Below are positions 1-64,000 of a stretch of DNA of 64,000 nucleotides, in pieces. A model generated the notes under the pieces. It did no database searches. It saw nothing but the letters and a program-made list of their open reading frames with translations, and was not told where the DNA came from. The translations under genes and the position numbers were made by a program. Every line of letters begins with the position of its first letter. Position 1 is the stretch's first letter. The stretch comes from Ignavibacteria bacterium (GTDB taxonomy: Bacteria; Bacteroidota; Ignavibacteria; Kapaibacteriales; UBA2268), in NCBI GenBank assembly GCA_012518115.1, contig JAAYTD010000026.1, forward strand, positions 1 through 64,000. The letters run 5' to 3'.

Positions 1-2
1 TT

Positions 3-1112
3 ATTGTAAATGATGATGGTGGAATAGACAGTACTACAACAAATTTAGAAGCATTAGCAAAAGTAGAGATTTTAGATTGTACTAATTCCAAGCTTATTAC
101 CATAGATGAATTAATTATACATATGCCAAATTTAAAGACGTTAATATGTAGCAATACTTCTTTAATTGAATTAGATGTGAGTGAAAATATAAATTTAATA
201 ACACTAGCTTGTTATAATAATCAAATAAGTAAATTATATTTAAACAAAAACATAAAATTAAAAGAATTACATTGTTATAACAATAAACTAATCAACTTGG
301 ATTTAAGTAAAAACTTAGAACTAACGTCCTTAAAATGTAATAATAATTTATTAGCTGATTTAGACGTGAGCAATAACGTAAATTTAGAAACCTTACATTG
401 TTCTGATAATCAACTAAATAACTTAGACATAAGTAATAGCATAGAACTAACGTCCTTAAAATGTAATCATAATCAATTGACTAATTTAGACGTGAGTAAG
501 AATATAAAATTAAAAGAATTGCATTGTTTTAATAATCAACTAAGAAACTTAGATGTGAGTAAAAGTATAAATTTAATACAACTATGTTGTTTTGATAATC
601 AATTGACTAATTTAGACTTAAGCAAGAATATAAAATTAGAAGCCTTATATTGTTATAAAAATCAATTAACTAATTTAGACATGAGTAGTAATATAAAATT
701 AAAAGAATTGTATTGTGAAAATAATCAAATAACTAGCTTAGATATCAGTCCATTAACAAGCTTAACCAAACTAAACTGTTGTAATCAAGCAGAAGGTTTT
801 ATTCTATATTTAACTAATGCACAAAAAAGCAAATTTACTGAAGCAAACTATTGCAATGCTATACTTAAAGAAAAAAACGGAAGTATTTGCGAAGTAGAAT
901 GGTTAGATATTTATCCTAATCCTACTGTGGGTAAGTTTTTTATTGTAAATAAATTCTTTACTGATGAAATAAAAATATTTAATGTAGCAGGCGAAGTTTT
1001 ATATAGAACAATACTTAACGACGAAAAAACAGAAATTGATATTTCAAATCTGCCTGCGGGAGTATATTTAGTAATAACAAAAGGAAAGATAGGAAAAGTT
1101 GTTAAAAATTAG
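3..1112 (+). CDS. Leucine-rich-repeat secreted protein with T9SS C-terminal sorting domain (5' partial; frame is open to the window start)
   Basis: About 21-aa repeats LxxLxCxxNxLxxLDxSxN; C-term LDIYPNPTVGKFF...IKIFNVAGEVLY...IDISNLPAGVYLVITKGKIGKVVKN is typical of T9SS type A domains. Upstream of the tracked ATG (123) the same frame reads IVNDDGGIDSTTTNLEALAKVEILDC... with no stop, so the real start is outside the window. Confidence 0.85.
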   Translation: MVNDDGGIDSTTTNLEALAKVEILDCTNSKLITIDELIIHMPNLKTLICSNTSLIELDVSENINLITLACYNNQISKLYLNKNIKLKELHCYNNKLINLDLSKNLELTSLKCNNNLLADLDVSNNVNLETLHCSDNQLNNLDISNSIELTSLKCNHNQLTNLDVSKNIKLKELHCFNNQLRNLDVSKSINLIQLCCFDNQLTNLDLSKNIKLEALYCYKNQLTNLDMSSNIKLKELYCENNQITSLDISPLTSLTKLNCCNQAEGFILYLTNAQKSKFTEANYCNAILKEKNGSICEVEWLDIYPNPTVGKFFIVNKFFTDEIKIFNVAGEVLYRTILNDEKTEIDISNLPAGVYLVITKGKIGKVVKN

Positions 1113-1133
1113 GAAAGAATAATTCAATTTTAA

Positions 1134-1168
1134 TTTGTTTTTTAATTCATATTATTTTTGTATTTTTG
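1134..1168 (+). promoter_or_regulatory. Candidate Bacteroidota-type promoter with two adjacent -7-like boxes
   Basis: TTTG at 1134-1137; TATTTTTG at 1153-1160 and again at 1161-1168, both matching TAnnTTTG; upstream of the WG-repeat gene. Confidence 0.4.
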
Positions 1169-1319
1169 AAATAATTGAAAATTTTATAAAACAAATTATG
1201 TTTCAAAACACATAGCTATCATTATTTAATGAAATGTAGTGTTTAATAAATAAACAACGGCGTAACCTGAAAAGCCGAATAATAAAGAGAGTAGGAAAAA
1301 TTTTAACAATAAAATAAAT

Positions 1320-2537
1320 ATGAAAAAAAATGTTTTTTTAGCATTCCTTTTTATTGGATTGCTTATGCAAATGGCATTTAGCCAAAATAAAAATGAAAAG
1401 GAGTTACGCCCTTTTCAAAAATACGACAAATGGGGTTTTGTTGATAAGAATGGCAAGATAGTAATTCCTCTCAACTATGATTATGTATATCCTTTTTCCG
1501 ATGGTTTAGCTCAAGTTCAGTTAAATGACAAATACGGATTTGTTGATAAGAATGGCAAAGAAATAACTCCTATAAAATATGATGAAGTTTGGGATTTTTC
1601 TGACGGTTTAGCAATAGTTAAGTTAAATGGAAAATGTGGATTTATTGATAAAAATGGCAAGGAAATAACTCCTATAAAATATGATGTTGCAGATCCTTTT
1701 TCCGGCGATTTAGCAAGAACTCAATTAAACGGCAAATACGGCTTTGTCGATAAAAATGGCAAAGAAGTAACTCTAATAAAATATGATAGTACTTGGGATT
1801 TTTCCGACTATAGTTTAGCATGGGTTGAGTTAAACGGCAAATGGGGTTTTGTTGATAGAAATGGCAATTTAGTAACTCCGATAAAGTATGATGGTGTCTC
1901 TAATTTTCTTGACGGTTTAGCAATAGTTAAGTTAAATGGCAAATGGGGTCTTATTGATAAATCCGGCAAAGAAGTAATTTCAATAAAATATGATGATGTC
2001 CGTAACTTTTCCGATGGTTTAGCAAGGGTTAAATTAAATGACAAATATGGGTTTGTCGATAAAAATGGCGAAATAGTAATTCCAATAAAGTATGATGACG
2101 CTTGGGATTTTTCCGAGAGTTTAGCAAGGGTCCAATTAAGTGATAAATGTGGGTTTATTGATAAGAATGGCGAGGTAGTAATTCCAATAAAGTATGATGG
2201 TGATAATGATAATGATAATGATAATGATGATGAGTGTGTTGCTCGATATATTTTTCTTGACGGTTTAACTAAGGTTAAGTTAAATGGAAAATACGGATTT
2301 ATTGATAAGAATAACAATGCAGTAATTCCAATAAAGTATGATAATGTTTGGGATTTTTCTGACGGTTTAGCAAAGGTTAAGTTAAATGACAAATATGGGT
2401 TTGTCGATAAAAATGGCGAAATAGTAATTCCAATCCAATATGATAATGCATCTCGTTTTTACAGCGGTTTAGCAAGTGTTCGGTTAAATGGCGAAAAGTT
2501 CTTTATCAATACAAATGGTATGATAGTGATGGATTAG
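1320..2537 (+). CDS. WG-repeat protein with signal peptide
   Basis: N-term MKKNVFLAFLFIGLLMQMAFSQ signal; many copies of KYGFVDKNGKxxxPIKYDxxxxFSDGLAxVKLN. Confidence 0.9.
   Translation: MKKNVFLAFLFIGLLMQMAFSQNKNEKELRPFQKYDKWGFVDKNGKIVIPLNYDYVYPFSDGLAQVQLNDKYGFVDKNGKEITPIKYDEVWDFSDGLAIVKLNGKCGFIDKNGKEITPIKYDVADPFSGDLARTQLNGKYGFVDKNGKEVTLIKYDSTWDFSDYSLAWVELNGKWGFVDRNGNLVTPIKYDGVSNFLDGLAIVKLNGKWGLIDKSGKEVISIKYDDVRNFSDGLARVKLNDKYGFVDKNGEIVIPIKYDDAWDFSESLARVQLSDKCGFIDKNGEVVIPIKYDGDNDNDNDNDDECVARYIFLDGLTKVKLNGKYGFIDKNNNAVIPIKYDNVWDFSDGLAKVKLNDKYGFVDKNGEIVIPIQYDNASRFYSGLASVRLNGEKFFINTNGMIVMD
2202..2225 (+). repeat. In-frame 6-bp microsatellite (GATAAT)x4
   Basis: gataatgataatgataatgataat followed by gatgatgag; encodes DNDNDNDNDDE inside the WG-repeat protein. 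Confidence 0.95.
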
Positions 2538-2617
2538 TTTTTTGCAACGAAATAAAAACAAAAGGAAAAATAGGAAAAGTTGTTAAAAATTAGTAGAAAG
2601 TAATTTTTAATTCATAT

Positions 2618-2655
2618 AAACTGCTTATTGATTTTTTCAGTAAGCAGTTTTTTTA
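2618..2655 (+). terminator. Rho-independent terminator after WG-repeat gene
   Basis: AAACTGCTTA-ttgattttttcag-TAAGCAGTTT followed by TTTT. Confidence 0.85.
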
Positions 2656-2659
2656 TTGA

Positions 2660-2710
2660 CTACCCCGTCAGGCTTCGCCTGCCATCCCTTCGTTCCAAAG
2701 GGAAATTTTT
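2660..2710. repeat. Dispersed intergenic two-hairpin repeat, copy 1
   Basis: ctaccccgtCAGGCttcGCCTGccatCCCTTcgttccaAAGGGaaattttt; similar sequence at 5114-5156 and 13580-13630. Confidence 0.8.
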
Positions 2711-2727
2711 AAACTAATATACAGTTC

Positions 2728-2749
2728 AATTTTGGTATAAACCAAAATT
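2728..2749. repeat. Perfect inverted repeat (9-bp stem, 4-nt loop)
   Basis: AATTTTGGT-ataa-ACCAAAATT. Confidence 0.8.
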
Positions 2750-2795
2750 TTAAAGCTTTATTCGTCAATAAATTAGTTCGCTGCTTCATGGAAGT

Positions 2796-3824
2796 TTAGG
2801 AAGATTTAAATTTCATATTGGTTGTTTTAGAAATTATCAGCATGAATATCCCGGCAACAAGCAACCAAAAAACTAATCTTGCACGTCGCATAAGTGTAGC
2901 CACAAACCATACTTCGTTGCTTTTAATTCCAATGGCAGCCAACATTACTTTGTTGCCGTACTCTTCTACGCCTATTTGTCCCGGAATAAACGCTCCCAGA
3001 GTAATGAAAAATATTACTCCCATTTGTACTGCTATCGCGTCTATCATTGCAACATTCAACCCTAATATTTTGAAAATAATGTAAAATTCTACGGCAAGGA
3101 AAATCCAATGCAACGAACATAACAAAAAGGAAATTATGAAACGTACTTTGTTCGCCACGAAGAAGTCTGATGAAATTTTATTTATGTTATATACCGATGA
3201 AATCACTTTATCGGTTAAAAAAGACCAATTTTTCTTTTTTGAGATATATTCCACAGTTTTTCCAAAAGAAAGCTTGGGATTTAGCAGATAAACCATAAAA
3301 AAGTAGATCAAAACAGCTATTAGCACAACCGTAATAATGATATTGAGTAGATTTGAGCTGTCGCCGGCTTTTACAACAAGCAGATAAACCACTGAAATAA
3401 GCGCCAGAAAAACTCCCGATATCAGTAGCAAAATACGAATCATCGCAATGGAACTCAAGCTGTATGAAGTATCAACCCCGCGTTTATGTAGATAGACTGT
3501 TTTTATTCCTTCGCCGGCAATAATTCCCGTAGGATTAAATGTAGTAAGTATTTCGCCCACGTGTTTAATCATAAACAGGTTCAAAAAACCTATCTTTTTA
3601 CTCTCTTCACCCAACATCAATTTCCATGCAACGGTGGATGATGCATAAGCCAAAAGAGAAGCTGCCAGTACGCCCACAAACATTCCCGGCATTTGTTTCA
3701 GATAGTTTCCCAACTGCCGAAAGTCCACGTTTGAGATGAACCTTCCCACCAATATCAACACAAATACCAATAATATAGCGACAATTTGTTTCTTATATTT
3801 TTTTAAAAATGTAATGAATTTCAT
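2796..3824 (-). CDS. Lysylphosphatidylglycerol synthase TM region/UPF0104-like flippase-type membrane protein
   Basis: Multi-TM protein; motifs FNPTGIIAGEGIKTVYLHKRG and FIPGQIGVEEYGNKVMLAAIG typical of the AglD/UPF0104 family. Confidence 0.75.
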   Translation of the reverse strand: MKFITFLKKYKKQIVAILLVFVLILVGRFISNVDFRQLGNYLKQMPGMFVGVLAASLLAYASSTVAWKLMLGEESKKIGFLNLFMIKHVGEILTTFNPTGIIAGEGIKTVYLHKRGVDTSYSLSSIAMIRILLLISGVFLALISVVYLLVVKAGDSSNLLNIIITVVLIAVLIYFFMVYLLNPKLSFGKTVEYISKKKNWSFLTDKVISSVYNINKISSDFFVANKVRFIISFLLCSLHWIFLAVEFYIIFKILGLNVAMIDAIAVQMGVIFFITLGAFIPGQIGVEEYGNKVMLAAIGIKSNEVWFVATLMRRARLVFWLLVAGIFMLIISKTTNMKFKSS

Positions 3825-5035
3825 TTTTGATTTGTTACTTTTTTACGTAATTGGGCAAGTGATACAATATCGTTAAAGTATTCGTCCGTTAAATTTTCCC
3901 AACTGAATAATTCTGCATATTTCCTCGCTTCCTCCTGCATTTGTTGTTTTAAATAAGGATTTTCCAATAACAACTTGATTTTACTCACATAATCTTTGGC
4001 ATTATTTGGTTCACATAAAAAACCTGTTTCACCATCTTTCACCAAAGCCTGCGAACCACCGCCACGTGCTATCACAGGAGTACAACCGCAGGCTGTAGCT
4101 TCAGCAACCACACTTCCATACGACTCCGAGATTGACGGAAACACGAATATATCGGTAGATGCGTATAATTTGCCCAATTCATCGTGCGACAGATAGCCTA
4201 AAAAATGAGCTCTTGGCATTCGTGCTCGTGCGTCGGGTTCAGCTACGCCTTTGCCTGCCACTATAAAATTTACATCTATCCCTTGGGCAATTACTTCATC
4301 GTAAATATCGAAAAGTGTTTCTATGTTTTTCTCCCACACAATTCGCGAAGCATAAAGCAAGCTGGGTTTATCGTTTCCCGTTATACTTCGAATATAATTT
4401 TTATCGGCTCTTTTCTGATTAAAAATATTCAAATCAAGCCCTCTAGCCCACTGTTTAAGCAATTTTTCGTCTATTCCGTAACCGACGAGTTCCTGAATCA
4501 TTACTGTTGTAGGTACATAAACAACACTACAGCCATTATAAAATTTTCGACTTATCTTAATGACCAGATTTTTAAATGGCTTAATTAAGAAAGGTATCCA
4601 TTTTAAATAATAAGGCACATAGGAAATATAGTGTGTGTGATAAATGGAAAGCACCGGAATATTGTTTTCTTTGGCATAATTCAATCCAAAAAAGCCTAGT
4701 GGAGATGGCGTGGAAATATGAATTACATCGGGATTAAACTCCGATAAAGCGTTCTGTAACTTATTTTTTGTCAAAGAAGGCAACGACATTTTATAAGAAG
4801 CGTTGACCAGAATGGTTACCGCGGGAATTTTTACCACTTTATGAGAAAACGAATGTGTTGGTGAAACTCCGCATAAAAAGATGTATTCAAACTTGTTTTC
4901 GGGAATCCGATCGATAATCTGATACATCGTTTTTATCGCTCCATCGTAATCTTTCGTTAAAACATCTGCAAAAAAAGCTACCCTTATTTTGCGTGATTGT
5001 TGTTTATTTGATAGTAGTTCTATGCCTTTTTCCAC
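3821..5035 (-). CDS. Glycosyltransferase family 4-type (GT-B)
   Basis: VAFFADVLTKDYDGAIKTMY...HISTPSPLGFFGLNYAKENNIPVLSIYHTHY...SISESYGSVVAEATACGCTPVIARGGG; overlaps the flippase-like gene start by 4 bp. Confidence 0.9.
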   Translation of the reverse strand: MEKGIELLSNKQQSRKIRVAFFADVLTKDYDGAIKTMYQIIDRIPENKFEYIFLCGVSPTHSFSHKVVKIPAVTILVNASYKMSLPSLTKNKLQNALSEFNPDVIHISTPSPLGFFGLNYAKENNIPVLSIYHTHYISYVPYYLKWIPFLIKPFKNLVIKISRKFYNGCSVVYVPTTVMIQELVGYGIDEKLLKQWARGLDLNIFNQKRADKNYIRSITGNDKPSLLYASRIVWEKNIETLFDIYDEVIAQGIDVNFIVAGKGVAEPDARARMPRAHFLGYLSHDELGKLYASTDIFVFPSISESYGSVVAEATACGCTPVIARGGGSQALVKDGETGFLCEPNNAKDYVSKIKLLLENPYLKQQMQEEARKYAELFSWENLTDEYFNDIVSLAQLRKKVTNQK

Positions 5036-5113
5036 TTAAAGAATCAATTATTAAAACAATTGTTTATCAAAAAAAGAGATGGAAAATAGATTTTATGTAA
5101 ATACAAATTTTAT

Positions 5114-5156
5114 TCAAACTTCGTTTGCCATCCCTTCAAATTGAAGAGAATTTTTT
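5114..5156. repeat. Dispersed intergenic two-hairpin repeat, copy 2 (lacks the 5' CTACCCCG block)
   Basis: tCAAACttcGTTTGccatcccTTCAAaTTGAAgagaatttttt. Confidence 0.7.
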
Positions 5157-5167
5157 AAAAATATTTT

Positions 5168-8100
5168 TTAGAAATCTAATCCTAATGAAACCATATAATA
5201 CGGTTTTGACCAACCTGAAAATTCATTTCGCCATCCCATATCAAACTTAACAGGTAAGCCTAAAATAATAGCACGAAGTCCCCAACCTGCACTCATCAGC
5301 AAGTTAGCAGGTTTTCTAACGCCATTTGCATCGTGCTGAGTAATTTTAAAATCATCTGTCCAAGTACCACCTACATCAAGAAAAGCATTTCCCATAACTC
5401 CTTGAATTATTAATGGAATACCACCTGTCATTAGTGCCATAAAAATAGGAAAACGGTATTCTATATTAGCAAGAAAAAATTTATTTCCCATCAACTCACA
5501 AACCGGATAAGCACGCATAGGCATTAAAAAGTTTTGCATAAAAGCAAAATCTTCAGGCTCTTGTAAACTAAAATTACCCGATTTAAAAGAAGAATTTATC
5601 CAATTATTTACCCCACCCATATAGAAAGTTTGCGATCGTCCTCCAAAGCTTGCTCCACCTGATCCACGTAAAGCAAAGCTCATAAAATTAGGAATTATTT
5701 CAATATATTGTCTTGCATCAAAAGTAAGCGTTATAAAATCTGAAGAATTTTCTGTAAATTTAGGTGATACTAAAGCTCTAAAATTAAAACGTGTTCCTCT
5801 CGTTGGAGCATAAATTCCATTCAATGTATTGTCTAAAACAAACTGGAATTCAGGCACTAGTAAAAATCTACTTATAGATTCATAACTTGGCATTTCCGTG
5901 TTTTCTTTCGCTGCATTAACTAAATTTAATTTGAGCTCTACTCGCTTAAATAAATCAAATGCATATTTAGAACCAAGTACAGCACCTGTATTTCTATAAG
6001 AATATAGATAGTTAGCATTGTAATCTTGCAAATAATTCCAAACATAAGCCGAATAATTATAAAGAGAGAAGCTATAATCAATTATTTGAGTATTGTAAAA
6101 ATATGAAGCATAAAACTGACTATTTTTCAAATCAGTCAAAAAATAAGCTTGTAGAAATATTTGATGATTTCCCATTATATCGCTAAACATAACCGCTCCA
6201 TTTCCTTGCAATCCGTAAAATGTCGAAACTCCCGGATTAATCAATAATGCGTCTAAAGAAAAATTAACTTGGTAATCTTTTTCTATGTATTGTTCATCAA
6301 ACAAGGAATTATTTTCAGGGTTTGATAAGTGCTCATGTTCTATAGGCTGAATTACTTCTGTATTTGGTTTTAGGAATTGTTGCGAAGAAAAATCGACAAT
6401 GAAATCACCATAAGCAATAGGCTCATCTGTATCTTTAGAATCAATTATATCTATATCTTCATGCTCCAACAGAAAATTTATTTTCTCTATATTACCTTTC
6501 ATAAAGTTTGTTAAAGGGAGCTCTGTCTCCACTATAGTTTGTTCAAAAGGATTACGCAACAAAAATATATCATATCCACCTTCTATCTGTGTTGCAAATA
6601 TAAGATTTAGATTGTCTGGTGTCATAGAAAGTTGCGTTATTCCTGTTGCTGAATTTGTAATAGGTCTTTCAGTTTTTGTCTCTATCGTATATTCATATAT
6701 ATTTCCAATACCGTTTTTAGTAGATACATACAGCAACTTTTTATTATCGGAAGAAACGACTAACGAAATTTTAGTTACATCAGGTTCATAGCTAATTCTT
6801 TTTATTTCTCTACTTTCTATATCTACATTATAAATATCACATTGCTCAAAATTTGTATTCCAAATTTTCATTTTATCGTTTGTTACATCTTTCGTTAAGT
6901 TATCGCCTCTATCGGAAATATAATATAAAGTTTTGGAATCAGGTGCCCATGTCGGTGCTTTATCAGAAAAAATATCATTTGTAATGTTATAGACTTTTTT
7001 ATCATTTAAGTTATAATAAAATAAATCGCTTTGATTGTTTTTTATTCCTACAAATGCAATTTTTTCACCATCGGGCGACCATACAACTGATGTTATTGAA
7101 GCAAATCCCGGCTTTATTTTCTCATAATCTTCTTTTTCTACATCAACAATAAAGATAGCATCTTCCCCACCAGATTTAGCAGAAACTACAATTTTTTTCC
7201 CGTCAGGCGACCAAGATATTCCGGGAGTTAATACGTTCAATTGCTCAAAATCATTTTGTCTAGCGCTACTAATTATTTTTTTAGGCTTTTTTTCTTTATC
7301 TTTCTCTGAAGGAGTAGTAGAAGAAACAAATATCGCAAATATTCCACCATCTAAATCAGAAATATAAGCCATTTTTTCACCATTAGGCGAAATTGCAGGC
7401 GAAGAAAAATAGAAGCATTGTTGTTTTTTATGATTAGTCAAAGCAGTAGCGAACTCTTTTGGACTTTTATAAACAGTAATATCAGGCCAATAATTTTTTC
7501 TCACATTAGTTTGCCACACATCTGAAAAATCTTCTAACGATAACCCAAAAGTATTTTCAAACGCTAAATCAAGATTGCGATAATTCTTAAGCTTATTTAA
7601 TAGTTCAGTAATTTTTGCCTTTCCATATTTATTTGCAACATAATCATAGAAAGTCTGACCTGCACGATATGCTAAATATCCACTTATATTATCTAAAGAA
7701 GGTAGATTTTCGCTCATTGTTAAATCGCGCATAAACATATCGGTTTCTATGTTCATCCCACCTAAGCTTTCCCATTCAGCGAGTCCCTCATTCAACCAAA
7801 GTGGCAAGAAAAATACTCCTGTTGTTGTCAGCGCAGTCTGGACTGTACCACCATAAAACATATCATTGATAACAGCATGAACTAACTCGTGATGTAACAC
7901 ATGGCGAAGTTGAGAATAATCACCTTGGAATGGAACAACTACACGATTTTTATATAGCTCCGTAACTCCTCCTATACCTTGACTTAGATATAAATCAATT
8001 ACGTTAGTTTGTTGGAAGTCGTTATGCGAATCGTAAACCACAACCGCTATGCGTTGAGTTAACTTGAAATTCAAAGTGTTTTGTACTGAAATCAATGCTT

Positions 8101-8332
8101 TTTCTAATGCTTGTGCTGAAAATTCGGCAAGATATTTACTACCTTTATTATAATAAACATCAAAATGTTTGCTTTCTATGTATTTCCAATCAAACACTTT
8201 ATATTGAGCTTTGTTTTTACCGAAATATTGAGCTTGTACAATAAAACTTTTAGAAAAGAACAAAAATAATACAATGCAAAAGGTGTATAATATAGTTTTA
8301 TTTTTCATTTTTCTACTATCTATTGTCTGCAT
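5168..8332 (-). CDS. Secreted gluzincin-like peptidase + TolB/PD40 beta-propeller + BamA-like outer-membrane beta-barrel fusion
   Basis: HHELVHAVINDMF (HExxH) followed by LWLNEGLAEWES; repeated ISPNGEKMAY/SWSPDGKKIV/VWSPDGEKIAF/WAPDSKTLYYISDRGDN; C-term barrel-like sequence (...GTRFNFRALVSPKF...) ending in aromatic MVSLGLDF. Confidence 0.8.
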   Translation of the reverse strand: MQTIDSRKMKNKTILYTFCIVLFLFFSKSFIVQAQYFGKNKAQYKVFDWKYIESKHFDVYYNKGSKYLAEFSAQALEKALISVQNTLNFKLTQRIAVVVYDSHNDFQQTNVIDLYLSQGIGGVTELYKNRVVVPFQGDYSQLRHVLHHELVHAVINDMFYGGTVQTALTTTGVFFLPLWLNEGLAEWESLGGMNIETDMFMRDLTMSENLPSLDNISGYLAYRAGQTFYDYVANKYGKAKITELLNKLKNYRNLDLAFENTFGLSLEDFSDVWQTNVRKNYWPDITVYKSPKEFATALTNHKKQQCFYFSSPAISPNGEKMAYISDLDGGIFAIFVSSTTPSEKDKEKKPKKIISSARQNDFEQLNVLTPGISWSPDGKKIVVSAKSGGEDAIFIVDVEKEDYEKIKPGFASITSVVWSPDGEKIAFVGIKNNQSDLFYYNLNDKKVYNITNDIFSDKAPTWAPDSKTLYYISDRGDNLTKDVTNDKMKIWNTNFEQCDIYNVDIESREIKRISYEPDVTKISLVVSSDNKKLLYVSTKNGIGNIYEYTIETKTERPITNSATGITQLSMTPDNLNLIFATQIEGGYDIFLLRNPFEQTIVETELPLTNFMKGNIEKINFLLEHEDIDIIDSKDTDEPIAYGDFIVDFSSQQFLKPNTEVIQPIEHEHLSNPENNSLFDEQYIEKDYQVNFSLDALLINPGVSTFYGLQGNGAVMFSDIMGNHQIFLQAYFLTDLKNSQFYASYFYNTQIIDYSFSLYNYSAYVWNYLQDYNANYLYSYRNTGAVLGSKYAFDLFKRVELKLNLVNAAKENTEMPSYESISRFLLVPEFQFVLDNTLNGIYAPTRGTRFNFRALVSPKFTENSSDFITLTFDARQYIEIIPNFMSFALRGSGGASFGGRSQTFYMGGVNNWINSSFKSGNFSLQEPEDFAFMQNFLMPMRAYPVCELMGNKFFLANIEYRFPIFMALMTGGIPLIIQGVMGNAFLDVGGTWTDDFKITQHDANGVRKPANLLMSAGWGLRAIILGLPVKFDMGWRNEFSGWSKPYYMVSLGLDF

Positions 8333-8550
8333 TTTTTTTAAGATAAATTATTTTTATATGATTTGTAATATACGTAATTATTTTAAAAAATTTACAAAAA
8401 CAATAAATATATATTAGCCAATACATACTTTAACGAAATATGGGATATGATTTTATTGTTCAAACCAAAAAATATTTTTTTATGTATAAAATTTCAATTA
8501 GATTTAATGAACGGAATTTATTATATTAGTATTTTATATAAGGTTATTCT

Positions 8551-9936
8551 ATGAAAAACGATTTGAAAAAGGAATTTAATATTGACAAGTTAGTTTCTAA
8601 ATTGACCAGTATTATAAAAAAAAACAAAGGAATTGTTACTCCTGTAGAACTTGCAACAAAAACAGGCAATTCCTTAGATGAAATCAACTTAGCTTTAGAT
8701 AGACTTATAGAACTATATGAAACTCGCATAAACTTAAATCAAGAAACCGGCGCATTACAATATATATTTCAATATCCACTTTTTAAACGTGGAAGTAAAA
8801 CTTTCAAAGAAAAACTATTCGCTATTGTCGACAAACTTTATAAAGTTTTCCAAGTAGTTTATAAAGCTTCTGTCGGAATTATATTAATTTTTTATACTAT
8901 TCTTTTTGTATTAATACTACTTGTTTTTATATTAGCTGCAAGTCGTAACGACAATGACGATTCAGGTAGCAATTTTAGTTTTGCTCCTGCTCTTATTCGT
9001 GGAATAATTTGGGGAATAATTGATGGTATTTTTTGTATTAATCATCCTCTCAATCCTACTAGTATTGTATATCAAGTTGATCCTGTAACTGGTAGCAGAT
9101 ACAAAACTTACAAGAAAGAAAAAAACAAAGGTAAAGGCTTTGTAAGATCTGCTTTTTCTTTTGTTTTTGGTCCTGACTTACCAAAATTTGACCCCTTAGC
9201 TGATGCACGAGAAGTTTTAGCTTATCTCAAATTATACACTAAAGGAAAATTAACTGCTGCTAATATAATTGAACTTTCAGGTGCTGATTATCCTAAAGCA
9301 GAATCAAAACTTGCAGAATATGTTGGTAAGTTTCAAGGTAATTTGAATGTTACAAATTCAGGTGTACTTTATGGAGATTTTGAAAATATAGTTGAAGATA
9401 GCTCTAATAAGGGCGACCATAGCAACATTGAATTTTATAAAGATGAAGTTGAACCTCCTGTTGAATTTACAGGTAATACTGCAGGGAAGAACTTTGCAGT
9501 AATAGCTATGAATACTTTCAACTTAGCAATGTCGGCTTTTTTCCTTTTTGCTGCTATTCCACCAATTATTTATCAAGATACAGAAATACTACTTTCTGAT
9601 TATGCTTTTTTATCAACATTTCCTTTTATCGTTTCCGTACTTTATTTTGTAATTCCTTTGTTGCGTTTTCCTGCATATAAAGCGCGTAAAGCAAAGCGAG
9701 ATTATAATGTTTGGCATAAAAAAATTATCGGTTATATTTGTTCACAAAGAAAAATTGAATTTTCTTTACAAGATTTTATATATAATTTAAATATTAGCAG
9801 TAATAGCCAAGTAGATAAATTGCAAAATATGTTATCTAAAATTGTTGTTGAACTAGAAGGCACTATAGAAATTTCTGAGAACGGAGAAACAATTTATAAA
9901 TTTGAAAGATTATACAAAGAACTTATTATCAATTAA
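8551..9936 (+). CDS. Membrane protein of unknown function with three winged-helix-like modules
   Basis: Hydrophobic segments SVGIILIFYTILFVLILLVFILAA and YAFLSTFPFIVSVLYFVIPLL; three similar blocks ending ...GALQYIFQ, ...GVLYGDFE, ...GETIYKFE. Confidence 0.6.
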   Translation: MKNDLKKEFNIDKLVSKLTSIIKKNKGIVTPVELATKTGNSLDEINLALDRLIELYETRINLNQETGALQYIFQYPLFKRGSKTFKEKLFAIVDKLYKVFQVVYKASVGIILIFYTILFVLILLVFILAASRNDNDDSGSNFSFAPALIRGIIWGIIDGIFCINHPLNPTSIVYQVDPVTGSRYKTYKKEKNKGKGFVRSAFSFVFGPDLPKFDPLADAREVLAYLKLYTKGKLTAANIIELSGADYPKAESKLAEYVGKFQGNLNVTNSGVLYGDFENIVEDSSNKGDHSNIEFYKDEVEPPVEFTGNTAGKNFAVIAMNTFNLAMSAFFLFAAIPPIIYQDTEILLSDYAFLSTFPFIVSVLYFVIPLLRFPAYKARKAKRDYNVWHKKIIGYICSQRKIEFSLQDFIYNLNISSNSQVDKLQNMLSKIVVELEGTIEISENGETIYKFERLYKELIIN

Positions 9937-9956
9937 TTTAATTATTAACTAAAAAG

Positions 9957-10565
9957 ATGAAAAAAACTACAGAAAAAAACAATACATTTCCTATAAGTTC
10001 AATCAGGCGTGTTAAAGGAAGCAGACGTTTTGTCAGAGAGAAGGTTTTGCAAATATTAGTTTCACACTTTGTTTCAGGAAGTGATATAAACGAGCTTATA
10101 GATAATATCTTTTATAGAGATTATAAAATTGATAGTGATAATGAAGTGACAGAAACGGCACCGAAAGAAAAAACTAATAAGATTTTAACGGAAGAAGAAT
10201 TAGAAGAGTTAGAAGCTGATGCAGGAATAGATTGGCGAGAAGAAGATATAAAACTTGCTCATACAATAATCAACGGTGCATTAGCTGAAAACGATTTTGT
10301 TGTAGAAAAATTAAAAGAAATTTCAAAACATTGGCGATATGAAAGAATTTCTATTATAGATAGAGTGCTTATTTTGATGGCTGTATCGGAAATTTTACAT
10401 TGTCCTGAAATACCTATCAAAGTTAGCATTAACGAAGTTGTTGATATTGCTAAAATTTACTCTACCGACAAAAGTACTCAATTTATTAATGGCATTTTAG
10501 ATACAATACTGACTTTTCTAATGAATGAAAACAAAGTAAACAAAACAGGTAGAGGGTTAAAATAA
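9957..10565 (+). CDS. nusB: Transcription antitermination factor NusB
   Basis: VREKVLQILVSHFVS...AHTIINGALAENDFVVEKL...WRYERISIIDRVLILMAVSEILHCPEIPIKVSINEVVDIAKIYSTDKSTQFINGILD. Confidence 0.95.
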   Translation: MKKTTEKNNTFPISSIRRVKGSRRFVREKVLQILVSHFVSGSDINELIDNIFYRDYKIDSDNEVTETAPKEKTNKILTEEELEELEADAGIDWREEDIKLAHTIINGALAENDFVVEKLKEISKHWRYERISIIDRVLILMAVSEILHCPEIPIKVSINEVVDIAKIYSTDKSTQFINGILDTILTFLMNENKVNKTGRGLK

Positions 10566-10568
10566 TTT

Positions 10569-11660
10569 ATGAAAATACGAAACGATTGGTCTTTAAAAGA
10601 AATTATTTCATTATCTTTTTTAAAAGGTTTAACTTACAAAAGACAGCGTGAAAGTGTAGAGAAATTTAAATCTTTGGAAGACTTTACTAAAAATGTTTAC
10701 GAAAGCAATATTAGTTTTTTCGGTAATATTAGCAAACAACCGATAACAAATTCTGAACACTTAGAAAAAGCAGAAGAACAATTAGAATTTTGTCAAAAAA
10801 ATGACATAAACATCATTACTATATGGGACGAAAATTATCCTGTTCTTCTTAAAGAAATTTCCTATCCCCCAACTTTACTTTATGTTAAAGGTAATTTACA
10901 GCCTGCAAATTCTTTATCAATTTCTGTTGTAGGCACAAGACATTGCACGAGTTATGGAAAACTATGTGCTGAACGTTTTGTTAAAGATTTTGTTGCAAAC
11001 AATATTATCATCACTAGTGGCTTAGCTTATGGTATTGATTCTGTAGCTCATAGAGCGTGTATTAAAGCAGAAGGAATAACTTATGCAGTTATAGCTAGTG
11101 GACTTGATAAAATGCAATCTAACGCTAAAAAGTTAGCAGATGAGATTGTCAATATCGGCGGTGCTATTATTTCCGAATATCCTTGCGGAACAACAGCACA
11201 TCCCGGTTATTTTCCTCAAAGAAATCGCATAATTAGTGGAATTTCAAATGCACTTTTAGTTGTAGAAACAGCTTTAAAAGGTGGTTCGCTTATAAGCGCG
11301 CGTTTTGCACAAGAACAAAATCGTGAAGTTTATGCTATACCCGGTGCTATAACTGCTGAAAAAAGTAAAGGTTGCAATAATTTAATATATAAAAATGGTG
11401 CTACTATTGCAATTTCTGCCGAAGAAATAATGCGAGATTTAGGATTAATTGTAGAAGAAAAGTATGAAAAAGAAATTATCTTTGATTCCGATGAAGAAAA
11501 AATGATTTATGATTTACTAGCTAGTGAGCCTATGAATGCTGATACGCTACAAGAAAAAACTCAAATTAAAATTTCTGAACTACTTGTGTTACTGCTTGAA
11601 ATGGAATTTAAAGGAAAAATTCAACAAATGCCCGGTAAACTTTATATCTCTATAAAATAA
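10569..11660 (+). CDS. dprA: DNA-processing protein DprA/Smf
   Basis: ISVVGTRHCTSYGKLCAERFV...ITSGLAYGIDSVAHRACIKAEGITYAVIASGLD...FPQRNRIISGISNALLVVETALKGGSLISARFAQEQNREVYAIPGA. Confidence 0.97.
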   Translation: MKIRNDWSLKEIISLSFLKGLTYKRQRESVEKFKSLEDFTKNVYESNISFFGNISKQPITNSEHLEKAEEQLEFCQKNDINIITIWDENYPVLLKEISYPPTLLYVKGNLQPANSLSISVVGTRHCTSYGKLCAERFVKDFVANNIIITSGLAYGIDSVAHRACIKAEGITYAVIASGLDKMQSNAKKLADEIVNIGGAIISEYPCGTTAHPGYFPQRNRIISGISNALLVVETALKGGSLISARFAQEQNREVYAIPGAITAEKSKGCNNLIYKNGATIAISAEEIMRDLGLIVEEKYEKEIIFDSDEEKMIYDLLASEPMNADTLQEKTQIKISELLVLLLEMEFKGKIQQMPGKLYISIK

Positions 11661-11675
11661 AAAAACTATTTTCTA

Positions 11676-13301
11676 ATGAAACATATTATTTTTTTTATCT
11701 TTATAATTACACCTATATTTTCGTTCGCCAACGATATTACAAATATCAATTCTATAACTATAGACCGAAAGAAAGTTTTTGAAAAAGAAGATAAAGACTG
11801 GTTCTTTGGAGCTCCTTTGTTTAATTCCGTCCATTTTTTAACAAAAGAATATATTATTGAAGACGAAATACTTTTTGCCATCAACGACACGATTTCCGAA
11901 GATTCATTTTTAGAAACAGAACGAAATTTAAGAGCAACAGGCTTATTTACTGAAGTAAAAATAGAATTAGAAGAAAATTCCGAAAATAATTATGATGTGT
12001 TTGTTATAACTAAAGATCGCTGGTCTTTTTATCCTTCAATTCTTTTCGGTATAATAGGTGAAGATATGAACTACGGCGGACGCTTACAAGAATTTAATTT
12101 ATTCGGAACAGGAACATATATCAATATGAGTGGAATTTTTCGGGAAGAACTTGATATCGGATTAGAAGGATTGTTTGAATTACGAAATCAAAGGATTTTT
12201 AGAAGTGAACTAGCTTTAGATGTCTCAATACTAGCTAATCAGTATATAACACGGCAAGATGTAAAAATACATAAAGATTATCGTACTCTTGCAACTACTA
12301 ATTCATACGGAATTTCAGCAAATAATAATTTCGGAAAAGAATTCTTTTTGAATGATATTTTCTTGAAATATTTATTCCCCGATTTAAAATTTTTACCAAT
12401 AAATGAAAAAACAATTAAAACATGGTATTCAAGAGCGTGGAAAATGAATGATTTCGTATATCTAACGGGACTTCTTGAGTACAACAAAACTGACAGAGGA
12501 TTAAATTTCTTTCAAAGAGCTTATGACAATCAAGGAAAAATTTTAGTAGGTTTTTCTTCATCAGCACAAAATTTCTATGCTGTTGAAAGAATTAACTCAT
12601 ATAATATAGAAGACTTAGAAGAAGGTGGTTGGGGAACTGCAATTCTTGGAAAAACTTTTCCTATAGCTAGCTATGGTGGAGAACGTGGTTTTTTCTATGT
12701 TGCAGGTCAAGCAGAAAAATCTGTTTATACAAAGGATTTTTATCTATTCGGACAATTGACAGGCGCTAGTTCTTTTTCGTCTGATTTTGCAAAATATACA
12801 TATCAATCTTTTCTTGGCTTAGGTTTTGTAAGGTTAAACGAAAAATTATTACTTGCTGCAAAATTCGATCAACAAGCTGTTTGGAACTGGCCCCGTTTTA
12901 GACAACTTGTTATTGATGAAACACGCGGATTACGTGGCTATAGTGCGGGAGAGCTCGCAGGCGACAACAGATTAACTACGAACATAGAATTACGTTATTT
13001 CCCGGATTGGCAAGTTTTCATATTCAAATTATCCGGCGCATTATTTTACGACATTGCTTCGGTATGGAATCAAACTATAGAAATTTTTGATTCGAAATTC
13101 TACTCATCTATAGGTGCGGGCTTGCGTTTACATTTCACAAAGTCAGATAATCCTTTACATACTTTCCGCATAGATTTCCCTTATAATTTCCATACAAAAA
13201 AGGTGGGAATTTCATTAGGTGTCAGTCAATACTTTGAAGCTTTTGGCAAACATCGTTTTAGATTGCCAGAAATTTATGGAACAGAGTTTGATTTTGAATA
13301 A
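11676..13301 (+). CDS. BamA/TamA-like outer-membrane protein with POTRA-like N-terminus
   Basis: N-term signal; GAPLFNSVHFLTKEYIIEDEILFAINDTISEDSFLETERNLRATGLFTEVKIEL; LRGYSAGELAGDNRLTTNIELRYFP; C-term barrel strands. Confidence 0.75.
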   Translation: MKHIIFFIFIITPIFSFANDITNINSITIDRKKVFEKEDKDWFFGAPLFNSVHFLTKEYIIEDEILFAINDTISEDSFLETERNLRATGLFTEVKIELEENSENNYDVFVITKDRWSFYPSILFGIIGEDMNYGGRLQEFNLFGTGTYINMSGIFREELDIGLEGLFELRNQRIFRSELALDVSILANQYITRQDVKIHKDYRTLATTNSYGISANNNFGKEFFLNDIFLKYLFPDLKFLPINEKTIKTWYSRAWKMNDFVYLTGLLEYNKTDRGLNFFQRAYDNQGKILVGFSSSAQNFYAVERINSYNIEDLEEGGWGTAILGKTFPIASYGGERGFFYVAGQAEKSVYTKDFYLFGQLTGASSFSSDFAKYTYQSFLGLGFVRLNEKLLLAAKFDQQAVWNWPRFRQLVIDETRGLRGYSAGELAGDNRLTTNIELRYFPDWQVFIFKLSGALFYDIASVWNQTIEIFDSKFYSSIGAGLRLHFTKSDNPLHTFRIDFPYNFHTKKVGISLGVSQYFEAFGKHRFRLPEIYGTEFDFE

Positions 13302-13380
13302 TATTTTGTCCAAAATATAGTAGTCAAATAATCATCCTGAGGAGAATTTGCTCCCAGCGAAGTACAAGTACTTGCTTTTT

Positions 13381-13410
13381 TATCCCGTTAGGGATAGAAT
13401 GTTGGTAAAA
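13381..13410 (+). repeat. Short palindromic element, unit 1
   Basis: TATCCC-gtta-GGGATA then gAATGTTGGTAAAA. Confidence 0.75.
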
Positions 13411-13429
13411 AAGTTTATGTTTCACTCTG

Positions 13430-13458
13430 TTTCGTCCCGTATGGGACGAAATTAGTAG
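13430..13458 (+). repeat. Short palindromic element, unit 2
   Basis: TTTCGTCCC-gtat-GGGACGAAA (9-bp perfect stem, 13430-13451) then TTAGTAG. Confidence 0.75.
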
Positions 13459-13464
13459 ATTACA

Positions 13465-13498
13465 TTTTTTTTTACCGATATTTTGTGCCTACGGCACA
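13465..13498 (-). repeat. Short palindromic element, unit 3 (inverted relative to unit 1)
   Basis: On the minus strand: TGTGCC-gta-GGCACA then AAATATCGGTAAAAAAAAA. Confidence 0.75.
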
Positions 13499-13579
13499 TC
13501 TTTATGTTTACCTTTTTTCTGGCTTGAACAAGATTGCCAAAATTTCTCAAAATCCCACTAATCACAGTTCAGACAATAA

Positions 13580-13630
13580 CTACCCCGTCAAACTTCGCTT
13601 GCCACCCCTTCCAATCTAAAGGAAAATTTT
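13580..13630. repeat. Dispersed intergenic two-hairpin repeat, copy 3
   Basis: ctaccccgtcaaacttcgcttgccacCCCTTccaatctaAAGGaaaatttt; aligns with 2660-2710. Confidence 0.8.
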
Positions 13631-13795
13631 AGAACATCTAAAAATCACGCTAATCATATAAATCACAGTCAGGAACAAGCTAATATATAATTCAATTTGC
13701 TATTACTAATAGAGCCTTATTGAATTCTTTTACCTGTTGATTATTGAGGTATCGGTTTTTATTTCCACAAAAATATTTCTTTTCTTAATATAAAA

Positions 13796-13833
13796 AAAGA
13801 GATAAAACTTAAAACAAAGTTTTATCTCTTTTA
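13796..13833 (-). terminator. Rho-independent terminator for the 13860-16550 gene
   Basis: 16-bp perfect stem AAAAGAGATAAAACTT-aaaaca-AAGTTTTATCTCTTTT; on the minus strand the stem runs into a T-tract (complement of the A-run at 13793-13799). Confidence 0.85.
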
Positions 13834-13859
13834 GTTCTTCAATTACTCCAAGTAATTTA

Positions 13860-16550
13860 TTATTCTTGTGTAGTAGTAATCACAGATTCGATAAGAACTT
13901 GTACAGTTCTATTATAGAATCTACCTTCTGGAATTTCATTTGGATATATTGGATCTTCAGGACCAACACCGTTTACATCAAGAGATTTGTATCTACCTCC
14001 TGAATGTTTATGAATACCTTGTCTCACTGTGTTTGCACGTCTTTTAGACAAGTTAACGTTAAAATCAAAAAGTCCTACGATATCTGTATGTCCGATAACT
14101 TTAATATCGGAAGTTTGCATAACACGGTTATAAACATAATCTCGCATCACACGTTCATTGACTGGACCTGCTTCATATTTACCAAATGGGAACAGAATCA
14201 AGCTATAATTTTCACGTGTTTTTCCTTCACCTGTCGCAATAATTCTCTCTTCTGTTGAGACTTGGAGTGTAGGAATTTCTATAGGATCTGACGAACAAAC
14301 AGCACCTGATTTTGTAGTTACAAACATTTGAGCAGTAAAGGCTGCATTATCTACAGGATATTTTCCGTCTTCACTAGTCCAATCCCAAGTATAAGTAGGT
14401 TCTGTAATTCCAATATCATCAAGTACTACCCAATCTTCATCACCACGTTTAATAACAACTTTACGACTAGCTACGATATCATTGTCAATACCGTTAAAGA
14501 GTTGGAATATCATGTCGTCAGGTTGTGGTAATGTAGCAACGTCTTTATCAAATACTGGTTTAAATACATCCCATTCATTACAAAGTATTTCCACACGTCT
14601 GTTTTCTATTTGTCCTAAGCTATCTTTTGAGTTAGACGGATTTGCAGGTAGATCTCTATAAGTTAATTTCATCCTATCAGGACTAATTTTCCAAATATCT
14701 TTGAGATAATTATAAACGTTATCAGCGCGTTCTTTAGATAGTCCTTTACGTTTTTCGCCTTCATTAACCGCATCATTACATCCTACTATTTCTATAGTTA
14801 CATCAGGATGTTTTGTTAATCTGAAACCGAATATGTTCAATATATGATAGTATTTATCTAAGGTTGCACCTACAATTGTTGTATCTGAAAACATTCTTGT
14901 TTCATTTGCTGATTTAAATACTTTATATCTACTTGGAAATTCTGATGAGCCTTCATCAAAGAAAACATAAGTAAGCAGTGGGTGCAAGCTCCAGTTCAAT
15001 ATCTCTTCCATAACTAATCCGTTAAAATTAGCCAGATTTGGTTTGGAAGTTTTTGATTTCCTAATATATTCAGACTCTTCTATCTTAGCTACTAATTTTG
15101 GTCGTTCTCCCATAGGTATTGTAATCTTGATATGTTCAGCATGTTTGTTTGCAGCTTCTTCTCGATCTTCTATAGGCATATATCGTTTTACTGTCTGTTT
15201 TACAGTTTTCGTTCCAAATTTAGGATGCACAGAAGTAACATCATAATCTACAGATCCTGCTAAATTATCATCATCACCGAAAGCATCATAAGTTACAACA
15301 TAAGAAAACTCTTGATTACTTTCGTTTAACTCAATAGTATCTAATTTATTAGTAAGTTTATTTCTAAGAATTATATTAGCAAAAATAAGGTCACCTGTAC
15401 ATTCATCAACTACTTTTCCTGTTATTAACACAGTTCTTTTATAAGTAGGAACAACAGCAACATATAAATCAAGATCTGATTTGCCTGATTGAGCACTTAA
15501 ATCAGTTCTGTTAGATGAAAAATATATTATATCACCGGAAGCAGGCATAGTCATAAACTGTTCATCAAATTTAGTATTCAATGGTTCACCTAGGTTTGTC
15601 GGTTTACTCCATGAACGAGTACTTGGTGAATAAGTAGTTATGTAGAAATCAAGACCACCATAATTAACAGAGTGAGCATCAGAAGAAAATATTAAGGTTC
15701 TACCATCGGAACAAATGAAAGGCGAGCAATCTTTACCTTTAGTATTAATAGCTTCCAAGTTTTTAGCTGGTCCCCATTCATCCATATCGTCATCCCAATC
15801 GGAGTACCAAATATCCATTTCTTCATACTTATTGCGTCCACTACTATTAGGACCTTTACGAGTAGAAGTGAAATATAAGCGCGTACCATCGGGCGTAATA
15901 GAAGGTTGAGAGTCAAAATATTCAGAATTTACATTTTTACCTAAATTTACTGGTTTACCCCACACATCACCCTCTAATGTAACTCTATAAATATCGCAAT
16001 CACCATATCCGTCAGGACGATTACAGCCTGTAAAATATAGAGTTTTACCGTCAGCAGTTATAGTAGCGACACCTTCATTTAGTATTGTATTAACTCCTAA
16101 TTGATCATTATCAACCGATTCGTCTATATTAAAAGGCAACATAGTAAATACAGTATCCAATTTATGTTCTTTTTTAAATGCCCAAAAATCCGTTGAATTT
16201 TTATTATTTGGCAATTTCTTTGAACCAGGACGATTAGATACAAAATATATAGTTTTGCCATCTCCTGTAACAGTTGGAGCATAATCATCAAATTCTGTAT
16301 TAACAACAGGACCTAAATTAATTATTCTTAATTTTTTATTAGTAATTATACCAGCTCCTGTAGCATCACCACCACCGTCCGATGATTCTAGTTTAATTCC
16401 ATACAAGTACTTATTGGAATTAACTTGTGCAATTAACATGTCATTTGATGAAGTACTTGCATTTTCTATTATGTCATTAGCAAGTAAGTTCATTGTAAAT
16501 ATTACTGTTACTAACAGTAATAATGCAAATTTCGTAGTTGTTCGGTACAT
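13860..16550 (-). CDS. OmpA-family protein with PD40 propeller repeats and two OmpA-like modules
   Basis: APTVTGDGKTIYFVSNRPG, PSITPDGTRLYFTSTRKG; internal OmpA-like region DVTIEIVGCNDAVNEGEKRKGLSKERADNVYNYL...ENRRVEI; C-term DIKVIGHTDIVGLFDFNVNLSKRRANTVRQGI...RTVQVLIE. Confidence 0.85.
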   Translation of the reverse strand: MYRTTTKFALLLLVTVIFTMNLLANDIIENASTSSNDMLIAQVNSNKYLYGIKLESSDGGGDATGAGIITNKKLRIINLGPVVNTEFDDYAPTVTGDGKTIYFVSNRPGSKKLPNNKNSTDFWAFKKEHKLDTVFTMLPFNIDESVDNDQLGVNTILNEGVATITADGKTLYFTGCNRPDGYGDCDIYRVTLEGDVWGKPVNLGKNVNSEYFDSQPSITPDGTRLYFTSTRKGPNSSGRNKYEEMDIWYSDWDDDMDEWGPAKNLEAINTKGKDCSPFICSDGRTLIFSSDAHSVNYGGLDFYITTYSPSTRSWSKPTNLGEPLNTKFDEQFMTMPASGDIIYFSSNRTDLSAQSGKSDLDLYVAVVPTYKRTVLITGKVVDECTGDLIFANIILRNKLTNKLDTIELNESNQEFSYVVTYDAFGDDDNLAGSVDYDVTSVHPKFGTKTVKQTVKRYMPIEDREEAANKHAEHIKITIPMGERPKLVAKIEESEYIRKSKTSKPNLANFNGLVMEEILNWSLHPLLTYVFFDEGSSEFPSRYKVFKSANETRMFSDTTIVGATLDKYYHILNIFGFRLTKHPDVTIEIVGCNDAVNEGEKRKGLSKERADNVYNYLKDIWKISPDRMKLTYRDLPANPSNSKDSLGQIENRRVEILCNEWDVFKPVFDKDVATLPQPDDMIFQLFNGIDNDIVASRKVVIKRGDEDWVVLDDIGITEPTYTWDWTSEDGKYPVDNAAFTAQMFVTTKSGAVCSSDPIEIPTLQVSTEERIIATGEGKTRENYSLILFPFGKYEAGPVNERVMRDYVYNRVMQTSDIKVIGHTDIVGLFDFNVNLSKRRANTVRQGIHKHSGGRYKSLDVNGVGPEDPIYPNEIPEGRFYNRTVQVLIESVITTTQE

Positions 16551-16953
16551 ACAATCTCCTACACTTTTTATAAAATTATAATTATATTTTCTTTCGTTTG
16601 GTATTCAATATAAAGTTCAATATAAAGATTTTTTACAAAAAAAAAAAATCTTATTAAATAAAAATTATTTTTTTACAAAAAAAATATTTATTAAAACATT
16701 TATATGTTTTTATTATTTATTTGCAAGTAATATAATTATTTAATTGTTAAATCTAAAACACATACAGTTTTTAGTATTTTTTCTATTTATTTTCACTCTG
16801 TAAAACACCACAATACTATCTTTGATTTAATAGTATAATTTATATAGTTTACACTGTTTTTTTCTTTAACTTCTTAATATTTTACTAAAATAGTTAATTT
16901 TCTATTAATAATTGATATATTTTTATTTATTAAAAAGCATCAATTAAAAATTT

Positions 16954-17718
16954 TTATTCCTGTGCTGCATCAGCATTTTCATTTTCTATTACTCCCGGTG
17001 CCGAAGTATCTTTATCTGATATAACAATTTCTACACGTCTGTTTTTTTTACGTCCTTCTTCAGAAAGATTATCTTCTATCGGTCGCTGTCCTCCAAAAGC
17101 ACGAACAACTACATTATGTTCAGGAACTTGTTTATTTATAAGCAAATATCCGATATTTAATGCTCGTGCTGCTGATAAATGCCAATTTGATTCATATCGC
17201 ATTGAACGCATAGGAACAGCATCTGTATGTCCATCGACATTGATTTGTTTGTCTATCACCCTTAGAATACTAGCTATTGAATCTATGATTGTTACGGCTT
17301 CAATTTGCAAATCAGCACTACCTGATTTAAATAACAAATCAGCGTTTATTATTATTTTAAAACCATCTTGTACAGGTTCTATATTTAATTTACCTTGTTT
17401 TAATAGAACTTTTAATTTTTCTTCAAATTTTGTTTTAACTAAATCTATGCTCTGCTCTTCCTTAGGAATAACAATAGGAGGCGGAATAACCGAAATATTA
17501 GCATTCATTATATCTTTTTCTTTTTTTGCTTCACTACTAAAAATAGTAGCAAAACTTGAAACAACTTCTGCATATTTAGAGAGATCTACTTGAGAGCTAG
17601 CATAAAGTATAGCAAACAGTCCAAGCAATAAAGTTAACAAATCAGCATAAGTTATTAGATATCTATCTTTATCGGCTTTAATGTTTAATGTCCGTTTTTT
17701 TCTATTTGTTTTCCTCAT
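16954..17718 (-). CDS. MotB-like / OmpA-family peptidoglycan-binding protein
   Basis: YLITYADLLTLLLGLFAILYASSQVD (MotB N-term TM with Asp) and C-term INVDGHTDAVPMRSMRYESNWHLSAARALNIGYLL...GRKKNRRVEIVI. Confidence 0.85.
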   Translation of the reverse strand: MRKTNRKKRTLNIKADKDRYLITYADLLTLLLGLFAILYASSQVDLSKYAEVVSSFATIFSSEAKKEKDIMNANISVIPPPIVIPKEEQSIDLVKTKFEEKLKVLLKQGKLNIEPVQDGFKIIINADLLFKSGSADLQIEAVTIIDSIASILRVIDKQINVDGHTDAVPMRSMRYESNWHLSAARALNIGYLLINKQVPEHNVVVRAFGGQRPIEDNLSEEGRKKNRRVEIVISDKDTSAPGVIENENADAAQE

Positions 17719-17722
17719 AATT

Positions 17723-18832
17723 CTAATTTAGTAAGTATAGTTCTAACAAAGCCGTTACCGCATTTGTTGGTGTTATTTCTCCCATTAAAACTTGTTTTTC
17801 AATTTTGGGAATAGCATTTACTATAGCTGTTTTATTATAGAATCTATTTTTTATTTCATCTTCTACCATCGAAAACACCCAATTAATTATTTGGTGTTTG
17901 CGTCTTTTATCAAACACTCCATTAGTTTTGGTAACATCAAGAAATGTATTAATCTCAGTCCAAATCTTATCAATACCTTTGTTATTTAAAGCTGAGTAAG
18001 TCATAACTGGAGTTTTCCAACCTTCCGTGGCTGCTTGTAACATTCCAAGAGCTTGTTTATAATGTGTTTTTGTGATATTAGCATAGTTAATATTTTCACC
18101 ATCTGCTTTATTAATAGCTATCATATCAGAAATTTCAACAACCCCTTTTTTAATACCTTGCAATTCATCACCTGAACCCGGTATTAGAACTAATAAAAAG
18201 AAATCGACCATAGACCTTACAGTAATCTCACTTTGCCCAACTCCTATAGTTTCTATAATAATAACATCAAAACCTGCCGCTTCGCAAGCTAATATAGTTT
18301 CACGAGTTTTACGAGCTACTCCCCCTAAAGTACCTGCCGAAGGAGAAGGTCTTATGTAAGCATTTTTTTCTCGTGAAAGTAGCTCCATTCGTGTTTTATC
18401 TCCAAGAATAGACCCTTTTGTTAAAGTTGAGCTAGGATCAATAGCTAGAACAGCTACACGTAATCCTTGCTTACATAGGTAACAACCTAATGCTTCTATT
18501 GTCGTACTTTTTCCGGCACCAGGTGGTCCTGATACACCTATTCTCACAGATTTACCTGTATGTGGCAATATTTTTTTCAGCACTTCCTGTGCTAAGTCAA
18601 TATGAACTTGAGAATTACTTTCTATTAAAGTAATAGCCTTTGATAAAACTGCAATATCTCTATTTATAATACCATTATAATAATCATCAACAGATAATTT
18701 CTTTCGTTTAACTAATTTAATGTCATTAACGTCAGTTTGCACCGCTTCAACGCCCGGCATAACATAAGTAGTAAATTCTTTTCCGCTATTTTCAGGAACC
18801 CATTCCGGTCTATTTATATTCTCCTCATACAT
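17723..18832 (-). CDS. meaB: Methylmalonyl-CoA mutase-associated GTPase MeaB/ArgK
   Basis: VRIGVSGPPGAGKSTTIEALG...VLAIDPSSTLTKGSILGDKTRM...AGTLGGVARKTRE...DVIIIETIGVGQSE. Confidence 0.95.
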   Translation of the reverse strand: MYEENINRPEWVPENSGKEFTTYVMPGVEAVQTDVNDIKLVKRKKLSVDDYYNGIINRDIAVLSKAITLIESNSQVHIDLAQEVLKKILPHTGKSVRIGVSGPPGAGKSTTIEALGCYLCKQGLRVAVLAIDPSSTLTKGSILGDKTRMELLSREKNAYIRPSPSAGTLGGVARKTRETILACEAAGFDVIIIETIGVGQSEITVRSMVDFFLLVLIPGSGDELQGIKKGVVEISDMIAINKADGENINYANITKTHYKQALGMLQAATEGWKTPVMTYSALNNKGIDKIWTEINTFLDVTKTNGVFDKRRKHQIINWVFSMVEDEIKNRFYNKTAIVNAIPKIEKQVLMGEITPTNAVTALLELYLLN

Positions 18833-18877
18833 ATTAAAACTACAATCTAATTATTAATCAACTGTTAATCAACAAAT

Positions 18878-19339
18878 TTAAAATGGAACATCATCTTCTT
18901 CTAAATCTGTTGTCAGATGAGATGCTAACTGGTCTGTAATAGAACTAGCGTTAGATTGTTTTTGATAATCTTCCGAGATAGATTTTTCGTAAGAACCTCC
19001 TTCTCTAGGAGTTAAAATGATAAAATCTGTAGCATATATATCAGTAGTATATACCTTTTGCCCGTCTTTGCCATCATAACTACCATATTTCAATCTACCT
19101 TCAATATAAATTTTAGAACCTTTATGCAAATAATCACTTGCTCTTTTTGCAAGATTATCCCATAAAGTAACTCTATGCCAATCGGTAACTTCTTTCCACT
19201 CACCAGTAGTTTTATCTTTATAACGTTCAGATGTAGCTATATTAAGCGTACATATTAAAGTCCCTGTGGGCGTTGTTCTTAATTCAGGATCTTGACCTAA
19301 ATTTCCAAGCAATGTAACCCTATTAACACTAATTGCCAT
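18878..19339 (-). CDS. ssb: Single-stranded DNA-binding protein
   Basis: VNRVTLLGNLGQDPELRTTPTGTLICTLNIATSERYKDKTTGEWKEVTDWHRVTLWDNLAKRASDYLHKGSKIYIEGRLKYGSYDG; C-term acidic tail EEDDVPF. Confidence 0.98.
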   Translation of the reverse strand: MAISVNRVTLLGNLGQDPELRTTPTGTLICTLNIATSERYKDKTTGEWKEVTDWHRVTLWDNLAKRASDYLHKGSKIYIEGRLKYGSYDGKDGQKVYTTDIYATDFIILTPREGGSYEKSISEDYQKQSNASSITDQLASHLTTDLEEDDVPF

Positions 19340-19397
19340 TTTTATATCCTCGAATAATTTTAATAGAATAATTTATATAATTGTTGTTTTTATCTAA

Positions 19398-20204
19398 TTA
19401 ATAATTTATTTGAAATCCTAAGCCATTATAATAATTTTTATTATCATAAAACATTCCATGAATACTATAACCTGAATAAAAATAATAGCTTAACGAAATT
19501 TCAATATTTTTTGAAGTACTAAAACCTAAACCACATTGCATAGCACTACAAGCAGTATTTTTCAACGTATCACTCCCTATGATTTTCAAATCATATCCGC
19601 CTCGCAAAGAAAAGAATTTACAAAAAGGAATATGAAAATCAAAACCAACTTGCGGTACAAATTTATTAATATTTTTGGGAAGCGTTGAAAATATATAAGT
19701 CAGACCTATATAAGGACGTAAGTATTTCATCTTCAAAGCTATTACAAAATCTGCAAACTCCCTGCTATAAACAAACGGACTTTTGAAAAATATATTATTT
19801 TCAGAATAACCATCTATCAAATGCGAAGAAATATGCGCTAAACGCAATCTTGTTTCAAAAAACATATTAAACATTTTAAACAAGCTACTTGCATTCACTC
19901 CAAAAAAATAATCTGCTGTCTCTACAGGAAACTTCATTTTCCCTTCGGAACGCAAGCAAGAAAGAATAAAAAAATCACTTCCTAATCTTATCTTGGTATT
20001 CGTATCTAATATACTAAATTCATATAAATCTAATGAATGCCCTATATCTAAACGTAATTTGTCATTTTCTATTTGATAAAAAGAAGATATTCTTGCCTCA
20101 AGTTGATTTGCCTCTAAGGGCTTAAACAATAAATTATCAAAAGCACTTAATTTACATACCGACGAAAGAATATATACTATAAATATAATAATAATTTTTC
20201 TCAT
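19398..20204 (-). CDS. Predicted outer-membrane/secreted beta-rich protein (possibly DUF1207-like)
   Basis: Signal peptide; alternating aromatic beta strands; ADYFFGVNASSLFKMFNMFFETRLRLAHISSHLIDGYSE. Confidence 0.45.
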   Translation of the reverse strand: MRKIIIIFIVYILSSVCKLSAFDNLLFKPLEANQLEARISSFYQIENDKLRLDIGHSLDLYEFSILDTNTKIRLGSDFFILSCLRSEGKMKFPVETADYFFGVNASSLFKMFNMFFETRLRLAHISSHLIDGYSENNIFFKSPFVYSREFADFVIALKMKYLRPYIGLTYIFSTLPKNINKFVPQVGFDFHIPFCKFFSLRGGYDLKIIGSDTLKNTACSAMQCGLGFSTSKNIEISLSYYFYSGYSIHGMFYDNKNYYNGLGFQINY

Positions 20205-20219
20205 ATTCTCAAACTCTAG

Positions 20220-22304
20220 CTAGTTCGTGGTAGAATTTACAGGTGTTTCGATAGTTATTGTTACAGTCCTACAATAAAATCTGCCTTCGGGTAAGCTATT
20301 ATCGTAAAGCAACTCACTTTCTCCTACTCCTCTAACTTCAGCATTTGATATTGATAGACGTTGCGCTACTGCTTTTGCACGCTCATAAGCAAGTTTCTTA
20401 TTAACAGCTTCTTCGCCTATATAATCCGTATAACCTGATATAGTTACTATAGAATTACTTTTCACTCTATCTTTAATAAAGTCAACAACTTGTTTATGTC
20501 CTGTTTCTAACCTCCTTGAACCAAAATCAAATAGAATTAAACTATAGTTTTCATATTCTATATCGGAACGTTTTGCCTTTCTTTTAGTATCAATAGTAAT
20601 CGTTTTAACATCTATTTCTTTTTTGTTTGAATTTGCTTTTTGTCCTATTTTATCAGTAACTTGTAATATATACTGTATATTATCCCCATCATTACCAAAC
20701 TTTGCATCGCTTGTTTTCCAAATTATTTCATTAGGAATTTCATTTTTTCCAGTCCATTTTGCAATTTCATTATTTTTTTCTAATATCTTAAAATCCCATT
20801 CTTTGACACCGAAAGTACTTTCAATTTCAGGTATAAAACTTATTTCTAAATCTTGAATTACCTTTAAGGTATCAAAAACTAAAATAGATTCTATAATTCT
20901 TTTATCTTTTGCCCATATTTCAACACGTCTATTTTCGTCAATTCCACCTTCTTCTTGGGACAATGTAGCTTCTTGCGGCAAATTACGTGCAACAACTTTA
21001 ATTCTACTTTCATCTATCTTCCAAACGTCAACTAAATAATTTTTAACTGATACAGCACGCCGTTCCGACAATTGTAAGTTACCTTTTTCACCATCAGTAT
21101 TTGTATTTGTTCCTATTAATTCTATATCTGCATCACTATATTCACGTAACCTACTACCTACAATATTTAATACATGATAATAAGTTTCTATAACATTTAG
21201 ATTTCTTAATTGCTTAATATTAAAATTATTAGCTTGTTCGCTACTTAATAAATTATATCTACTTGGTAACTCAGATGAATTTTCTTCAAAAAATATGTAG
21301 TTTAATATAGGATTTAAATTTACATAAGTAAAGTCTTCAACCACAATTTCTACATCTTTATTAAGCATCTTATTTTTATCTACCTTAAAAGCATTTATAT
21401 CAACTATAAAAGTTTTTTTATCTTTAGGGATTTGTAAATCGGGTAAATTCGGTATTATCGGTTCCGCCGGTGGCGGCGGTGGCGGTGGCGGTGTCCTATA
21501 TTTAAACGCCAATCCGAAATTTAATTGTGATACATTCCAAGATAGATTTTTCACTGGTGATGACAGCCAATAAGTATAATATAATTCAGGAGATAAATGT
21601 AAAAATCCTGTTTTAGTCAATGGCAATTCATAAGATATACCTAACGTCAAAGCATATAACAATGAGCTCTTATCAGGAAGTTCTCCAGAATGCACATTGC
21701 GAATACGCGTTCCATCAGTAAAAGTACCTGTTTCAGGCGATATTAACTTCTCATATTGACTAAAAGTTGCCGATACTGGCAAAGCTAATTTTACACCTAA
21801 ATATGAAAAAAAATTCTTTGAAATAGGTTCAATATTATAACTTATAAAAGGGAAAAAAGATACTATATTATTCTTTACATCTATTTGATTCTCAACTATT
21901 CCATCTTTGAGTTCCCCTTTAAGAATAACAGGAAATCCATCTCTTTTTATAAATTCACCATGCAAATTGCTTAAAGAAGCACGAGCTCCAAACGACCAAA
22001 GTGGATTAATAAAAAATTGTGCACTTAAACCATATTCAAAACCTAACCCATTTCCTGTTTTAAAATTACTGCAACAATTTGGAATACCGGGCAAACCGCG
22101 AAAATCAGCATTGTGAAAATTTAGCCCATAATTTACAAATATTCCAAATAAAGGTTTTGTGCTCATTTTTTTTAATTCTTCAGAATAATTGTATTCGTTT
22201 TCTGAAGTTGGAAGTTCCTTCTCCGTTTTAGAATAAACCGAAAATGAAGAAAATAATACAAATAGTAGTATTGTGTTTATAAGTTTAATTTTATTTAAAT
22301 TCAT
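20220..22304 (-). CDS. OmpA-family protein with N-terminal beta-barrel-like domain, Pro-rich linker and two OmpA-like modules
   Basis: TPPPPPPPPAEP linker; ADIELIGTNTNTDGEKGNLQLSERRAVSVKNYL...ENRRVEIWAKD; second module SIVTISGYTDYIGEEAVNKKLAYERAKAVAQRL...GRFYCRTVTITIE. Confidence 0.85.
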   Translation of the reverse strand: MNLNKIKLINTILLFVLFSSFSVYSKTEKELPTSENEYNYSEELKKMSTKPLFGIFVNYGLNFHNADFRGLPGIPNCCSNFKTGNGLGFEYGLSAQFFINPLWSFGARASLSNLHGEFIKRDGFPVILKGELKDGIVENQIDVKNNIVSFFPFISYNIEPISKNFFSYLGVKLALPVSATFSQYEKLISPETGTFTDGTRIRNVHSGELPDKSSLLYALTLGISYELPLTKTGFLHLSPELYYTYWLSSPVKNLSWNVSQLNFGLAFKYRTPPPPPPPPAEPIIPNLPDLQIPKDKKTFIVDINAFKVDKNKMLNKDVEIVVEDFTYVNLNPILNYIFFEENSSELPSRYNLLSSEQANNFNIKQLRNLNVIETYYHVLNIVGSRLREYSDADIELIGTNTNTDGEKGNLQLSERRAVSVKNYLVDVWKIDESRIKVVARNLPQEATLSQEEGGIDENRRVEIWAKDKRIIESILVFDTLKVIQDLEISFIPEIESTFGVKEWDFKILEKNNEIAKWTGKNEIPNEIIWKTSDAKFGNDGDNIQYILQVTDKIGQKANSNKKEIDVKTITIDTKRKAKRSDIEYENYSLILFDFGSRRLETGHKQVVDFIKDRVKSNSIVTISGYTDYIGEEAVNKKLAYERAKAVAQRLSISNAEVRGVGESELLYDNSLPEGRFYCRTVTITIETPVNSTTN

Positions 22305-22324
22305 TTATTATCAAAAATGTTCTA

Positions 22325-23860
22325 CTAGTTTATAGGAAGTAAAAATGTAAAAGTAGTACCTTTTCCTAAAGTACTGGCAACCTGGAACAAACCGTTATGC
22401 GCTTCAATATAGTGCTTAATTGTAGTAAAAGCAAGATGTTCTACACTTAACGGAGTGTCTGCAGTATTTTGCGATTTATCTACAGAAAAATATTGTAATT
22501 CTTCTTCATTTAATCCAATACCGTCATCTTTAATTTCAAAAATGATTCCATTTTTAGTTTCATTATAATAACAAGAAACTACAATATTACCTGTATTATA
22601 AGTGTTACGAATAGCGTTTGCAACTAAACTGTGAAGAACAAAAAATATTTTATCATAATCAATATAAATTACATCTATACCTGCCTCTATATTATGTCTA
22701 ATATTAATTCTTTTTTCTAAAGCTTCTTCTTGACTACTAGCTAAAGCTTCTTCTAATAAATGCTGAACTTTTACATTCTCACAATTTAGATTTACTCGCT
22801 CAATCATATTAACATCAGAAGTCCTTTGAATATCTTCTGAAATAGCAATAATTTTTTGCGTCGCTTCAATTATGTATTTAACAATATCTTTTGTATCATT
22901 CACATTTAAATCATACGAACGCAAAAGCTCAACTAGACTTTTAATGGAAGCAGCAGGCTCTTTAATTCCTCTGGCTAGAATATCAGAAAAAACCACATTC
23001 TTGTTCTCTTGCAACTGTTGCATTTCAAAGTCCTTATGACGCATTAAATCAACTTGATACAGAATAGCTTCATTAACATACATTATCTCATCAACTTTTG
23101 AGTTGATCTCTGTCATTGTCCCTTCTAAAGTTTGCTTCAAATGCATCAAATCATCCGTTCTGACATTTTGAGAATCCAATATCTGATCTTTAATAGCCAT
23201 TTGCGTTTGAAACTCTGATATTTTCTTCGAAGATGTTTTGTTACGTCTATATGATTTGATAAGTATAATTATCAACACAATAATAATTATAGCAGCTATA
23301 CCTTCTAATAAAAATGGAATTCCAAACAAATTAGAATTGTGTGATGAAGATAAATCTTTGTTTTTAAATAAAGCTATAAGGCTATCAGAAGTTCGTTTTT
23401 CTTCGGTTAGTTGCCTGTTTTCAGCAATTAAATTAGCTGTCTTATTGTCAACTTCAAATTTTATTATTTCCGGTGCTGTTACCCATTTACCTTTAACATC
23501 AAAAGCTGATATTAAAATCTCATATTTATCTTCATTTAAATTAGCATATAAACAGTTTGAAAGCCCCATTGTTTTTATAGCAGAATCACCTTGCGAGTTC
23601 TTCAAAACTATTTTATACATATACGTAGAACTACTGTTTTGAGCAAATCCTTCTAACGTAAAGTTGAATCTAATACTATCTTTGTTGCTTAATACAATAT
23701 CATAATACTCATCTAACTTTAGAGAATTTATATGAATACTATCAATAGAAACATTATATAAGTATTCAGAATAAGAAACACTATGGCTACTTACCCAAAG
23801 AAAACTAAATAAAAGTATATAAACGATGTTAAAAATTATCTTTTTAAGCTTAAATAACAT
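22325..23860 (-). CDS. Membrane-anchored histidine-kinase-like protein with degenerate H-box
   Basis: Signal, extracytoplasmic beta domain, TM LLEGIAAIIIIVLIIILIKSYRR, coiled coil, HATPase motifs DKIFFVLHSLVANAIRNT, IFEIKDDGIGL, GKGTTFTFLLPI; H-box position reads FSDILARGIKEPAASIKSL. Confidence 0.8.
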   Translation of the reverse strand: MLFKLKKIIFNIVYILLFSFLWVSSHSVSYSEYLYNVSIDSIHINSLKLDEYYDIVLSNKDSIRFNFTLEGFAQNSSSTYMYKIVLKNSQGDSAIKTMGLSNCLYANLNEDKYEILISAFDVKGKWVTAPEIIKFEVDNKTANLIAENRQLTEEKRTSDSLIALFKNKDLSSSHNSNLFGIPFLLEGIAAIIIIVLIIILIKSYRRNKTSSKKISEFQTQMAIKDQILDSQNVRTDDLMHLKQTLEGTMTEINSKVDEIMYVNEAILYQVDLMRHKDFEMQQLQENKNVVFSDILARGIKEPAASIKSLVELLRSYDLNVNDTKDIVKYIIEATQKIIAISEDIQRTSDVNMIERVNLNCENVKVQHLLEEALASSQEEALEKRINIRHNIEAGIDVIYIDYDKIFFVLHSLVANAIRNTYNTGNIVVSCYYNETKNGIIFEIKDDGIGLNEEELQYFSVDKSQNTADTPLSVEHLAFTTIKHYIEAHNGLFQVASTLGKGTTFTFLLPIN

Positions 23861-23977
23861 AATTTATTTAAAATATCTCATATATTATTTATCAAAAATA
23901 CTTAAAATTTATGAAAAAACATAATATTGTTATAAAAAAATGGAAAAATGAATTAACATTATAATTCTCTAGACATA

Positions 23978-24940
23978 TTAAACAATAAGATTAATTGCTT
24001 TCCCTGCCAACCAAGATTCTATGTTGTTTACAACTATGTCTATTCTTGCTGCAAAAGCTTCTTCCGTAGCATAGGCAACATGAGGAGTTACAATACAATT
24101 AGGTAAGTTCAACAACAAATGATCTTTAGGTAATGGCGGCTCTTTCTCAAATACATCTATACCTGCACCCGCAATTTTCTTGTTTTTCAAAGCAAATGCA
24201 AGCGCTTGCATATCAACAACATCTCCTCGTGCCGTATTAATCAATATAGCATCAGGTTTGCAAAGTCGCAATTTTTCTTCTGAAATAATATGATAAGTAT
24301 CTTTATTCAATGGTAAATGTAGTGAAATTATATCCGAAATCGTTAACAATTCTTCAAGCGAGATATATTCTACACCGCTATTTATCAATTCTTGCTTTTT
24401 AGTACGACTCCAAGCAACAACTTTACAAGAAAAATTTCTTAATATAGAAGCCGTTCTACAACCTATAGCGCCTGTCCCTACTATGCCTACCGTTTTTCCG
24501 TGTATTTGCCGACCAAGAAAACCGTCCCGTCCCTCGCCACATCTTGTTTTATTATCTAATTCAACTATATTTCTATAAACATTGAGCATCAAAGCTAAAG
24601 CCAGCTCGCTTACAGCTTCTGTAGCATAACCAGAGGCATTGCAAACAGATATATTTGCGGAACGACAATAATCTAAATCAATATGATCAACACCTGTAAA
24701 TGCAACTGACAGCATCTTTAATTTCGGACAATGCGACATCACATCTTTAGTTAATTTTATATTTGAAATAATTGCAATTTCAGCATCTTTAAGACGTTCA
24801 ATCAATATTTCATCACTTTCTTGTCTGTCCGAAAACATCAAGAAATTATGCCCTAAATTTTGAAACTTCTCTTTAAGTTCACGATACTTATCTTCTTTTA
24901 TTCCAATAGGTTCAACAGCAACAATATTCATAAAAATCAA
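23978..24940 (-). CDS. D-isomer 2-hydroxyacid dehydrogenase (NAD-dependent)
   Basis: GKTVGIVGTGAIGCRTASILRNF...DAILINTARGDVVDMQALAFALKNKKIAGAGIDVFEKEPPLP...NCIVTPHVAYATEEA. Confidence 0.93.
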   Translation of the reverse strand: MIFMNIVAVEPIGIKEDKYRELKEKFQNLGHNFLMFSDRQESDEILIERLKDAEIAIISNIKLTKDVMSHCPKLKMLSVAFTGVDHIDLDYCRSANISVCNASGYATEAVSELALALMLNVYRNIVELDNKTRCGEGRDGFLGRQIHGKTVGIVGTGAIGCRTASILRNFSCKVVAWSRTKKQELINSGVEYISLEELLTISDIISLHLPLNKDTYHIISEEKLRLCKPDAILINTARGDVVDMQALAFALKNKKIAGAGIDVFEKEPPLPKDHLLLNLPNCIVTPHVAYATEEAFAARIDIVVNNIESWLAGKAINLIV

Positions 24941-25023
24941 AAAATATATATGTTAGAAAATACATTTTAGGCAAATAAATTGTAAAAAAACACTTACAAA
25001 AATAATATATTTTTTTGAAATGA

Positions 25024-25054
25024 TTGATAAAGTTGAAATTATTTTTTAATTTTG
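25024..25054 (+). promoter_or_regulatory. Candidate Bacteroidota-type promoter
   Basis: TTG (25024-25026) - N20 - TAATTTTG (25047-25054), matching TTG/TTTG...TAnnTTTG. Confidence 0.5.
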
Positions 25055-25116
25055 TAGTTTACGTTTCGTACAACAAAACTTTATTTAAAATATTTCAACT
25101 ATCAAAATATAAAAAA

Positions 25117-25809
25117 ATGACGCCAGAAGAAATTAATAAAATCATAGAAATACCTGCTTGGGACTCTGTTTCTGCTATAAAACCAAATGAAGCAGCTTAC
25201 ATTTACCAATTTATCAAGGAACATAATCTTTCTCGCACCGTAGAAACAGGATTTGCCTTTGCGCGCTCTGCTTCTCATATTATGGCTGCAACTGAGAATG
25301 ACCACATAGCTATTGATCCATTTCAATCCAGATATAAAAATATGGGATTAAGTAATATAGAAAAGCTTGGTTTCTCTGATAAATTAAGATTTGAACCTGA
25401 TTTTTCCCACAACGTTCTACCAAAACTCGTTAATGAAAAGAAAACTTTTGACTTTATTTTCATTGATGGTTCTCATTCATTTGACGGCATTTTAATAGAT
25501 TTTTATTATGCAAATTTGCTATTAGAACAAAAAGGATATGTGATGCTCCACGATACTTGGATGCGTTCTACCCGTTTAGTAGAAAATTATATAAAAACAA
25601 ATCTTACAAATTATCGCTATATAAAATCACCGTTAAGAAATCTTTCTATTTTCCAAAAATTAGGTGAGGATACACGAGATGGAATGGGTTTCACAGAGTT
25701 TTATACTTTTAAGTCTTATTTCGTTTACAAACTTATAACTTGGATGGCAAATGGAGAAAGAACATTTCTTAAATCTGTGGCATTAAAAATAAAAGACATA
25801 CTAAAATAA
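25117..25809 (+). CDS. Class I SAM-dependent methyltransferase (start corrected from tracked TTG 25024 to ATG 25117)
   Basis: MTPEEINKIIEIPAWDSVSAIKPNEAAYIYQFI...SRTVETGFAFARSASHIMAA...FDFIFIDGSHSFDGILIDFYYANLLLEQKGYVMLHDTW. Confidence 0.8.
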   Translation: MTPEEINKIIEIPAWDSVSAIKPNEAAYIYQFIKEHNLSRTVETGFAFARSASHIMAATENDHIAIDPFQSRYKNMGLSNIEKLGFSDKLRFEPDFSHNVLPKLVNEKKTFDFIFIDGSHSFDGILIDFYYANLLLEQKGYVMLHDTWMRSTRLVENYIKTNLTNYRYIKSPLRNLSIFQKLGEDTRDGMGFTEFYTFKSYFVYKLITWMANGERTFLKSVALKIKDILK

Positions 25810-25819
25810 ATAGTTTGGA

Positions 25820-26632
25820 CTAGCTCGCTTCGTTTATGATATTATAAAGATTAATAAAATCATCAACTTGTAGTTCTTCAGGTCGTTGTTTTAGATAATT
25901 TAGATTTCTGCTTTCAAGTTCTATTGTTAATTTTTCAATACTAATTTGACGTTCTGACAAATAAGGTCTTATTGAATTATTTATCATTTTACGACGTTGC
26001 AAAAATACTGCTTTTATTAATCGCATTACTTCTTTTTTGTCTATATTTTCGTAAGTATCATCAAATTCTATTCTTAAAGCAGAAGAAACAACTTTTGGAG
26101 GCGGGAAAAATACACTTGGCGGAAGATGGAATGCTATTTTTGCTTTTCCATATATTTTTGTAGCTATTGTTGTTACGCCGTAGTCTTTGGTTCGTGGCGA
26201 AGCGCATATTCGTTCAGCAACTTCACGTTGCACGGTAAGAACTACATTTTTTATTATACTCGCAAAATCAAAAGTCCAAAACAAAATATCTGTTGAAATA
26301 TTGTAAGGTATATTGCCAATTACATAAAGTTCCGACATATCTAAATCAAATAGATTTACTTCGCGAACATCAGAATTTACAACATTAAAGTTAGATATGC
26401 CCGAATATTTTTGCGTAAGATAATCAAATGCTCGCTTATCTTTTTCTATTGCAAAAACATTCGCTTTTCTTTCTATTAAAATATCAGTAAGAGCTCCCAT
26501 ACCAGGTCCTATTTCTACAATATTTTTCGCAGAAATATCGCCTAGTAAATCAACAATTTTATTAGCTAAATTTTTATCTTTCAAAAAATTTTGCCCTAAA
26601 GCTTTTATAGGAGTTATTCTATCTAATTTCAT
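25820..26632 (-). CDS. rsmA: 16S rRNA (adenine1518-N6/adenine1519-N6)-dimethyltransferase
   Basis: KALGQNFLKDKNLANKIVDL...NIVEIGPGMGALTDILIER...YVIGNIPYNISTDILFW...VLTVQREVAERICA. Confidence 0.97.
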   Translation of the reverse strand: MKLDRITPIKALGQNFLKDKNLANKIVDLLGDISAKNIVEIGPGMGALTDILIERKANVFAIEKDKRAFDYLTQKYSGISNFNVVNSDVREVNLFDLDMSELYVIGNIPYNISTDILFWTFDFASIIKNVVLTVQREVAERICASPRTKDYGVTTIATKIYGKAKIAFHLPPSVFFPPPKVVSSALRIEFDDTYENIDKKEVMRLIKAVFLQRRKMINNSIRPYLSERQISIEKLTIELESRNLNYLKQRPEELQVDDFINLYNIINEAS

Positions 26633-26637
26633 TTAAG

Positions 26638-27147
26638 TTATATTGTTTCAAACAGTTCCGAAACTTCTTCTTGCATTTTTTTAAGATCTGCCGAAATTAC
26701 TTTCATATCTGCAAAAACAGCGGTAAAATTAGAATCGCCACTCCAGCGTGGAACTATATGAAAATGAATATGGCTCGGCAAACCTGCTCCCGCTGCTTCA
26801 CCTATATTTACACCGATATTAAAACCATGTGGCGAAAAAAGTTGCTTTTGAATAACTATTGCTTTCTGCACTAAGTTCATAATATCAGCTAGCTCTTCTG
26901 GTTGCAATTCTTCAAAAACAGAAATATGGCGTAAAGGAGCTACTAAAATATGCCCACTGTTATAAGGAAATTTATTCAAAATAGCTATACAAAATTTACT
27001 ACGCTTTACAACTAAAAGTTCTTTATCTTTTTCTAAATCTTGATTAGCTATAGCTTCACAAATAAAACATTGATTTTTTTTATCTTTATCTTTAAATGTT
27101 TCAATATATTGCGAACGCCAAGGAGACCACATTTGTTTCATAATCAA
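26638..27147 (-). CDS. HIT-family hydrolase (Ap4A phosphorylase-like)
   Basis: MWSPWRSQYIETF...CFICEAI...NKFPYNSGHILVAPLRH...GVNIGEAAGAGLPSHIHFHIVPRW. Confidence 0.95.
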   Translation of the reverse strand: MIMKQMWSPWRSQYIETFKDKDKKNQCFICEAIANQDLEKDKELLVVKRSKFCIAILNKFPYNSGHILVAPLRHISVFEELQPEELADIMNLVQKAIVIQKQLFSPHGFNIGVNIGEAAGAGLPSHIHFHIVPRWSGDSNFTAVFADMKVISADLKKMQEEVSELFETI

Positions 27148-27288
27148 TCTATATGTAAATAAAAAATATCAAGAAATAAACGACAATCCTATAATTTTAG
27201 TGTAATATGTTGAAAAATAAATAGAAATCATCCAAATAGAATAGCGCTTTATATTTTTATCTTAAATTTCTTAACTTTTTTCATTATA

Positions 27289-27318
27289 TTTGTAGCTTAT
27301 TTGTCTCAACTATATTTG
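27289..27318 (+). promoter_or_regulatory. Candidate Bacteroidota-type promoter
   Basis: TTTG (27289-27292) - N18 - TATATTTG (27311-27318); a second TATATTTG lies at 27285-27292. Confidence 0.5.
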
Positions 27319-27331
27319 GTTAAAACACATA

Positions 27332-28291
27332 ATGAACAACATATTGAAGAAAGTATCTCTATTCGTTTATTTTTTATGCTTTTTGCAAATAAATCTATCA
27401 GCAACTCAAAACGATAGTACTGTCTATCAAAGCGGAGCAAATCCTGAAGCTACTGAAGAAACTGATACAGAGATCATCCTTGATACTTTAAGTTTCAAAT
27501 ACAAATTTATTCCAGGTGATTCGCTATATTATTCTGTATATTCACGAGATAGCATATCTATTAATTTCGATGACCCTCTGTTACGCTTACGCGAAGAAAA
27601 AATACTTATAACTTGTGATTCAATAAATTCCGCAGGAAATTTTTGTTTAACACAAACAATGATTAATTTTACAGCTATTGAATCTTATAAAGAACAACAA
27701 AATGTTAAAAGAGAATCCACTAACTGGCTTAATGTACCAATTTATATTGAATTAGATTCGTTAGGTCGTAGAATAAAGCTTTCAAATCCCGATACAAATT
27801 TAGCAGCGGCAACTCCGGGCGGTGCTTTCCAACCGATATTACTTTTGCCTTTAATACAAAAAGGATTGAACCTGAAAGCAAAAAATGAATCTTGGTTAAA
27901 TTCTTCAATGGATATGTTAGCTGAAAACGCTATGCCTGTCCCTGTTTTCAAAAGTATGACTTTAATGAGAGTTATGGGACACGTTGATACTTTAGGCTAT
28001 AATACCATAAAATTCTCTTTCTCGCGTTCCGGACAAGCTTCGCATGAACTTGTAACAAAAGAATATAGTATGAAAACTTCAGCAGTAATTAATTCAGGAG
28101 GCGACTTTTTCCTTGACACAAATTTGTGGGTACCTGTACATTTAGTACACTCAATGGAACAAAAACTAAGATTTTATTATCCCGATAATAGAGACCAACC
28201 AGGCAAGCATTTTATCTCTTCGACTTTCATATTAGACAAAATTATACGCCCAGATAAAAAAAATACTGGTAAAAACATTAATAAACAATAA
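27332..28291 (+). CDS. Secreted protein of unknown function
   Basis: Signal peptide MNNILKKVSLFVYFLCFLQINLSA; no motif I recognise with certainty. Confidence 0.6.
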   Translation: MNNILKKVSLFVYFLCFLQINLSATQNDSTVYQSGANPEATEETDTEIILDTLSFKYKFIPGDSLYYSVYSRDSISINFDDPLLRLREEKILITCDSINSAGNFCLTQTMINFTAIESYKEQQNVKRESTNWLNVPIYIELDSLGRRIKLSNPDTNLAAATPGGAFQPILLLPLIQKGLNLKAKNESWLNSSMDMLAENAMPVPVFKSMTLMRVMGHVDTLGYNTIKFSFSRSGQASHELVTKEYSMKTSAVINSGGDFFLDTNLWVPVHLVHSMEQKLRFYYPDNRDQPGKHFISSTFILDKIIRPDKKNTGKNINKQ

Positions 28292-28304
28292 AAGCAAATA
28301 AGTT

Positions 28305-29285
28305 ATGTATTACTTAAATAATGATTTTAACTATTCACCTTACTTTAACTTATCTTTAGAAGAATATTTTTTGAAAAACTCTAAAGATGATTTTTTTATA
28401 CTTTGGCAAAATGAACCTACAGTTGTAGTAGGTTTGCATCAAAATACAAATTCTGAAATTTCTATAGATTACACACAACAAAAATCTATAAATATCGTTA
28501 GAAGAATGACAGGTGGCGGTGCAGTTTATCATGATTTTGGAAATGTAAATTTTTCTTTTATTGAAAATTGCGAAGATAGAGCTCCTAATTTTAAAAAATA
28601 TGCTGACATAATTATTGCAGCTCTCAGAAAATTTTCTGTTGAAGCTTACTTTTCCGGAAGAAATGATATTTTAATTGATGATAAAAAAATATCAGGAAAT
28701 GCAGCTATGGTTTTTGGAAATAGAATTTTGCATCATGGAACACTACTTTTTAATGCAAATTCAAAAGATATTTTTGAAGCATTAAATACAAATTCAGCAA
28801 AATTTGAAGGAAAAAGTGTGCAATCAGTACGCTCACGAGTAGCAAATATCATAGATTATATGCCAGAAACTATTACCGTTAAAGAATTTATTGATAAAAT
28901 TATGAACGAAGTAATAGTAAAGTTTCCAAATGCAAAAAAATATGTATTGTCAGAAAAAGATATTGCAGAAATTAAGAATTTAGCCGATAAAAAGTATAAT
29001 ACTTGGGAATGGAATTTCGGAAATTCACCAAAATATAATTTTACTAAAAAAACAAAAATAAATGCTGGAACATTTGAAATATATTTAGAAGTTAATAACA
29101 GCATTATAAAAGAAGCAAAAATTTACGGCGACTTCTTTTCTATAGGAAATATTAAAGACATTGAAAATATGTTAATAGAACAAAAACATGAAATGCAAAC
29201 TTTGAAAGATATTTTCAGCAAAATTAATCTTGATAACTATTTTGTAAATATAAGCTTAGAAGAGTTTATATCTTGCTTTTTCTAA
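28305..29285 (+). CDS. lplA: Lipoate-protein ligase A family
   Basis: NLSLEEYFLKN...FFILWQNEPTVVVGLHQNTNSEI...NIVRRMTGGGAVYHDFGNVNFSFI...NDILIDDKKISGNAAMVFGNRILHHGTLLF. Confidence 0.95.
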   Translation: MYYLNNDFNYSPYFNLSLEEYFLKNSKDDFFILWQNEPTVVVGLHQNTNSEISIDYTQQKSINIVRRMTGGGAVYHDFGNVNFSFIENCEDRAPNFKKYADIIIAALRKFSVEAYFSGRNDILIDDKKISGNAAMVFGNRILHHGTLLFNANSKDIFEALNTNSAKFEGKSVQSVRSRVANIIDYMPETITVKEFIDKIMNEVIVKFPNAKKYVLSEKDIAEIKNLADKKYNTWEWNFGNSPKYNFTKKTKINAGTFEIYLEVNNSIIKEAKIYGDFFSIGNIKDIENMLIEQKHEMQTLKDIFSKINLDNYFVNISLEEFISCFF

Positions 29286-29303
29286 AATTATTTATTTATT
29301 ATT

Positions 29304-29828
29304 ATGAAATTAAAAATTAAAAATTTATTTATTGTTTCAATAATACTTTTATTCTCAAATTCAATTGCTAATTCAGCTGATGATCTACATAATTCTATTT
29401 ATTTAGGAATGGCTGGCGGTGCAAATCTGAATAACGGCGGTAAAGAATTTTTAATATCTTTAACATATACCCATACTTTTGAATATACTGAACCTAACTT
29501 CTTTATTGGTGCGACATTAGAAAGTATTTTTGCAAATCATAACGAACTAGCTTTAGGAGTTCCTTTAGGATTTTATGCCACCAAAGAATTAAAGTTTTGG
29601 CTAACTCCCGCTTATGTATTTGGCGATGAAAAAAAGATAAAAGAAGATGGCGAACATTTTGAATATGGCGATAAATTTATGCTATCAATTTCTTCAGCTT
29701 ATGTTTTTCCTTTAGAAAACAATCGTTTTTCAATAATGCCATTTATAGCGGGCAATATTGTTAATTATGAGTTCACACTAGCACTTGGCGTGAAATTTAG
29801 TTTGAATTTCACAAATGACTTTAATTAA
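29304..29828 (+). CDS. Predicted small outer-membrane beta-barrel protein
   Basis: Signal peptide and alternating beta-strand pattern (FIGATLESIFANHNELALGVPLGFYATKELKFWLTPAYVFG). Confidence 0.55.
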   Translation: MKLKIKNLFIVSIILLFSNSIANSADDLHNSIYLGMAGGANLNNGGKEFLISLTYTHTFEYTEPNFFIGATLESIFANHNELALGVPLGFYATKELKFWLTPAYVFGDEKKIKEDGEHFEYGDKFMLSISSAYVFPLENNRFSIMPFIAGNIVNYEFTLALGVKFSLNFTNDFN

Positions 29829-29903
29829 ATAATTGTTGAAAAGATTCTTACAAATAGCTAGTAAAAAATATTTTGAACTTACTTATTTTCATATTAGAAA
29901 TAA

Positions 29904-29937
29904 AAAAAGGTTACTTTGTTTTTAAAGTAACCTTTTT
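29904..29937. terminator. Bidirectional terminator between convergent genes
   Basis: AAAAAGGTTACTTT-gttttt-AAAGTAACCTTTTT, flanked by an A-run on one side and a T-run on the other. Confidence 0.85.
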
Positions 29938-29964
29938 ATTTTACATTTAATTTTTATCAATTTT

Positions 29965-30372
29965 TTACTTAGGTTGACAAATTTCAGTTAGCACTCCATT
30001 TGTTGATTTCGGGTGCATAAAAGCTATCATCATATCATGAGCTCCTAATCTAGGTTTTTTATCTATAAGTTGGATGCCCTCGCTTTCGATGCGCGCTAGT
30101 TCTTCTTCAACATTATCTGTTTCGAATGCAAGATGATGTAAACCACCTTTTCCTCCATTTCTTTCAATAAACTTTGCAATAGGAGATTCAGGAGAAGTTG
30201 GTAATGTAAGTTCAATAAGAACGTTACCAACTTTGAAAGAAGCTATTTCAACTTTTTGATCTTCAACGATTTCTCTATGAACAGATTCAAATTGAAATAT
30301 TTTTCTAAAAGTTTCTATAGAAGCTTCTAAATCTGTAACTGCAATACCTATGTGATTAATTCCTTTAATCAT
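29965..30372 (-). CDS. mce: Methylmalonyl-CoA epimerase (VOC superfamily)
   Basis: INHIGIAVTDLEASIETFRKIF...GLHHLAFETDNVEEELARIESEGIQLIDKKPRLGAHDMMIAFMHPKSTNGVLTEICQP. Confidence 0.95.
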   Translation of the reverse strand: MIKGINHIGIAVTDLEASIETFRKIFQFESVHREIVEDQKVEIASFKVGNVLIELTLPTSPESPIAKFIERNGGKGGLHHLAFETDNVEEELARIESEGIQLIDKKPRLGAHDMMIAFMHPKSTNGVLTEICQPK

Positions 30373-30502
30373 TTTTTATTCCCTCTATGATTTATTATTT
30401 CTAAACATGAAAATTATTTACAAATATACTAAACAAAATGTAAAATAAAAACATTATTTTAAAATATATTTACAAAACTTTTTCATTCTACTTTATTTCA
30501 CA

Positions 30503-31117
30503 TCAAAATTTCACATCAAATAAAGCAGGATGTTTTCGTAAAGATAAACCTAACATTTTCCTAGCACGGAATAAATTTACTTTTACTGTTCCTAAAGGTA
30601 AATCTAATCTTTTGGCAATTTCAGCATAGTCTAAATCTTCCGAATATCGCAAACGTATAATTTCTTTATATTTTTCAGGCAAAGCATCAATTGCTTTTTT
30701 TATAGCTGTAGTCCTTTCTGCATCCATTAATTGCGTATCTGGCAAACTTGCAGAATCTTCAATTTCAAAAATATATTCCGGTTTACTTGCATCAAGCGGA
30801 CGACTTAGAGAAATTGTATAATAACGTTTTTTTCTGAGAAAATCTATACAGGCATTTGAAGCAATTTTATATAACCAAGAAGAAAAAGCATAGTCAAAGT
30901 TGAAATTTTCCAAAGCTCTATATGCTTTTATAAAAGTTTCTTGAGTTAAATCATCAACATCGTCTTCATCTCGAATTACTTTACGTACAATCGAATTAAT
31001 TATATCTTTATATTTATTTTGCAAAAAAGTATAAGCATTTTTATCACCTGCTAAAACTCGGCGAATAGCTTCTGCATCTTCTTCGCGACTTTTTTTTCTT
31101 CTTTCAACATCTGTCAT
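30503..31117 (-). CDS. RNA polymerase sigma factor, sigma-70/ECF family
   Basis: DVDDLTQETFIKAYRALENFNFDYAFSSWLYKIASNACIDFLRKK...ALPEKYKEIIRLRYSEDLDYAEIAKRLDLPLGTVKVNLFRARKML. Confidence 0.95.
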   Translation of the reverse strand: MTDVERRKKSREEDAEAIRRVLAGDKNAYTFLQNKYKDIINSIVRKVIRDEDDVDDLTQETFIKAYRALENFNFDYAFSSWLYKIASNACIDFLRKKRYYTISLSRPLDASKPEYIFEIEDSASLPDTQLMDAERTTAIKKAIDALPEKYKEIIRLRYSEDLDYAEIAKRLDLPLGTVKVNLFRARKMLGLSLRKHPALFDVKF

Positions 31118-31190
31118 CGTATAACAAAAATAGTGATTTTTTACAAAATAATTACTATATTGATTTTTTTTATATTATTATTTTCATAAA

Positions 31191-32159
31191 ATGAAAAAGC
31201 ATTATCACTTAAAAGTTTTATTTTATCTATCTATATTTATCTTTTCTACAAGCAATATTTTTTGTTCTGTTTCCCTTAAAGAGCTAGAACAAACTTTTAT
31301 CACAGACAAAGAATATATCATCTGGCTTAAAAACGGCGATATGTTCAGTGGCACTATTCTTGGATTTGTTGAACTTACAGATCCTGAGTTATCTTCTATA
31401 AATTTTGAAACTTTATTTGGGACTTTCAGAATTTATGAAGATGAAATAAAAAAAATAATTTTAGCTGAAAAACGGATTTCCGGTAATCATCGCACGTTTA
31501 TTATGCCAACAGCTAATCCAATTGAAAACAATCATTTCATAGGTTCTTACGAACTCCTATCATTCTACGGTGGATTTGGCATAAGTAACTGGCTTTCTGT
31601 TACAGCTGGACATACTTTATTGCCAAGTTTCCCTTCTAATTCTAATACTTTAACAAATACTTCTGTTGAAGGAAATTCACAAATAGCATTAGTTAATTGC
31701 AAATTTTCTCTTCCAAAAGTAAAATTTTCTGACAGCACCTCTGTAAATTTTGCTTTAGGAGCAAATTTATCTTGGCTTAACGCACAAAACAAGATGCTAC
31801 ACATTTTCGCTTTATCAACTTATAATACACAAGATGCTTCAAACGTTTCATTATGTCTATTTTACAAAGCAGGATTTTCAGAATATCCTATGTTGGTAAA
31901 TTTATTAAACACAAGTTTTACCGTCAATCATAGCGATGGTACATTTGCTATAGGAGCATCAGCCGATATAAAATTTTCAAGTCGTAAAGATTTAAGTTTT
32001 ATCGGTGAAATTTGGAATGGCAATATTATGCATCCAACTCATAGTGCAATTTTATTAGGCTTACGTTTGTCAGGACGAAATTTTTCATCAGATTTCGGAT
32101 TAGTATTTGCAACACAAAAGTTTTTCTTACCTGTTGTTAATTTCGTTTTGTCATTTTAG
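31191..32159 (+). CDS. Predicted secreted/outer-membrane protein of unknown function
   Basis: Signal peptide; EYIIWLKNGDMFSGTILGF followed by beta-rich region. Confidence 0.55.
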   Translation: MKKHYHLKVLFYLSIFIFSTSNIFCSVSLKELEQTFITDKEYIIWLKNGDMFSGTILGFVELTDPELSSINFETLFGTFRIYEDEIKKIILAEKRISGNHRTFIMPTANPIENNHFIGSYELLSFYGGFGISNWLSVTAGHTLLPSFPSNSNTLTNTSVEGNSQIALVNCKFSLPKVKFSDSTSVNFALGANLSWLNAQNKMLHIFALSTYNTQDASNVSLCLFYKAGFSEYPMLVNLLNTSFTVNHSDGTFAIGASADIKFSSRKDLSFIGEIWNGNIMHPTHSAILLGLRLSGRNFSSDFGLVFATQKFFLPVVNFVLSF

Positions 32160-32847
32160 TACATATATTTTTTTCTATAATATTTTCATTGTGTTCAATT
32201 TCATTGCAAATTGTTATTAATTCCGATAAGATCATAGCAGTAGCTCCCCAAAGAGGAACTGCACGATGAATTTGCCAAAAAGGCATTTTTATATTGTCGT
32301 CACGAATATTATATTCTTTCATTTTTACATTACTGAAAGAAAAATAGTCTAAAGGAACAGTAAAAGCTTCTTGAACTTCATTACGATTTAATATAAAATC
32401 AAGATATTGTCTTGAAAAACCAACAATAGGCGTTATATATGAATTTGAAAGAGGAATATAAATAGGTGTTAAACTACCTAATATTTTTATAGTATAAGGT
32501 TGAATTCCTATTTCTTCTTTCGTCTCACGAAGTGCCGCTTTTTCAGGAGTTTCACCTTCCTCTATCCGACCCCCGGGAAAACTTATCTCGCCACTATGAG
32601 AATCTAACTTATTACTACGCAAAGTAAAAGCTACTTGCAATCGTTCACTCCTTAATGCTAATATAATAAGAACAGCACATTCTTGCGTATTGATATTAGG
32701 TTTATAAAGTAAACGTCTGTTTACTCCATTTGTTAAAGGCGCTAAACGCGAAAAAGCTTCATCACCCGGTAAATTACCACTAGCTAGTCTATGCGTGATT
32801 TTATCTAAAAACTCCGTTACTTCAGTATCTGACGTAAAAATTTTCAT
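32137..32847 (-). CDS. NUDIX hydrolase (CoA pyrophosphatase-like)
   Basis: SHSGEISFPGGRIEEGETPEKAALRETKEEIGIQP (Nudix box) with preceding LRSERLQVAFTLRS. Confidence 0.93.
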   Translation of the reverse strand: MKIFTSDTEVTEFLDKITHRLASGNLPGDEAFSRLAPLTNGVNRRLLYKPNINTQECAVLIILALRSERLQVAFTLRSNKLDSHSGEISFPGGRIEEGETPEKAALRETKEEIGIQPYTIKILGSLTPIYIPLSNSYITPIVGFSRQYLDFILNRNEVQEAFTVPLDYFSFSNVKMKEYNIRDDNIKMPFWQIHRAVPLWGATAMILSELITICNEIEHNENIIEKNICTKMTKRN

Positions 32848-32906
32848 CTAATAATAATTTTATCTATCTTTTAACGTTTTTCATTAAAATAAATTGTACT
32901 TGCTAT

Positions 32907-32939
32907 AAAAAAAACCGCTAGATTGAAATAAACTAGCGG
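32907..32939 (-). terminator. Rho-independent terminator after the PepSY-like genes
   Basis: CCGCTAG-attgaaataaa-CTAGCGG; on the minus strand followed by a T-tract (complement of A-run 32907-32914). Confidence 0.85.
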
Positions 32940-32966
32940 CAAGTTTTATATCTTAATATTTCTTCT

Positions 32967-33428
32967 CTAATCTGTTTTTTCAGAAGAAATTAATTTTCCT
33001 TTAGCATCGAATTTTAATTCATATTCTTCTTTACCACTAAAAACTTCTACTTCCCAATGCTTTTTATTGTATATGTTTTCTATTTTAACAACCTTAGCTT
33101 TAGGTCGTATTTTCGAAATATATGTTTTTGCTTCTTTCGGTAATAAATCAACTATAGACTTTGGCAATTCTTTATTGTTTTTTGATTCAATTTTCTCCCA
33201 AACACCGTCTGAATAAAAATCAATTTGAGTCTTGTTTTTTAATCTTACCTCAAAATCTTTATCATCTAAATCTTGCTCTATAATACGAATTAAGTTTTCT
33301 TTATAATGCTCTGTAATGAATGTTCTAGCTGCAGCCGGAAGATCAGATATTTTTATAGTTATATCTTTTGAATACAAATTATTAAACATCAAAATAAAAG
33401 TAAAAGCGACAATTAATTTATTCCTCAT
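32967..33428 (-). CDS. PepSY-like (DUF2874-type) domain protein, single unit
   Basis: DLPAAARTFITEHYKENLIRIIEQDLDDKDFEVRLKNKTQIDFYSDGVWEKIE...WEVEVFSGKEEYELKFDAKGKLIS. Confidence 0.8.
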   Translation of the reverse strand: MRNKLIVAFTFILMFNNLYSKDITIKISDLPAAARTFITEHYKENLIRIIEQDLDDKDFEVRLKNKTQIDFYSDGVWEKIESKNNKELPKSIVDLLPKEAKTYISKIRPKAKVVKIENIYNKKHWEVEVFSGKEEYELKFDAKGKLISSEKTD

Positions 33429-33431
33429 TTT

Positions 33432-34688
33432 TTAACTCTCCTTTGCTATTAGTCTTCCTTTTGCATCAAATTTTAATTCATATTCTTTGCCATTTAATAT
33501 AACTTCTAATTCCCAAAAATAATCAAAATCTACTACTAATCTCTCTATTTTTTTTACTATTGTAATTTTTTCTTTTAAAATATAATTTTGTATATTTCGC
33601 GGTAAAAGCGCTAAAATTGAACTAGGCAACGATATTAGATCTTTTTTAGCCTTAATTTCTTTCCAATTACCTTGTAAATCAAATTCTATCTCTATTCCAT
33701 TTGTTAATTTAACTTCATAACCGTCATCATCTCGTTCAACAGAAATAATAGCACTTAAATCAAAATGTTGCTTTAAAAAATTCTTAGCTAATATAGGTAA
33801 TTTTTTTACAAAAGCATTTTGTTCTTGAATTTCATTTTTACTGATTAATTTACCTTTAGCATCGAATTTCAACTTAACTTTTTTACCGTTTATTAAAACT
33901 TTAATCTCCCACTGGTTTTCGCTATATATATTCTCTATTTCAAATATAATAGCAGCACCAGACATATTAAGAATATATTCTTGGATAGATTTAGGAAGTA
34001 AAGCTATTACTGACTTAACTAAAGAAATTGTAAATGTAGTTTTAACTTCTTTCCAATCACCGTTTGCACTAAATTTAATTTTTGTGCCATTTAATAACAC
34101 AATATTATATTCACCGTTTTCATCTTGTTCGATATAGAAAACTTCTATTGCTTTATAATGCAAAAATATGAATTCTCTTACTACTTGTGGCAGTTTATCA
34201 ATTGTAATAATAAGTTTACCATCACAATTTTTACCATATGTAATTTCACCTTTAAGATTAAACAACATATTGAAAGTAAAATCATTTAGTTTTACTTCAA
34301 TCTCCCAATTATGTTGATTTAATACAGCATTTCTTAGTTTAATTACATCTAATAAAGGAAACATAACTATACGTGCTTTAATCTTCGCCGGAAGTAATGA
34401 AAAGATAGATGCAGGAACTTCATTGTCTTCTCCAAGATTAATTTCTTTCCAACAACCTTCTAAATTAAATGTAATTGCAACACCATTGACTAAATTTACT
34501 TCATAATAATTTAAACTTTCATTTTTATTAACGGCAATAATAGAAACACCGTTATAATGCGACGACAAAAATTCTTGTGCATCTTTTGGAAGCATATCTG
34601 GTTCTACAACTGTATTATTATCACTTGAACAAGATGATAAAAATACAACCAGTATTGCAAAAATTAAAGGAAAAAATTTGTTTAACAT
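33432..34688 (-). CDS. Lipoprotein with three tandem PepSY-like (DUF2874-type) units
   Basis: Lipobox-like LVVFLSSCSSDN; repeated YEVNLVNGVAITFNLEGCWKEI / YNIVLLNGTKIKFSANGDWKEV / YEVKLTNGIEIEFDLQGNWKEI, each with an adjoining W(E/K)(I/L)xVxLN half-repeat. Confidence 0.8.
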   Translation of the reverse strand: MLNKFFPLIFAILVVFLSSCSSDNNTVVEPDMLPKDAQEFLSSHYNGVSIIAVNKNESLNYYEVNLVNGVAITFNLEGCWKEINLGEDNEVPASIFSLLPAKIKARIVMFPLLDVIKLRNAVLNQHNWEIEVKLNDFTFNMLFNLKGEITYGKNCDGKLIITIDKLPQVVREFIFLHYKAIEVFYIEQDENGEYNIVLLNGTKIKFSANGDWKEVKTTFTISLVKSVIALLPKSIQEYILNMSGAAIIFEIENIYSENQWEIKVLINGKKVKLKFDAKGKLISKNEIQEQNAFVKKLPILAKNFLKQHFDLSAIISVERDDDGYEVKLTNGIEIEFDLQGNWKEIKAKKDLISLPSSILALLPRNIQNYILKEKITIVKKIERLVVDFDYFWELEVILNGKEYELKFDAKGRLIAKES

Positions 34689-34784
34689 GATATAATACTC
34701 CGTATATAATAATAAAATTAATTTAATTCACTTAAAATAAATAAGACGTTTTTTAAAAAAATAAATTGTAATAGCTATTTTCAT

Positions 34785-35528
34785 CTATAAACTTTGAATA
34801 TATTCTTTAATAATTCCTAATGAATAATCGCTTGCATATTTATTTAAAAAATCCATAGCATGAGAAGAAGCTTTTTCAGTAGCAGTATCTGATATCACTC
34901 TGACTATATTCAGTGGAGTTTCAAAATCGTTACAGACTTGTGCTACTGCCGCACCTTCCATTTCAACACATAATACTGATGGTAATTTTTTCTGTATGTT
35001 CTGTTTTATAGCTATATCAGCCACAAATACATCTCCACTTGCAACATCTCCTACCACTACTTTAGGCATATTGATATTGCTTTTAGACAGTTTATTTTTA
35101 AAATCACTATTATTTGCAATAAAATTATTCGCAGCATTCAATATTTTTAGATTTTCTTGTTTTTTTATTTCAAAAAAAGTAGTGTTCATTAATGGAATTT
35201 CAAATTGTTTCATAAGAGGTCTTGCGTCCATATCATGTTGAAACAAACGCTCAGCAATAACTACATCACCGATATTCAAATCATCAGATATAGCTCCTGC
35301 AACGCCTGTGAAAATAATTTTATCTACTTTAAAATTTACTATCAAATCTGTTGCTGTAGTTGCAGCAGCTACTTTTCCCCAACGCGAAAATACCGCTACA
35401 ATATTGTGCCCGAATAATTTTCCTGTATGATATACTCTATTACCATTTTGTGTCTCTTTTTTATCCTGAATAGAATTAATTATTTTTTCTATTTCTTCAG
35501 GCATCGCTCCCATTAATCCTATAAGCAT
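34785..35528 (-). CDS. mtnN: 5'-methylthioadenosine/S-adenosylhomocysteine nucleosidase
   Basis: MLIGLMGAMPEEIEKI...IIFTGVAGAISDDLNIGDVVIAERLFQHDMDARP...VLCVEMEGAAVAQVCNDF...VIRVISDTATEKASS-type C-term. Confidence 0.95.
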   Translation of the reverse strand: MLIGLMGAMPEEIEKIINSIQDKKETQNGNRVYHTGKLFGHNIVAVFSRWGKVAAATTATDLIVNFKVDKIIFTGVAGAISDDLNIGDVVIAERLFQHDMDARPLMKQFEIPLMNTTFFEIKKQENLKILNAANNFIANNSDFKNKLSKSNINMPKVVVGDVASGDVFVADIAIKQNIQKKLPSVLCVEMEGAAVAQVCNDFETPLNIVRVISDTATEKASSHAMDFLNKYASDYSLGIIKEYIQSL

Positions 35529-35577
35529 AAATTACTTAATTAGTTTTTAAAAATATTTAAATTTTATCTAATAAAAA

Positions 35578-36366
35578 TTATCTTGGCGGTTGCCAGTTTC
35601 CTCGCTTCCATTTTTTTAACTCTAAAAGTATACTTCCTATATATACATTCATTTTCGCTTTTATTGGAATTCTTGCATCATCAGCACTAAACCAACCTTC
35701 AAATTTATCTCCTAATCCATAAACTCCGACCCATTCTGCTTTGCCATTTAAATAATAAGTACTTATCGGATAATCTACTGCTTTAATTTTTACTTTTTCA
35801 GTCTTTCCTGTAAAGTTCAAAAATGTATTTCCTACAGATAAATCCATAATCGTCGGTACTTTTACTTTCTTGTTCATATTAACATTTTGACGAGCAAAAA
35901 AGAAAAGTGTAGCACCGTCTAAAATAGGCATATTAGCTGTTAAAATCGTATCGTTAATTTTTTCTTTATCGTAGTATTTTTCTGTAGTTAAAGAATTAGC
36001 TTGAGGTTTGTTAAAAATAATTTTTTGATAGCCCCAGCCTTCTTTTCCAAGTTTTGTACTACCTTCAAAATATACTCCTGTAGATAAGCTCTTACCCATC
36101 CATGAATTAAAAATAGCTTTCATTGATAAAAACGGAATATTGGGATTTGATTCCATAAATACCTTTGAGTGGTATGTTTTTATTCCTTGATATTCATCGT
36201 TTTCTAAAGTTACAATTCTTATTCTACCAAGTTTTATAGACATGAATGTTACATCATATTCCAATTCCTCTCCAACATATATTAATTCCTCTGAATATAT
36301 TGGCAATATATTAAATGAGTATGCTAATATTAAAAATATTACAATACGAAGATTATTTTTTATCAT
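35578..36366 (-). CDS. DUF3108-like secreted protein
   Basis: VGEELEYDVTFMSIKLGRIRI...FNSWMGKSLSTGVYFEGSTKLGKEGWGYQKIIFN...DARIPIKAKMNVYIGSILLELKKWK. Confidence 0.75.
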   Translation of the reverse strand: MIKNNLRIVIFLILAYSFNILPIYSEELIYVGEELEYDVTFMSIKLGRIRIVTLENDEYQGIKTYHSKVFMESNPNIPFLSMKAIFNSWMGKSLSTGVYFEGSTKLGKEGWGYQKIIFNKPQANSLTTEKYYDKEKINDTILTANMPILDGATLFFFARQNVNMNKKVKVPTIMDLSVGNTFLNFTGKTEKVKIKAVDYPISTYYLNGKAEWVGVYGLGDKFEGWFSADDARIPIKAKMNVYIGSILLELKKWKRGNWQPPR

Positions 36367-36427
36367 ATATAATTTGTTATTACTTACGTATAGCTAGTTG
36401 AAAAATAAAACTAAAAGGCAGTTTTGT

Positions 36428-37540
36428 TTATTTCACAAGTGGCAACATAATAGTAACTTTTGTCCCGCTATCAACTTCGCTAATAATTTTCAAACTTCCA
36501 TTATGTAAATTTGCTATTGATTTTGCTATTTCCAAACCGATACCTACGCCCTGTTGTTCAAATTTTTCACGTTGGAACTGACTATATGCACCTATAGATT
36601 TCACTTGTTCAATTGACATACCATGCCCAAAATCTGATATATCAATTTTTAAATTATCTGCTTCAATTGCTGAATCTATTGTAACTTTACTTCCTTTTTC
36701 AGAGAATTTAAAAGCATTATCTAAAATTTCATATATTAATTTTGTAAAAAGCTCTGATCCAACTGCAATTGAAATATCAGTCATAACATTGTTAATAACA
36801 CAATCTTTATATCTTTCAAATCGTTGGGCAGCCTCATAAGCACTATCAGATACGATAGCCATAGGCTCTTCTGTTACTTCGCTTCGTAATTGAGCAATAG
36901 TAGATGGTGAGTTCTTGAAGTTTTCCAGCTGTGTATAATGCAAGAAATTTTCTGTAATCCTAGCAATTCTATCGATAGAATATTTCATATCACTTGCAAT
37001 TTCTTTAATTTCTTCAGCGGAAAGCATCTCGGCAGTTCCATCAAGAACCTGTGCAATTCCTGATAGTTGCGTTAAAACAGTTCTAAATTCATGAGGCAGT
37101 GCATAGTTTAATTTTTTACCTATTTCTTCAACTTTTTCTTGCACATGTTTCTCTAAATTTTTGGATTTTTTCAACTGCGTTTCAACAACGTTCAATAAAT
37201 CACTTTTTTCAAAAGGCTTAGTTAAATAATCATCAGCCCCTTTAGCCATGCCTTCTCGCATTTTCGCTTTTTCAGTAAATGCAGTTAAAAATACAAATGG
37301 GATTGTTTCTGTTTCCTTATTGTTTTTTAAATGAGTTATCACATCATATCCTGTTAAACCCGGCATAGATACGTTACAAATTATAAGATCCGGCTTTTCC
37401 GTCTCTGCAAGTTTGATACCATCTTCTCCATTTAAAGCGGTAATAACGTCATACCCTTCGAACTCAAGAAGAACTGCAGTACTCTCTAAAATAAACTCTG
37501 CATCATCAATAATTAATATCTTTTTAGCACTATGAGGCAT
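36428..37540 (-). CDS. Response regulator receiver + histidine kinase hybrid
   Basis: KKILIIDDAEFILESTAVLLEFEGYDVITALNGEDGIKLAETEKPDLIICNVSMPGLTGYDVITHL; H-box LPHEFRTVLTQL; HATPase DISDFGHGMS...GVGIGLEIAKSIANLHNGSL. Confidence 0.92.
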   Translation of the reverse strand: MPHSAKKILIIDDAEFILESTAVLLEFEGYDVITALNGEDGIKLAETEKPDLIICNVSMPGLTGYDVITHLKNNKETETIPFVFLTAFTEKAKMREGMAKGADDYLTKPFEKSDLLNVVETQLKKSKNLEKHVQEKVEEIGKKLNYALPHEFRTVLTQLSGIAQVLDGTAEMLSAEEIKEIASDMKYSIDRIARITENFLHYTQLENFKNSPSTIAQLRSEVTEEPMAIVSDSAYEAAQRFERYKDCVINNVMTDISIAVGSELFTKLIYEILDNAFKFSEKGSKVTIDSAIEADNLKIDISDFGHGMSIEQVKSIGAYSQFQREKFEQQGVGIGLEIAKSIANLHNGSLKIISEVDSGTKVTIMLPLVK

Positions 37541-37564
37541 ATTTCCTCCTTGATTTATTTGATT

Positions 37565-39304
37565 TTATAATTTTTCTTCTAATTCTTTTATTTGTTGACC
37601 AAAATACTCTTTCTTGTCCGGCTTTTCGCTAATTAACATTTCATAAACTTTAATCGCTTTTTTATAAGCTTTTTGCTTTACGAAAATTTTTGCCATAGTT
37701 TCACTAGCTACAATAACTTCAAAGTTATCATCTTCTTCCTCTACAGTTTCTGTTACAGGCGTGATTTTTGCCGTTTCCACTTGTTTAGCAATCTGAGATA
37801 AATCATCTATATTAAACTTTTGCGACGCATTGTTTTTCAAGTTTTCTTCTAATAGAAAATCTACGTTATCTATATTAACAGAATTAAAAATATGCTCGTC
37901 TGGATCTACATTAAAATTATTCTTAATAGGCAAGTAGTCATCTTGACTATAATTTAAATCTATTTTATATAAAAAATTAGCATTTTTTATATAAACTGTT
38001 TCTTCCTTTATTTCTTCATAAGGAAAGCTAAATCCTTTAGAAGAACTTTCATCAACAACTATTGATTTTAGCCCCAATTTATTATTATCTTCTTCTGTTT
38101 CTATTAAATCACTAGCTAGTACATCATATTCATTTTCTAAATCGCAATCCTCAGTAGATACATCATGTTGATCTTGCGCTATTTGTTCTTCAAGTTCTAC
38201 TATTTCATCTAAACGAACAAAACTATTATCAATATCAGATTGCGCTTCGTTATCTTCTATATCATCTTTTAATGAGTCGGAAACTGAAAACACGTCTGCT
38301 TCTGCATCGTAAAGCTCATCAACTGTAAATTCGGAAGAGGAAACATCAGGAACTACATCTTCTTCTTCAGATACAACTAAATCTTCATCTTCAAATGAAA
38401 CGTCAGAAATAGCAGCATCTTCAAAAGATAAGGCTGCTGGCTCTTCTACATCAGCGGAAGATGAAGCTAGTTCGGTTGCAACATCAAGAGCAGAAAACTC
38501 CTCATCTTGAAACTCGGAAGTAGAAATATCAAGAGCTCCGTCTTCTTGAGCAGAGGCAAAAAAAGTATCTTCTTCTAAAAAAACATCTGAAATAGCAGCT
38601 TCATCAAAAGATAAATCTTGAGCGTCCTCTACATCATCGGAAGAAGAAACGGAAAAATCGTCTAGTACGGTTGCGACATCAGGAGTAGAAATTTCCTCAC
38701 CTGTAAGTTCAGATGAAGAAACATCAAAAGAGACATCTTCTTCTTCAGATACAACTAAATTTTCATCGTCAAATAAAGCGTCAGAAATAGTATCTTCGTC
38801 AAAAGACACAGATTCTGTTTCTCCTATATCACCTTGATCATTTTGATTTTCTTCATCAATAGATAACTTGATAAAACTTTCATCGTCAGGTGGTCTGTTA
38901 AGTATGTTCGTGAGATTTTTTATTTCTTCTAGCTGACTTGATACATCATACTTATCTTTATTACTAGATTTACTTTCAAAAAATTCAATATTCATATTTT
39001 CTTCTATTTCAATATCCTCTGCCACATTGTTATTTTCCAGTTCTGGTATTTCATTATATATTTGACGTTTAATATTAATAATTGATAGATTTATAGGATA
39101 CCTTTTTTCAGCAGCATTAATAATAATTTTTGCAGAATCAATTTCATTAGATAAATAATATGCTTTTGCAAGCAATGCCATAGCTAAAGGATAATTAGGA
39201 TACTTTAATAGTCCTGCCTCACATAGTGCTATAACTTTTTCAAACTCATTGTTCTGTAACAAGTTATCAGCTTCTAATGCAAATTTATAAGATACTTCTG
39301 ACAT
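37565..39304 (-). CDS. TPR-containing protein with long acidic repeat region
   Basis: N- and C-terminal TPR-like helices (AMALLAKAYYLSNEIDSAKIIINAAEKRYP; VKQKAYKKAIKVYEMLISEKPDKKEYFGQQI); central ~62-aa acidic repeats. Confidence 0.75.
   Translation of the reverse strand: MSEVSYKFALEADNLLQNNEFEKVIALCEAGLLKYPNYPLAMALLAKAYYLSNEIDSAKIIINAAEKRYPINLSIINIKRQIYNEIPELENNNVAEDIEIEENMNIEFFESKSSNKDKYDVSSQLEEIKNLTNILNRPPDDESFIKLSIDEENQNDQGDIGETESVSFDEDTISDALFDDENLVVSEEEDVSFDVSSSELTGEEISTPDVATVLDDFSVSSSDDVEDAQDLSFDEAAISDVFLEEDTFFASAQEDGALDISTSEFQDEEFSALDVATELASSSADVEEPAALSFEDAAISDVSFEDEDLVVSEEEDVVPDVSSSEFTVDELYDAEADVFSVSDSLKDDIEDNEAQSDIDNSFVRLDEIVELEEQIAQDQHDVSTEDCDLENEYDVLASDLIETEEDNNKLGLKSIVVDESSSKGFSFPYEEIKEETVYIKNANFLYKIDLNYSQDDYLPIKNNFNVDPDEHIFNSVNIDNVDFLLEENLKNNASQKFNIDDLSQIAKQVETAKITPVTETVEEEDDNFEVIVASETMAKIFVKQKAYKKAIKVYEMLISEKPDKKEYFGQQIKELEEKL
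38240..38825 (-). repeat. Three imperfect ~62-aa acidic coding repeats
   Basis: VSFDEDTISDALFDDENLVVSEEEDVSFDVSSSELT / LSFDEAAISDVFLEEDTFFASAQEDGALDISTSEFQ / LSFEDAAISDVSFEDEDLVVSEEEDVVPDVSSSEFT. Confidence 0.8.
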
Positions 39305-39319
39305 AATTTTTCCTTTGAC

Positions 39320-42274
39320 TTATTTTTCATAAATTATAGTTTTTGTATAAGAATTATTTTGATTGTTAATTCTTAATAAATAAGCACCTTGCGATAAATT
39401 GTCTATATTTATCACATCTGCCTTGTTATCCATATATTTTGTTAAGATTTTTTCTCCTACAAAATTATATAATTCTGCTTTTAAATTTACAAGATCGTTT
39501 TTGAGTAATAAGATATATATTTTTTTATCACTTACATAAACTTTCGCAAATTCATCTGTTTCTTCTTGAAAGTTGTTATCTATCGCTCCATACTCTTCTT
39601 TTGCACATTTTTCGAGTGATGCTATAAGTTTTTCTTTAGTTTCTTCTACCGCTGAACAGATTATACATTCTCGCGTTTCATTTGCCTTAAAATCATCTAA
39701 AAAATGTAATCCAACAACGTATGAAATATCTGTAACTTTATCAACTTGCTTGTTTTTTCCGCTTGTAAGTGCTTGGATTTGTATATTCCTGTTGAAAATA
39801 TCTTCTACCATATTATCAATACCTGCTGCTTGTGGTAAAACAAAATAATCAGAATTACTATATTTCGGATAATAAACTAACGAACCGACAAAAGCAGTTA
39901 AATCAGTATCGTAAGCTATCTCCACCGCTGCATAGTCTTGTCCTATGCTATACGGAATACATTCACTACAAAACTCCACTCTATTTCTAGCATTTGACTT
40001 GCCAACGTCCCAATCGTAATAATGCCCAATTACAAAATCTTTTATAGTTTTTCCACTGATATTTTTAGCTGTTATAATCATTTTCATAGCAGTAGAGCTA
40101 TCTTGAGGCAACAAATATTTTGTTTGAATTTCAACTCCGATTTTGTTTTCTAGCTTAGCTTTAGAATCTTCAATTATATTGATATTATTTTCTTTACCTT
40201 CTAATTTCTTTACAGGAACGAAACTATTTCTATCAGGCTTTCTCTGGTCTGTATCTAAATTTACAGAAACAACTTTTTTCAATCCCGCTGAAGCCATTAC
40301 GCCACCTTCATATATGAAATTACCTATCGTTTTATGAGAAAAACCTGCTCCGAAGCTACTTAAACCCGTAGGTGTTGAGTAACCTATTGAACCCGCATCG
40401 CCAACAGAAATACTCATTATTTCATTATAAAAAGTTGTTACTTGATTTGTTGTAGCGAGTCGCATTTTAAAATTATCGCTATAAACTTCATCGTTTATAT
40501 TAGTTCCTGAAATATAGACTTTGAAAATCGCTTCATAGTTATTAGCATTTTGAACTATAACACTCGTTTTATACTTTTTTCGTTCTCCTTTTTTAATATC
40601 GCCTATGAACATCACAGGTTCCATCAATTTATAAGCATTTTTATCTAAAGCAAATATTAACGAAAAATTTAATGATATATTCTTTGCATCGGCAAGAATA
40701 TTTTCTAAAACTAAATTCAGATCTAACGTATCTAAATCGCTAGCTCTATCACGCTTTTTACCTGTTATTCTATCGGTAAAAAAATGTTCAACTAATACAA
40801 CAGCAGGTAATTTTTCTATCTCACTAACTAGCGCTTTACGTGCATTTACTTGCAAAGGAATAAATGCTGAATCGTATTCATTCTTCCCATTAGAAGTAAG
40901 AATATTGCCGCTACGTCTTGCTATTTCAATAGCTTCTAAAGGCGACAAATAAGGTTTAGCAGAACGAATTAAACCCACAACGCCACTAACAACAGGAGTA
41001 GCAAATGATGAACCAGATGTAACTTGTTTATAAGCATTGTTTGAAGTAATTGTCCAATTTCCATTTGAAGGTGCCATAATACGAACAGGTACGCCATAAA
41101 CAACATTTCCAACAACATCACCTTTTCCTACCGCTCCTACTCCTAAAGCGCCGAAATATCCCGCAGGATAAAATGAAGAATAATTGCCAGCACCATTTGA
41201 ACCAACGTTGCCACCCGCAGCAATTAAAGCAACATCACAAGCTGTTATATAATCAACAACAAGTTGATTTGTAACGGAATAAACATCAGGTATTCCCCAG
41301 CTACAATTTAGAACTTTGCAACCGCGAACAGCTGCATAAATCATTGATTGATAGCCATATATTACAGAATTATAATTGTCTCTCGATGATGTTTTGATAG
41401 GTACTATTCGGCAACGATTTGCAACACCAGCTATTCCAATTCCGTTATTGACCCTAGCGGCTAAAATACCAGCTACTTCTGTGCCATGTCCACCGGGCGA
41501 AGTAACATCATCACGCGCAGAATCATCATCTTCCCAAGCAAAGTTATAACCATAATAATCGTCAACATAGCCGTTGTTATCGTTATCTATACCGTCGTTC
41601 GGAATTTCTTTCTCATTTATAGCAATGCCTTCTACTAAATCTTCGTGCTGCCAATTTACTCCACAATCACTAACGCCTATCAATACATCTTCACTAGCTT
41701 CTGAAATATCCCAAGCAGAAAAAATATCTATTCGCTTCAACATATCTTGAAGTTGAACTTTAGGATCATTAGGCTCCATTAATAATTCAGGAACATAATA
41801 AGGTTCAGCAAGTTCAATGCTTACATCTTGATTTTGTATATACTTACAAAAATGTAAAACATCAATTTCCTTGTTAAATTCTATAATTGCCGTTCGCTTA
41901 AGTTTCTCTTCTAATGATTTAATTGTAGCTAGTTTTTCTTTTGATAGCCCTTTGATTCTTTCTTTTATGTTACTTACAGCATTAGAAGATGAAAGCAAAA
42001 AGTCTATAATTCTATAGTCCGTTGGAGCAATACTATTGATATTTTTATAATTCTTACTTTCTATCACAGAGCTATTGTCTAAGGATTTAAAACGAACTAT
42101 AGCTACTCCAGCAAGAACCTTAGGTGATGTTGTATCATTTTTATATAAATATGTAATTCTATCAGAAGATGTTAATCTTGCAGATAATCCTAATGCCTTT
42201 ATAGGAATAAGTCCTAAAATCAACAATAACAAGATAGAAATAGTATTAATTTTTCTCATTACTTCTTGTTTCAA
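39320..42274 (-). CDS. Subtilisin-like S8 serine peptidase with T9SS C-terminal domain
   Basis: VLIGVSDCGVNWQHEDL (Asp), GGHGTEVAGILAARVNN (His), TSGSSFATPVVSGVVGLI (Ser); C-term LKAELYNFVGEKILTKYMDNKADVINIDNLSQGAYLLRI. Confidence 0.92.
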   Translation of the reverse strand: MKQEVMRKINTISILLLLILGLIPIKALGLSARLTSSDRITYLYKNDTTSPKVLAGVAIVRFKSLDNSSVIESKNYKNINSIAPTDYRIIDFLLSSSNAVSNIKERIKGLSKEKLATIKSLEEKLKRTAIIEFNKEIDVLHFCKYIQNQDVSIELAEPYYVPELLMEPNDPKVQLQDMLKRIDIFSAWDISEASEDVLIGVSDCGVNWQHEDLVEGIAINEKEIPNDGIDNDNNGYVDDYYGYNFAWEDDDSARDDVTSPGGHGTEVAGILAARVNNGIGIAGVANRCRIVPIKTSSRDNYNSVIYGYQSMIYAAVRGCKVLNCSWGIPDVYSVTNQLVVDYITACDVALIAAGGNVGSNGAGNYSSFYPAGYFGALGVGAVGKGDVVGNVVYGVPVRIMAPSNGNWTITSNNAYKQVTSGSSFATPVVSGVVGLIRSAKPYLSPLEAIEIARRSGNILTSNGKNEYDSAFIPLQVNARKALVSEIEKLPAVVLVEHFFTDRITGKKRDRASDLDTLDLNLVLENILADAKNISLNFSLIFALDKNAYKLMEPVMFIGDIKKGERKKYKTSVIVQNANNYEAIFKVYISGTNINDEVYSDNFKMRLATTNQVTTFYNEIMSISVGDAGSIGYSTPTGLSSFGAGFSHKTIGNFIYEGGVMASAGLKKVVSVNLDTDQRKPDRNSFVPVKKLEGKENNINIIEDSKAKLENKIGVEIQTKYLLPQDSSTAMKMIITAKNISGKTIKDFVIGHYYDWDVGKSNARNRVEFCSECIPYSIGQDYAAVEIAYDTDLTAFVGSLVYYPKYSNSDYFVLPQAAGIDNMVEDIFNRNIQIQALTSGKNKQVDKVTDISYVVGLHFLDDFKANETRECIICSAVEETKEKLIASLEKCAKEEYGAIDNNFQEETDEFAKVYVSDKKIYILLLKNDLVNLKAELYNFVGEKILTKYMDNKADVINIDNLSQGAYLLRINNQNNSYTKTIIYEK

Positions 42275-42285
42275 AACAACATTTT

Positions 42286-42795
42286 TTATGAATCATTCTC
42301 TGTTTTACCTGCTTGTTCATTATGTTTTTTTACACGTTTTTCTTTAATCCTATAAAACCAAGTACAAATATTATTCATTTCTTTTATCATCATTTTGGGA
42401 TAAACATAAACAATATATACTTTATCGCCTTCAAGTTGTAAGACTTTGTGTAAAGGATACTTATCCTTAAAGCTCTGATGGTATTTTGCATTTATTGAGT
42501 TTGAAATTTTTCTTAGATCTTTTTTACTAAACTCAATTTTTTTCTTCGTAAATTTTTTCAAAAAATTATAAACTGTATTAGGCGAAGATAAATATTTAGA
42601 ATCTCTTACATGTTTTCTAGGTAATGTTGTCCTTTTTCTACTGATAAACTTCTTAGCGTTATATTTGTTCTGCGTGCTCTGCGTATTTTTTCTATAACGA
42701 TTTTGAGTATTAGGATTTATCCTTTGCCTATATTTATTACCACCGCTATTATTAACACCAGTATTAACATTCATTTGATTTGTCTGATTTGTCAT
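42286..42795 (-). CDS. Basic, Asn/Gln-rich N-terminus protein of unknown function
   Basis: MTNQTNQMNVNTGVNNSGGNKYRQRINPNTQNRYRKNTQSTQNKYNAKKFISRKRTT; intact ORF in a minus-strand gene run. Confidence 0.55.
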   Translation of the reverse strand: MTNQTNQMNVNTGVNNSGGNKYRQRINPNTQNRYRKNTQSTQNKYNAKKFISRKRTTLPRKHVRDSKYLSSPNTVYNFLKKFTKKKIEFSKKDLRKISNSINAKYHQSFKDKYPLHKVLQLEGDKVYIVYVYPKMMIKEMNNICTWFYRIKEKRVKKHNEQAGKTENDS

Positions 42796-42815
42796 AAGAT
42801 TTCTCCTTAATTTTA

Positions 42816-43796
42816 TTATTTTTTATTTATTAATTTTTCTGCTATTTGTATAGCATTTGTAGCCGCACCTTTACGCAAGTTATCCGCTGTAATCCATAAA
42901 TAAATACCGTTTTCCGCGCTGTCGTCCTGTCTTATTCTGCCGACAAAAACTTCATCTCTTCCATTGCTCATTTGAGGCGTAGGATAAACGCCATTAGCTA
43001 AATCATCAGCTACAACAATGCCCGACTGCTTTTTTAGTACATTTCTCACTTCCTCAATATTTGCGGGCATACTTAGCTCTATATTTGCAGAAATAGAATG
43101 AGAATTTTCTATAGGCAATCTTACACAGGTGATAGCTAGCTTTAGATCCTGTTGAGATAAAATTTTCCTTGTTTCATTGAACATTTTCACTTCTTCATTT
43201 GTAAAACAAGTATCTGCATTAGGATGAAAAACGATATTATTGAAAATTGAAAAAGTTCTTGTATTTTTATCTTGAATTTCATTGTGAAATTTATTTAATC
43301 CAGCTTGTCCTGCCCCACTTATAGCTTGATAAGTAGAAGCAACAACGCGTTTTAAACCAAATTTTTTCTGTAACGCATAAAGAGGAATAACAAACTGAAT
43401 TGTCGAACAATTAGGATTAGCTATTATTCCTTTATGCTCTTTTATTCTTTCAGGATTTACTTCTGGAACTACCAAAGGAACATCAGGTTTCAATCTCCAA
43501 AAACTACCATTATCAATCACAATACAGTTGCTCGCCACTGCAACAGGAGCAAAGTTTTCACTTACATAATTTCCCGCTGAAAACAAAGCAATATCTATAT
43601 TTTCAAATGAGTTATCATTCAATTCTTCAACTGCTACTTCATTATCCAAATAATTAATTTTCGTTCCTACACTTCTTTTTGAAGCTAAAAGCTTAATATT
43701 ATTTATTGGGAAATTACGCTCTTCAAGAATTTTTATCATCGTACGACCTACAAGACCCGTCGCACCGACAACAGCTACATTATATTTTTTATTCAT
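42816..43796 (-). CDS. asd: Aspartate-semialdehyde dehydrogenase
   Basis: YNVAVVGATGLVGRTMIKILEERNFP...ANPNCSTIQFVIPLYAL...STYQAISGAGQAG...RLPIENSHSISANIEL. Confidence 0.96.
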   Translation of the reverse strand: MNKKYNVAVVGATGLVGRTMIKILEERNFPINNIKLLASKRSVGTKINYLDNEVAVEELNDNSFENIDIALFSAGNYVSENFAPVAVASNCIVIDNGSFWRLKPDVPLVVPEVNPERIKEHKGIIANPNCSTIQFVIPLYALQKKFGLKRVVASTYQAISGAGQAGLNKFHNEIQDKNTRTFSIFNNIVFHPNADTCFTNEEVKMFNETRKILSQQDLKLAITCVRLPIENSHSISANIELSMPANIEEVRNVLKKQSGIVVADDLANGVYPTPQMSNGRDEVFVGRIRQDDSAENGIYLWITADNLRKGAATNAIQIAEKLINKK

Positions 43797-43906
43797 TAAT
43801 ATACTTGTTTAAAAATACAAAAATACAAAATATTTCTTATTATATTATAAAACTTTCTCGTATGATTTCTATATAAATTAATTCTAAAATGTGAACGCAC
43901 TAGCTA

Positions 43907-45805
43907 TTAATCAACTTCTTCTGGTTTTTGCAATTGATTATTATCCACAACAAATATTTTCACTTCAAAAGCTAGTAATTTTATTTCTTCAATTTTATCT
44001 ATTACTTTATCTTCTAAAATATCAAAGACTTGTTGCAAATCAATAGCTACAGTCTGTTCCTCTTGAAAATAATTAGCTACAACAAGAATAGATTTATTTT
44101 CATCAATTTTCCGCTTAAACATCAAGATATTTTCTTCATCGCAATCAACTAAGCTAATATCTGTTAATGTGTTAAACGTAAAATATTCATTTCTAACTTT
44201 ATTTATTTTTTTTATAAAATCAACAATATTGCTATCGTCCCATTTCAAATTTGCCGTAGAAAAAAGCGGTAATTTCTCTACAGTATAATCCGAAGTATCT
44301 ATATTTTCAAAACCTAAGCCTGTATTTACAGGAAATTTCTCACAAAGTTCAAATCCTGAATGCAAAAATAAAGGTAAAGGCAAAAAAGCACTTATAGTAT
44401 ATATAAGTTTATTAAATTGAATACTATTATCAGGAAATCGTGATGCAGTTCTCGGCGTATTATGCGTTTCAGAAGTAGCGAAAAATTTTATAGGAAAATC
44501 CTTCCGTTCCAATCGCTTTATTATCTCACGCATTTTATAATAATTATGTGCATCAAACGGCATATAACCTAAAACAAGATCGTAACCTTCTTTTACAGAA
44601 TTTTCATTAGGAACAAAATTTTCTTCCCAGAACATAAAATCTTCTTTCACCGCCCTCGCATTAGAGACAATTCTTTGCATCAATTTTTTAGGCAAAGAAT
44701 GCCCCATATCAATCATAACGCCATCAATATTGAACTTCTTTTGATAATACGGAATAATATTTTCTATATGTTGCCATAAACTTTTCACCTCATTTTCTTC
44801 TTTTGCCAACTCTTCATCATACATTCTAACCGTATTATAAGCTATATAGTTAAATTCTTCGCTGTCATATAATTTCAAATATGTAACATCAGACCAAGCA
44901 GGCTGAATATCATTGGGAGGCCAATCCGCAAAAGCACCCGGTATCTTCACTTTTTCGCCTTTTTCGGTAATTCCTATAATTCTACCGTTTTCATCTTTTT
45001 GCACCATAATAGGCGTATTTGTAAACATATCACGATAAATTTTATGCGGTGCAATTAAATTTTTGAAGTTTTTATTTTCAACATTTAGTTTAATATCTTC
45101 CAATTCTTTATCGGTAAAAACAGGAGCTCCATAAAATTCTTCCGAAATATTTTCGCTATCTCGCTCTTCAATATCTTCTTTAATCCAATAAAACCATTCG
45201 GGATTCTTGATAGCTAGTTCACTATCTTTACTTGCAGTTCTGAAAACGAACTCTACAATTATTTTCATTCCAAGATGATGCCCTGCTTCCACAAAAGCTG
45301 CAAACAGTTCTTCAACCTCTAAATCAAGTAAAGGTTCATTCAAAAACTCATCTAATTTATATGGATTTGAAATTGAATAAGGGGAGCCTAAATCACCTTT
45401 TTTACCTTCACTACCAATTGCTGTAATAGGTAAAAGATAAACAATGTTAACTCCAAGTTTTTTTAAATAAGGCAAGAAAGCAATAGCTTTTAAAAATGTA
45501 CCCGTTTCTTTAAAACTTTGAGCAAAGTTCAACACTTTACCGTCTTGATTATGATCAAAAGCCGTAGTAAATCGCGTAAACAAATTATAAATAATAGGCG
45601 ACTCCACCTTTTTTGATGAAGTAGATGATCCATTTTCTATAATCCATTCAATTTGATTTATAAAAAAATGTTCAGGTCTTTCTAAAAAAGTACTTCCGCT
45701 TGTACTATTATCACACTTCCAAAGCGTAGGAAATACATCTTTTGTTTCATCAGCATTTACTAAAACTGATTTTAATTTTTGAAGAACTTTTTGGAGATTT
45801 TTCAT
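43907..45805 (-). CDS. GH13 family, maltosyltransferase-like protein with altered conserved motifs
   Basis: IIVEFVFRTASKDSELAIKNPEWFYWIKE; FNIDGVMIDMGHSLPKKLM; FMFWEENFVPNENSVKEGYDLVLGYMPF; FFATSETHNTPRTASRFPD. Confidence 0.8.
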   Translation of the reverse strand: MKNLQKVLQKLKSVLVNADETKDVFPTLWKCDNSTSGSTFLERPEHFFINQIEWIIENGSSTSSKKVESPIIYNLFTRFTTAFDHNQDGKVLNFAQSFKETGTFLKAIAFLPYLKKLGVNIVYLLPITAIGSEGKKGDLGSPYSISNPYKLDEFLNEPLLDLEVEELFAAFVEAGHHLGMKIIVEFVFRTASKDSELAIKNPEWFYWIKEDIEERDSENISEEFYGAPVFTDKELEDIKLNVENKNFKNLIAPHKIYRDMFTNTPIMVQKDENGRIIGITEKGEKVKIPGAFADWPPNDIQPAWSDVTYLKLYDSEEFNYIAYNTVRMYDEELAKEENEVKSLWQHIENIIPYYQKKFNIDGVMIDMGHSLPKKLMQRIVSNARAVKEDFMFWEENFVPNENSVKEGYDLVLGYMPFDAHNYYKMREIIKRLERKDFPIKFFATSETHNTPRTASRFPDNSIQFNKLIYTISAFLPLPLFLHSGFELCEKFPVNTGLGFENIDTSDYTVEKLPLFSTANLKWDDSNIVDFIKKINKVRNEYFTFNTLTDISLVDCDEENILMFKRKIDENKSILVVANYFQEEQTVAIDLQQVFDILEDKVIDKIEEIKLLAFEVKIFVVDNNQLQKPEEVD

Positions 45806-45808
45806 ATT

Positions 45809-47080
45809 CTATGTTTTTTGTTTTTTCTTTTTTGCCGCAGGAAACAATATATTATTTAGTATCAAGCGATAGCCCGGTGAAGTTTTATATAAATTTAAAT
45901 CTGTAGGCGGATCTCCTAAAAGATGTTGATAATCTTCAGGATCATGCCCGCCATACCAACAAAAAGAACCTCGTCCTATATTACCCTGTATATATTTTAC
46001 TTCGCCTGTTCCCTCTCTTTCCGCTAAAATTGTAACATGTTTTTTTATTTTATCCTTTTGGAAAGAAGTTGTTTGCCCTAAAAAACCTTTGATAACATTA
46101 ACATGGCATTGAGTCAGCATCGTCGGAACAGGATCATATTTTGCCGAAAATTCAAACAAAGTAAAATAATCAGCATTTATATTAGCTAGTCCTGTTTCCA
46201 CTCCAACATCAATATTGGAAAACGGATGATACAAAGGATTAGTATAGATTTCATAATTTTCAAATGCCATTGTTTTTTCAAAATCAAGCTTTGCATTAGC
46301 ATCTTTATCAGCAGGATCACCATCGTATATTGTTTCGCAAATATCAGCATTTTCAGCAGATAAAGCTATATCTAATGTTTCTGTAGCTGTACACATTGCA
46401 AACAAAAAGCCACCATTAGCAACAAATTCACGTATTGTTCTTACCGTCGCTTTTTTCATTTCGGAAACTTTTTTATATCCAAGTTTCTGTGCCATATTCT
46501 CATTCAGCGCTACTTGCTGAATATACCATGGCTGGTGTTGCTGCGATGCCCAAAATTTTCCATATTGTCCTGTAAAATCTTCGTGATGTAAATGCAGCCA
46601 ATCATATTCGGATAGCTTTCCGCCTAAAACTTCTTCGTCCCAAATAGCATCATATTTTACTTCAGCAAATTCTAACACCATTCTTACGGCATCGTCCCAA
46701 GGTGCGTTGCCCGGTTGTACATAAACAGCAATTTTGGGTGCTTTTTCCAACTTCACAACGTCCATATTTACGCCTTCCGACTGCAACATTGTAAAAATCT
46801 CTTCAGCTTCACTTTCACTTGTCGTCTGAAAATCAACACCTCTAATTCTACATTCCGCAGCAATTTCATCAGAATAGTCAGTCATAAAAGAACCGCCACG
46901 ATAGTTTAAAAGCCAGTTCCAATCTGTACCTTTCGATAAAGACCAATAAACAATTCCATAAGCTTTCAAATGGTTAGTTTGAGCTAAGTCCATTTGAATC
47001 AAAATCTTCTGCGAAAATAACTTGCCTGAAAATAATGAAAAGAAAAGAAAAAATGTATAAATTAACGCTCTTATTCTCAT
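45809..47080 (-). CDS. Secreted protein of the Bacteroidota family often labelled 'asparagine synthetase B' (function unproven)
   Basis: Signal peptide then KILIQMDLAQTNHLKAYGIVYWSLSKGTDWNWLLNYRGGSFMTD...WLHLHHEDFTGQYGKFWASQQHQPWYI...GSFCWYGGHDPEDYQHLLGDPPTDLNLYKTSPGYRLILNNILFPAAKKK. Confidence 0.65.
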   Translation of the reverse strand: MRIRALIYTFFLFFSLFSGKLFSQKILIQMDLAQTNHLKAYGIVYWSLSKGTDWNWLLNYRGGSFMTDYSDEIAAECRIRGVDFQTTSESEAEEIFTMLQSEGVNMDVVKLEKAPKIAVYVQPGNAPWDDAVRMVLEFAEVKYDAIWDEEVLGGKLSEYDWLHLHHEDFTGQYGKFWASQQHQPWYIQQVALNENMAQKLGYKKVSEMKKATVRTIREFVANGGFLFAMCTATETLDIALSAENADICETIYDGDPADKDANAKLDFEKTMAFENYEIYTNPLYHPFSNIDVGVETGLANINADYFTLFEFSAKYDPVPTMLTQCHVNVIKGFLGQTTSFQKDKIKKHVTILAEREGTGEVKYIQGNIGRGSFCWYGGHDPEDYQHLLGDPPTDLNLYKTSPGYRLILNNILFPAAKKKKQKT

Positions 47081-47110
47081 TTTAATAATTATTATTTTAA
47101 TTAAAAATCA

Positions 47111-47140
47111 TTGTAAATATCTAAAAAAAATGTAAATTTG
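47111..47140 (+). promoter_or_regulatory. Candidate Bacteroidota-type promoter for maf
   Basis: TTG (47111-47113) - N19 - TAAATTTG (47133-47140). Confidence 0.55.
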
Positions 47141-47166
47141 TGTTCTATAAGCAAAGGAACTTTATT

Positions 47167-47766
47167 ATGAATAAACTTACAAATATAACAAAAAAATACG
47201 AGATTATACTCGCTTCTCAATCACAAAGACGGATAAATTTATTAAAATTACTAAATTTAGACTTCAAGATTGAATCTGCCGATATTAACGAAAATATAGA
47301 TACAAGTCTTCCACCTGTTTTATATTCTAAAACCTTAGCAGAACGAAAAGCAAAAAAAGTTGCAGAAGCTTATCAAGGCTCGTCAAAGCTAATCATAGGA
47401 GCTGATACAATTGTTGTTTTAGATAATAAAATTATCAACAAACCGTTAAATGAAGATGAAGCATTTTTTATGTTGAAAAGTTTAAGTAATCGCTTTCATT
47501 TTGTTTATACAGGTTTATCAATTATAAACACTTATAAAAACACCATAATAACAGATTATTCACGTACTTGCGTACATTTCCGAGAGCTTGAAGATGAGGA
47601 AATTTCAGAGTACATTTCTAACGGAAAAACATTAGATAAAGCTGGAAGCTACGGCATTCAAGATGATTATGGAGCTCTTTTTGTTAAAAGAATAGAAGGT
47701 TGCTATAACAATGTTATAGGTTTACCGCTTGAGCTTTTGTATCGTAATTTGTTGAAAATTATATAA
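47167..47766 (+). CDS. maf: Maf-like nucleotide pyrophosphatase (start corrected from tracked GTG 47140 to ATG 47167)
   Basis: IILASQSQRRINLLKLLNLDFKI...KLIIGADTIVVLDNKIINKPLNEDEAFFMLKSLSNRFHFVYTGLSI...DKAGSYGIQDDYGALFVKRIEGCYNNVIGLPL. Confidence 0.95.
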   Translation: MNKLTNITKKYEIILASQSQRRINLLKLLNLDFKIESADINENIDTSLPPVLYSKTLAERKAKKVAEAYQGSSKLIIGADTIVVLDNKIINKPLNEDEAFFMLKSLSNRFHFVYTGLSIINTYKNTIITDYSRTCVHFRELEDEEISEYISNGKTLDKAGSYGIQDDYGALFVKRIEGCYNNVIGLPLELLYRNLLKII

Positions 47767-47783
47767 GTTGATATAAAAAATTA

Positions 47784-50441
47784 TTATTTTGCATCTTTTT
47801 GTAAATCTTCTAAATGTTGCATTGCTTGTATAGGTGTTATTGAATTAATATCTATTTCCAACAATTTAGAACGCAATTTATCATCATGTACTTCAAAAAT
47901 AGAAAGTTGTGTAGCTACATTACTTTTCTTTTTAGGTGTTACTTTTTGTAGTTTAGCTTTCAATTTTGAGTTGTCAAATAATTGATCTTGCTTTGTATTA
48001 ATATCTGACGAGCTCTCCAACTCTTGCATAATCTCATTTGCACGATCAGTTACTTCTTGCGGTAATCCTGCGATATTCGCCACATAAATACCAAAAGAAT
48101 GATCACTTGCTCCAGCTATAACTTGATGTGTAAACAATACCTTGTTATGAGCTTCTATAACTTCTACGTGATAATTTTTTATTTTATTGTATCTACTAGC
48201 TAGTTCATTTAGTTCGTGATAATGTGTTGCAAACAGAGTTTTTGCTCCTATCTCATCATGCAAGTATTCTGTAATCGCCCAAGCTATAGAAACCCCGTCA
48301 AATGTAGCTGTGCCACGCCCAACTTCATCAAGTAAAACTAAGCTTCTATCCGTAGCATTATGCAATATATTTGCCATTTCTTGCATTTCAACTAAAAATG
48401 TACTTTCACCTGTCGTAATATTATCTTGAGCACCTACGCGTGTGAAAATTCTATCTATCAAACCGAAATGAGCCGATTTTGCCGGTACAAAACAACCGAT
48501 TTGCCCTAACAAAATAATGAGAGCAGTTTGCCTTAAGTAGCAACTTTTTCCCGACATATTGGGACCCGTAATAATATGTATTTGCTCTTCGTTAGCATCT
48601 AATTTTGTACTGTTAGGATAGAATTTTTCGCCTACCGGCAATAATCGCTCAACGACAGGATGACGCCCTTCTTGAATATCTATAACATCAGAATCGTCAA
48701 TTATCGGTTTAACATAATCATATTCTAAAGAAACTGTTGCAAAGCTTTGTAAACAATCTACTTGGGATAAAAGTAAAGCATTTTGTTGAATTTGCTCAAT
48801 AAATTTAGAAACTTCTAATTTTATCTCTGCAAACAACATATGTTCAATTTCATTAATTTTATATTCGGAATTTAGAATTTTCTCTTCAAATTCTTTCAAT
48901 TCAGAAGTTACATAACGTTCTGCATTTGTTAGCGTTTGCCGTCTTTCATAATGTTGAGGTACTTTTTTTACATGTGTGTTTGTAACTTCAATAAAGTAAC
49001 CAAATATATTGTTAAAACTAACTTTCAACGAAGGAATATCTGTATTTTTGCGTTCATTTTCTTGAAACTCTTTAACCCAATGCTTTCCTTTTGACTTAGC
49101 TTGTACATAGCTATCAAGTTCGCTATTGTAGCCTTGTCTAAATATATTTCCAGTCCCGAATTGCAAAGAAGGTTCTTCAACTAAAGCATTTTTTATAGTT
49201 TTTACAAGCTCCATAAGTGGTGTTAATTTTTTAGATATAACTAGTAGATGCTGATTATCTATCTCATTAAAAATCTTTTGAACTTTAGGAATACGTTCTA
49301 AACTATAAGCTAACGTTACAATATCTCTTGTAGTTGCTTTTCCTGACGCAATACGCGAGACAAGACGTTCCAAATCGCCAAAATTACAAAGTATCTCATG
49401 AAGTTCTTCTAAAGCATTTGTATTCTTATATAAAGCTTCAACGGCATTTAATCTATTATGTATTTTCTCTAATGAATTTAATGGCTGATTTATCCATTTC
49501 TTTAACAGACGGCTACCGGGCGGCGTCAAAGTCCTATCTAAAACTTTAATTAAAGAACCATGCTTTTCGCCTTCCATCGTATATAAAATTTCAAGATTAC
49601 GCCGCGTAGCATAATCTAGCAACATATAATCGCTTATTTTTAGAAGTCTTACAGAATTTATATGTGGCAATATTGTTTTTTGCGTTTCAGAAATATAATG
49701 CAGTATAGCTCCTGCTGCAATAATTCCAACGTGCATATCATCTATTCCGAAACCTTTAAAATTTCGCGTGTTAAATTGACGTAACAATACCTCACGAGCA
49801 AAATTGATTTCAAAAATCCATTCTTCCAATTTTGTTTCAGATATTTGATAAGGTCTGTCGGCAAATAGTTTTTCTATTTCTTCACGCTGGGCTTTAGAAT
49901 AGACGATTTCTGTCGGCAAATAGCTATCAAGAACTTCGTTTATTTTATCTAAATTAATTTCTCCAGTTACAAATTCACCTGTAGAGACATCGCATATAGC
50001 TAATCCTGCATATTTACTTTGTGTTCTTGCTTGATGCAGATAGATAGCTGCAATATAATTATTTTTCTTACTATCGAGCAACTTATCGTAAAGAGAAACA
50101 CCCGGCGTAACAACTTCAACAACATCACGTTTGACAATGCCTTTTGCTTTTTTAGGATCTTCTATTTGTTCGCATACAGCTACTCGGCATCCAGCTTTGA
50201 CAAGTTTAGTCAAATATGTGTCTAATTGGTGATGCGGAAAACCTGCTAAAGGTGAAGCATCAGCTTTTCCACTATTGCGTTTAGTTAGTGTTATACCACA
50301 AATTTTCGCGGTAATAGCTGCATCATCATCAAATGTTTCAAAAAAATCACCCATTCTAAACAGTAGAATAGTTTCAGGATATTTTGATTTTATTTGATAA
50401 TATTGCCGCATCAATGGCGTTTCATTTTTCTTTTTCGACAT
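47784..50441 (-). CDS. mutS: DNA mismatch repair protein MutS
   Basis: TPLMRQYYQIKSKYPETILLFRMGDFFETFDDDA; ITGPNMSGKSCYLRQTALIILLGQIGCFVPA; RSLVLLDEVGRGTATFDGVSIAWAITEYLHD; LFATHYHEL. Confidence 0.99.
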   Translation of the reverse strand: MSKKKNETPLMRQYYQIKSKYPETILLFRMGDFFETFDDDAAITAKICGITLTKRNSGKADASPLAGFPHHQLDTYLTKLVKAGCRVAVCEQIEDPKKAKGIVKRDVVEVVTPGVSLYDKLLDSKKNNYIAAIYLHQARTQSKYAGLAICDVSTGEFVTGEINLDKINEVLDSYLPTEIVYSKAQREEIEKLFADRPYQISETKLEEWIFEINFAREVLLRQFNTRNFKGFGIDDMHVGIIAAGAILHYISETQKTILPHINSVRLLKISDYMLLDYATRRNLEILYTMEGEKHGSLIKVLDRTLTPPGSRLLKKWINQPLNSLEKIHNRLNAVEALYKNTNALEELHEILCNFGDLERLVSRIASGKATTRDIVTLAYSLERIPKVQKIFNEIDNQHLLVISKKLTPLMELVKTIKNALVEEPSLQFGTGNIFRQGYNSELDSYVQAKSKGKHWVKEFQENERKNTDIPSLKVSFNNIFGYFIEVTNTHVKKVPQHYERRQTLTNAERYVTSELKEFEEKILNSEYKINEIEHMLFAEIKLEVSKFIEQIQQNALLLSQVDCLQSFATVSLEYDYVKPIIDDSDVIDIQEGRHPVVERLLPVGEKFYPNSTKLDANEEQIHIITGPNMSGKSCYLRQTALIILLGQIGCFVPAKSAHFGLIDRIFTRVGAQDNITTGESTFLVEMQEMANILHNATDRSLVLLDEVGRGTATFDGVSIAWAITEYLHDEIGAKTLFATHYHELNELASRYNKIKNYHVEVIEAHNKVLFTHQVIAGASDHSFGIYVANIAGLPQEVTDRANEIMQELESSSDINTKQDQLFDNSKLKAKLQKVTPKKKSNVATQLSIFEVHDDKLRSKLLEIDINSITPIQAMQHLEDLQKDAK

Positions 50442-50459
50442 TATAGTTTCAAGTCTTTA

Positions 50460-52751
50460 TTAATATAATAGTTGCATTCTTTCCGTAGGAATAATAGCTT
50501 CATTTTGTAGAAAAGTACCTGTATCGGCTTTGTTATTTTCAGTAGGTGGCGAAAAAGGCATTTCTGTTTCTTGCTGTCTTTTCGTCATCGGATACGGAAG
50601 CTTTTGGATATTTAACATTTCAATATCATTTGTTGTAGTATCTGCTGCATCAGCGATAATAAATTTCTTTTGTCTATACGGGAAATTCGGTATTTTATAT
50701 ATTTCAGCCATAATCGCTCCCCAAAGAGGAGCTACTGCTCTACCTCCATATCCCGTAGCACCTAAACAATTAAAATTTATTCGTTTGTCATCAAACCCCA
50801 TCCATATTCCACAAAGTAGTTGCGGCGTATAACCTATGAACCAAGCATCAGCCGCTTCGTTTGTCGTACCTGTTTTACCAGCAGCTTCAACATCTTTTAA
50901 ATAGTTCTTCACACGTGTAGCTGTTCCATATTGCACAACTTGTTGCAACATATAAGTCATTTGTGCAGCAACTTCTTTTTCTAATACTTCCGTTACAGCA
51001 TTACTCATTTTTCTAGCGGAAACAACTTCGCCTTGTCTGTTTTCTATTCTATCATAATAATATGGTTGCACAAAAACTCCATTATTTACAAATATTTCAA
51101 AAGCACCTGTTATTTCTAATGGAGAAACATCACCACCTGCACCGAGCGATAGCGCTGGAACAGGATCTAATTTTGAATCTATTCCTGCTTTTTTTACTAG
51201 TTGCACAACTTCTTCAGGACTTGTAACTTCCGTAATTAATCTTGCGGATACTGAGTTTATAGAGCCAACTAATCCTCTTGTATATGTAACACTTCCTATA
51301 CTATCTTTCGCACTACCTCTTGGCGCCCAAACTTCACCACTTGGCAAAGTATAAGAAAATGGTCCGCTAGCTATAGTGCTACTAGGAAGTTTACCTTTCG
51401 AAAGAGCTGAAGCATAGACGAAAGGTTTAAAGGCAGAACCTGGCTGACGTTTAATTTGAACAGCATGATTTAATGAGTATTTTGCATCTGGATTTTCCAA
51501 CATAAATTTTGGCGATGCACCTACCATTCCGAGTATAGCACCATTAGTAGGATCAATAATTACTACACCGACTTGTATTGTAGTTGCGGTGTTTTTCACC
51601 GAATCTATGAAACTTTTACTTGTAGATAAACTTGCATAAACTTGCTGCTTTCTACTTCTTTCTGCTTCTTTATAGTTAGGATGTTCTTTTACAGCTTTAT
51701 CAAGAAGTTTGTTTAATGTCGCACTATTTTTTCCCCACGAATAACTTTTGTCAAACATATCTTGTAAACTCGGCATATATTCATTAACCGCTTTATTCAG
51801 AGCTCTCTGAATATCAGCATTCAAAGTAGTATAGATAGTCAAACCGTCTCTGTAGAAATCATATTCGCTTAATCGTTTATCTTTAAGCACGTTTTGTCTA
51901 ATCATCTCAACAAAATGCGGTGCAATACCAAGATTTGCTAAACGTCTATAGTTTTGTTCTTGATTTTTAGGTATGTTAGTTTGCATAAACGAGATACCTT
52001 CATTTATAGATTTGTGGTATTGATTCTGCGAAATATAGTTATCTTCCAACATCATACTTAAAACGAAATTTCGTCTTTTAATAGCTTCATTATAATTAGC
52101 ACGTTTATTAAAGTATTCAGGTTTTTTAAGCAATCCAACAAGAAATGCACATTCTGCAGTTGTTAGTTTTAGAGGTTCTTTATCAAAATATTTATTTGCA
52201 GCAACTTGCAAGCCGTAAGATCCACGCCCAAAATTCACAGTATTAGCATAGAGCTCTATTATTTCTTCTTTCGTATAAGTCTTTTCGATTTGGAAAGCTG
52301 TTGCTGCTTCTCTAATTTTGCGTTTCATAGTAGCTTCACGGCGATCTAAATACAAATTGCCCGCTAGTTGCATCGTGATGGTACTAGCTCCTTCTTTTGA
52401 ATATCCAGCTAATATGTTCTTAATAAGACTGCCAACAACTCGCTTACTATGTACTCCCCAATGATTCCAAAATTGTTTGTCTTCAGTTGCAACTAGAGCA
52501 TTTACGAAATCCTTAGGAATTTCGCTATAAGTTAGTGGAACACGACGTTCTATAAAAAAATGATCTAATATCTCGCCATCTGAACTAAAAATCTGTGTTG
52601 CTATTTTTTGTTCGGGATTTTCCAATTCCGACAACGAAGGCATTCCATCTGAAGTAATGATTTTAACAGTTATAATTATTCCGCCAACTGCTACGACTGT
52701 CAGTACAATCAAAGCAATTAACAAATGTTTTAGTTCTAATTTATCTAACAT
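50460..52751 (-). CDS. Penicillin-binding protein 1A (transglycosylase/transpeptidase)
   Basis: NALVATEDKQFWNHWGVHSKRVVGSLIKNILAGYSKEGASTITMQLAGNLYL; RQPGSAFKPFVYASAL; AGKTGTTNEAADAWFIGYTPQL. Confidence 0.97.
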   Translation of the reverse strand: MLDKLELKHLLIALIVLTVVAVGGIIITVKIITSDGMPSLSELENPEQKIATQIFSSDGEILDHFFIERRVPLTYSEIPKDFVNALVATEDKQFWNHWGVHSKRVVGSLIKNILAGYSKEGASTITMQLAGNLYLDRREATMKRKIREAATAFQIEKTYTKEEIIELYANTVNFGRGSYGLQVAANKYFDKEPLKLTTAECAFLVGLLKKPEYFNKRANYNEAIKRRNFVLSMMLEDNYISQNQYHKSINEGISFMQTNIPKNQEQNYRRLANLGIAPHFVEMIRQNVLKDKRLSEYDFYRDGLTIYTTLNADIQRALNKAVNEYMPSLQDMFDKSYSWGKNSATLNKLLDKAVKEHPNYKEAERSRKQQVYASLSTSKSFIDSVKNTATTIQVGVVIIDPTNGAILGMVGASPKFMLENPDAKYSLNHAVQIKRQPGSAFKPFVYASALSKGKLPSSTIASGPFSYTLPSGEVWAPRGSAKDSIGSVTYTRGLVGSINSVSARLITEVTSPEEVVQLVKKAGIDSKLDPVPALSLGAGGDVSPLEITGAFEIFVNNGVFVQPYYYDRIENRQGEVVSARKMSNAVTEVLEKEVAAQMTYMLQQVVQYGTATRVKNYLKDVEAAGKTGTTNEAADAWFIGYTPQLLCGIWMGFDDKRINFNCLGATGYGGRAVAPLWGAIMAEIYKIPNFPYRQKKFIIADAADTTTNDIEMLNIQKLPYPMTKRQQETEMPFSPPTENNKADTGTFLQNEAIIPTERMQLLY

Positions 52752-52781
52752 AATTTATTGTTTATTTCAATATAAAGATAT

Positions 52782-52830
52782 GAAACTCATCTAACTTGTA
52801 AATTTGAAGTTAGATGAGTTTCTTTTTTTT
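52782..52830 (+). terminator. 16-bp perfect inverted repeat with T-tract on the plus strand (opposite to flanking genes)
   Basis: GAAACTCATCTAACTT-gtaaatttg-AAGTTAGATGAGTTTC-TTTTTTTT. Confidence 0.55.
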
Positions 52831-52852
52831 AAATTAGTTTTCTATCTATATC

Positions 52853-55800
52853 TTACTTAGCAACTTTGAAAGGAATTGTTGATAGTTTTCCATCTATATT
52901 AAATCCGATAAAGTAATTGCCTGAAGGTAAGTGAGTTACATCAAATATAACTTTATGTTCTCCCGGCGCATAAGATGCATCAGCAATGGTTTGTATATGT
53001 TTACCTGTCAAATCTAAAATAGAAATTTTTATATTTTTGATATTATTTTCTATAAGCGTAAATTCAACTGTTGCGTTATTAGTTGCAATAGTCGGATTTA
53101 CAGAGAACTTAGCACCTAAGCTATTATCCAAAATACTTGTTTTACCTGTACTTGCACCGTCAAATTCTATAATAAATTCTTTGTTTTCCTTATCATTACT
53201 TGTAATAGTTAATTTTGCGGAATAATCACCTTTATCATAAGGTGGAGTAAACACAACTTGAAAATCTTTACCAAATATATCACTTGTTTTTACTACATCA
53301 AAATCAGCATCTTTCAAAGTAAATGTTCCGGCAGGACTTGTAGTTTCTAATTTCATACTTACATTAAGATCAACACCACCTTCATTATATATATTTATAT
53401 TATATGAATATGGTCCTGTATCAGGCTCTTGTAGCTTAAAGTTGTGGTAATTAGAATTAGGAGTTACGATCATTATCGGCTCTGGACCTCCATCTTGCAT
53501 TTTTCCTTTTCCTTTAATATATAAAGTATAAGGAGAATTATTCGGATCATTAGATTCTATAGAAAGCGATATATTTACTTCGCCTTCAACTTTGGGAGTA
53601 AATTTAACAACTAATTCGCCTCCTTCTCCAGGTTTTATAGGATCTGTCGGGTAACTTACTACCTCAAAAGCTTCATCTTCATTAAAATCAAACGTACAAT
53701 CATAGATTTTTAAATCACCTTGGTCAGAATCTGCAGCATTTTTGACTATCATCGTATGTGTTTTGCTGTTTGGCATTTCAATTTCCCCAAAGTTAAGATT
53801 ATTTGTTGGCGAAGTTGTACCTTTTAAGTATAACTCAATTTTCGGTTCTAACTTTTTCTTATAACCGAACCACCAAGTAAATAAATTATCTACTAATAAA
53901 TTAGATATTTGCACATCAACTAAACCGGATAAACTAAATCCGCCAATAAATAATTTCTGATTACCATTTCGCGTCTTTACCATCGCATTACTTGTTATAC
54001 TTGGCTCATAGTATGCAATGCTTGTCGATTTAGAACTGTTTACAATATTGAATTTATTGGCATATAAAGTCGTATTATTCATACTGGTTATCATAGCATT
54101 ATTGTTCATATGAAACGAATAAGGTCTATCTCCATCTTTAGGATTTTGCCCTAAAGAATCACTAGCATTAGTCTTAACTTGAAAAAGTGCTGGTCTAAAC
54201 CTACTGCTCTCATCTGAATAGTTTCCATCATAATAAAAAGTTGTATCAGAAGCAATACTTACACCAAAGTTTGAACATAGTTGCGAGAAATTTATTTTAC
54301 TTTCAGAAGTAGCATAATTAGAGTTAAAATACCAATACGATTTGTCTGTAAATAATGCTAAATGTTTATTTGCACCTTGAACTTCCAATAAAAACTTTAA
54401 TTCTGAATCACTTAAATGAGTAGCCATTAAATTGTTTTCATCTTTTTGCCAACTATAATTATATGTACCAAAATTAACCCAAACAGAATTAGATTGTTTT
54501 ATATTAGTAACTACATCTTGCTCAAACGGAGTCGTGTTATTGTAAATATAAGCGTCAAAAGCTGTAGCAGGAACTGCAGTGTGAAAAATCGGATCTAGTA
54601 GTCCTATTTCCTCATTATAAGCTGTATAATATTTTGCCGATCTAAAAAGTCTATACTCATTAAGCGACTTTCTGCCAGCAAAAATAATAGCTCTAACATT
54701 TTTCTCAGTAATTACCGCTTGCTTGCTAGTAATTATAGGATTAAAAGACGCATCAGTTTCGTAAGGACGAACACAAAAGTCCAATCCACAAACGCCTGGA
54801 ATTCCAACAGCGTCAACAGTGGCTGTTACTGTTGTAGTTTGTCCCGCAGGAATAATAAGATTAGTTTTATTTAAACTCACTTGCCACCCGTCAGGAATAG
54901 CTGAAGTCTCCGGATCTAGATAAGCTTCCGCTTTAATAGTTTGTGCCGTAGGATTAGATACACTAAAAGTTACTAAAGATTTTGAACCAATTTGAACTTT
55001 TTGAAAATTGGTACCTTCTGCTGTCTTTATCTCTAATTTAAGAGGTTTAGCAGTTTTCGCAGCATTAACATTTATAACTCTATCAGTTGTAGCATCATAA
55101 GTTTTAATACCGTTAGTCGTCCATCCAACCACATAAAGATACTTCGTATTCCATTCTTTCTCAATAGGTATTTGATATTTTTGCGTCATTGTTTTTTTAC
55201 TCGAACTTATCGTTAACACTTCACCCCTGCTACCTGTCAAAAAATTTCTAGGAAGAAAATAATGTTTTTCATCACCATAAGCATGGTAAGCCTCAGCTAA
55301 AACAATATGCACCATAAAACTTGCATCTCCCTCAATTTGCGGATGCAATGTATATGTAGCTTCTATGTTGTAGTATCCGCCTTCCATTTCTGACGTCAGT
55401 TGTACATATACCGGCGCACCTACTGATTGTCTAGCTGTGTCTAATATTGCTTTAACTTGATCTAGTAGTCCAGCTTTTCCCGTAGCACCTAAAAAACCTA
55501 TTAAAGGAGGATCTTCAATAAAATATGGAGCAGTCAAAACTCTCGTATAATTTTCATCTCCCTCAAACACAGGAGTCCAAAACAACCACCTATTTCCTAT
55601 TTCTACAGGATTTCTTTTATAAGCACTGTCAATCCCATAAAGTTTTTTAGCACTTGCATCCGTAATTTTAGTATAACTAAAAAGTGGGATATTGTTCTCA
55701 TCGAAATTATCGATGAACCATTGTGTTACTGCTGTATTCTCTGCTTTTGTTGTCGGCAAAGAAGGATCTAACATAAATTCATAAAGTGTTCCCATTGTCT

Positions 55801-55876
55801 TTTGCGCAAATAGACCTGTTGTCGGCAAAAGGAACACAAACATCAAAAAAATAAAAGTAATTTTTTTCATCATCAA
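52853..55876 (-). CDS. Large secreted protein with choice-of-anchor-D-like domain and T9SS C-terminal domain
   Basis: LNFGEIEMPNSKTHTMIVKNAADSDQGDLKI...VKFTPKVEGEVNISLSIESNDPNNSPYTLYIKGKG; C-term IKISILDLTGKHIQTI...VIFDVTHLPSGNYFIGFNIDGKLSTIPFKVAK. Confidence 0.8.
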   Translation of the reverse strand: MMMKKITFIFLMFVFLLPTTGLFAQKTMGTLYEFMLDPSLPTTKAENTAVTQWFIDNFDENNIPLFSYTKITDASAKKLYGIDSAYKRNPVEIGNRWLFWTPVFEGDENYTRVLTAPYFIEDPPLIGFLGATGKAGLLDQVKAILDTARQSVGAPVYVQLTSEMEGGYYNIEATYTLHPQIEGDASFMVHIVLAEAYHAYGDEKHYFLPRNFLTGSRGEVLTISSSKKTMTQKYQIPIEKEWNTKYLYVVGWTTNGIKTYDATTDRVINVNAAKTAKPLKLEIKTAEGTNFQKVQIGSKSLVTFSVSNPTAQTIKAEAYLDPETSAIPDGWQVSLNKTNLIIPAGQTTTVTATVDAVGIPGVCGLDFCVRPYETDASFNPIITSKQAVITEKNVRAIIFAGRKSLNEYRLFRSAKYYTAYNEEIGLLDPIFHTAVPATAFDAYIYNNTTPFEQDVVTNIKQSNSVWVNFGTYNYSWQKDENNLMATHLSDSELKFLLEVQGANKHLALFTDKSYWYFNSNYATSESKINFSQLCSNFGVSIASDTTFYYDGNYSDESSRFRPALFQVKTNASDSLGQNPKDGDRPYSFHMNNNAMITSMNNTTLYANKFNIVNSSKSTSIAYYEPSITSNAMVKTRNGNQKLFIGGFSLSGLVDVQISNLLVDNLFTWWFGYKKKLEPKIELYLKGTTSPTNNLNFGEIEMPNSKTHTMIVKNAADSDQGDLKIYDCTFDFNEDEAFEVVSYPTDPIKPGEGGELVVKFTPKVEGEVNISLSIESNDPNNSPYTLYIKGKGKMQDGGPEPIMIVTPNSNYHNFKLQEPDTGPYSYNINIYNEGGVDLNVSMKLETTSPAGTFTLKDADFDVVKTSDIFGKDFQVVFTPPYDKGDYSAKLTITSNDKENKEFIIEFDGASTGKTSILDNSLGAKFSVNPTIATNNATVEFTLIENNIKNIKISILDLTGKHIQTIADASYAPGEHKVIFDVTHLPSGNYFIGFNIDGKLSTIPFKVAK

Positions 55877-55968
55877 ACCTATTCCGTATATAGTTTATAA
55901 ATAAAAATATTTTTCTGTTTTTTCTGTTAACCAATTACTAATTATAACTACTAATATAACATTTTTTT

Positions 55969-57249
55969 TTATATAAACAAAATTTGTGCTAATATTAATA
56001 TCGGTAGAATGATAATTAATGAAAACTTTATCATATATTGGAAAAACTGTGGCATCTTTATGCCGTTTTGTTCTGCAATAGCTTTCACCATAAAATTAGG
56101 TCCATTTCCTATATAAGTTATAGAGCCAAAAAATACTGCACCTAAACAAATAGCTTCCATAACAAGAAATGGAATACCAGCTACCATTTCCATACCTGCA
56201 GCAGCATTACCCGCAAACATTCCTTTAGCTAATGAATAAAAAGTTACTGCCGTAGGAGTGTTATCTAAAACCGAACTTAAAGCACCTGTAATATAATAAA
56301 AAGTATGTGGTGAACTCATATTAATTTTATCCGCATTAGATTGAAGTAGTTCAATAACAGGCCCCATGGTTAAGAAAATACCAAGAAATAAAAATGCAAC
56401 TTCCACAATAGGAGACCAGTTAAAGTTGTTTTCTTCACGTACTTTACGAGATGTTGTTTTAAGCGATAAAATTGCTGCTAATAAGCAAAACATATCACGT
56501 AAAAATGTTAAAACTGGTATTTCATTCATTATAGGAAATACATTTGGATTAACAAAAGCAACAGAAAGTATAACTACTAAAAGCCATACGAAATTCAGTT
56601 TACCATGAATTACTAAAGGCTTTTGCCTAGCTATATCTTTAGCTCTTGCCTCTAAAGTTTCTCGTTTCCAATGGTAACTATCAAAAAGATAATATACTAT
56701 AAGTAACATTCCATTGACAAAGATCCATGGTCTAAATAAATTAAAAAACCAAAAGAAATCAACTCCACGCAAATACATCATAAATAGCGGAGGATCACCT
56801 AAAGGTGTTAAAAGTCCACCACAGTTAGCAACTATAGCTATGAAAAACAATACTGTGTGGGTTTTTCGCTCACGTTGCTTATTAGTATGTAAAAGCAATC
56901 GTATCAAAAGCATAGCAGCACCTGTAGTTCCCATAAAAGAAGCTAAGACACCACCTACTGCAAGAATAGAAAGATTCACTAAAGGAGTAGCTTCAAAATC
57001 AGCATCAATGAAAATTCCGCCTGTTATAACAAACAAGCTTCCTAGTAAAATTATAAAGGGGATATAATCAAAAACTACAGAGTGTATCAAAACTTCTGTT
57101 TGATTACTAACCAATAAAAAAACAGCTATAGGCAAACCTAACACGAGAGAAACTATAAGCTTGTTTTTGTTTTTATCCCACCATTCACCTACTACCATAG
57201 GCAAAATTGCAATTGCAGCAAGCATTAAAATAAACGGTACAACTTCCAT
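55969..57249 (-). CDS. Sodium:proton antiporter / ion transporter (NhaD/ArsB-CitT-like)
   Basis: Multi-TM; GGIFIDADFEATPLVNLSILAVGGVLASFMGTTGAAMLLIRLLL; NCGGLLTPLGDPPLFMMYLRGVDFFWF; SSVLDNTPTAVTFY. Confidence 0.88.
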   Translation of the reverse strand: MEVVPFILMLAAIAILPMVVGEWWDKNKNKLIVSLVLGLPIAVFLLVSNQTEVLIHSVVFDYIPFIILLGSLFVITGGIFIDADFEATPLVNLSILAVGGVLASFMGTTGAAMLLIRLLLHTNKQRERKTHTVLFFIAIVANCGGLLTPLGDPPLFMMYLRGVDFFWFFNLFRPWIFVNGMLLIVYYLFDSYHWKRETLEARAKDIARQKPLVIHGKLNFVWLLVVILSVAFVNPNVFPIMNEIPVLTFLRDMFCLLAAILSLKTTSRKVREENNFNWSPIVEVAFLFLGIFLTMGPVIELLQSNADKINMSSPHTFYYITGALSSVLDNTPTAVTFYSLAKGMFAGNAAAGMEMVAGIPFLVMEAICLGAVFFGSITYIGNGPNFMVKAIAEQNGIKMPQFFQYMIKFSLIIILPILILAQILFI

Positions 57250-57290
57250 ATCCGTGTTACAAAATTTAATGATTAAAAATTAAGCCTACA

Positions 57291-57371
57291 AAAATACTAT
57301 TTTTTATGATAAAATACTATTTTTTATGATAAAAAAACTATTTTATTTATGACAAAACACTATTTTTTATG
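57291..57371. repeat. Tandem repeat, ~20-bp period, ~4 copies
   Basis: aaaatactattttttatgat x2 (identical, 57291-57330), aaaaaaactattttatttatgac (57331-57353), aaaacactattttttatg (57354-57371). Confidence 0.9.
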
Positions 57372-57382
57372 TTTTTTTTGAT

Positions 57383-57390
57383 TATATTTG
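57383..57390 (+). promoter_or_regulatory. Candidate -7 box TATATTTG
   Basis: Perfect TAnnTTTG match, 42 bp upstream of ATG 57432; no obvious -33 box. Confidence 0.4.
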
Positions 57391-57431
57391 TAGTTCAAAG
57401 TGTGTTTTTTTAAACTGTTTGTTAAAAAACA

Positions 57432-59828
57432 ATGAAAATAGGGAAAAAAATAATATTAATTGTATTATCATTCACAATGTTATTTCCTGCGAAAGTAATT
57501 TCACAAGAAGTTTATGAAAGTGAAGGTAAAAATTTTTGGCTAACTTTTTTACCAAATTACCATAACTCAAACACCAGTAATTCCACAGATTCTATATATA
57601 TTTTCATTACTTCGGAACAGCCCACCAAAGGCTCTATTTCATATAAATCATATTATCGAGGAAAATATCAAGACACTATATATCATTTTGAAATAAAACA
57701 AGCAAATGCAATACATAAATTTGCAATACATCCTTATTATTATGAACTCAAAGGATTTAATAACAGTGGAAACTTAACAGCGGGCGGAAATGATAACGAA
57801 ACAATACTAAATTATAAAACTTTTTATGTTCAAACAGAGCATAAATCCTCCGTCTATGCTTTTGAATATGCAGCTATGAGCGCGGAAGCTTTTATTGTCT
57901 TACCAACACCTTCTTTAGGAAATGAGTATTATGTGTTAGCTTATAATTCTGACGGTTCTCTTGGTATGTTTGATATATCAGGTTCATCTACGCCCTCTCA
58001 ATTTGCAATTGTCGCTACCGAAGATAATACAAATATTACTATAGAACCAAATTGCCGAACATATAAAACAGGCAATAAAAATGCGCAAAACATTGTAATG
58101 AACAAAGGCGAAGTATATCTTGTACAAGCACTTATTAATAGATATGAATTAAATAATGATTTGTCAGGAACTCATATAATAGCTGATAAAAAAATTGCAG
58201 TCTTTTCAGGACATCAACGAACAACTTTACCTGTAAAGCCAATAGGAGGTGTCTATTCTCCATCGCGTGACTGCTTAATAGAACAGCTTGTGCCTACTCA
58301 TGCTTGGGGAAGAAATGCTATTTTAACACCATTTGCTGAACCATCTGATTATCAAAAATCAGATAACAAAGATATTTTTAGAGTTATTGCCGCTAGAAAC
58401 GACACAAGAGTATTTTTTAATAACACAGAATTGTGTACATTGAATGCCGGCGAATTCTTAGAAAAAGAATTAGAAGCAGGATTACTTACTGCAAATAGAC
58501 CGATATTAGTTGCGTCTTATAAAAGAACATCAAAGTTTTCTTCTTCTTTCTTAAGCCGAGGTATTGGTGATCCTTTAATGCTTGTTATTCCACCGGTAGA
58601 GCAATTTAAAAATAGACATAATATTGTCAACGCACAACTAGAAAATAATAAGATTATAACGGAACAATACTTAACTATTATTGCACACGACACTAGTATA
58701 AATAAAATATATGTTGACAATCAATTAATTGATAAAAATAAATTTATAACTATTCCCAAAAGTGGATTTTCATACGCACATATTAGAACAACGGATAATG
58801 GACATAAAATTACTTCCGAAGATAATATAGCTGTCCAAATATATGGATATGGAGTAGCCGTTTCATACGGATATATGGGCGGAATGAATTTTAAAGATTT
58901 AGAAAAAGATAAAATTATCTATAAAATAGATACCTGTGCAGGCTCTATTGATTTTATGTATAACGAAATATTTAGTTCAGGTATAAAAAAATATGAAATT
59001 ACAGAAAAAGTTAATTGTAATATTATAGAGAAAAAATTAACTAACAAACATATTAATTTACAAATTGAAAAAATTGATAAAACAAAACCAGCTTACTATA
59101 CAATTAAAATTATTGATATCTATGATGCTGAAACAATTTTCAAAGATAGCGTATTCTCTTATATTATCAATATTAAAGGATTACCGAACGAAGACAATAA
59201 GATAACTTTTGGAAAATGTAAAGTAGGTACGATAAATACGCAAAAATTTAGCATACAAAACAATAGTTCTTTTGATATCCTTATTGATAATAGCGCATTA
59301 TTGTTGTCTGAAAAAACAAACTTTACTATTGCTATGGAAAACTTGCCTAAGAACTTGAAAAGTGGCGAAAAAATGGATGTTAAAATTTGTTACGCTCCTA
59401 CTTATGTAAATCCTAAAGAACAAACGATTGATTATGATACTTTGAAATTAAATAAACTTTGCATTAACGAAAACATCTATCTTAGCGGCGTACCTATTGC
59501 TGACACATTAGATTTTTCTATAAAATGCGATATTCCTATAAGAATGATTGCCGATTCTGTTGATGTAAGCATAGAAGTTCCGGTAATTTATCCTAATCCA
59601 TCAAGTAATAATAGTTTCTATAAATTTACTTTAAATGAAAAACAAAATATAAAAATGGATATTTTTGGAACAGACGGACAATTTATACAGAATATATTAG
59701 ATACATATATGCCCGAAGGAAACTATGAAATAAGTTTACCTATTTATAATCTTAAAACAGGAAGCTATTTAGTAAAATTACAAACAAAAAACAAAACTTT
59801 TTTCAATAAATTTATTATTCACAAATAG
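57432..59828 (+). CDS. IgGFc-binding-like N-terminal domain protein with T9SS C-terminal domain
   Basis: SEGKNFWLTFLPNYHNSN...FIVLPTPSLGNEYYVLAYN...QFAIVATEDNTNITIEPN...GTHIIADKKIAVFSGHQRTTLP; C-term PVIYPNPSSNNSFYKF...YNLKTGSYLVKLQTKNKTFFNKFIIHK. Confidence 0.82.
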   Translation: MKIGKKIILIVLSFTMLFPAKVISQEVYESEGKNFWLTFLPNYHNSNTSNSTDSIYIFITSEQPTKGSISYKSYYRGKYQDTIYHFEIKQANAIHKFAIHPYYYELKGFNNSGNLTAGGNDNETILNYKTFYVQTEHKSSVYAFEYAAMSAEAFIVLPTPSLGNEYYVLAYNSDGSLGMFDISGSSTPSQFAIVATEDNTNITIEPNCRTYKTGNKNAQNIVMNKGEVYLVQALINRYELNNDLSGTHIIADKKIAVFSGHQRTTLPVKPIGGVYSPSRDCLIEQLVPTHAWGRNAILTPFAEPSDYQKSDNKDIFRVIAARNDTRVFFNNTELCTLNAGEFLEKELEAGLLTANRPILVASYKRTSKFSSSFLSRGIGDPLMLVIPPVEQFKNRHNIVNAQLENNKIITEQYLTIIAHDTSINKIYVDNQLIDKNKFITIPKSGFSYAHIRTTDNGHKITSEDNIAVQIYGYGVAVSYGYMGGMNFKDLEKDKIIYKIDTCAGSIDFMYNEIFSSGIKKYEITEKVNCNIIEKKLTNKHINLQIEKIDKTKPAYYTIKIIDIYDAETIFKDSVFSYIINIKGLPNEDNKITFGKCKVGTINTQKFSIQNNSSFDILIDNSALLLSEKTNFTIAMENLPKNLKSGEKMDVKICYAPTYVNPKEQTIDYDTLKLNKLCINENIYLSGVPIADTLDFSIKCDIPIRMIADSVDVSIEVPVIYPNPSSNNSFYKFTLNEKQNIKMDIFGTDGQFIQNILDTYMPEGNYEISLPIYNLKTGSYLVKLQTKNKTFFNKFIIHK

Positions 59829-59871
59829 AAAAACAAATAAAATTTTTAAATAAAAATACGAGGTAATTAAT

Positions 59872-61695
59872 ATGAAACTCTACAAATTATTTTTGCTATC
59901 TATTGCATTTATGATAGCTATTAGTAGCAATTCTTTTGCACAAGTTTATGAAATTGAACCTAAAGTTGAAGGTTGCGTGAAAGGAAAACTTTCCTCTGCT
60001 GAAATCACTAAAATTATGAATCTTATAAACAAAATGCGTAAGCATCATAAGCTAGGCGAAATACCATGGCTTGCAGACAAAGAAAACATATCTCAATCTG
60101 CTGCTTTAAGTATGTTAGCAACAGGAATTATGTCGCATGGCTCGGTTACAGGAAAATGTTCTGATGCAGATTCTGATTTAGGACGCAAAACCTCAAACTT
60201 ATCTATGGCTATGTCGACTGCCAACTCGGGTTTTTCATCTCAATCACATATAATCGGTTGGCTTATTGATAATCATAGCCAAACACAGCCACATTCTGTT
60301 GGACATAGACGTGTAATTATAAATCCTTACTTAAAAGGTACTTGTTTAGGTAAAGCAAACGGCAAACATCCAACTAACACAAATTGGTATTTAGGAGCTG
60401 CTACTTTATATGGCATTGAAGGCTCTGCAATGCAAAAATCAACTTGCGAAAATGATTTTGTTGCATATCCTTATGAAAACTATCCACCTGAATGGGTTGA
60501 CAAAAAATTTTATTTAAGTTTTAATCCTATAGCTGATCCAGATTGGTGGTGGGGCAACAACAATAAAGTAAAGTTTGAAAATACTGAAGTTAAAATGACA
60601 ACAGAAGATGGCAAACCTGTTAATGTACATGACGTAGTATTTGACTATGAATCTTGGGGTTGTTTAGTAAATAACTTATCTTGGAAAGCAGATAATTTAC
60701 AAGATAACGTAAAATATATCGTTCAAATTAATAATGTTATCGTAAATGGTGCAACAAGAAATTACACTTATTGGTTCAAACTAACAAACGAAGGCAGTCA
60801 AGAAGACCCAGTGGCAAAAGCGCCTAAACTTGTTTCTCCTGCTAATGGTACAGAAAATATTGACTTAACTAATCCTGTTACTTTCTCTTGGAAAGCAGCA
60901 CAAAATATCACTAAATATGAAATACAGATTTCAGAAAACAATGAATTTACATATATCTATGACAATAAAGAGGTTACAGGAACAAGTGTAGCTATTTCTT
61001 CATTGACACCTGGAAATAAATTCTTCTGGCGAGTAGCTGGATTTGATAGCAACCTAAATCCTCACTACTCTGAAACTTGGTGGTTTACAACTTCTAAGAA
61101 AACTATTGAACCTCCTGTTATAGTTTATCCAAAAGAAAACGAAACCGATGTTGCAAGAAGAGAGAATTATATTTGGAATAAAGTTGATGATGCTAAACAC
61201 TATAAATTACAAATTGCTAAAGATGAAAATTTCTCTGACGGTAAAGTTGTTGTTGATCAAGACAAAATTACAGAAACTTCTTACTATCTAACTGACGAAC
61301 AAAGTTTAGAAGCAAATACAGATTATTATTGGAGATTAGCTGCTGTTTTGCCATCGGGAGTATCAACAAGCTGGACAAAAGCAACTAAATTTACAACAGG
61401 AACTACATATTCTTCTATAAGTACAATAAATCAAATAGATTATACTTTAATATGTCCAAATCCTGCAAATAATAAGTGTTCGCTAATAGGAAACTTAACC
61501 GAAGATATAACACATTTGCAACTACTTATCTGCGATTTAACAGGAAAAATAATAGAGCAATTTGACTTAGGAAAATTAAAAGCAGGTAATTTTATCTATA
61601 CTTTTGATGTATCTAAATTAACAAGTGGAAGTTATAATATGATATTAAAAGTTGGCAACAAAACAAAATTAGAAAAACTGTTTATTAGCCGATAA
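59872..61695 (+). CDS. CAP/SCP-domain secreted protein with FN3-like domains and T9SS C-terminal domain
   Basis: IMNLINKMRKHHKLGEIPWLADKENISQSAALSMLATGIMSHG...SVGHRRVIINPYL; FSWKAAQNITKYEIQISENNEF / YIWNKVDDAKHYKLQIAKDENF; C-term CPNPANNKCSLIGNL...FDVSKLTSGSYNMILKVGNKTKLEKLFISR. Confidence 0.85.
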   Translation: MKLYKLFLLSIAFMIAISSNSFAQVYEIEPKVEGCVKGKLSSAEITKIMNLINKMRKHHKLGEIPWLADKENISQSAALSMLATGIMSHGSVTGKCSDADSDLGRKTSNLSMAMSTANSGFSSQSHIIGWLIDNHSQTQPHSVGHRRVIINPYLKGTCLGKANGKHPTNTNWYLGAATLYGIEGSAMQKSTCENDFVAYPYENYPPEWVDKKFYLSFNPIADPDWWWGNNNKVKFENTEVKMTTEDGKPVNVHDVVFDYESWGCLVNNLSWKADNLQDNVKYIVQINNVIVNGATRNYTYWFKLTNEGSQEDPVAKAPKLVSPANGTENIDLTNPVTFSWKAAQNITKYEIQISENNEFTYIYDNKEVTGTSVAISSLTPGNKFFWRVAGFDSNLNPHYSETWWFTTSKKTIEPPVIVYPKENETDVARRENYIWNKVDDAKHYKLQIAKDENFSDGKVVVDQDKITETSYYLTDEQSLEANTDYYWRLAAVLPSGVSTSWTKATKFTTGTTYSSISTINQIDYTLICPNPANNKCSLIGNLTEDITHLQLLICDLTGKIIEQFDLGKLKAGNFIYTFDVSKLTSGSYNMILKVGNKTKLEKLFISR

Positions 61696-61736
61696 ATCAA
61701 AAACACTGTTTTATTATTTAACAATAAAATCCAAAT

Positions 61737-61772
61737 AAAAATGCCTTTTTTATTGATAGAAAAGGCATTTTT
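61737..61772 (+). terminator. Rho-independent terminator after CAP-domain gene
   Basis: AAAAATGCCTTTT-tattgatag(a)-AAAAGGCATTTTT, then T/A-rich tail; 13-bp perfect stem. Confidence 0.85.
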
Positions 61773-61821
61773 ATATATTTTTTTCAACAAATTACAAATT
61801 ATTGCTTTTTTTTTCATTTTT

Positions 61822-61855
61822 TTTGCAATTTTTACAAAAAAAATGTGTATTTTAG
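61822..61855 (+). promoter_or_regulatory. Candidate rpoC promoter
   Basis: TTTG (61822-61825) - N22 - TATTTTAG (61848-61855; 7/8 to TAnnTTTG). Confidence 0.3.
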
Positions 61856-61953
61856 ATACTTTTCTTATTAGTCTTTAATAGACTTTCAAGATTATTTGCA
61901 AAAAATAGTGAAAAATATATAAGTTAGAATAGAATAAGGAGCCTTTTTTTATA

Positions 61954-64000
61954 ATGAAACCTGTAAATATGTCATATCGTGGATTTAATCAAATCTCAAT
62001 TAAGTTAGCTTCTCCTGACGACATTCTTAATCGTTCTCATGGTGAAGTTACTAAGCCCGAAACAATCAATTATCGTTCATTCCGTCCGGAAAAAGATGGT
62101 TTGTTTTGCGAAAAAATATTTGGTCCTATTCGTGATTGGGAATGTGCTTGTGGAAAATATAAGCGTATTCGTTACAAAGGTATTATATGCGATAGATGTG
62201 GTGTAGAAGTAACACAAAAATCTGTTAGACGGGATAGAATGGGTCATATCACTCTTGCTGTCCCTGTTGTTCATATTTGGTTTTTGCGATCATTACCTAG
62301 CAAGATAGCTTGTGTATTAGGCATGCCGACTAGAGATGTTGAACGTATTACTTATTACGAATCTTATGTTGTTGTTTCTCCCGGAAAACTTGGATTAAAC
62401 GCAAAGGATTTAATTACAGAAGATCAATATCTTGAGATTTTAGAATCTTTAGAAGGAACAGGAAATGAGGAACTTGATGACGATGATCCTAATAAATTTA
62501 TAGCTCTTATAGGTGCTGAAGGTATAAAAGAACTTTTGAAACGTTCCGATCCTGAGGTTATTTATCGTGAATTAAAAGAACAAATAAAAACAGAAACTTC
62601 TCAAATAAAAAAAGCAGAAACATTCAAAAGGCTTCGCGTACTTGATTCTTTCCGTCAAAGTACAAGGAATCCTAAATTGAAAAACGAACCTGAATGGATG
62701 GTTTTAGATGTAATACCGGTTACGCCTCCTGATTTACGACCACTTGTGCCGTTAGAAGGTGGAAGATTTGCAACTTCTGATTTAAATGATTTATACAGAA
62801 GAGTTATTATCCGAAACAATCGATTAAAACGTCTTATTGATATTAAAGCTCCTGAGGTCATACTTCGCAATGAAAAACGTATGTTGCAAGAGTCCGTAGA
62901 TGCACTTTTTGACAATTCAAGACGTGCTGTTCGCAGCGAATCGCAACGTGCTTTAAAATCATTAGCAGATACATTAAAAGGGAAAACAGGTCGTTTCCGT
63001 CAAAATTTATTAGGTAAACGTGTTGATTACTCAGGACGTTCCGTTATTGTCGTAGGACCTGAATTAAAGTTACATGAATGTGGCTTACCGAAAGATTTAG
63101 CATTAGAACTATTTAAACCGTTCATCATAAGACGATTAGTTGAGCGTGGTTACGTAAAAACCGTAAAAAGTGCAAAAAAAATGATAGAACGTAAAGCTAC
63201 CGAAGTTTATGACATTCTTGAAATGGTTATAAGCGGTCATCCGGTAATGCTAAATAGAGCTCCTACTTTGCACCGGCTTGGTATTCAAGCTTTCCAACCA
63301 CGTTTGATAGAAGGTAAAGCTATTCAGTTACATCCGCTAGTTTGTACTGCATTTAATGCGGATTTCGACGGTGATCAAATGGCAGTCCATTTACCAATTT
63401 CATTTGAAGCTCAACTTGAAGCTATGTTACTTTTACTAGCACCACACAATATTATGCACACACAAAATGGCGATCCTATAGCAGTACCTTCACAAGATAT
63501 GGTACTTGGAATGTATTATTTGACTAAAATGCGAAAGGGTGATGTAGGCGAAGGTAAAGTTTTTGCATCTGTTGATGAACTTTTAGTAGCTCATAATTTA
63601 GGTTACGTAGATTTACACGCAAAAATTAAAGTACGCTATAAAAATAAACTGATAGAAACAACAACAGGACGTGTAATATTTAATCAAATCGTACCTGAAG
63701 AATTAGGATTTTTAAATGAAGTTCTTACAAAAAAACGATTGAGACAAATTATCGGATATTGTTTTCGCTCTGTTGGATTAGATAAAACTGCTGTATTTCT
63801 TGATGATTTGAAAAACATAGGTTTCAAATATGCAACTTCTGGCGGACTTTCTGTAAATATAACAGATATAATTATTCCTCAAGACAAGGAAGATATTGTA
63901 AATAATGCACATGATAAAATTGATACTATAGAACGTGCCTATGTAAATGGAGTTATCTCTTCAGGCGAACGCTATAATAAAATTATTGATACTTGGTCAA
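61954..64000 (+). CDS. rpoC: DNA-directed RNA polymerase subunit beta' (3' partial; runs off window)
   Basis: Translated by eye: [101 protein letters not shown] near 63354. Absent from ORF track because no in-window stop. Confidence 0.98.

Follow-up and report, generated by a model that had tools for sequence, protein, structure and literature searches.

Among the described REP-like families, GTAG REPs and REPINs are paired with RAYT (TnpA-REP), an HUH tyrosine transposase. CGTC-tagged REPs are reported from Chlorobi and Bacteroidetes and "apparently lack a dedicated transposase" (Di Nocera 2013, PMC3733652), and some Rickettsia palindromic elements (RPEs) have been classed as CGTC REPs (PMC3733652). 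How REP-like palindromes spread without RAYT is a stated open question (PMC3733652), for which the present analysis offers DUF559 as a concrete and widespread candidate enzyme. A Caulobacter DUF559 protein (Vsr, or VsrA) is read as a very-short-patch mismatch-repair enzyme (PMC12907096), and in Legionella, segments that contain a DUF559 gene together with a transposase are reported to be recombination hotspots (PMC12308824). Our literature search, with subscription journals outside it, found no link of DUF559 to repeats of such kind. We propose, as the probable reading of the data below, that a dispersed palindromic element provides the REP-like terminal repeats, and the solo ends, of a homing-endonuclease-like mobile DUF559 cassette, forming a REP system without RAYT.

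The window, meaning the whole stretch of 64,000 nt that was analysed, contains three copies of the element:

2660..2709, plus strand: copy 1, with head CTACCCCGT, hairpin 1 CAGGC-TTC-GCCTG (2669-2681), tail CCA, hairpin 2 TCCCTT/AAGGGA (2685-2703) and an AATTTT end, in a convergent gap
5115..5156, plus strand: copy 2, head lost, with hairpin 1 CAAAC-TTC-GTTTG (5115-5127), a degenerate hairpin 2 around CTTC/GAAG and an AATTTT end, between two minus-strand genes
13580..13629, plus strand: copy 3, with head CTACCCCGT, hairpin 1 CAAAC-TTC-GCTTG with one mismatch, a decayed hairpin 2 and an AATTTT end, in a convergent gap

The element core CTTCGYYTGCCAYCCCTTC has three exact matches in the window and none in 100 dinucleotide shuffles, and the head CTACCCCGTC is kept in copies 1 and 3. 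The first-pass annotation had described three intergenic copies of one shared element with compensatory changes in two hairpins. The shared element, its intergenic location in the window and the paired changes of hairpin 1 between copies 1 and 2 were all recovered, as was the single mismatch in hairpin 1 of copy 3, which is A.C on the plus strand and G.T on the other strand. The compensation claimed for hairpin 2 among the three copies proved to be mostly degeneration and a change of register. In single-strand folding, copy 1 alone of the three beats its shuffles. No Rfam family matches the element; the window also carries an Rfam DUF805b RNA (RF02914) at 1257-1297, just 5' of a WG-repeat protein ORF (1320-2537).

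The genome of origin (2.48 Mb, 92 contigs, 97% complete) was surveyed by pattern search together with a sample of about 0.5 Mb, and 164 core matches with at most three mismatches were obtained, compared with 2 for the reversed pattern. The element spans about 49 nt in the layout CTACCCCGTC-(hairpin 1)-CCA-CCCCTTC-n-GAAGGGGAATTTT and is dispersed and almost strictly intergenic. Its own-genome consensus is CCCCGTC..GCCACC, in which a CGTC tag and a CCA tail are present; across phyla the tag reads CCGT in 86 of 150 matches, CCGC in 27 and CCGG in 23, with the consensus CCACCCCG(T/C/G)C. Hairpin 1 has a 5-bp stem and a loop of 3-4 nt (TTC or TAGC), and its arms occur as CAAAC/GTTTG, CAGGC/GCCTG, CAAGC/GCTTG, CAGAC/GTCTG and CCGGC/GCCGT. 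Pairing was assessed in 47 distinct own-genome copies that were located through their heads and tails, leaving the arms of hairpin 1 unconstrained: 97.9% of the hairpin-1 cells are paired, two pairs show 14 double changes each, and the covariation score is reached by 0 of 500 shuffles. Hairpin 1 covaries strongly. In the cross-phylum alignment of 150 matches, which was fitted to the model and leans towards it, all four Watson-Crick pairs appear at several positions of hairpin 1, with 137 double-change cells. Hairpin 2 is near-invariant in the own genome, with weak compensation, and is compensated to some extent across phyla. The first-pass annotation would have been undercut by a family of only these three copies, or by stems whose changes go uncompensated; the copies are numerous, and the stem changes are mostly compensated. 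A sister unit, B, with the form CCACACCTCCCC..TACTCCTCTCAAGAGGAGAATTT and the same architecture, pairs head-to-head or tail-to-tail with the element, and 26 copies of it lie in 504 kb of the own genome (for example L080:2128-2230).

Among 55 copies sampled over about 0.5 Mb, none is inside an ORF; 19 lie in convergent, 25 in codirectional and 2 in divergent gaps, and 9 are at edges. Of the copies in codirectional gaps, 18 run antisense and 7 sense (p=0.04). In a separate count, the nearest gene end is a 3' end for 22 of 24 copies. The family has the features of REPs, being high-copy, intergenic and palindromic and forming inverted dimers as head-to-head and tail-to-tail pairs. The REP-like character put forward at first pass stands as regards a selected or self-correcting hairpin, and fails as regards the partner, which is a DUF559 nuclease and not RAYT: a search of the own genome with PF01797 (Y1_Tnp) finds nothing, although the same family has matches in 175 of 248 genomes of the phylum. 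The partner gene is the following:

G000:C53:2269-2784 (the same as L031:1471-1986), minus strand: DUF559 ORF, outside the window, the sole DUF559 gene of the genome

This gene lies between inverted copies of the element, in the order (rc-element)-DUF559 gene-(element). The heads, CCACCCCG and CTACCCCGTC, point towards the gene, and the cassette terminates at the outer ends, AATTCCCC and GGGGAATT. Of the flanking copies, one has an exact twin among the dispersed copies of the genome, and the other differs from a dispersed copy by a single mismatch. The encoded protein matches DUF559 at 2.8e-29, and D105, E116, D118, H122 and D129 are invariant in 31 homologues. An alignment-based structure model (pLDDT 80) was used, the single-sequence fold being of low confidence, and Foldseek returned 3hrl (1.6e-6), the catalytic domain of I-Bth0305I (3r3p; 9e-4, TM 0.70 by target) and Vsr (1cw0). 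On this model, the protein is a single-domain nuclease with the fold of Vsr and of the homing endonuclease I-Bth0305I; it looks active and is presumably a working enzyme.

A covariance model built from the own-genome copies (R1) was run on the 248 genomes of the phylum, and 31 were positive. DUF559 occurs in 26 of these 31 and in 112 of the 217 other genomes (p=4e-4), and five element-positive genomes are without it. Of 66 examined among the R1 matches listed, 11 have a listed DUF559 gene within 600 bp, where 0.03 would be expected; among the matches listed there are also five genomes in which every match is at a DUF559 locus. A further 80 loci were selected solely for the similarity of their DUF559 protein, which is 56-78% identical to the query; they come from Bacteroidota, Ignavibacteria, Desulfobacterota, Cyanobacteria, Spirochaetes, Nitrosomonas, Campylobacterota, Cloacimonadota, Bacillota, Chloroflexi, Armatimonadota, Acidobacteria and others. 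Many of them are metagenome-assembled, and isolates or complete genomes are included too (Haliotispira prima, Nitrosomonas mobilis, Pseudanabaena cinerea, Muricauda, Pedobacter and Flavobacterium). An R1 element stands within 400 bp of the DUF559 gene in 74 of the 80 loci and on both sides in 47, with a density near the gene 28-fold that of the surrounding DNA. Upstream, the nearest copy is oriented towards the gene in 68 of 72 cases, and downstream in 38 of 49. Eight RAYT loci carry no element, and among the matches listed none is near a listed RAYT. The association of the element with one clade of DUF559 nucleases across phyla is firmly established by these counts.

Comparison of occupied and unoccupied sites was possible in two genes. 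The hsdR loci with the in-frame DUF559 insertion pattern are:

L174:1999-5658; L250:1289-5095; L128; L261; L273

The hsdR gene of Muricauda sp. M10 has a frame of 1219 aa in which element, DUF559 gene and element stand in frame before the Walker A motif, and the uninterrupted HsdR of another genome has 1075 aa and is 92% identical over the 297 residues compared. The DNA alignment of the filled locus L174 with the empty locus L253 is interrupted at the outer ends of the elements, AATTCCCC and GGGGAATT, and about 27 nt of the empty site are replaced, with no duplication. The same place in hsdR holds a cassette of the same clade in two further genomes and, in a third, a member of a different DUF559 subfamily accompanied by a different repeat; a fourth genome carries DUF559 at another position in hsdR, and in one genome an apparent solo repeat lies in frame in hsdR. 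As an observation in its own right, hsdR shows recurrent in-frame DUF559 cassettes of two subfamilies, in the same loop before Walker A and in at least one case elsewhere, an intein-like pattern without an intein.

In Flavobacterium, a second copy of the 3' end of uvrA lies beyond the cassette in four of four cassette loci. The duplicate is about 58-105 nt long and divergent, and its local-alignment scores are 71, 62, 44 and a weak 17, compared with shuffled maxima of 14-16, the maximum for the weak case being 14. In 28 cassette-free Flavobacterium genomes, no second uvrA end rises notably above its own shuffles, and candidate "scar" copies of the uvrA end in such genomes were rejected, their scores being no better than those of shuffles. 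When the filled site L216 is set against L227, the latter agrees with the filled site at its far junction and therefore represents the empty state. A target duplication of about 58-105 nt is seen at uvrA (one of the four being weak) and none at hsdR, where about 27 nt are replaced instead; therefore, no single clean rule of target duplication is established. On these alignments, filled and empty sites with boundaries at the elements show insertion at defined sites.

Other DUF559 subfamilies have repeats of their own, and R1 is essentially absent from them. The narrow pattern CCGTC..CCACC missed most DUF559 flanks because the repeats differ by subfamily, and comparison of flank with flank was adopted instead. 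Among 58 solo DUF559 loci of other subfamilies, 43 share a repeat between their flanks, compared with 17 of 1266 slid windows at the same loci; the shared repeat is inverted in 30 of the 58 and in 0 of the 1266, and in 15 of the 58 a shared repeat was undetected. The flank repeat of one genome (G160) is dispersed, with 22 matches, mostly paired, and none in the reversed control, and in another (G046) a matching palindrome is dispersed, again with none in the reversed control. Helicase-length DUF559 ORFs were used only to show the absence of R1, and two of them proved to be hsdR genes into which DUF559 genes of other subfamilies had inserted. Several individual loci may be added. The gonococcal NGO0050 homologue, for which the solved structure is 3hrl, has on both sides a similar repeat (L293:1070-1140 and 1665-1760) that contains a C-rich palindrome, CCCTGTGGGA. 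The E. coli DUF559 gene ycjD lies between sapF and fabI (L283:2989-3354; L288:1790-2143) and is followed by C-rich palindromic repeats that are also found elsewhere in E. coli. In several E. coli strains its place next to fabI is taken by an RND-efflux/TetR insertion; ycjD was set aside as an empty-site test, as the strains without a full match carry this different insertion beside fabI and not clean empty sites. On a Sphingomonas plasmid, a DUF559 gene (L284:1465-1875) lies within the suf operon, placed so tightly between sufB and sufC that flank repeats would not fit, and it is possibly domesticated.

We infer that catalysis and transposition are performed by the DUF559 cassette. The nuclease would recognise the element, the likely feature being hairpin 1 together with the CG-rich tag, in extruded or single-stranded form, and would nick or cut at the element or at the target. 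Repair would then copy into new sites either the whole cassette or just one or two of its ends. Cassettes would cross between genomes by horizontal transfer and go on to populate a genome with solo copies. The pairing of hairpin 1 would in that case reflect recognition of the hairpin or hairpin-templated correction, and not a need of host mRNA. Two widely spaced nicks on opposite strands could account for the long duplication at uvrA; no duplication is seen at hsdR.

The main rival to this model holds that the repeats spread otherwise, by a lost RAYT or another transposase, and that DUF559 genes are homing passengers which insert into existing repeats. The homing-endonuclease fold fits insertion into a recognised site, and some DUF559 genes do have whole repeat dimers (G160) or long direct repeats on either side, as if inserted into a dimer. 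We nevertheless regard it as unlikely: in several genomes copies of the element occur only at the DUF559 gene, the cassette ends are the element ends at sites that are element-free in relatives (L253 for hsdR, L227 for uvrA), and the own genome is without RAYT, with no listed R1 match near a listed RAYT. A classical GTAG REP element mobilised by RAYT is largely refuted and now barely credible, given the lack of a Y1_Tnp gene in the genome, of a GTAG tag and of any element at the eight RAYT loci, even if the intergenic, 3'-end-biased and palindromic copies with their head-to-head and tail-to-tail pairs are like known REPs.

It is very unlikely that the element is a host-selected RNA or DNA structure at gene ends, such as a terminator, an mRNA 3' stabiliser or a site for gyrase or another protein. 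Strong covariation of hairpin 1 and the proximity of 3' ends speak for such a role, but purifying selection against insertion elsewhere predicts the 3'-end bias equally, and the excess of antisense copies in codirectional gaps, the patchy distribution, the in-frame insertions in hsdR and the recurrence of the element beside a single nuclease family in different phyla all count against it. An mRNA 3'-end or terminator role, one of those suggested at first pass, is accordingly disfavoured as the cause of spread by the antisense excess and by the bracketing of one protein family across phyla; the element may have a secondary host role beside its spread. Hairpin-templated mutation is known in bacteria, and such quasi-palindrome correction, in place of selection, could keep the arms paired and leave covariation silent on function. 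In short hairpins it would change both partners of a pair with no need for selection. This reading is improbable, however, for the longer-stemmed hairpin 2 is far less compensated in the same copies and the DUF559 linkage is left unexplained.

If the mobile-cassette model is correct, it gives a role to the uncharacterised DUF559 and advises caution before a role in mismatch repair is assigned to every solo DUF559 protein. Cognate pairs of repeat and nuclease, defined ends, empty and filled sites and the E. coli gene ycjD make the question directly testable. The chances are about even that the model extends to a distinct, pan-bacterial class of mobile elements, composed of a Vsr-like DUF559 homing nuclease and palindromic repeats that also multiply alone, which would explain many orphan REP-like families, including the repeats at E. 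coli ycjD and at NGO0050, without a tyrosine transposase.

The system resembles several known ones in part. With RPEs it shares a palindromic repeat lying in frame in protein genes (here hsdR), and differs in sequence and in its link to a nuclease gene. The Caulobacter VsrA protein likewise has a DUF559 domain and a Vsr-like fold, but it is read as a mismatch-repair enzyme, and its flanking repeats are undiscussed in the cited part of that source (PMC12907096). The CGTC REPs also have a CGTC tag before the stem, a CCA tail after it and head-to-head pairs (PMC3733652); their stem, however, is of 8-9 bp starting with AT and their loop of 4-5 nt, compared with 5 bp, no AT start and 3-4 nt here, where a second hairpin, CCCCTTC/GAAGGGG, follows. 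The strict patterns of CGTC-1 to -4 gave no match in the sampled own genome and two at the scanned DUF559 loci, both in L190 and far from the gene. We considered placing the element in Di Nocera's CGTC families 1-4, and it is kept outside them since tag and tail fit and the stem definition fails. EDxHD (Vsr-like) homing endonucleases such as I-Bth0305I are the nearest solved folds besides NGO0050 and are similar in being free-standing mobile nucleases and in recurrent in-frame insertion into a conserved gene (hsdR); unlike them, the DUF559 cassette involves no intron or intein and is bracketed by inverted palindromic repeats that also occur solo in high copy. The GTAG REPs and REPINs with RAYT are likewise short, dispersed, intergenic palindromes with a 3'-end bias and inverted dimers, and there too a gene sits between inverted copies of the repeat of its own genome, a REPtron-like layout. 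The present system departs from them in lacking RAYT, in its tag CG(T/C/G)C and in having as partner a PD-(D/E)XK/Vsr-like nuclease in place of an HUH tyrosine transposase.
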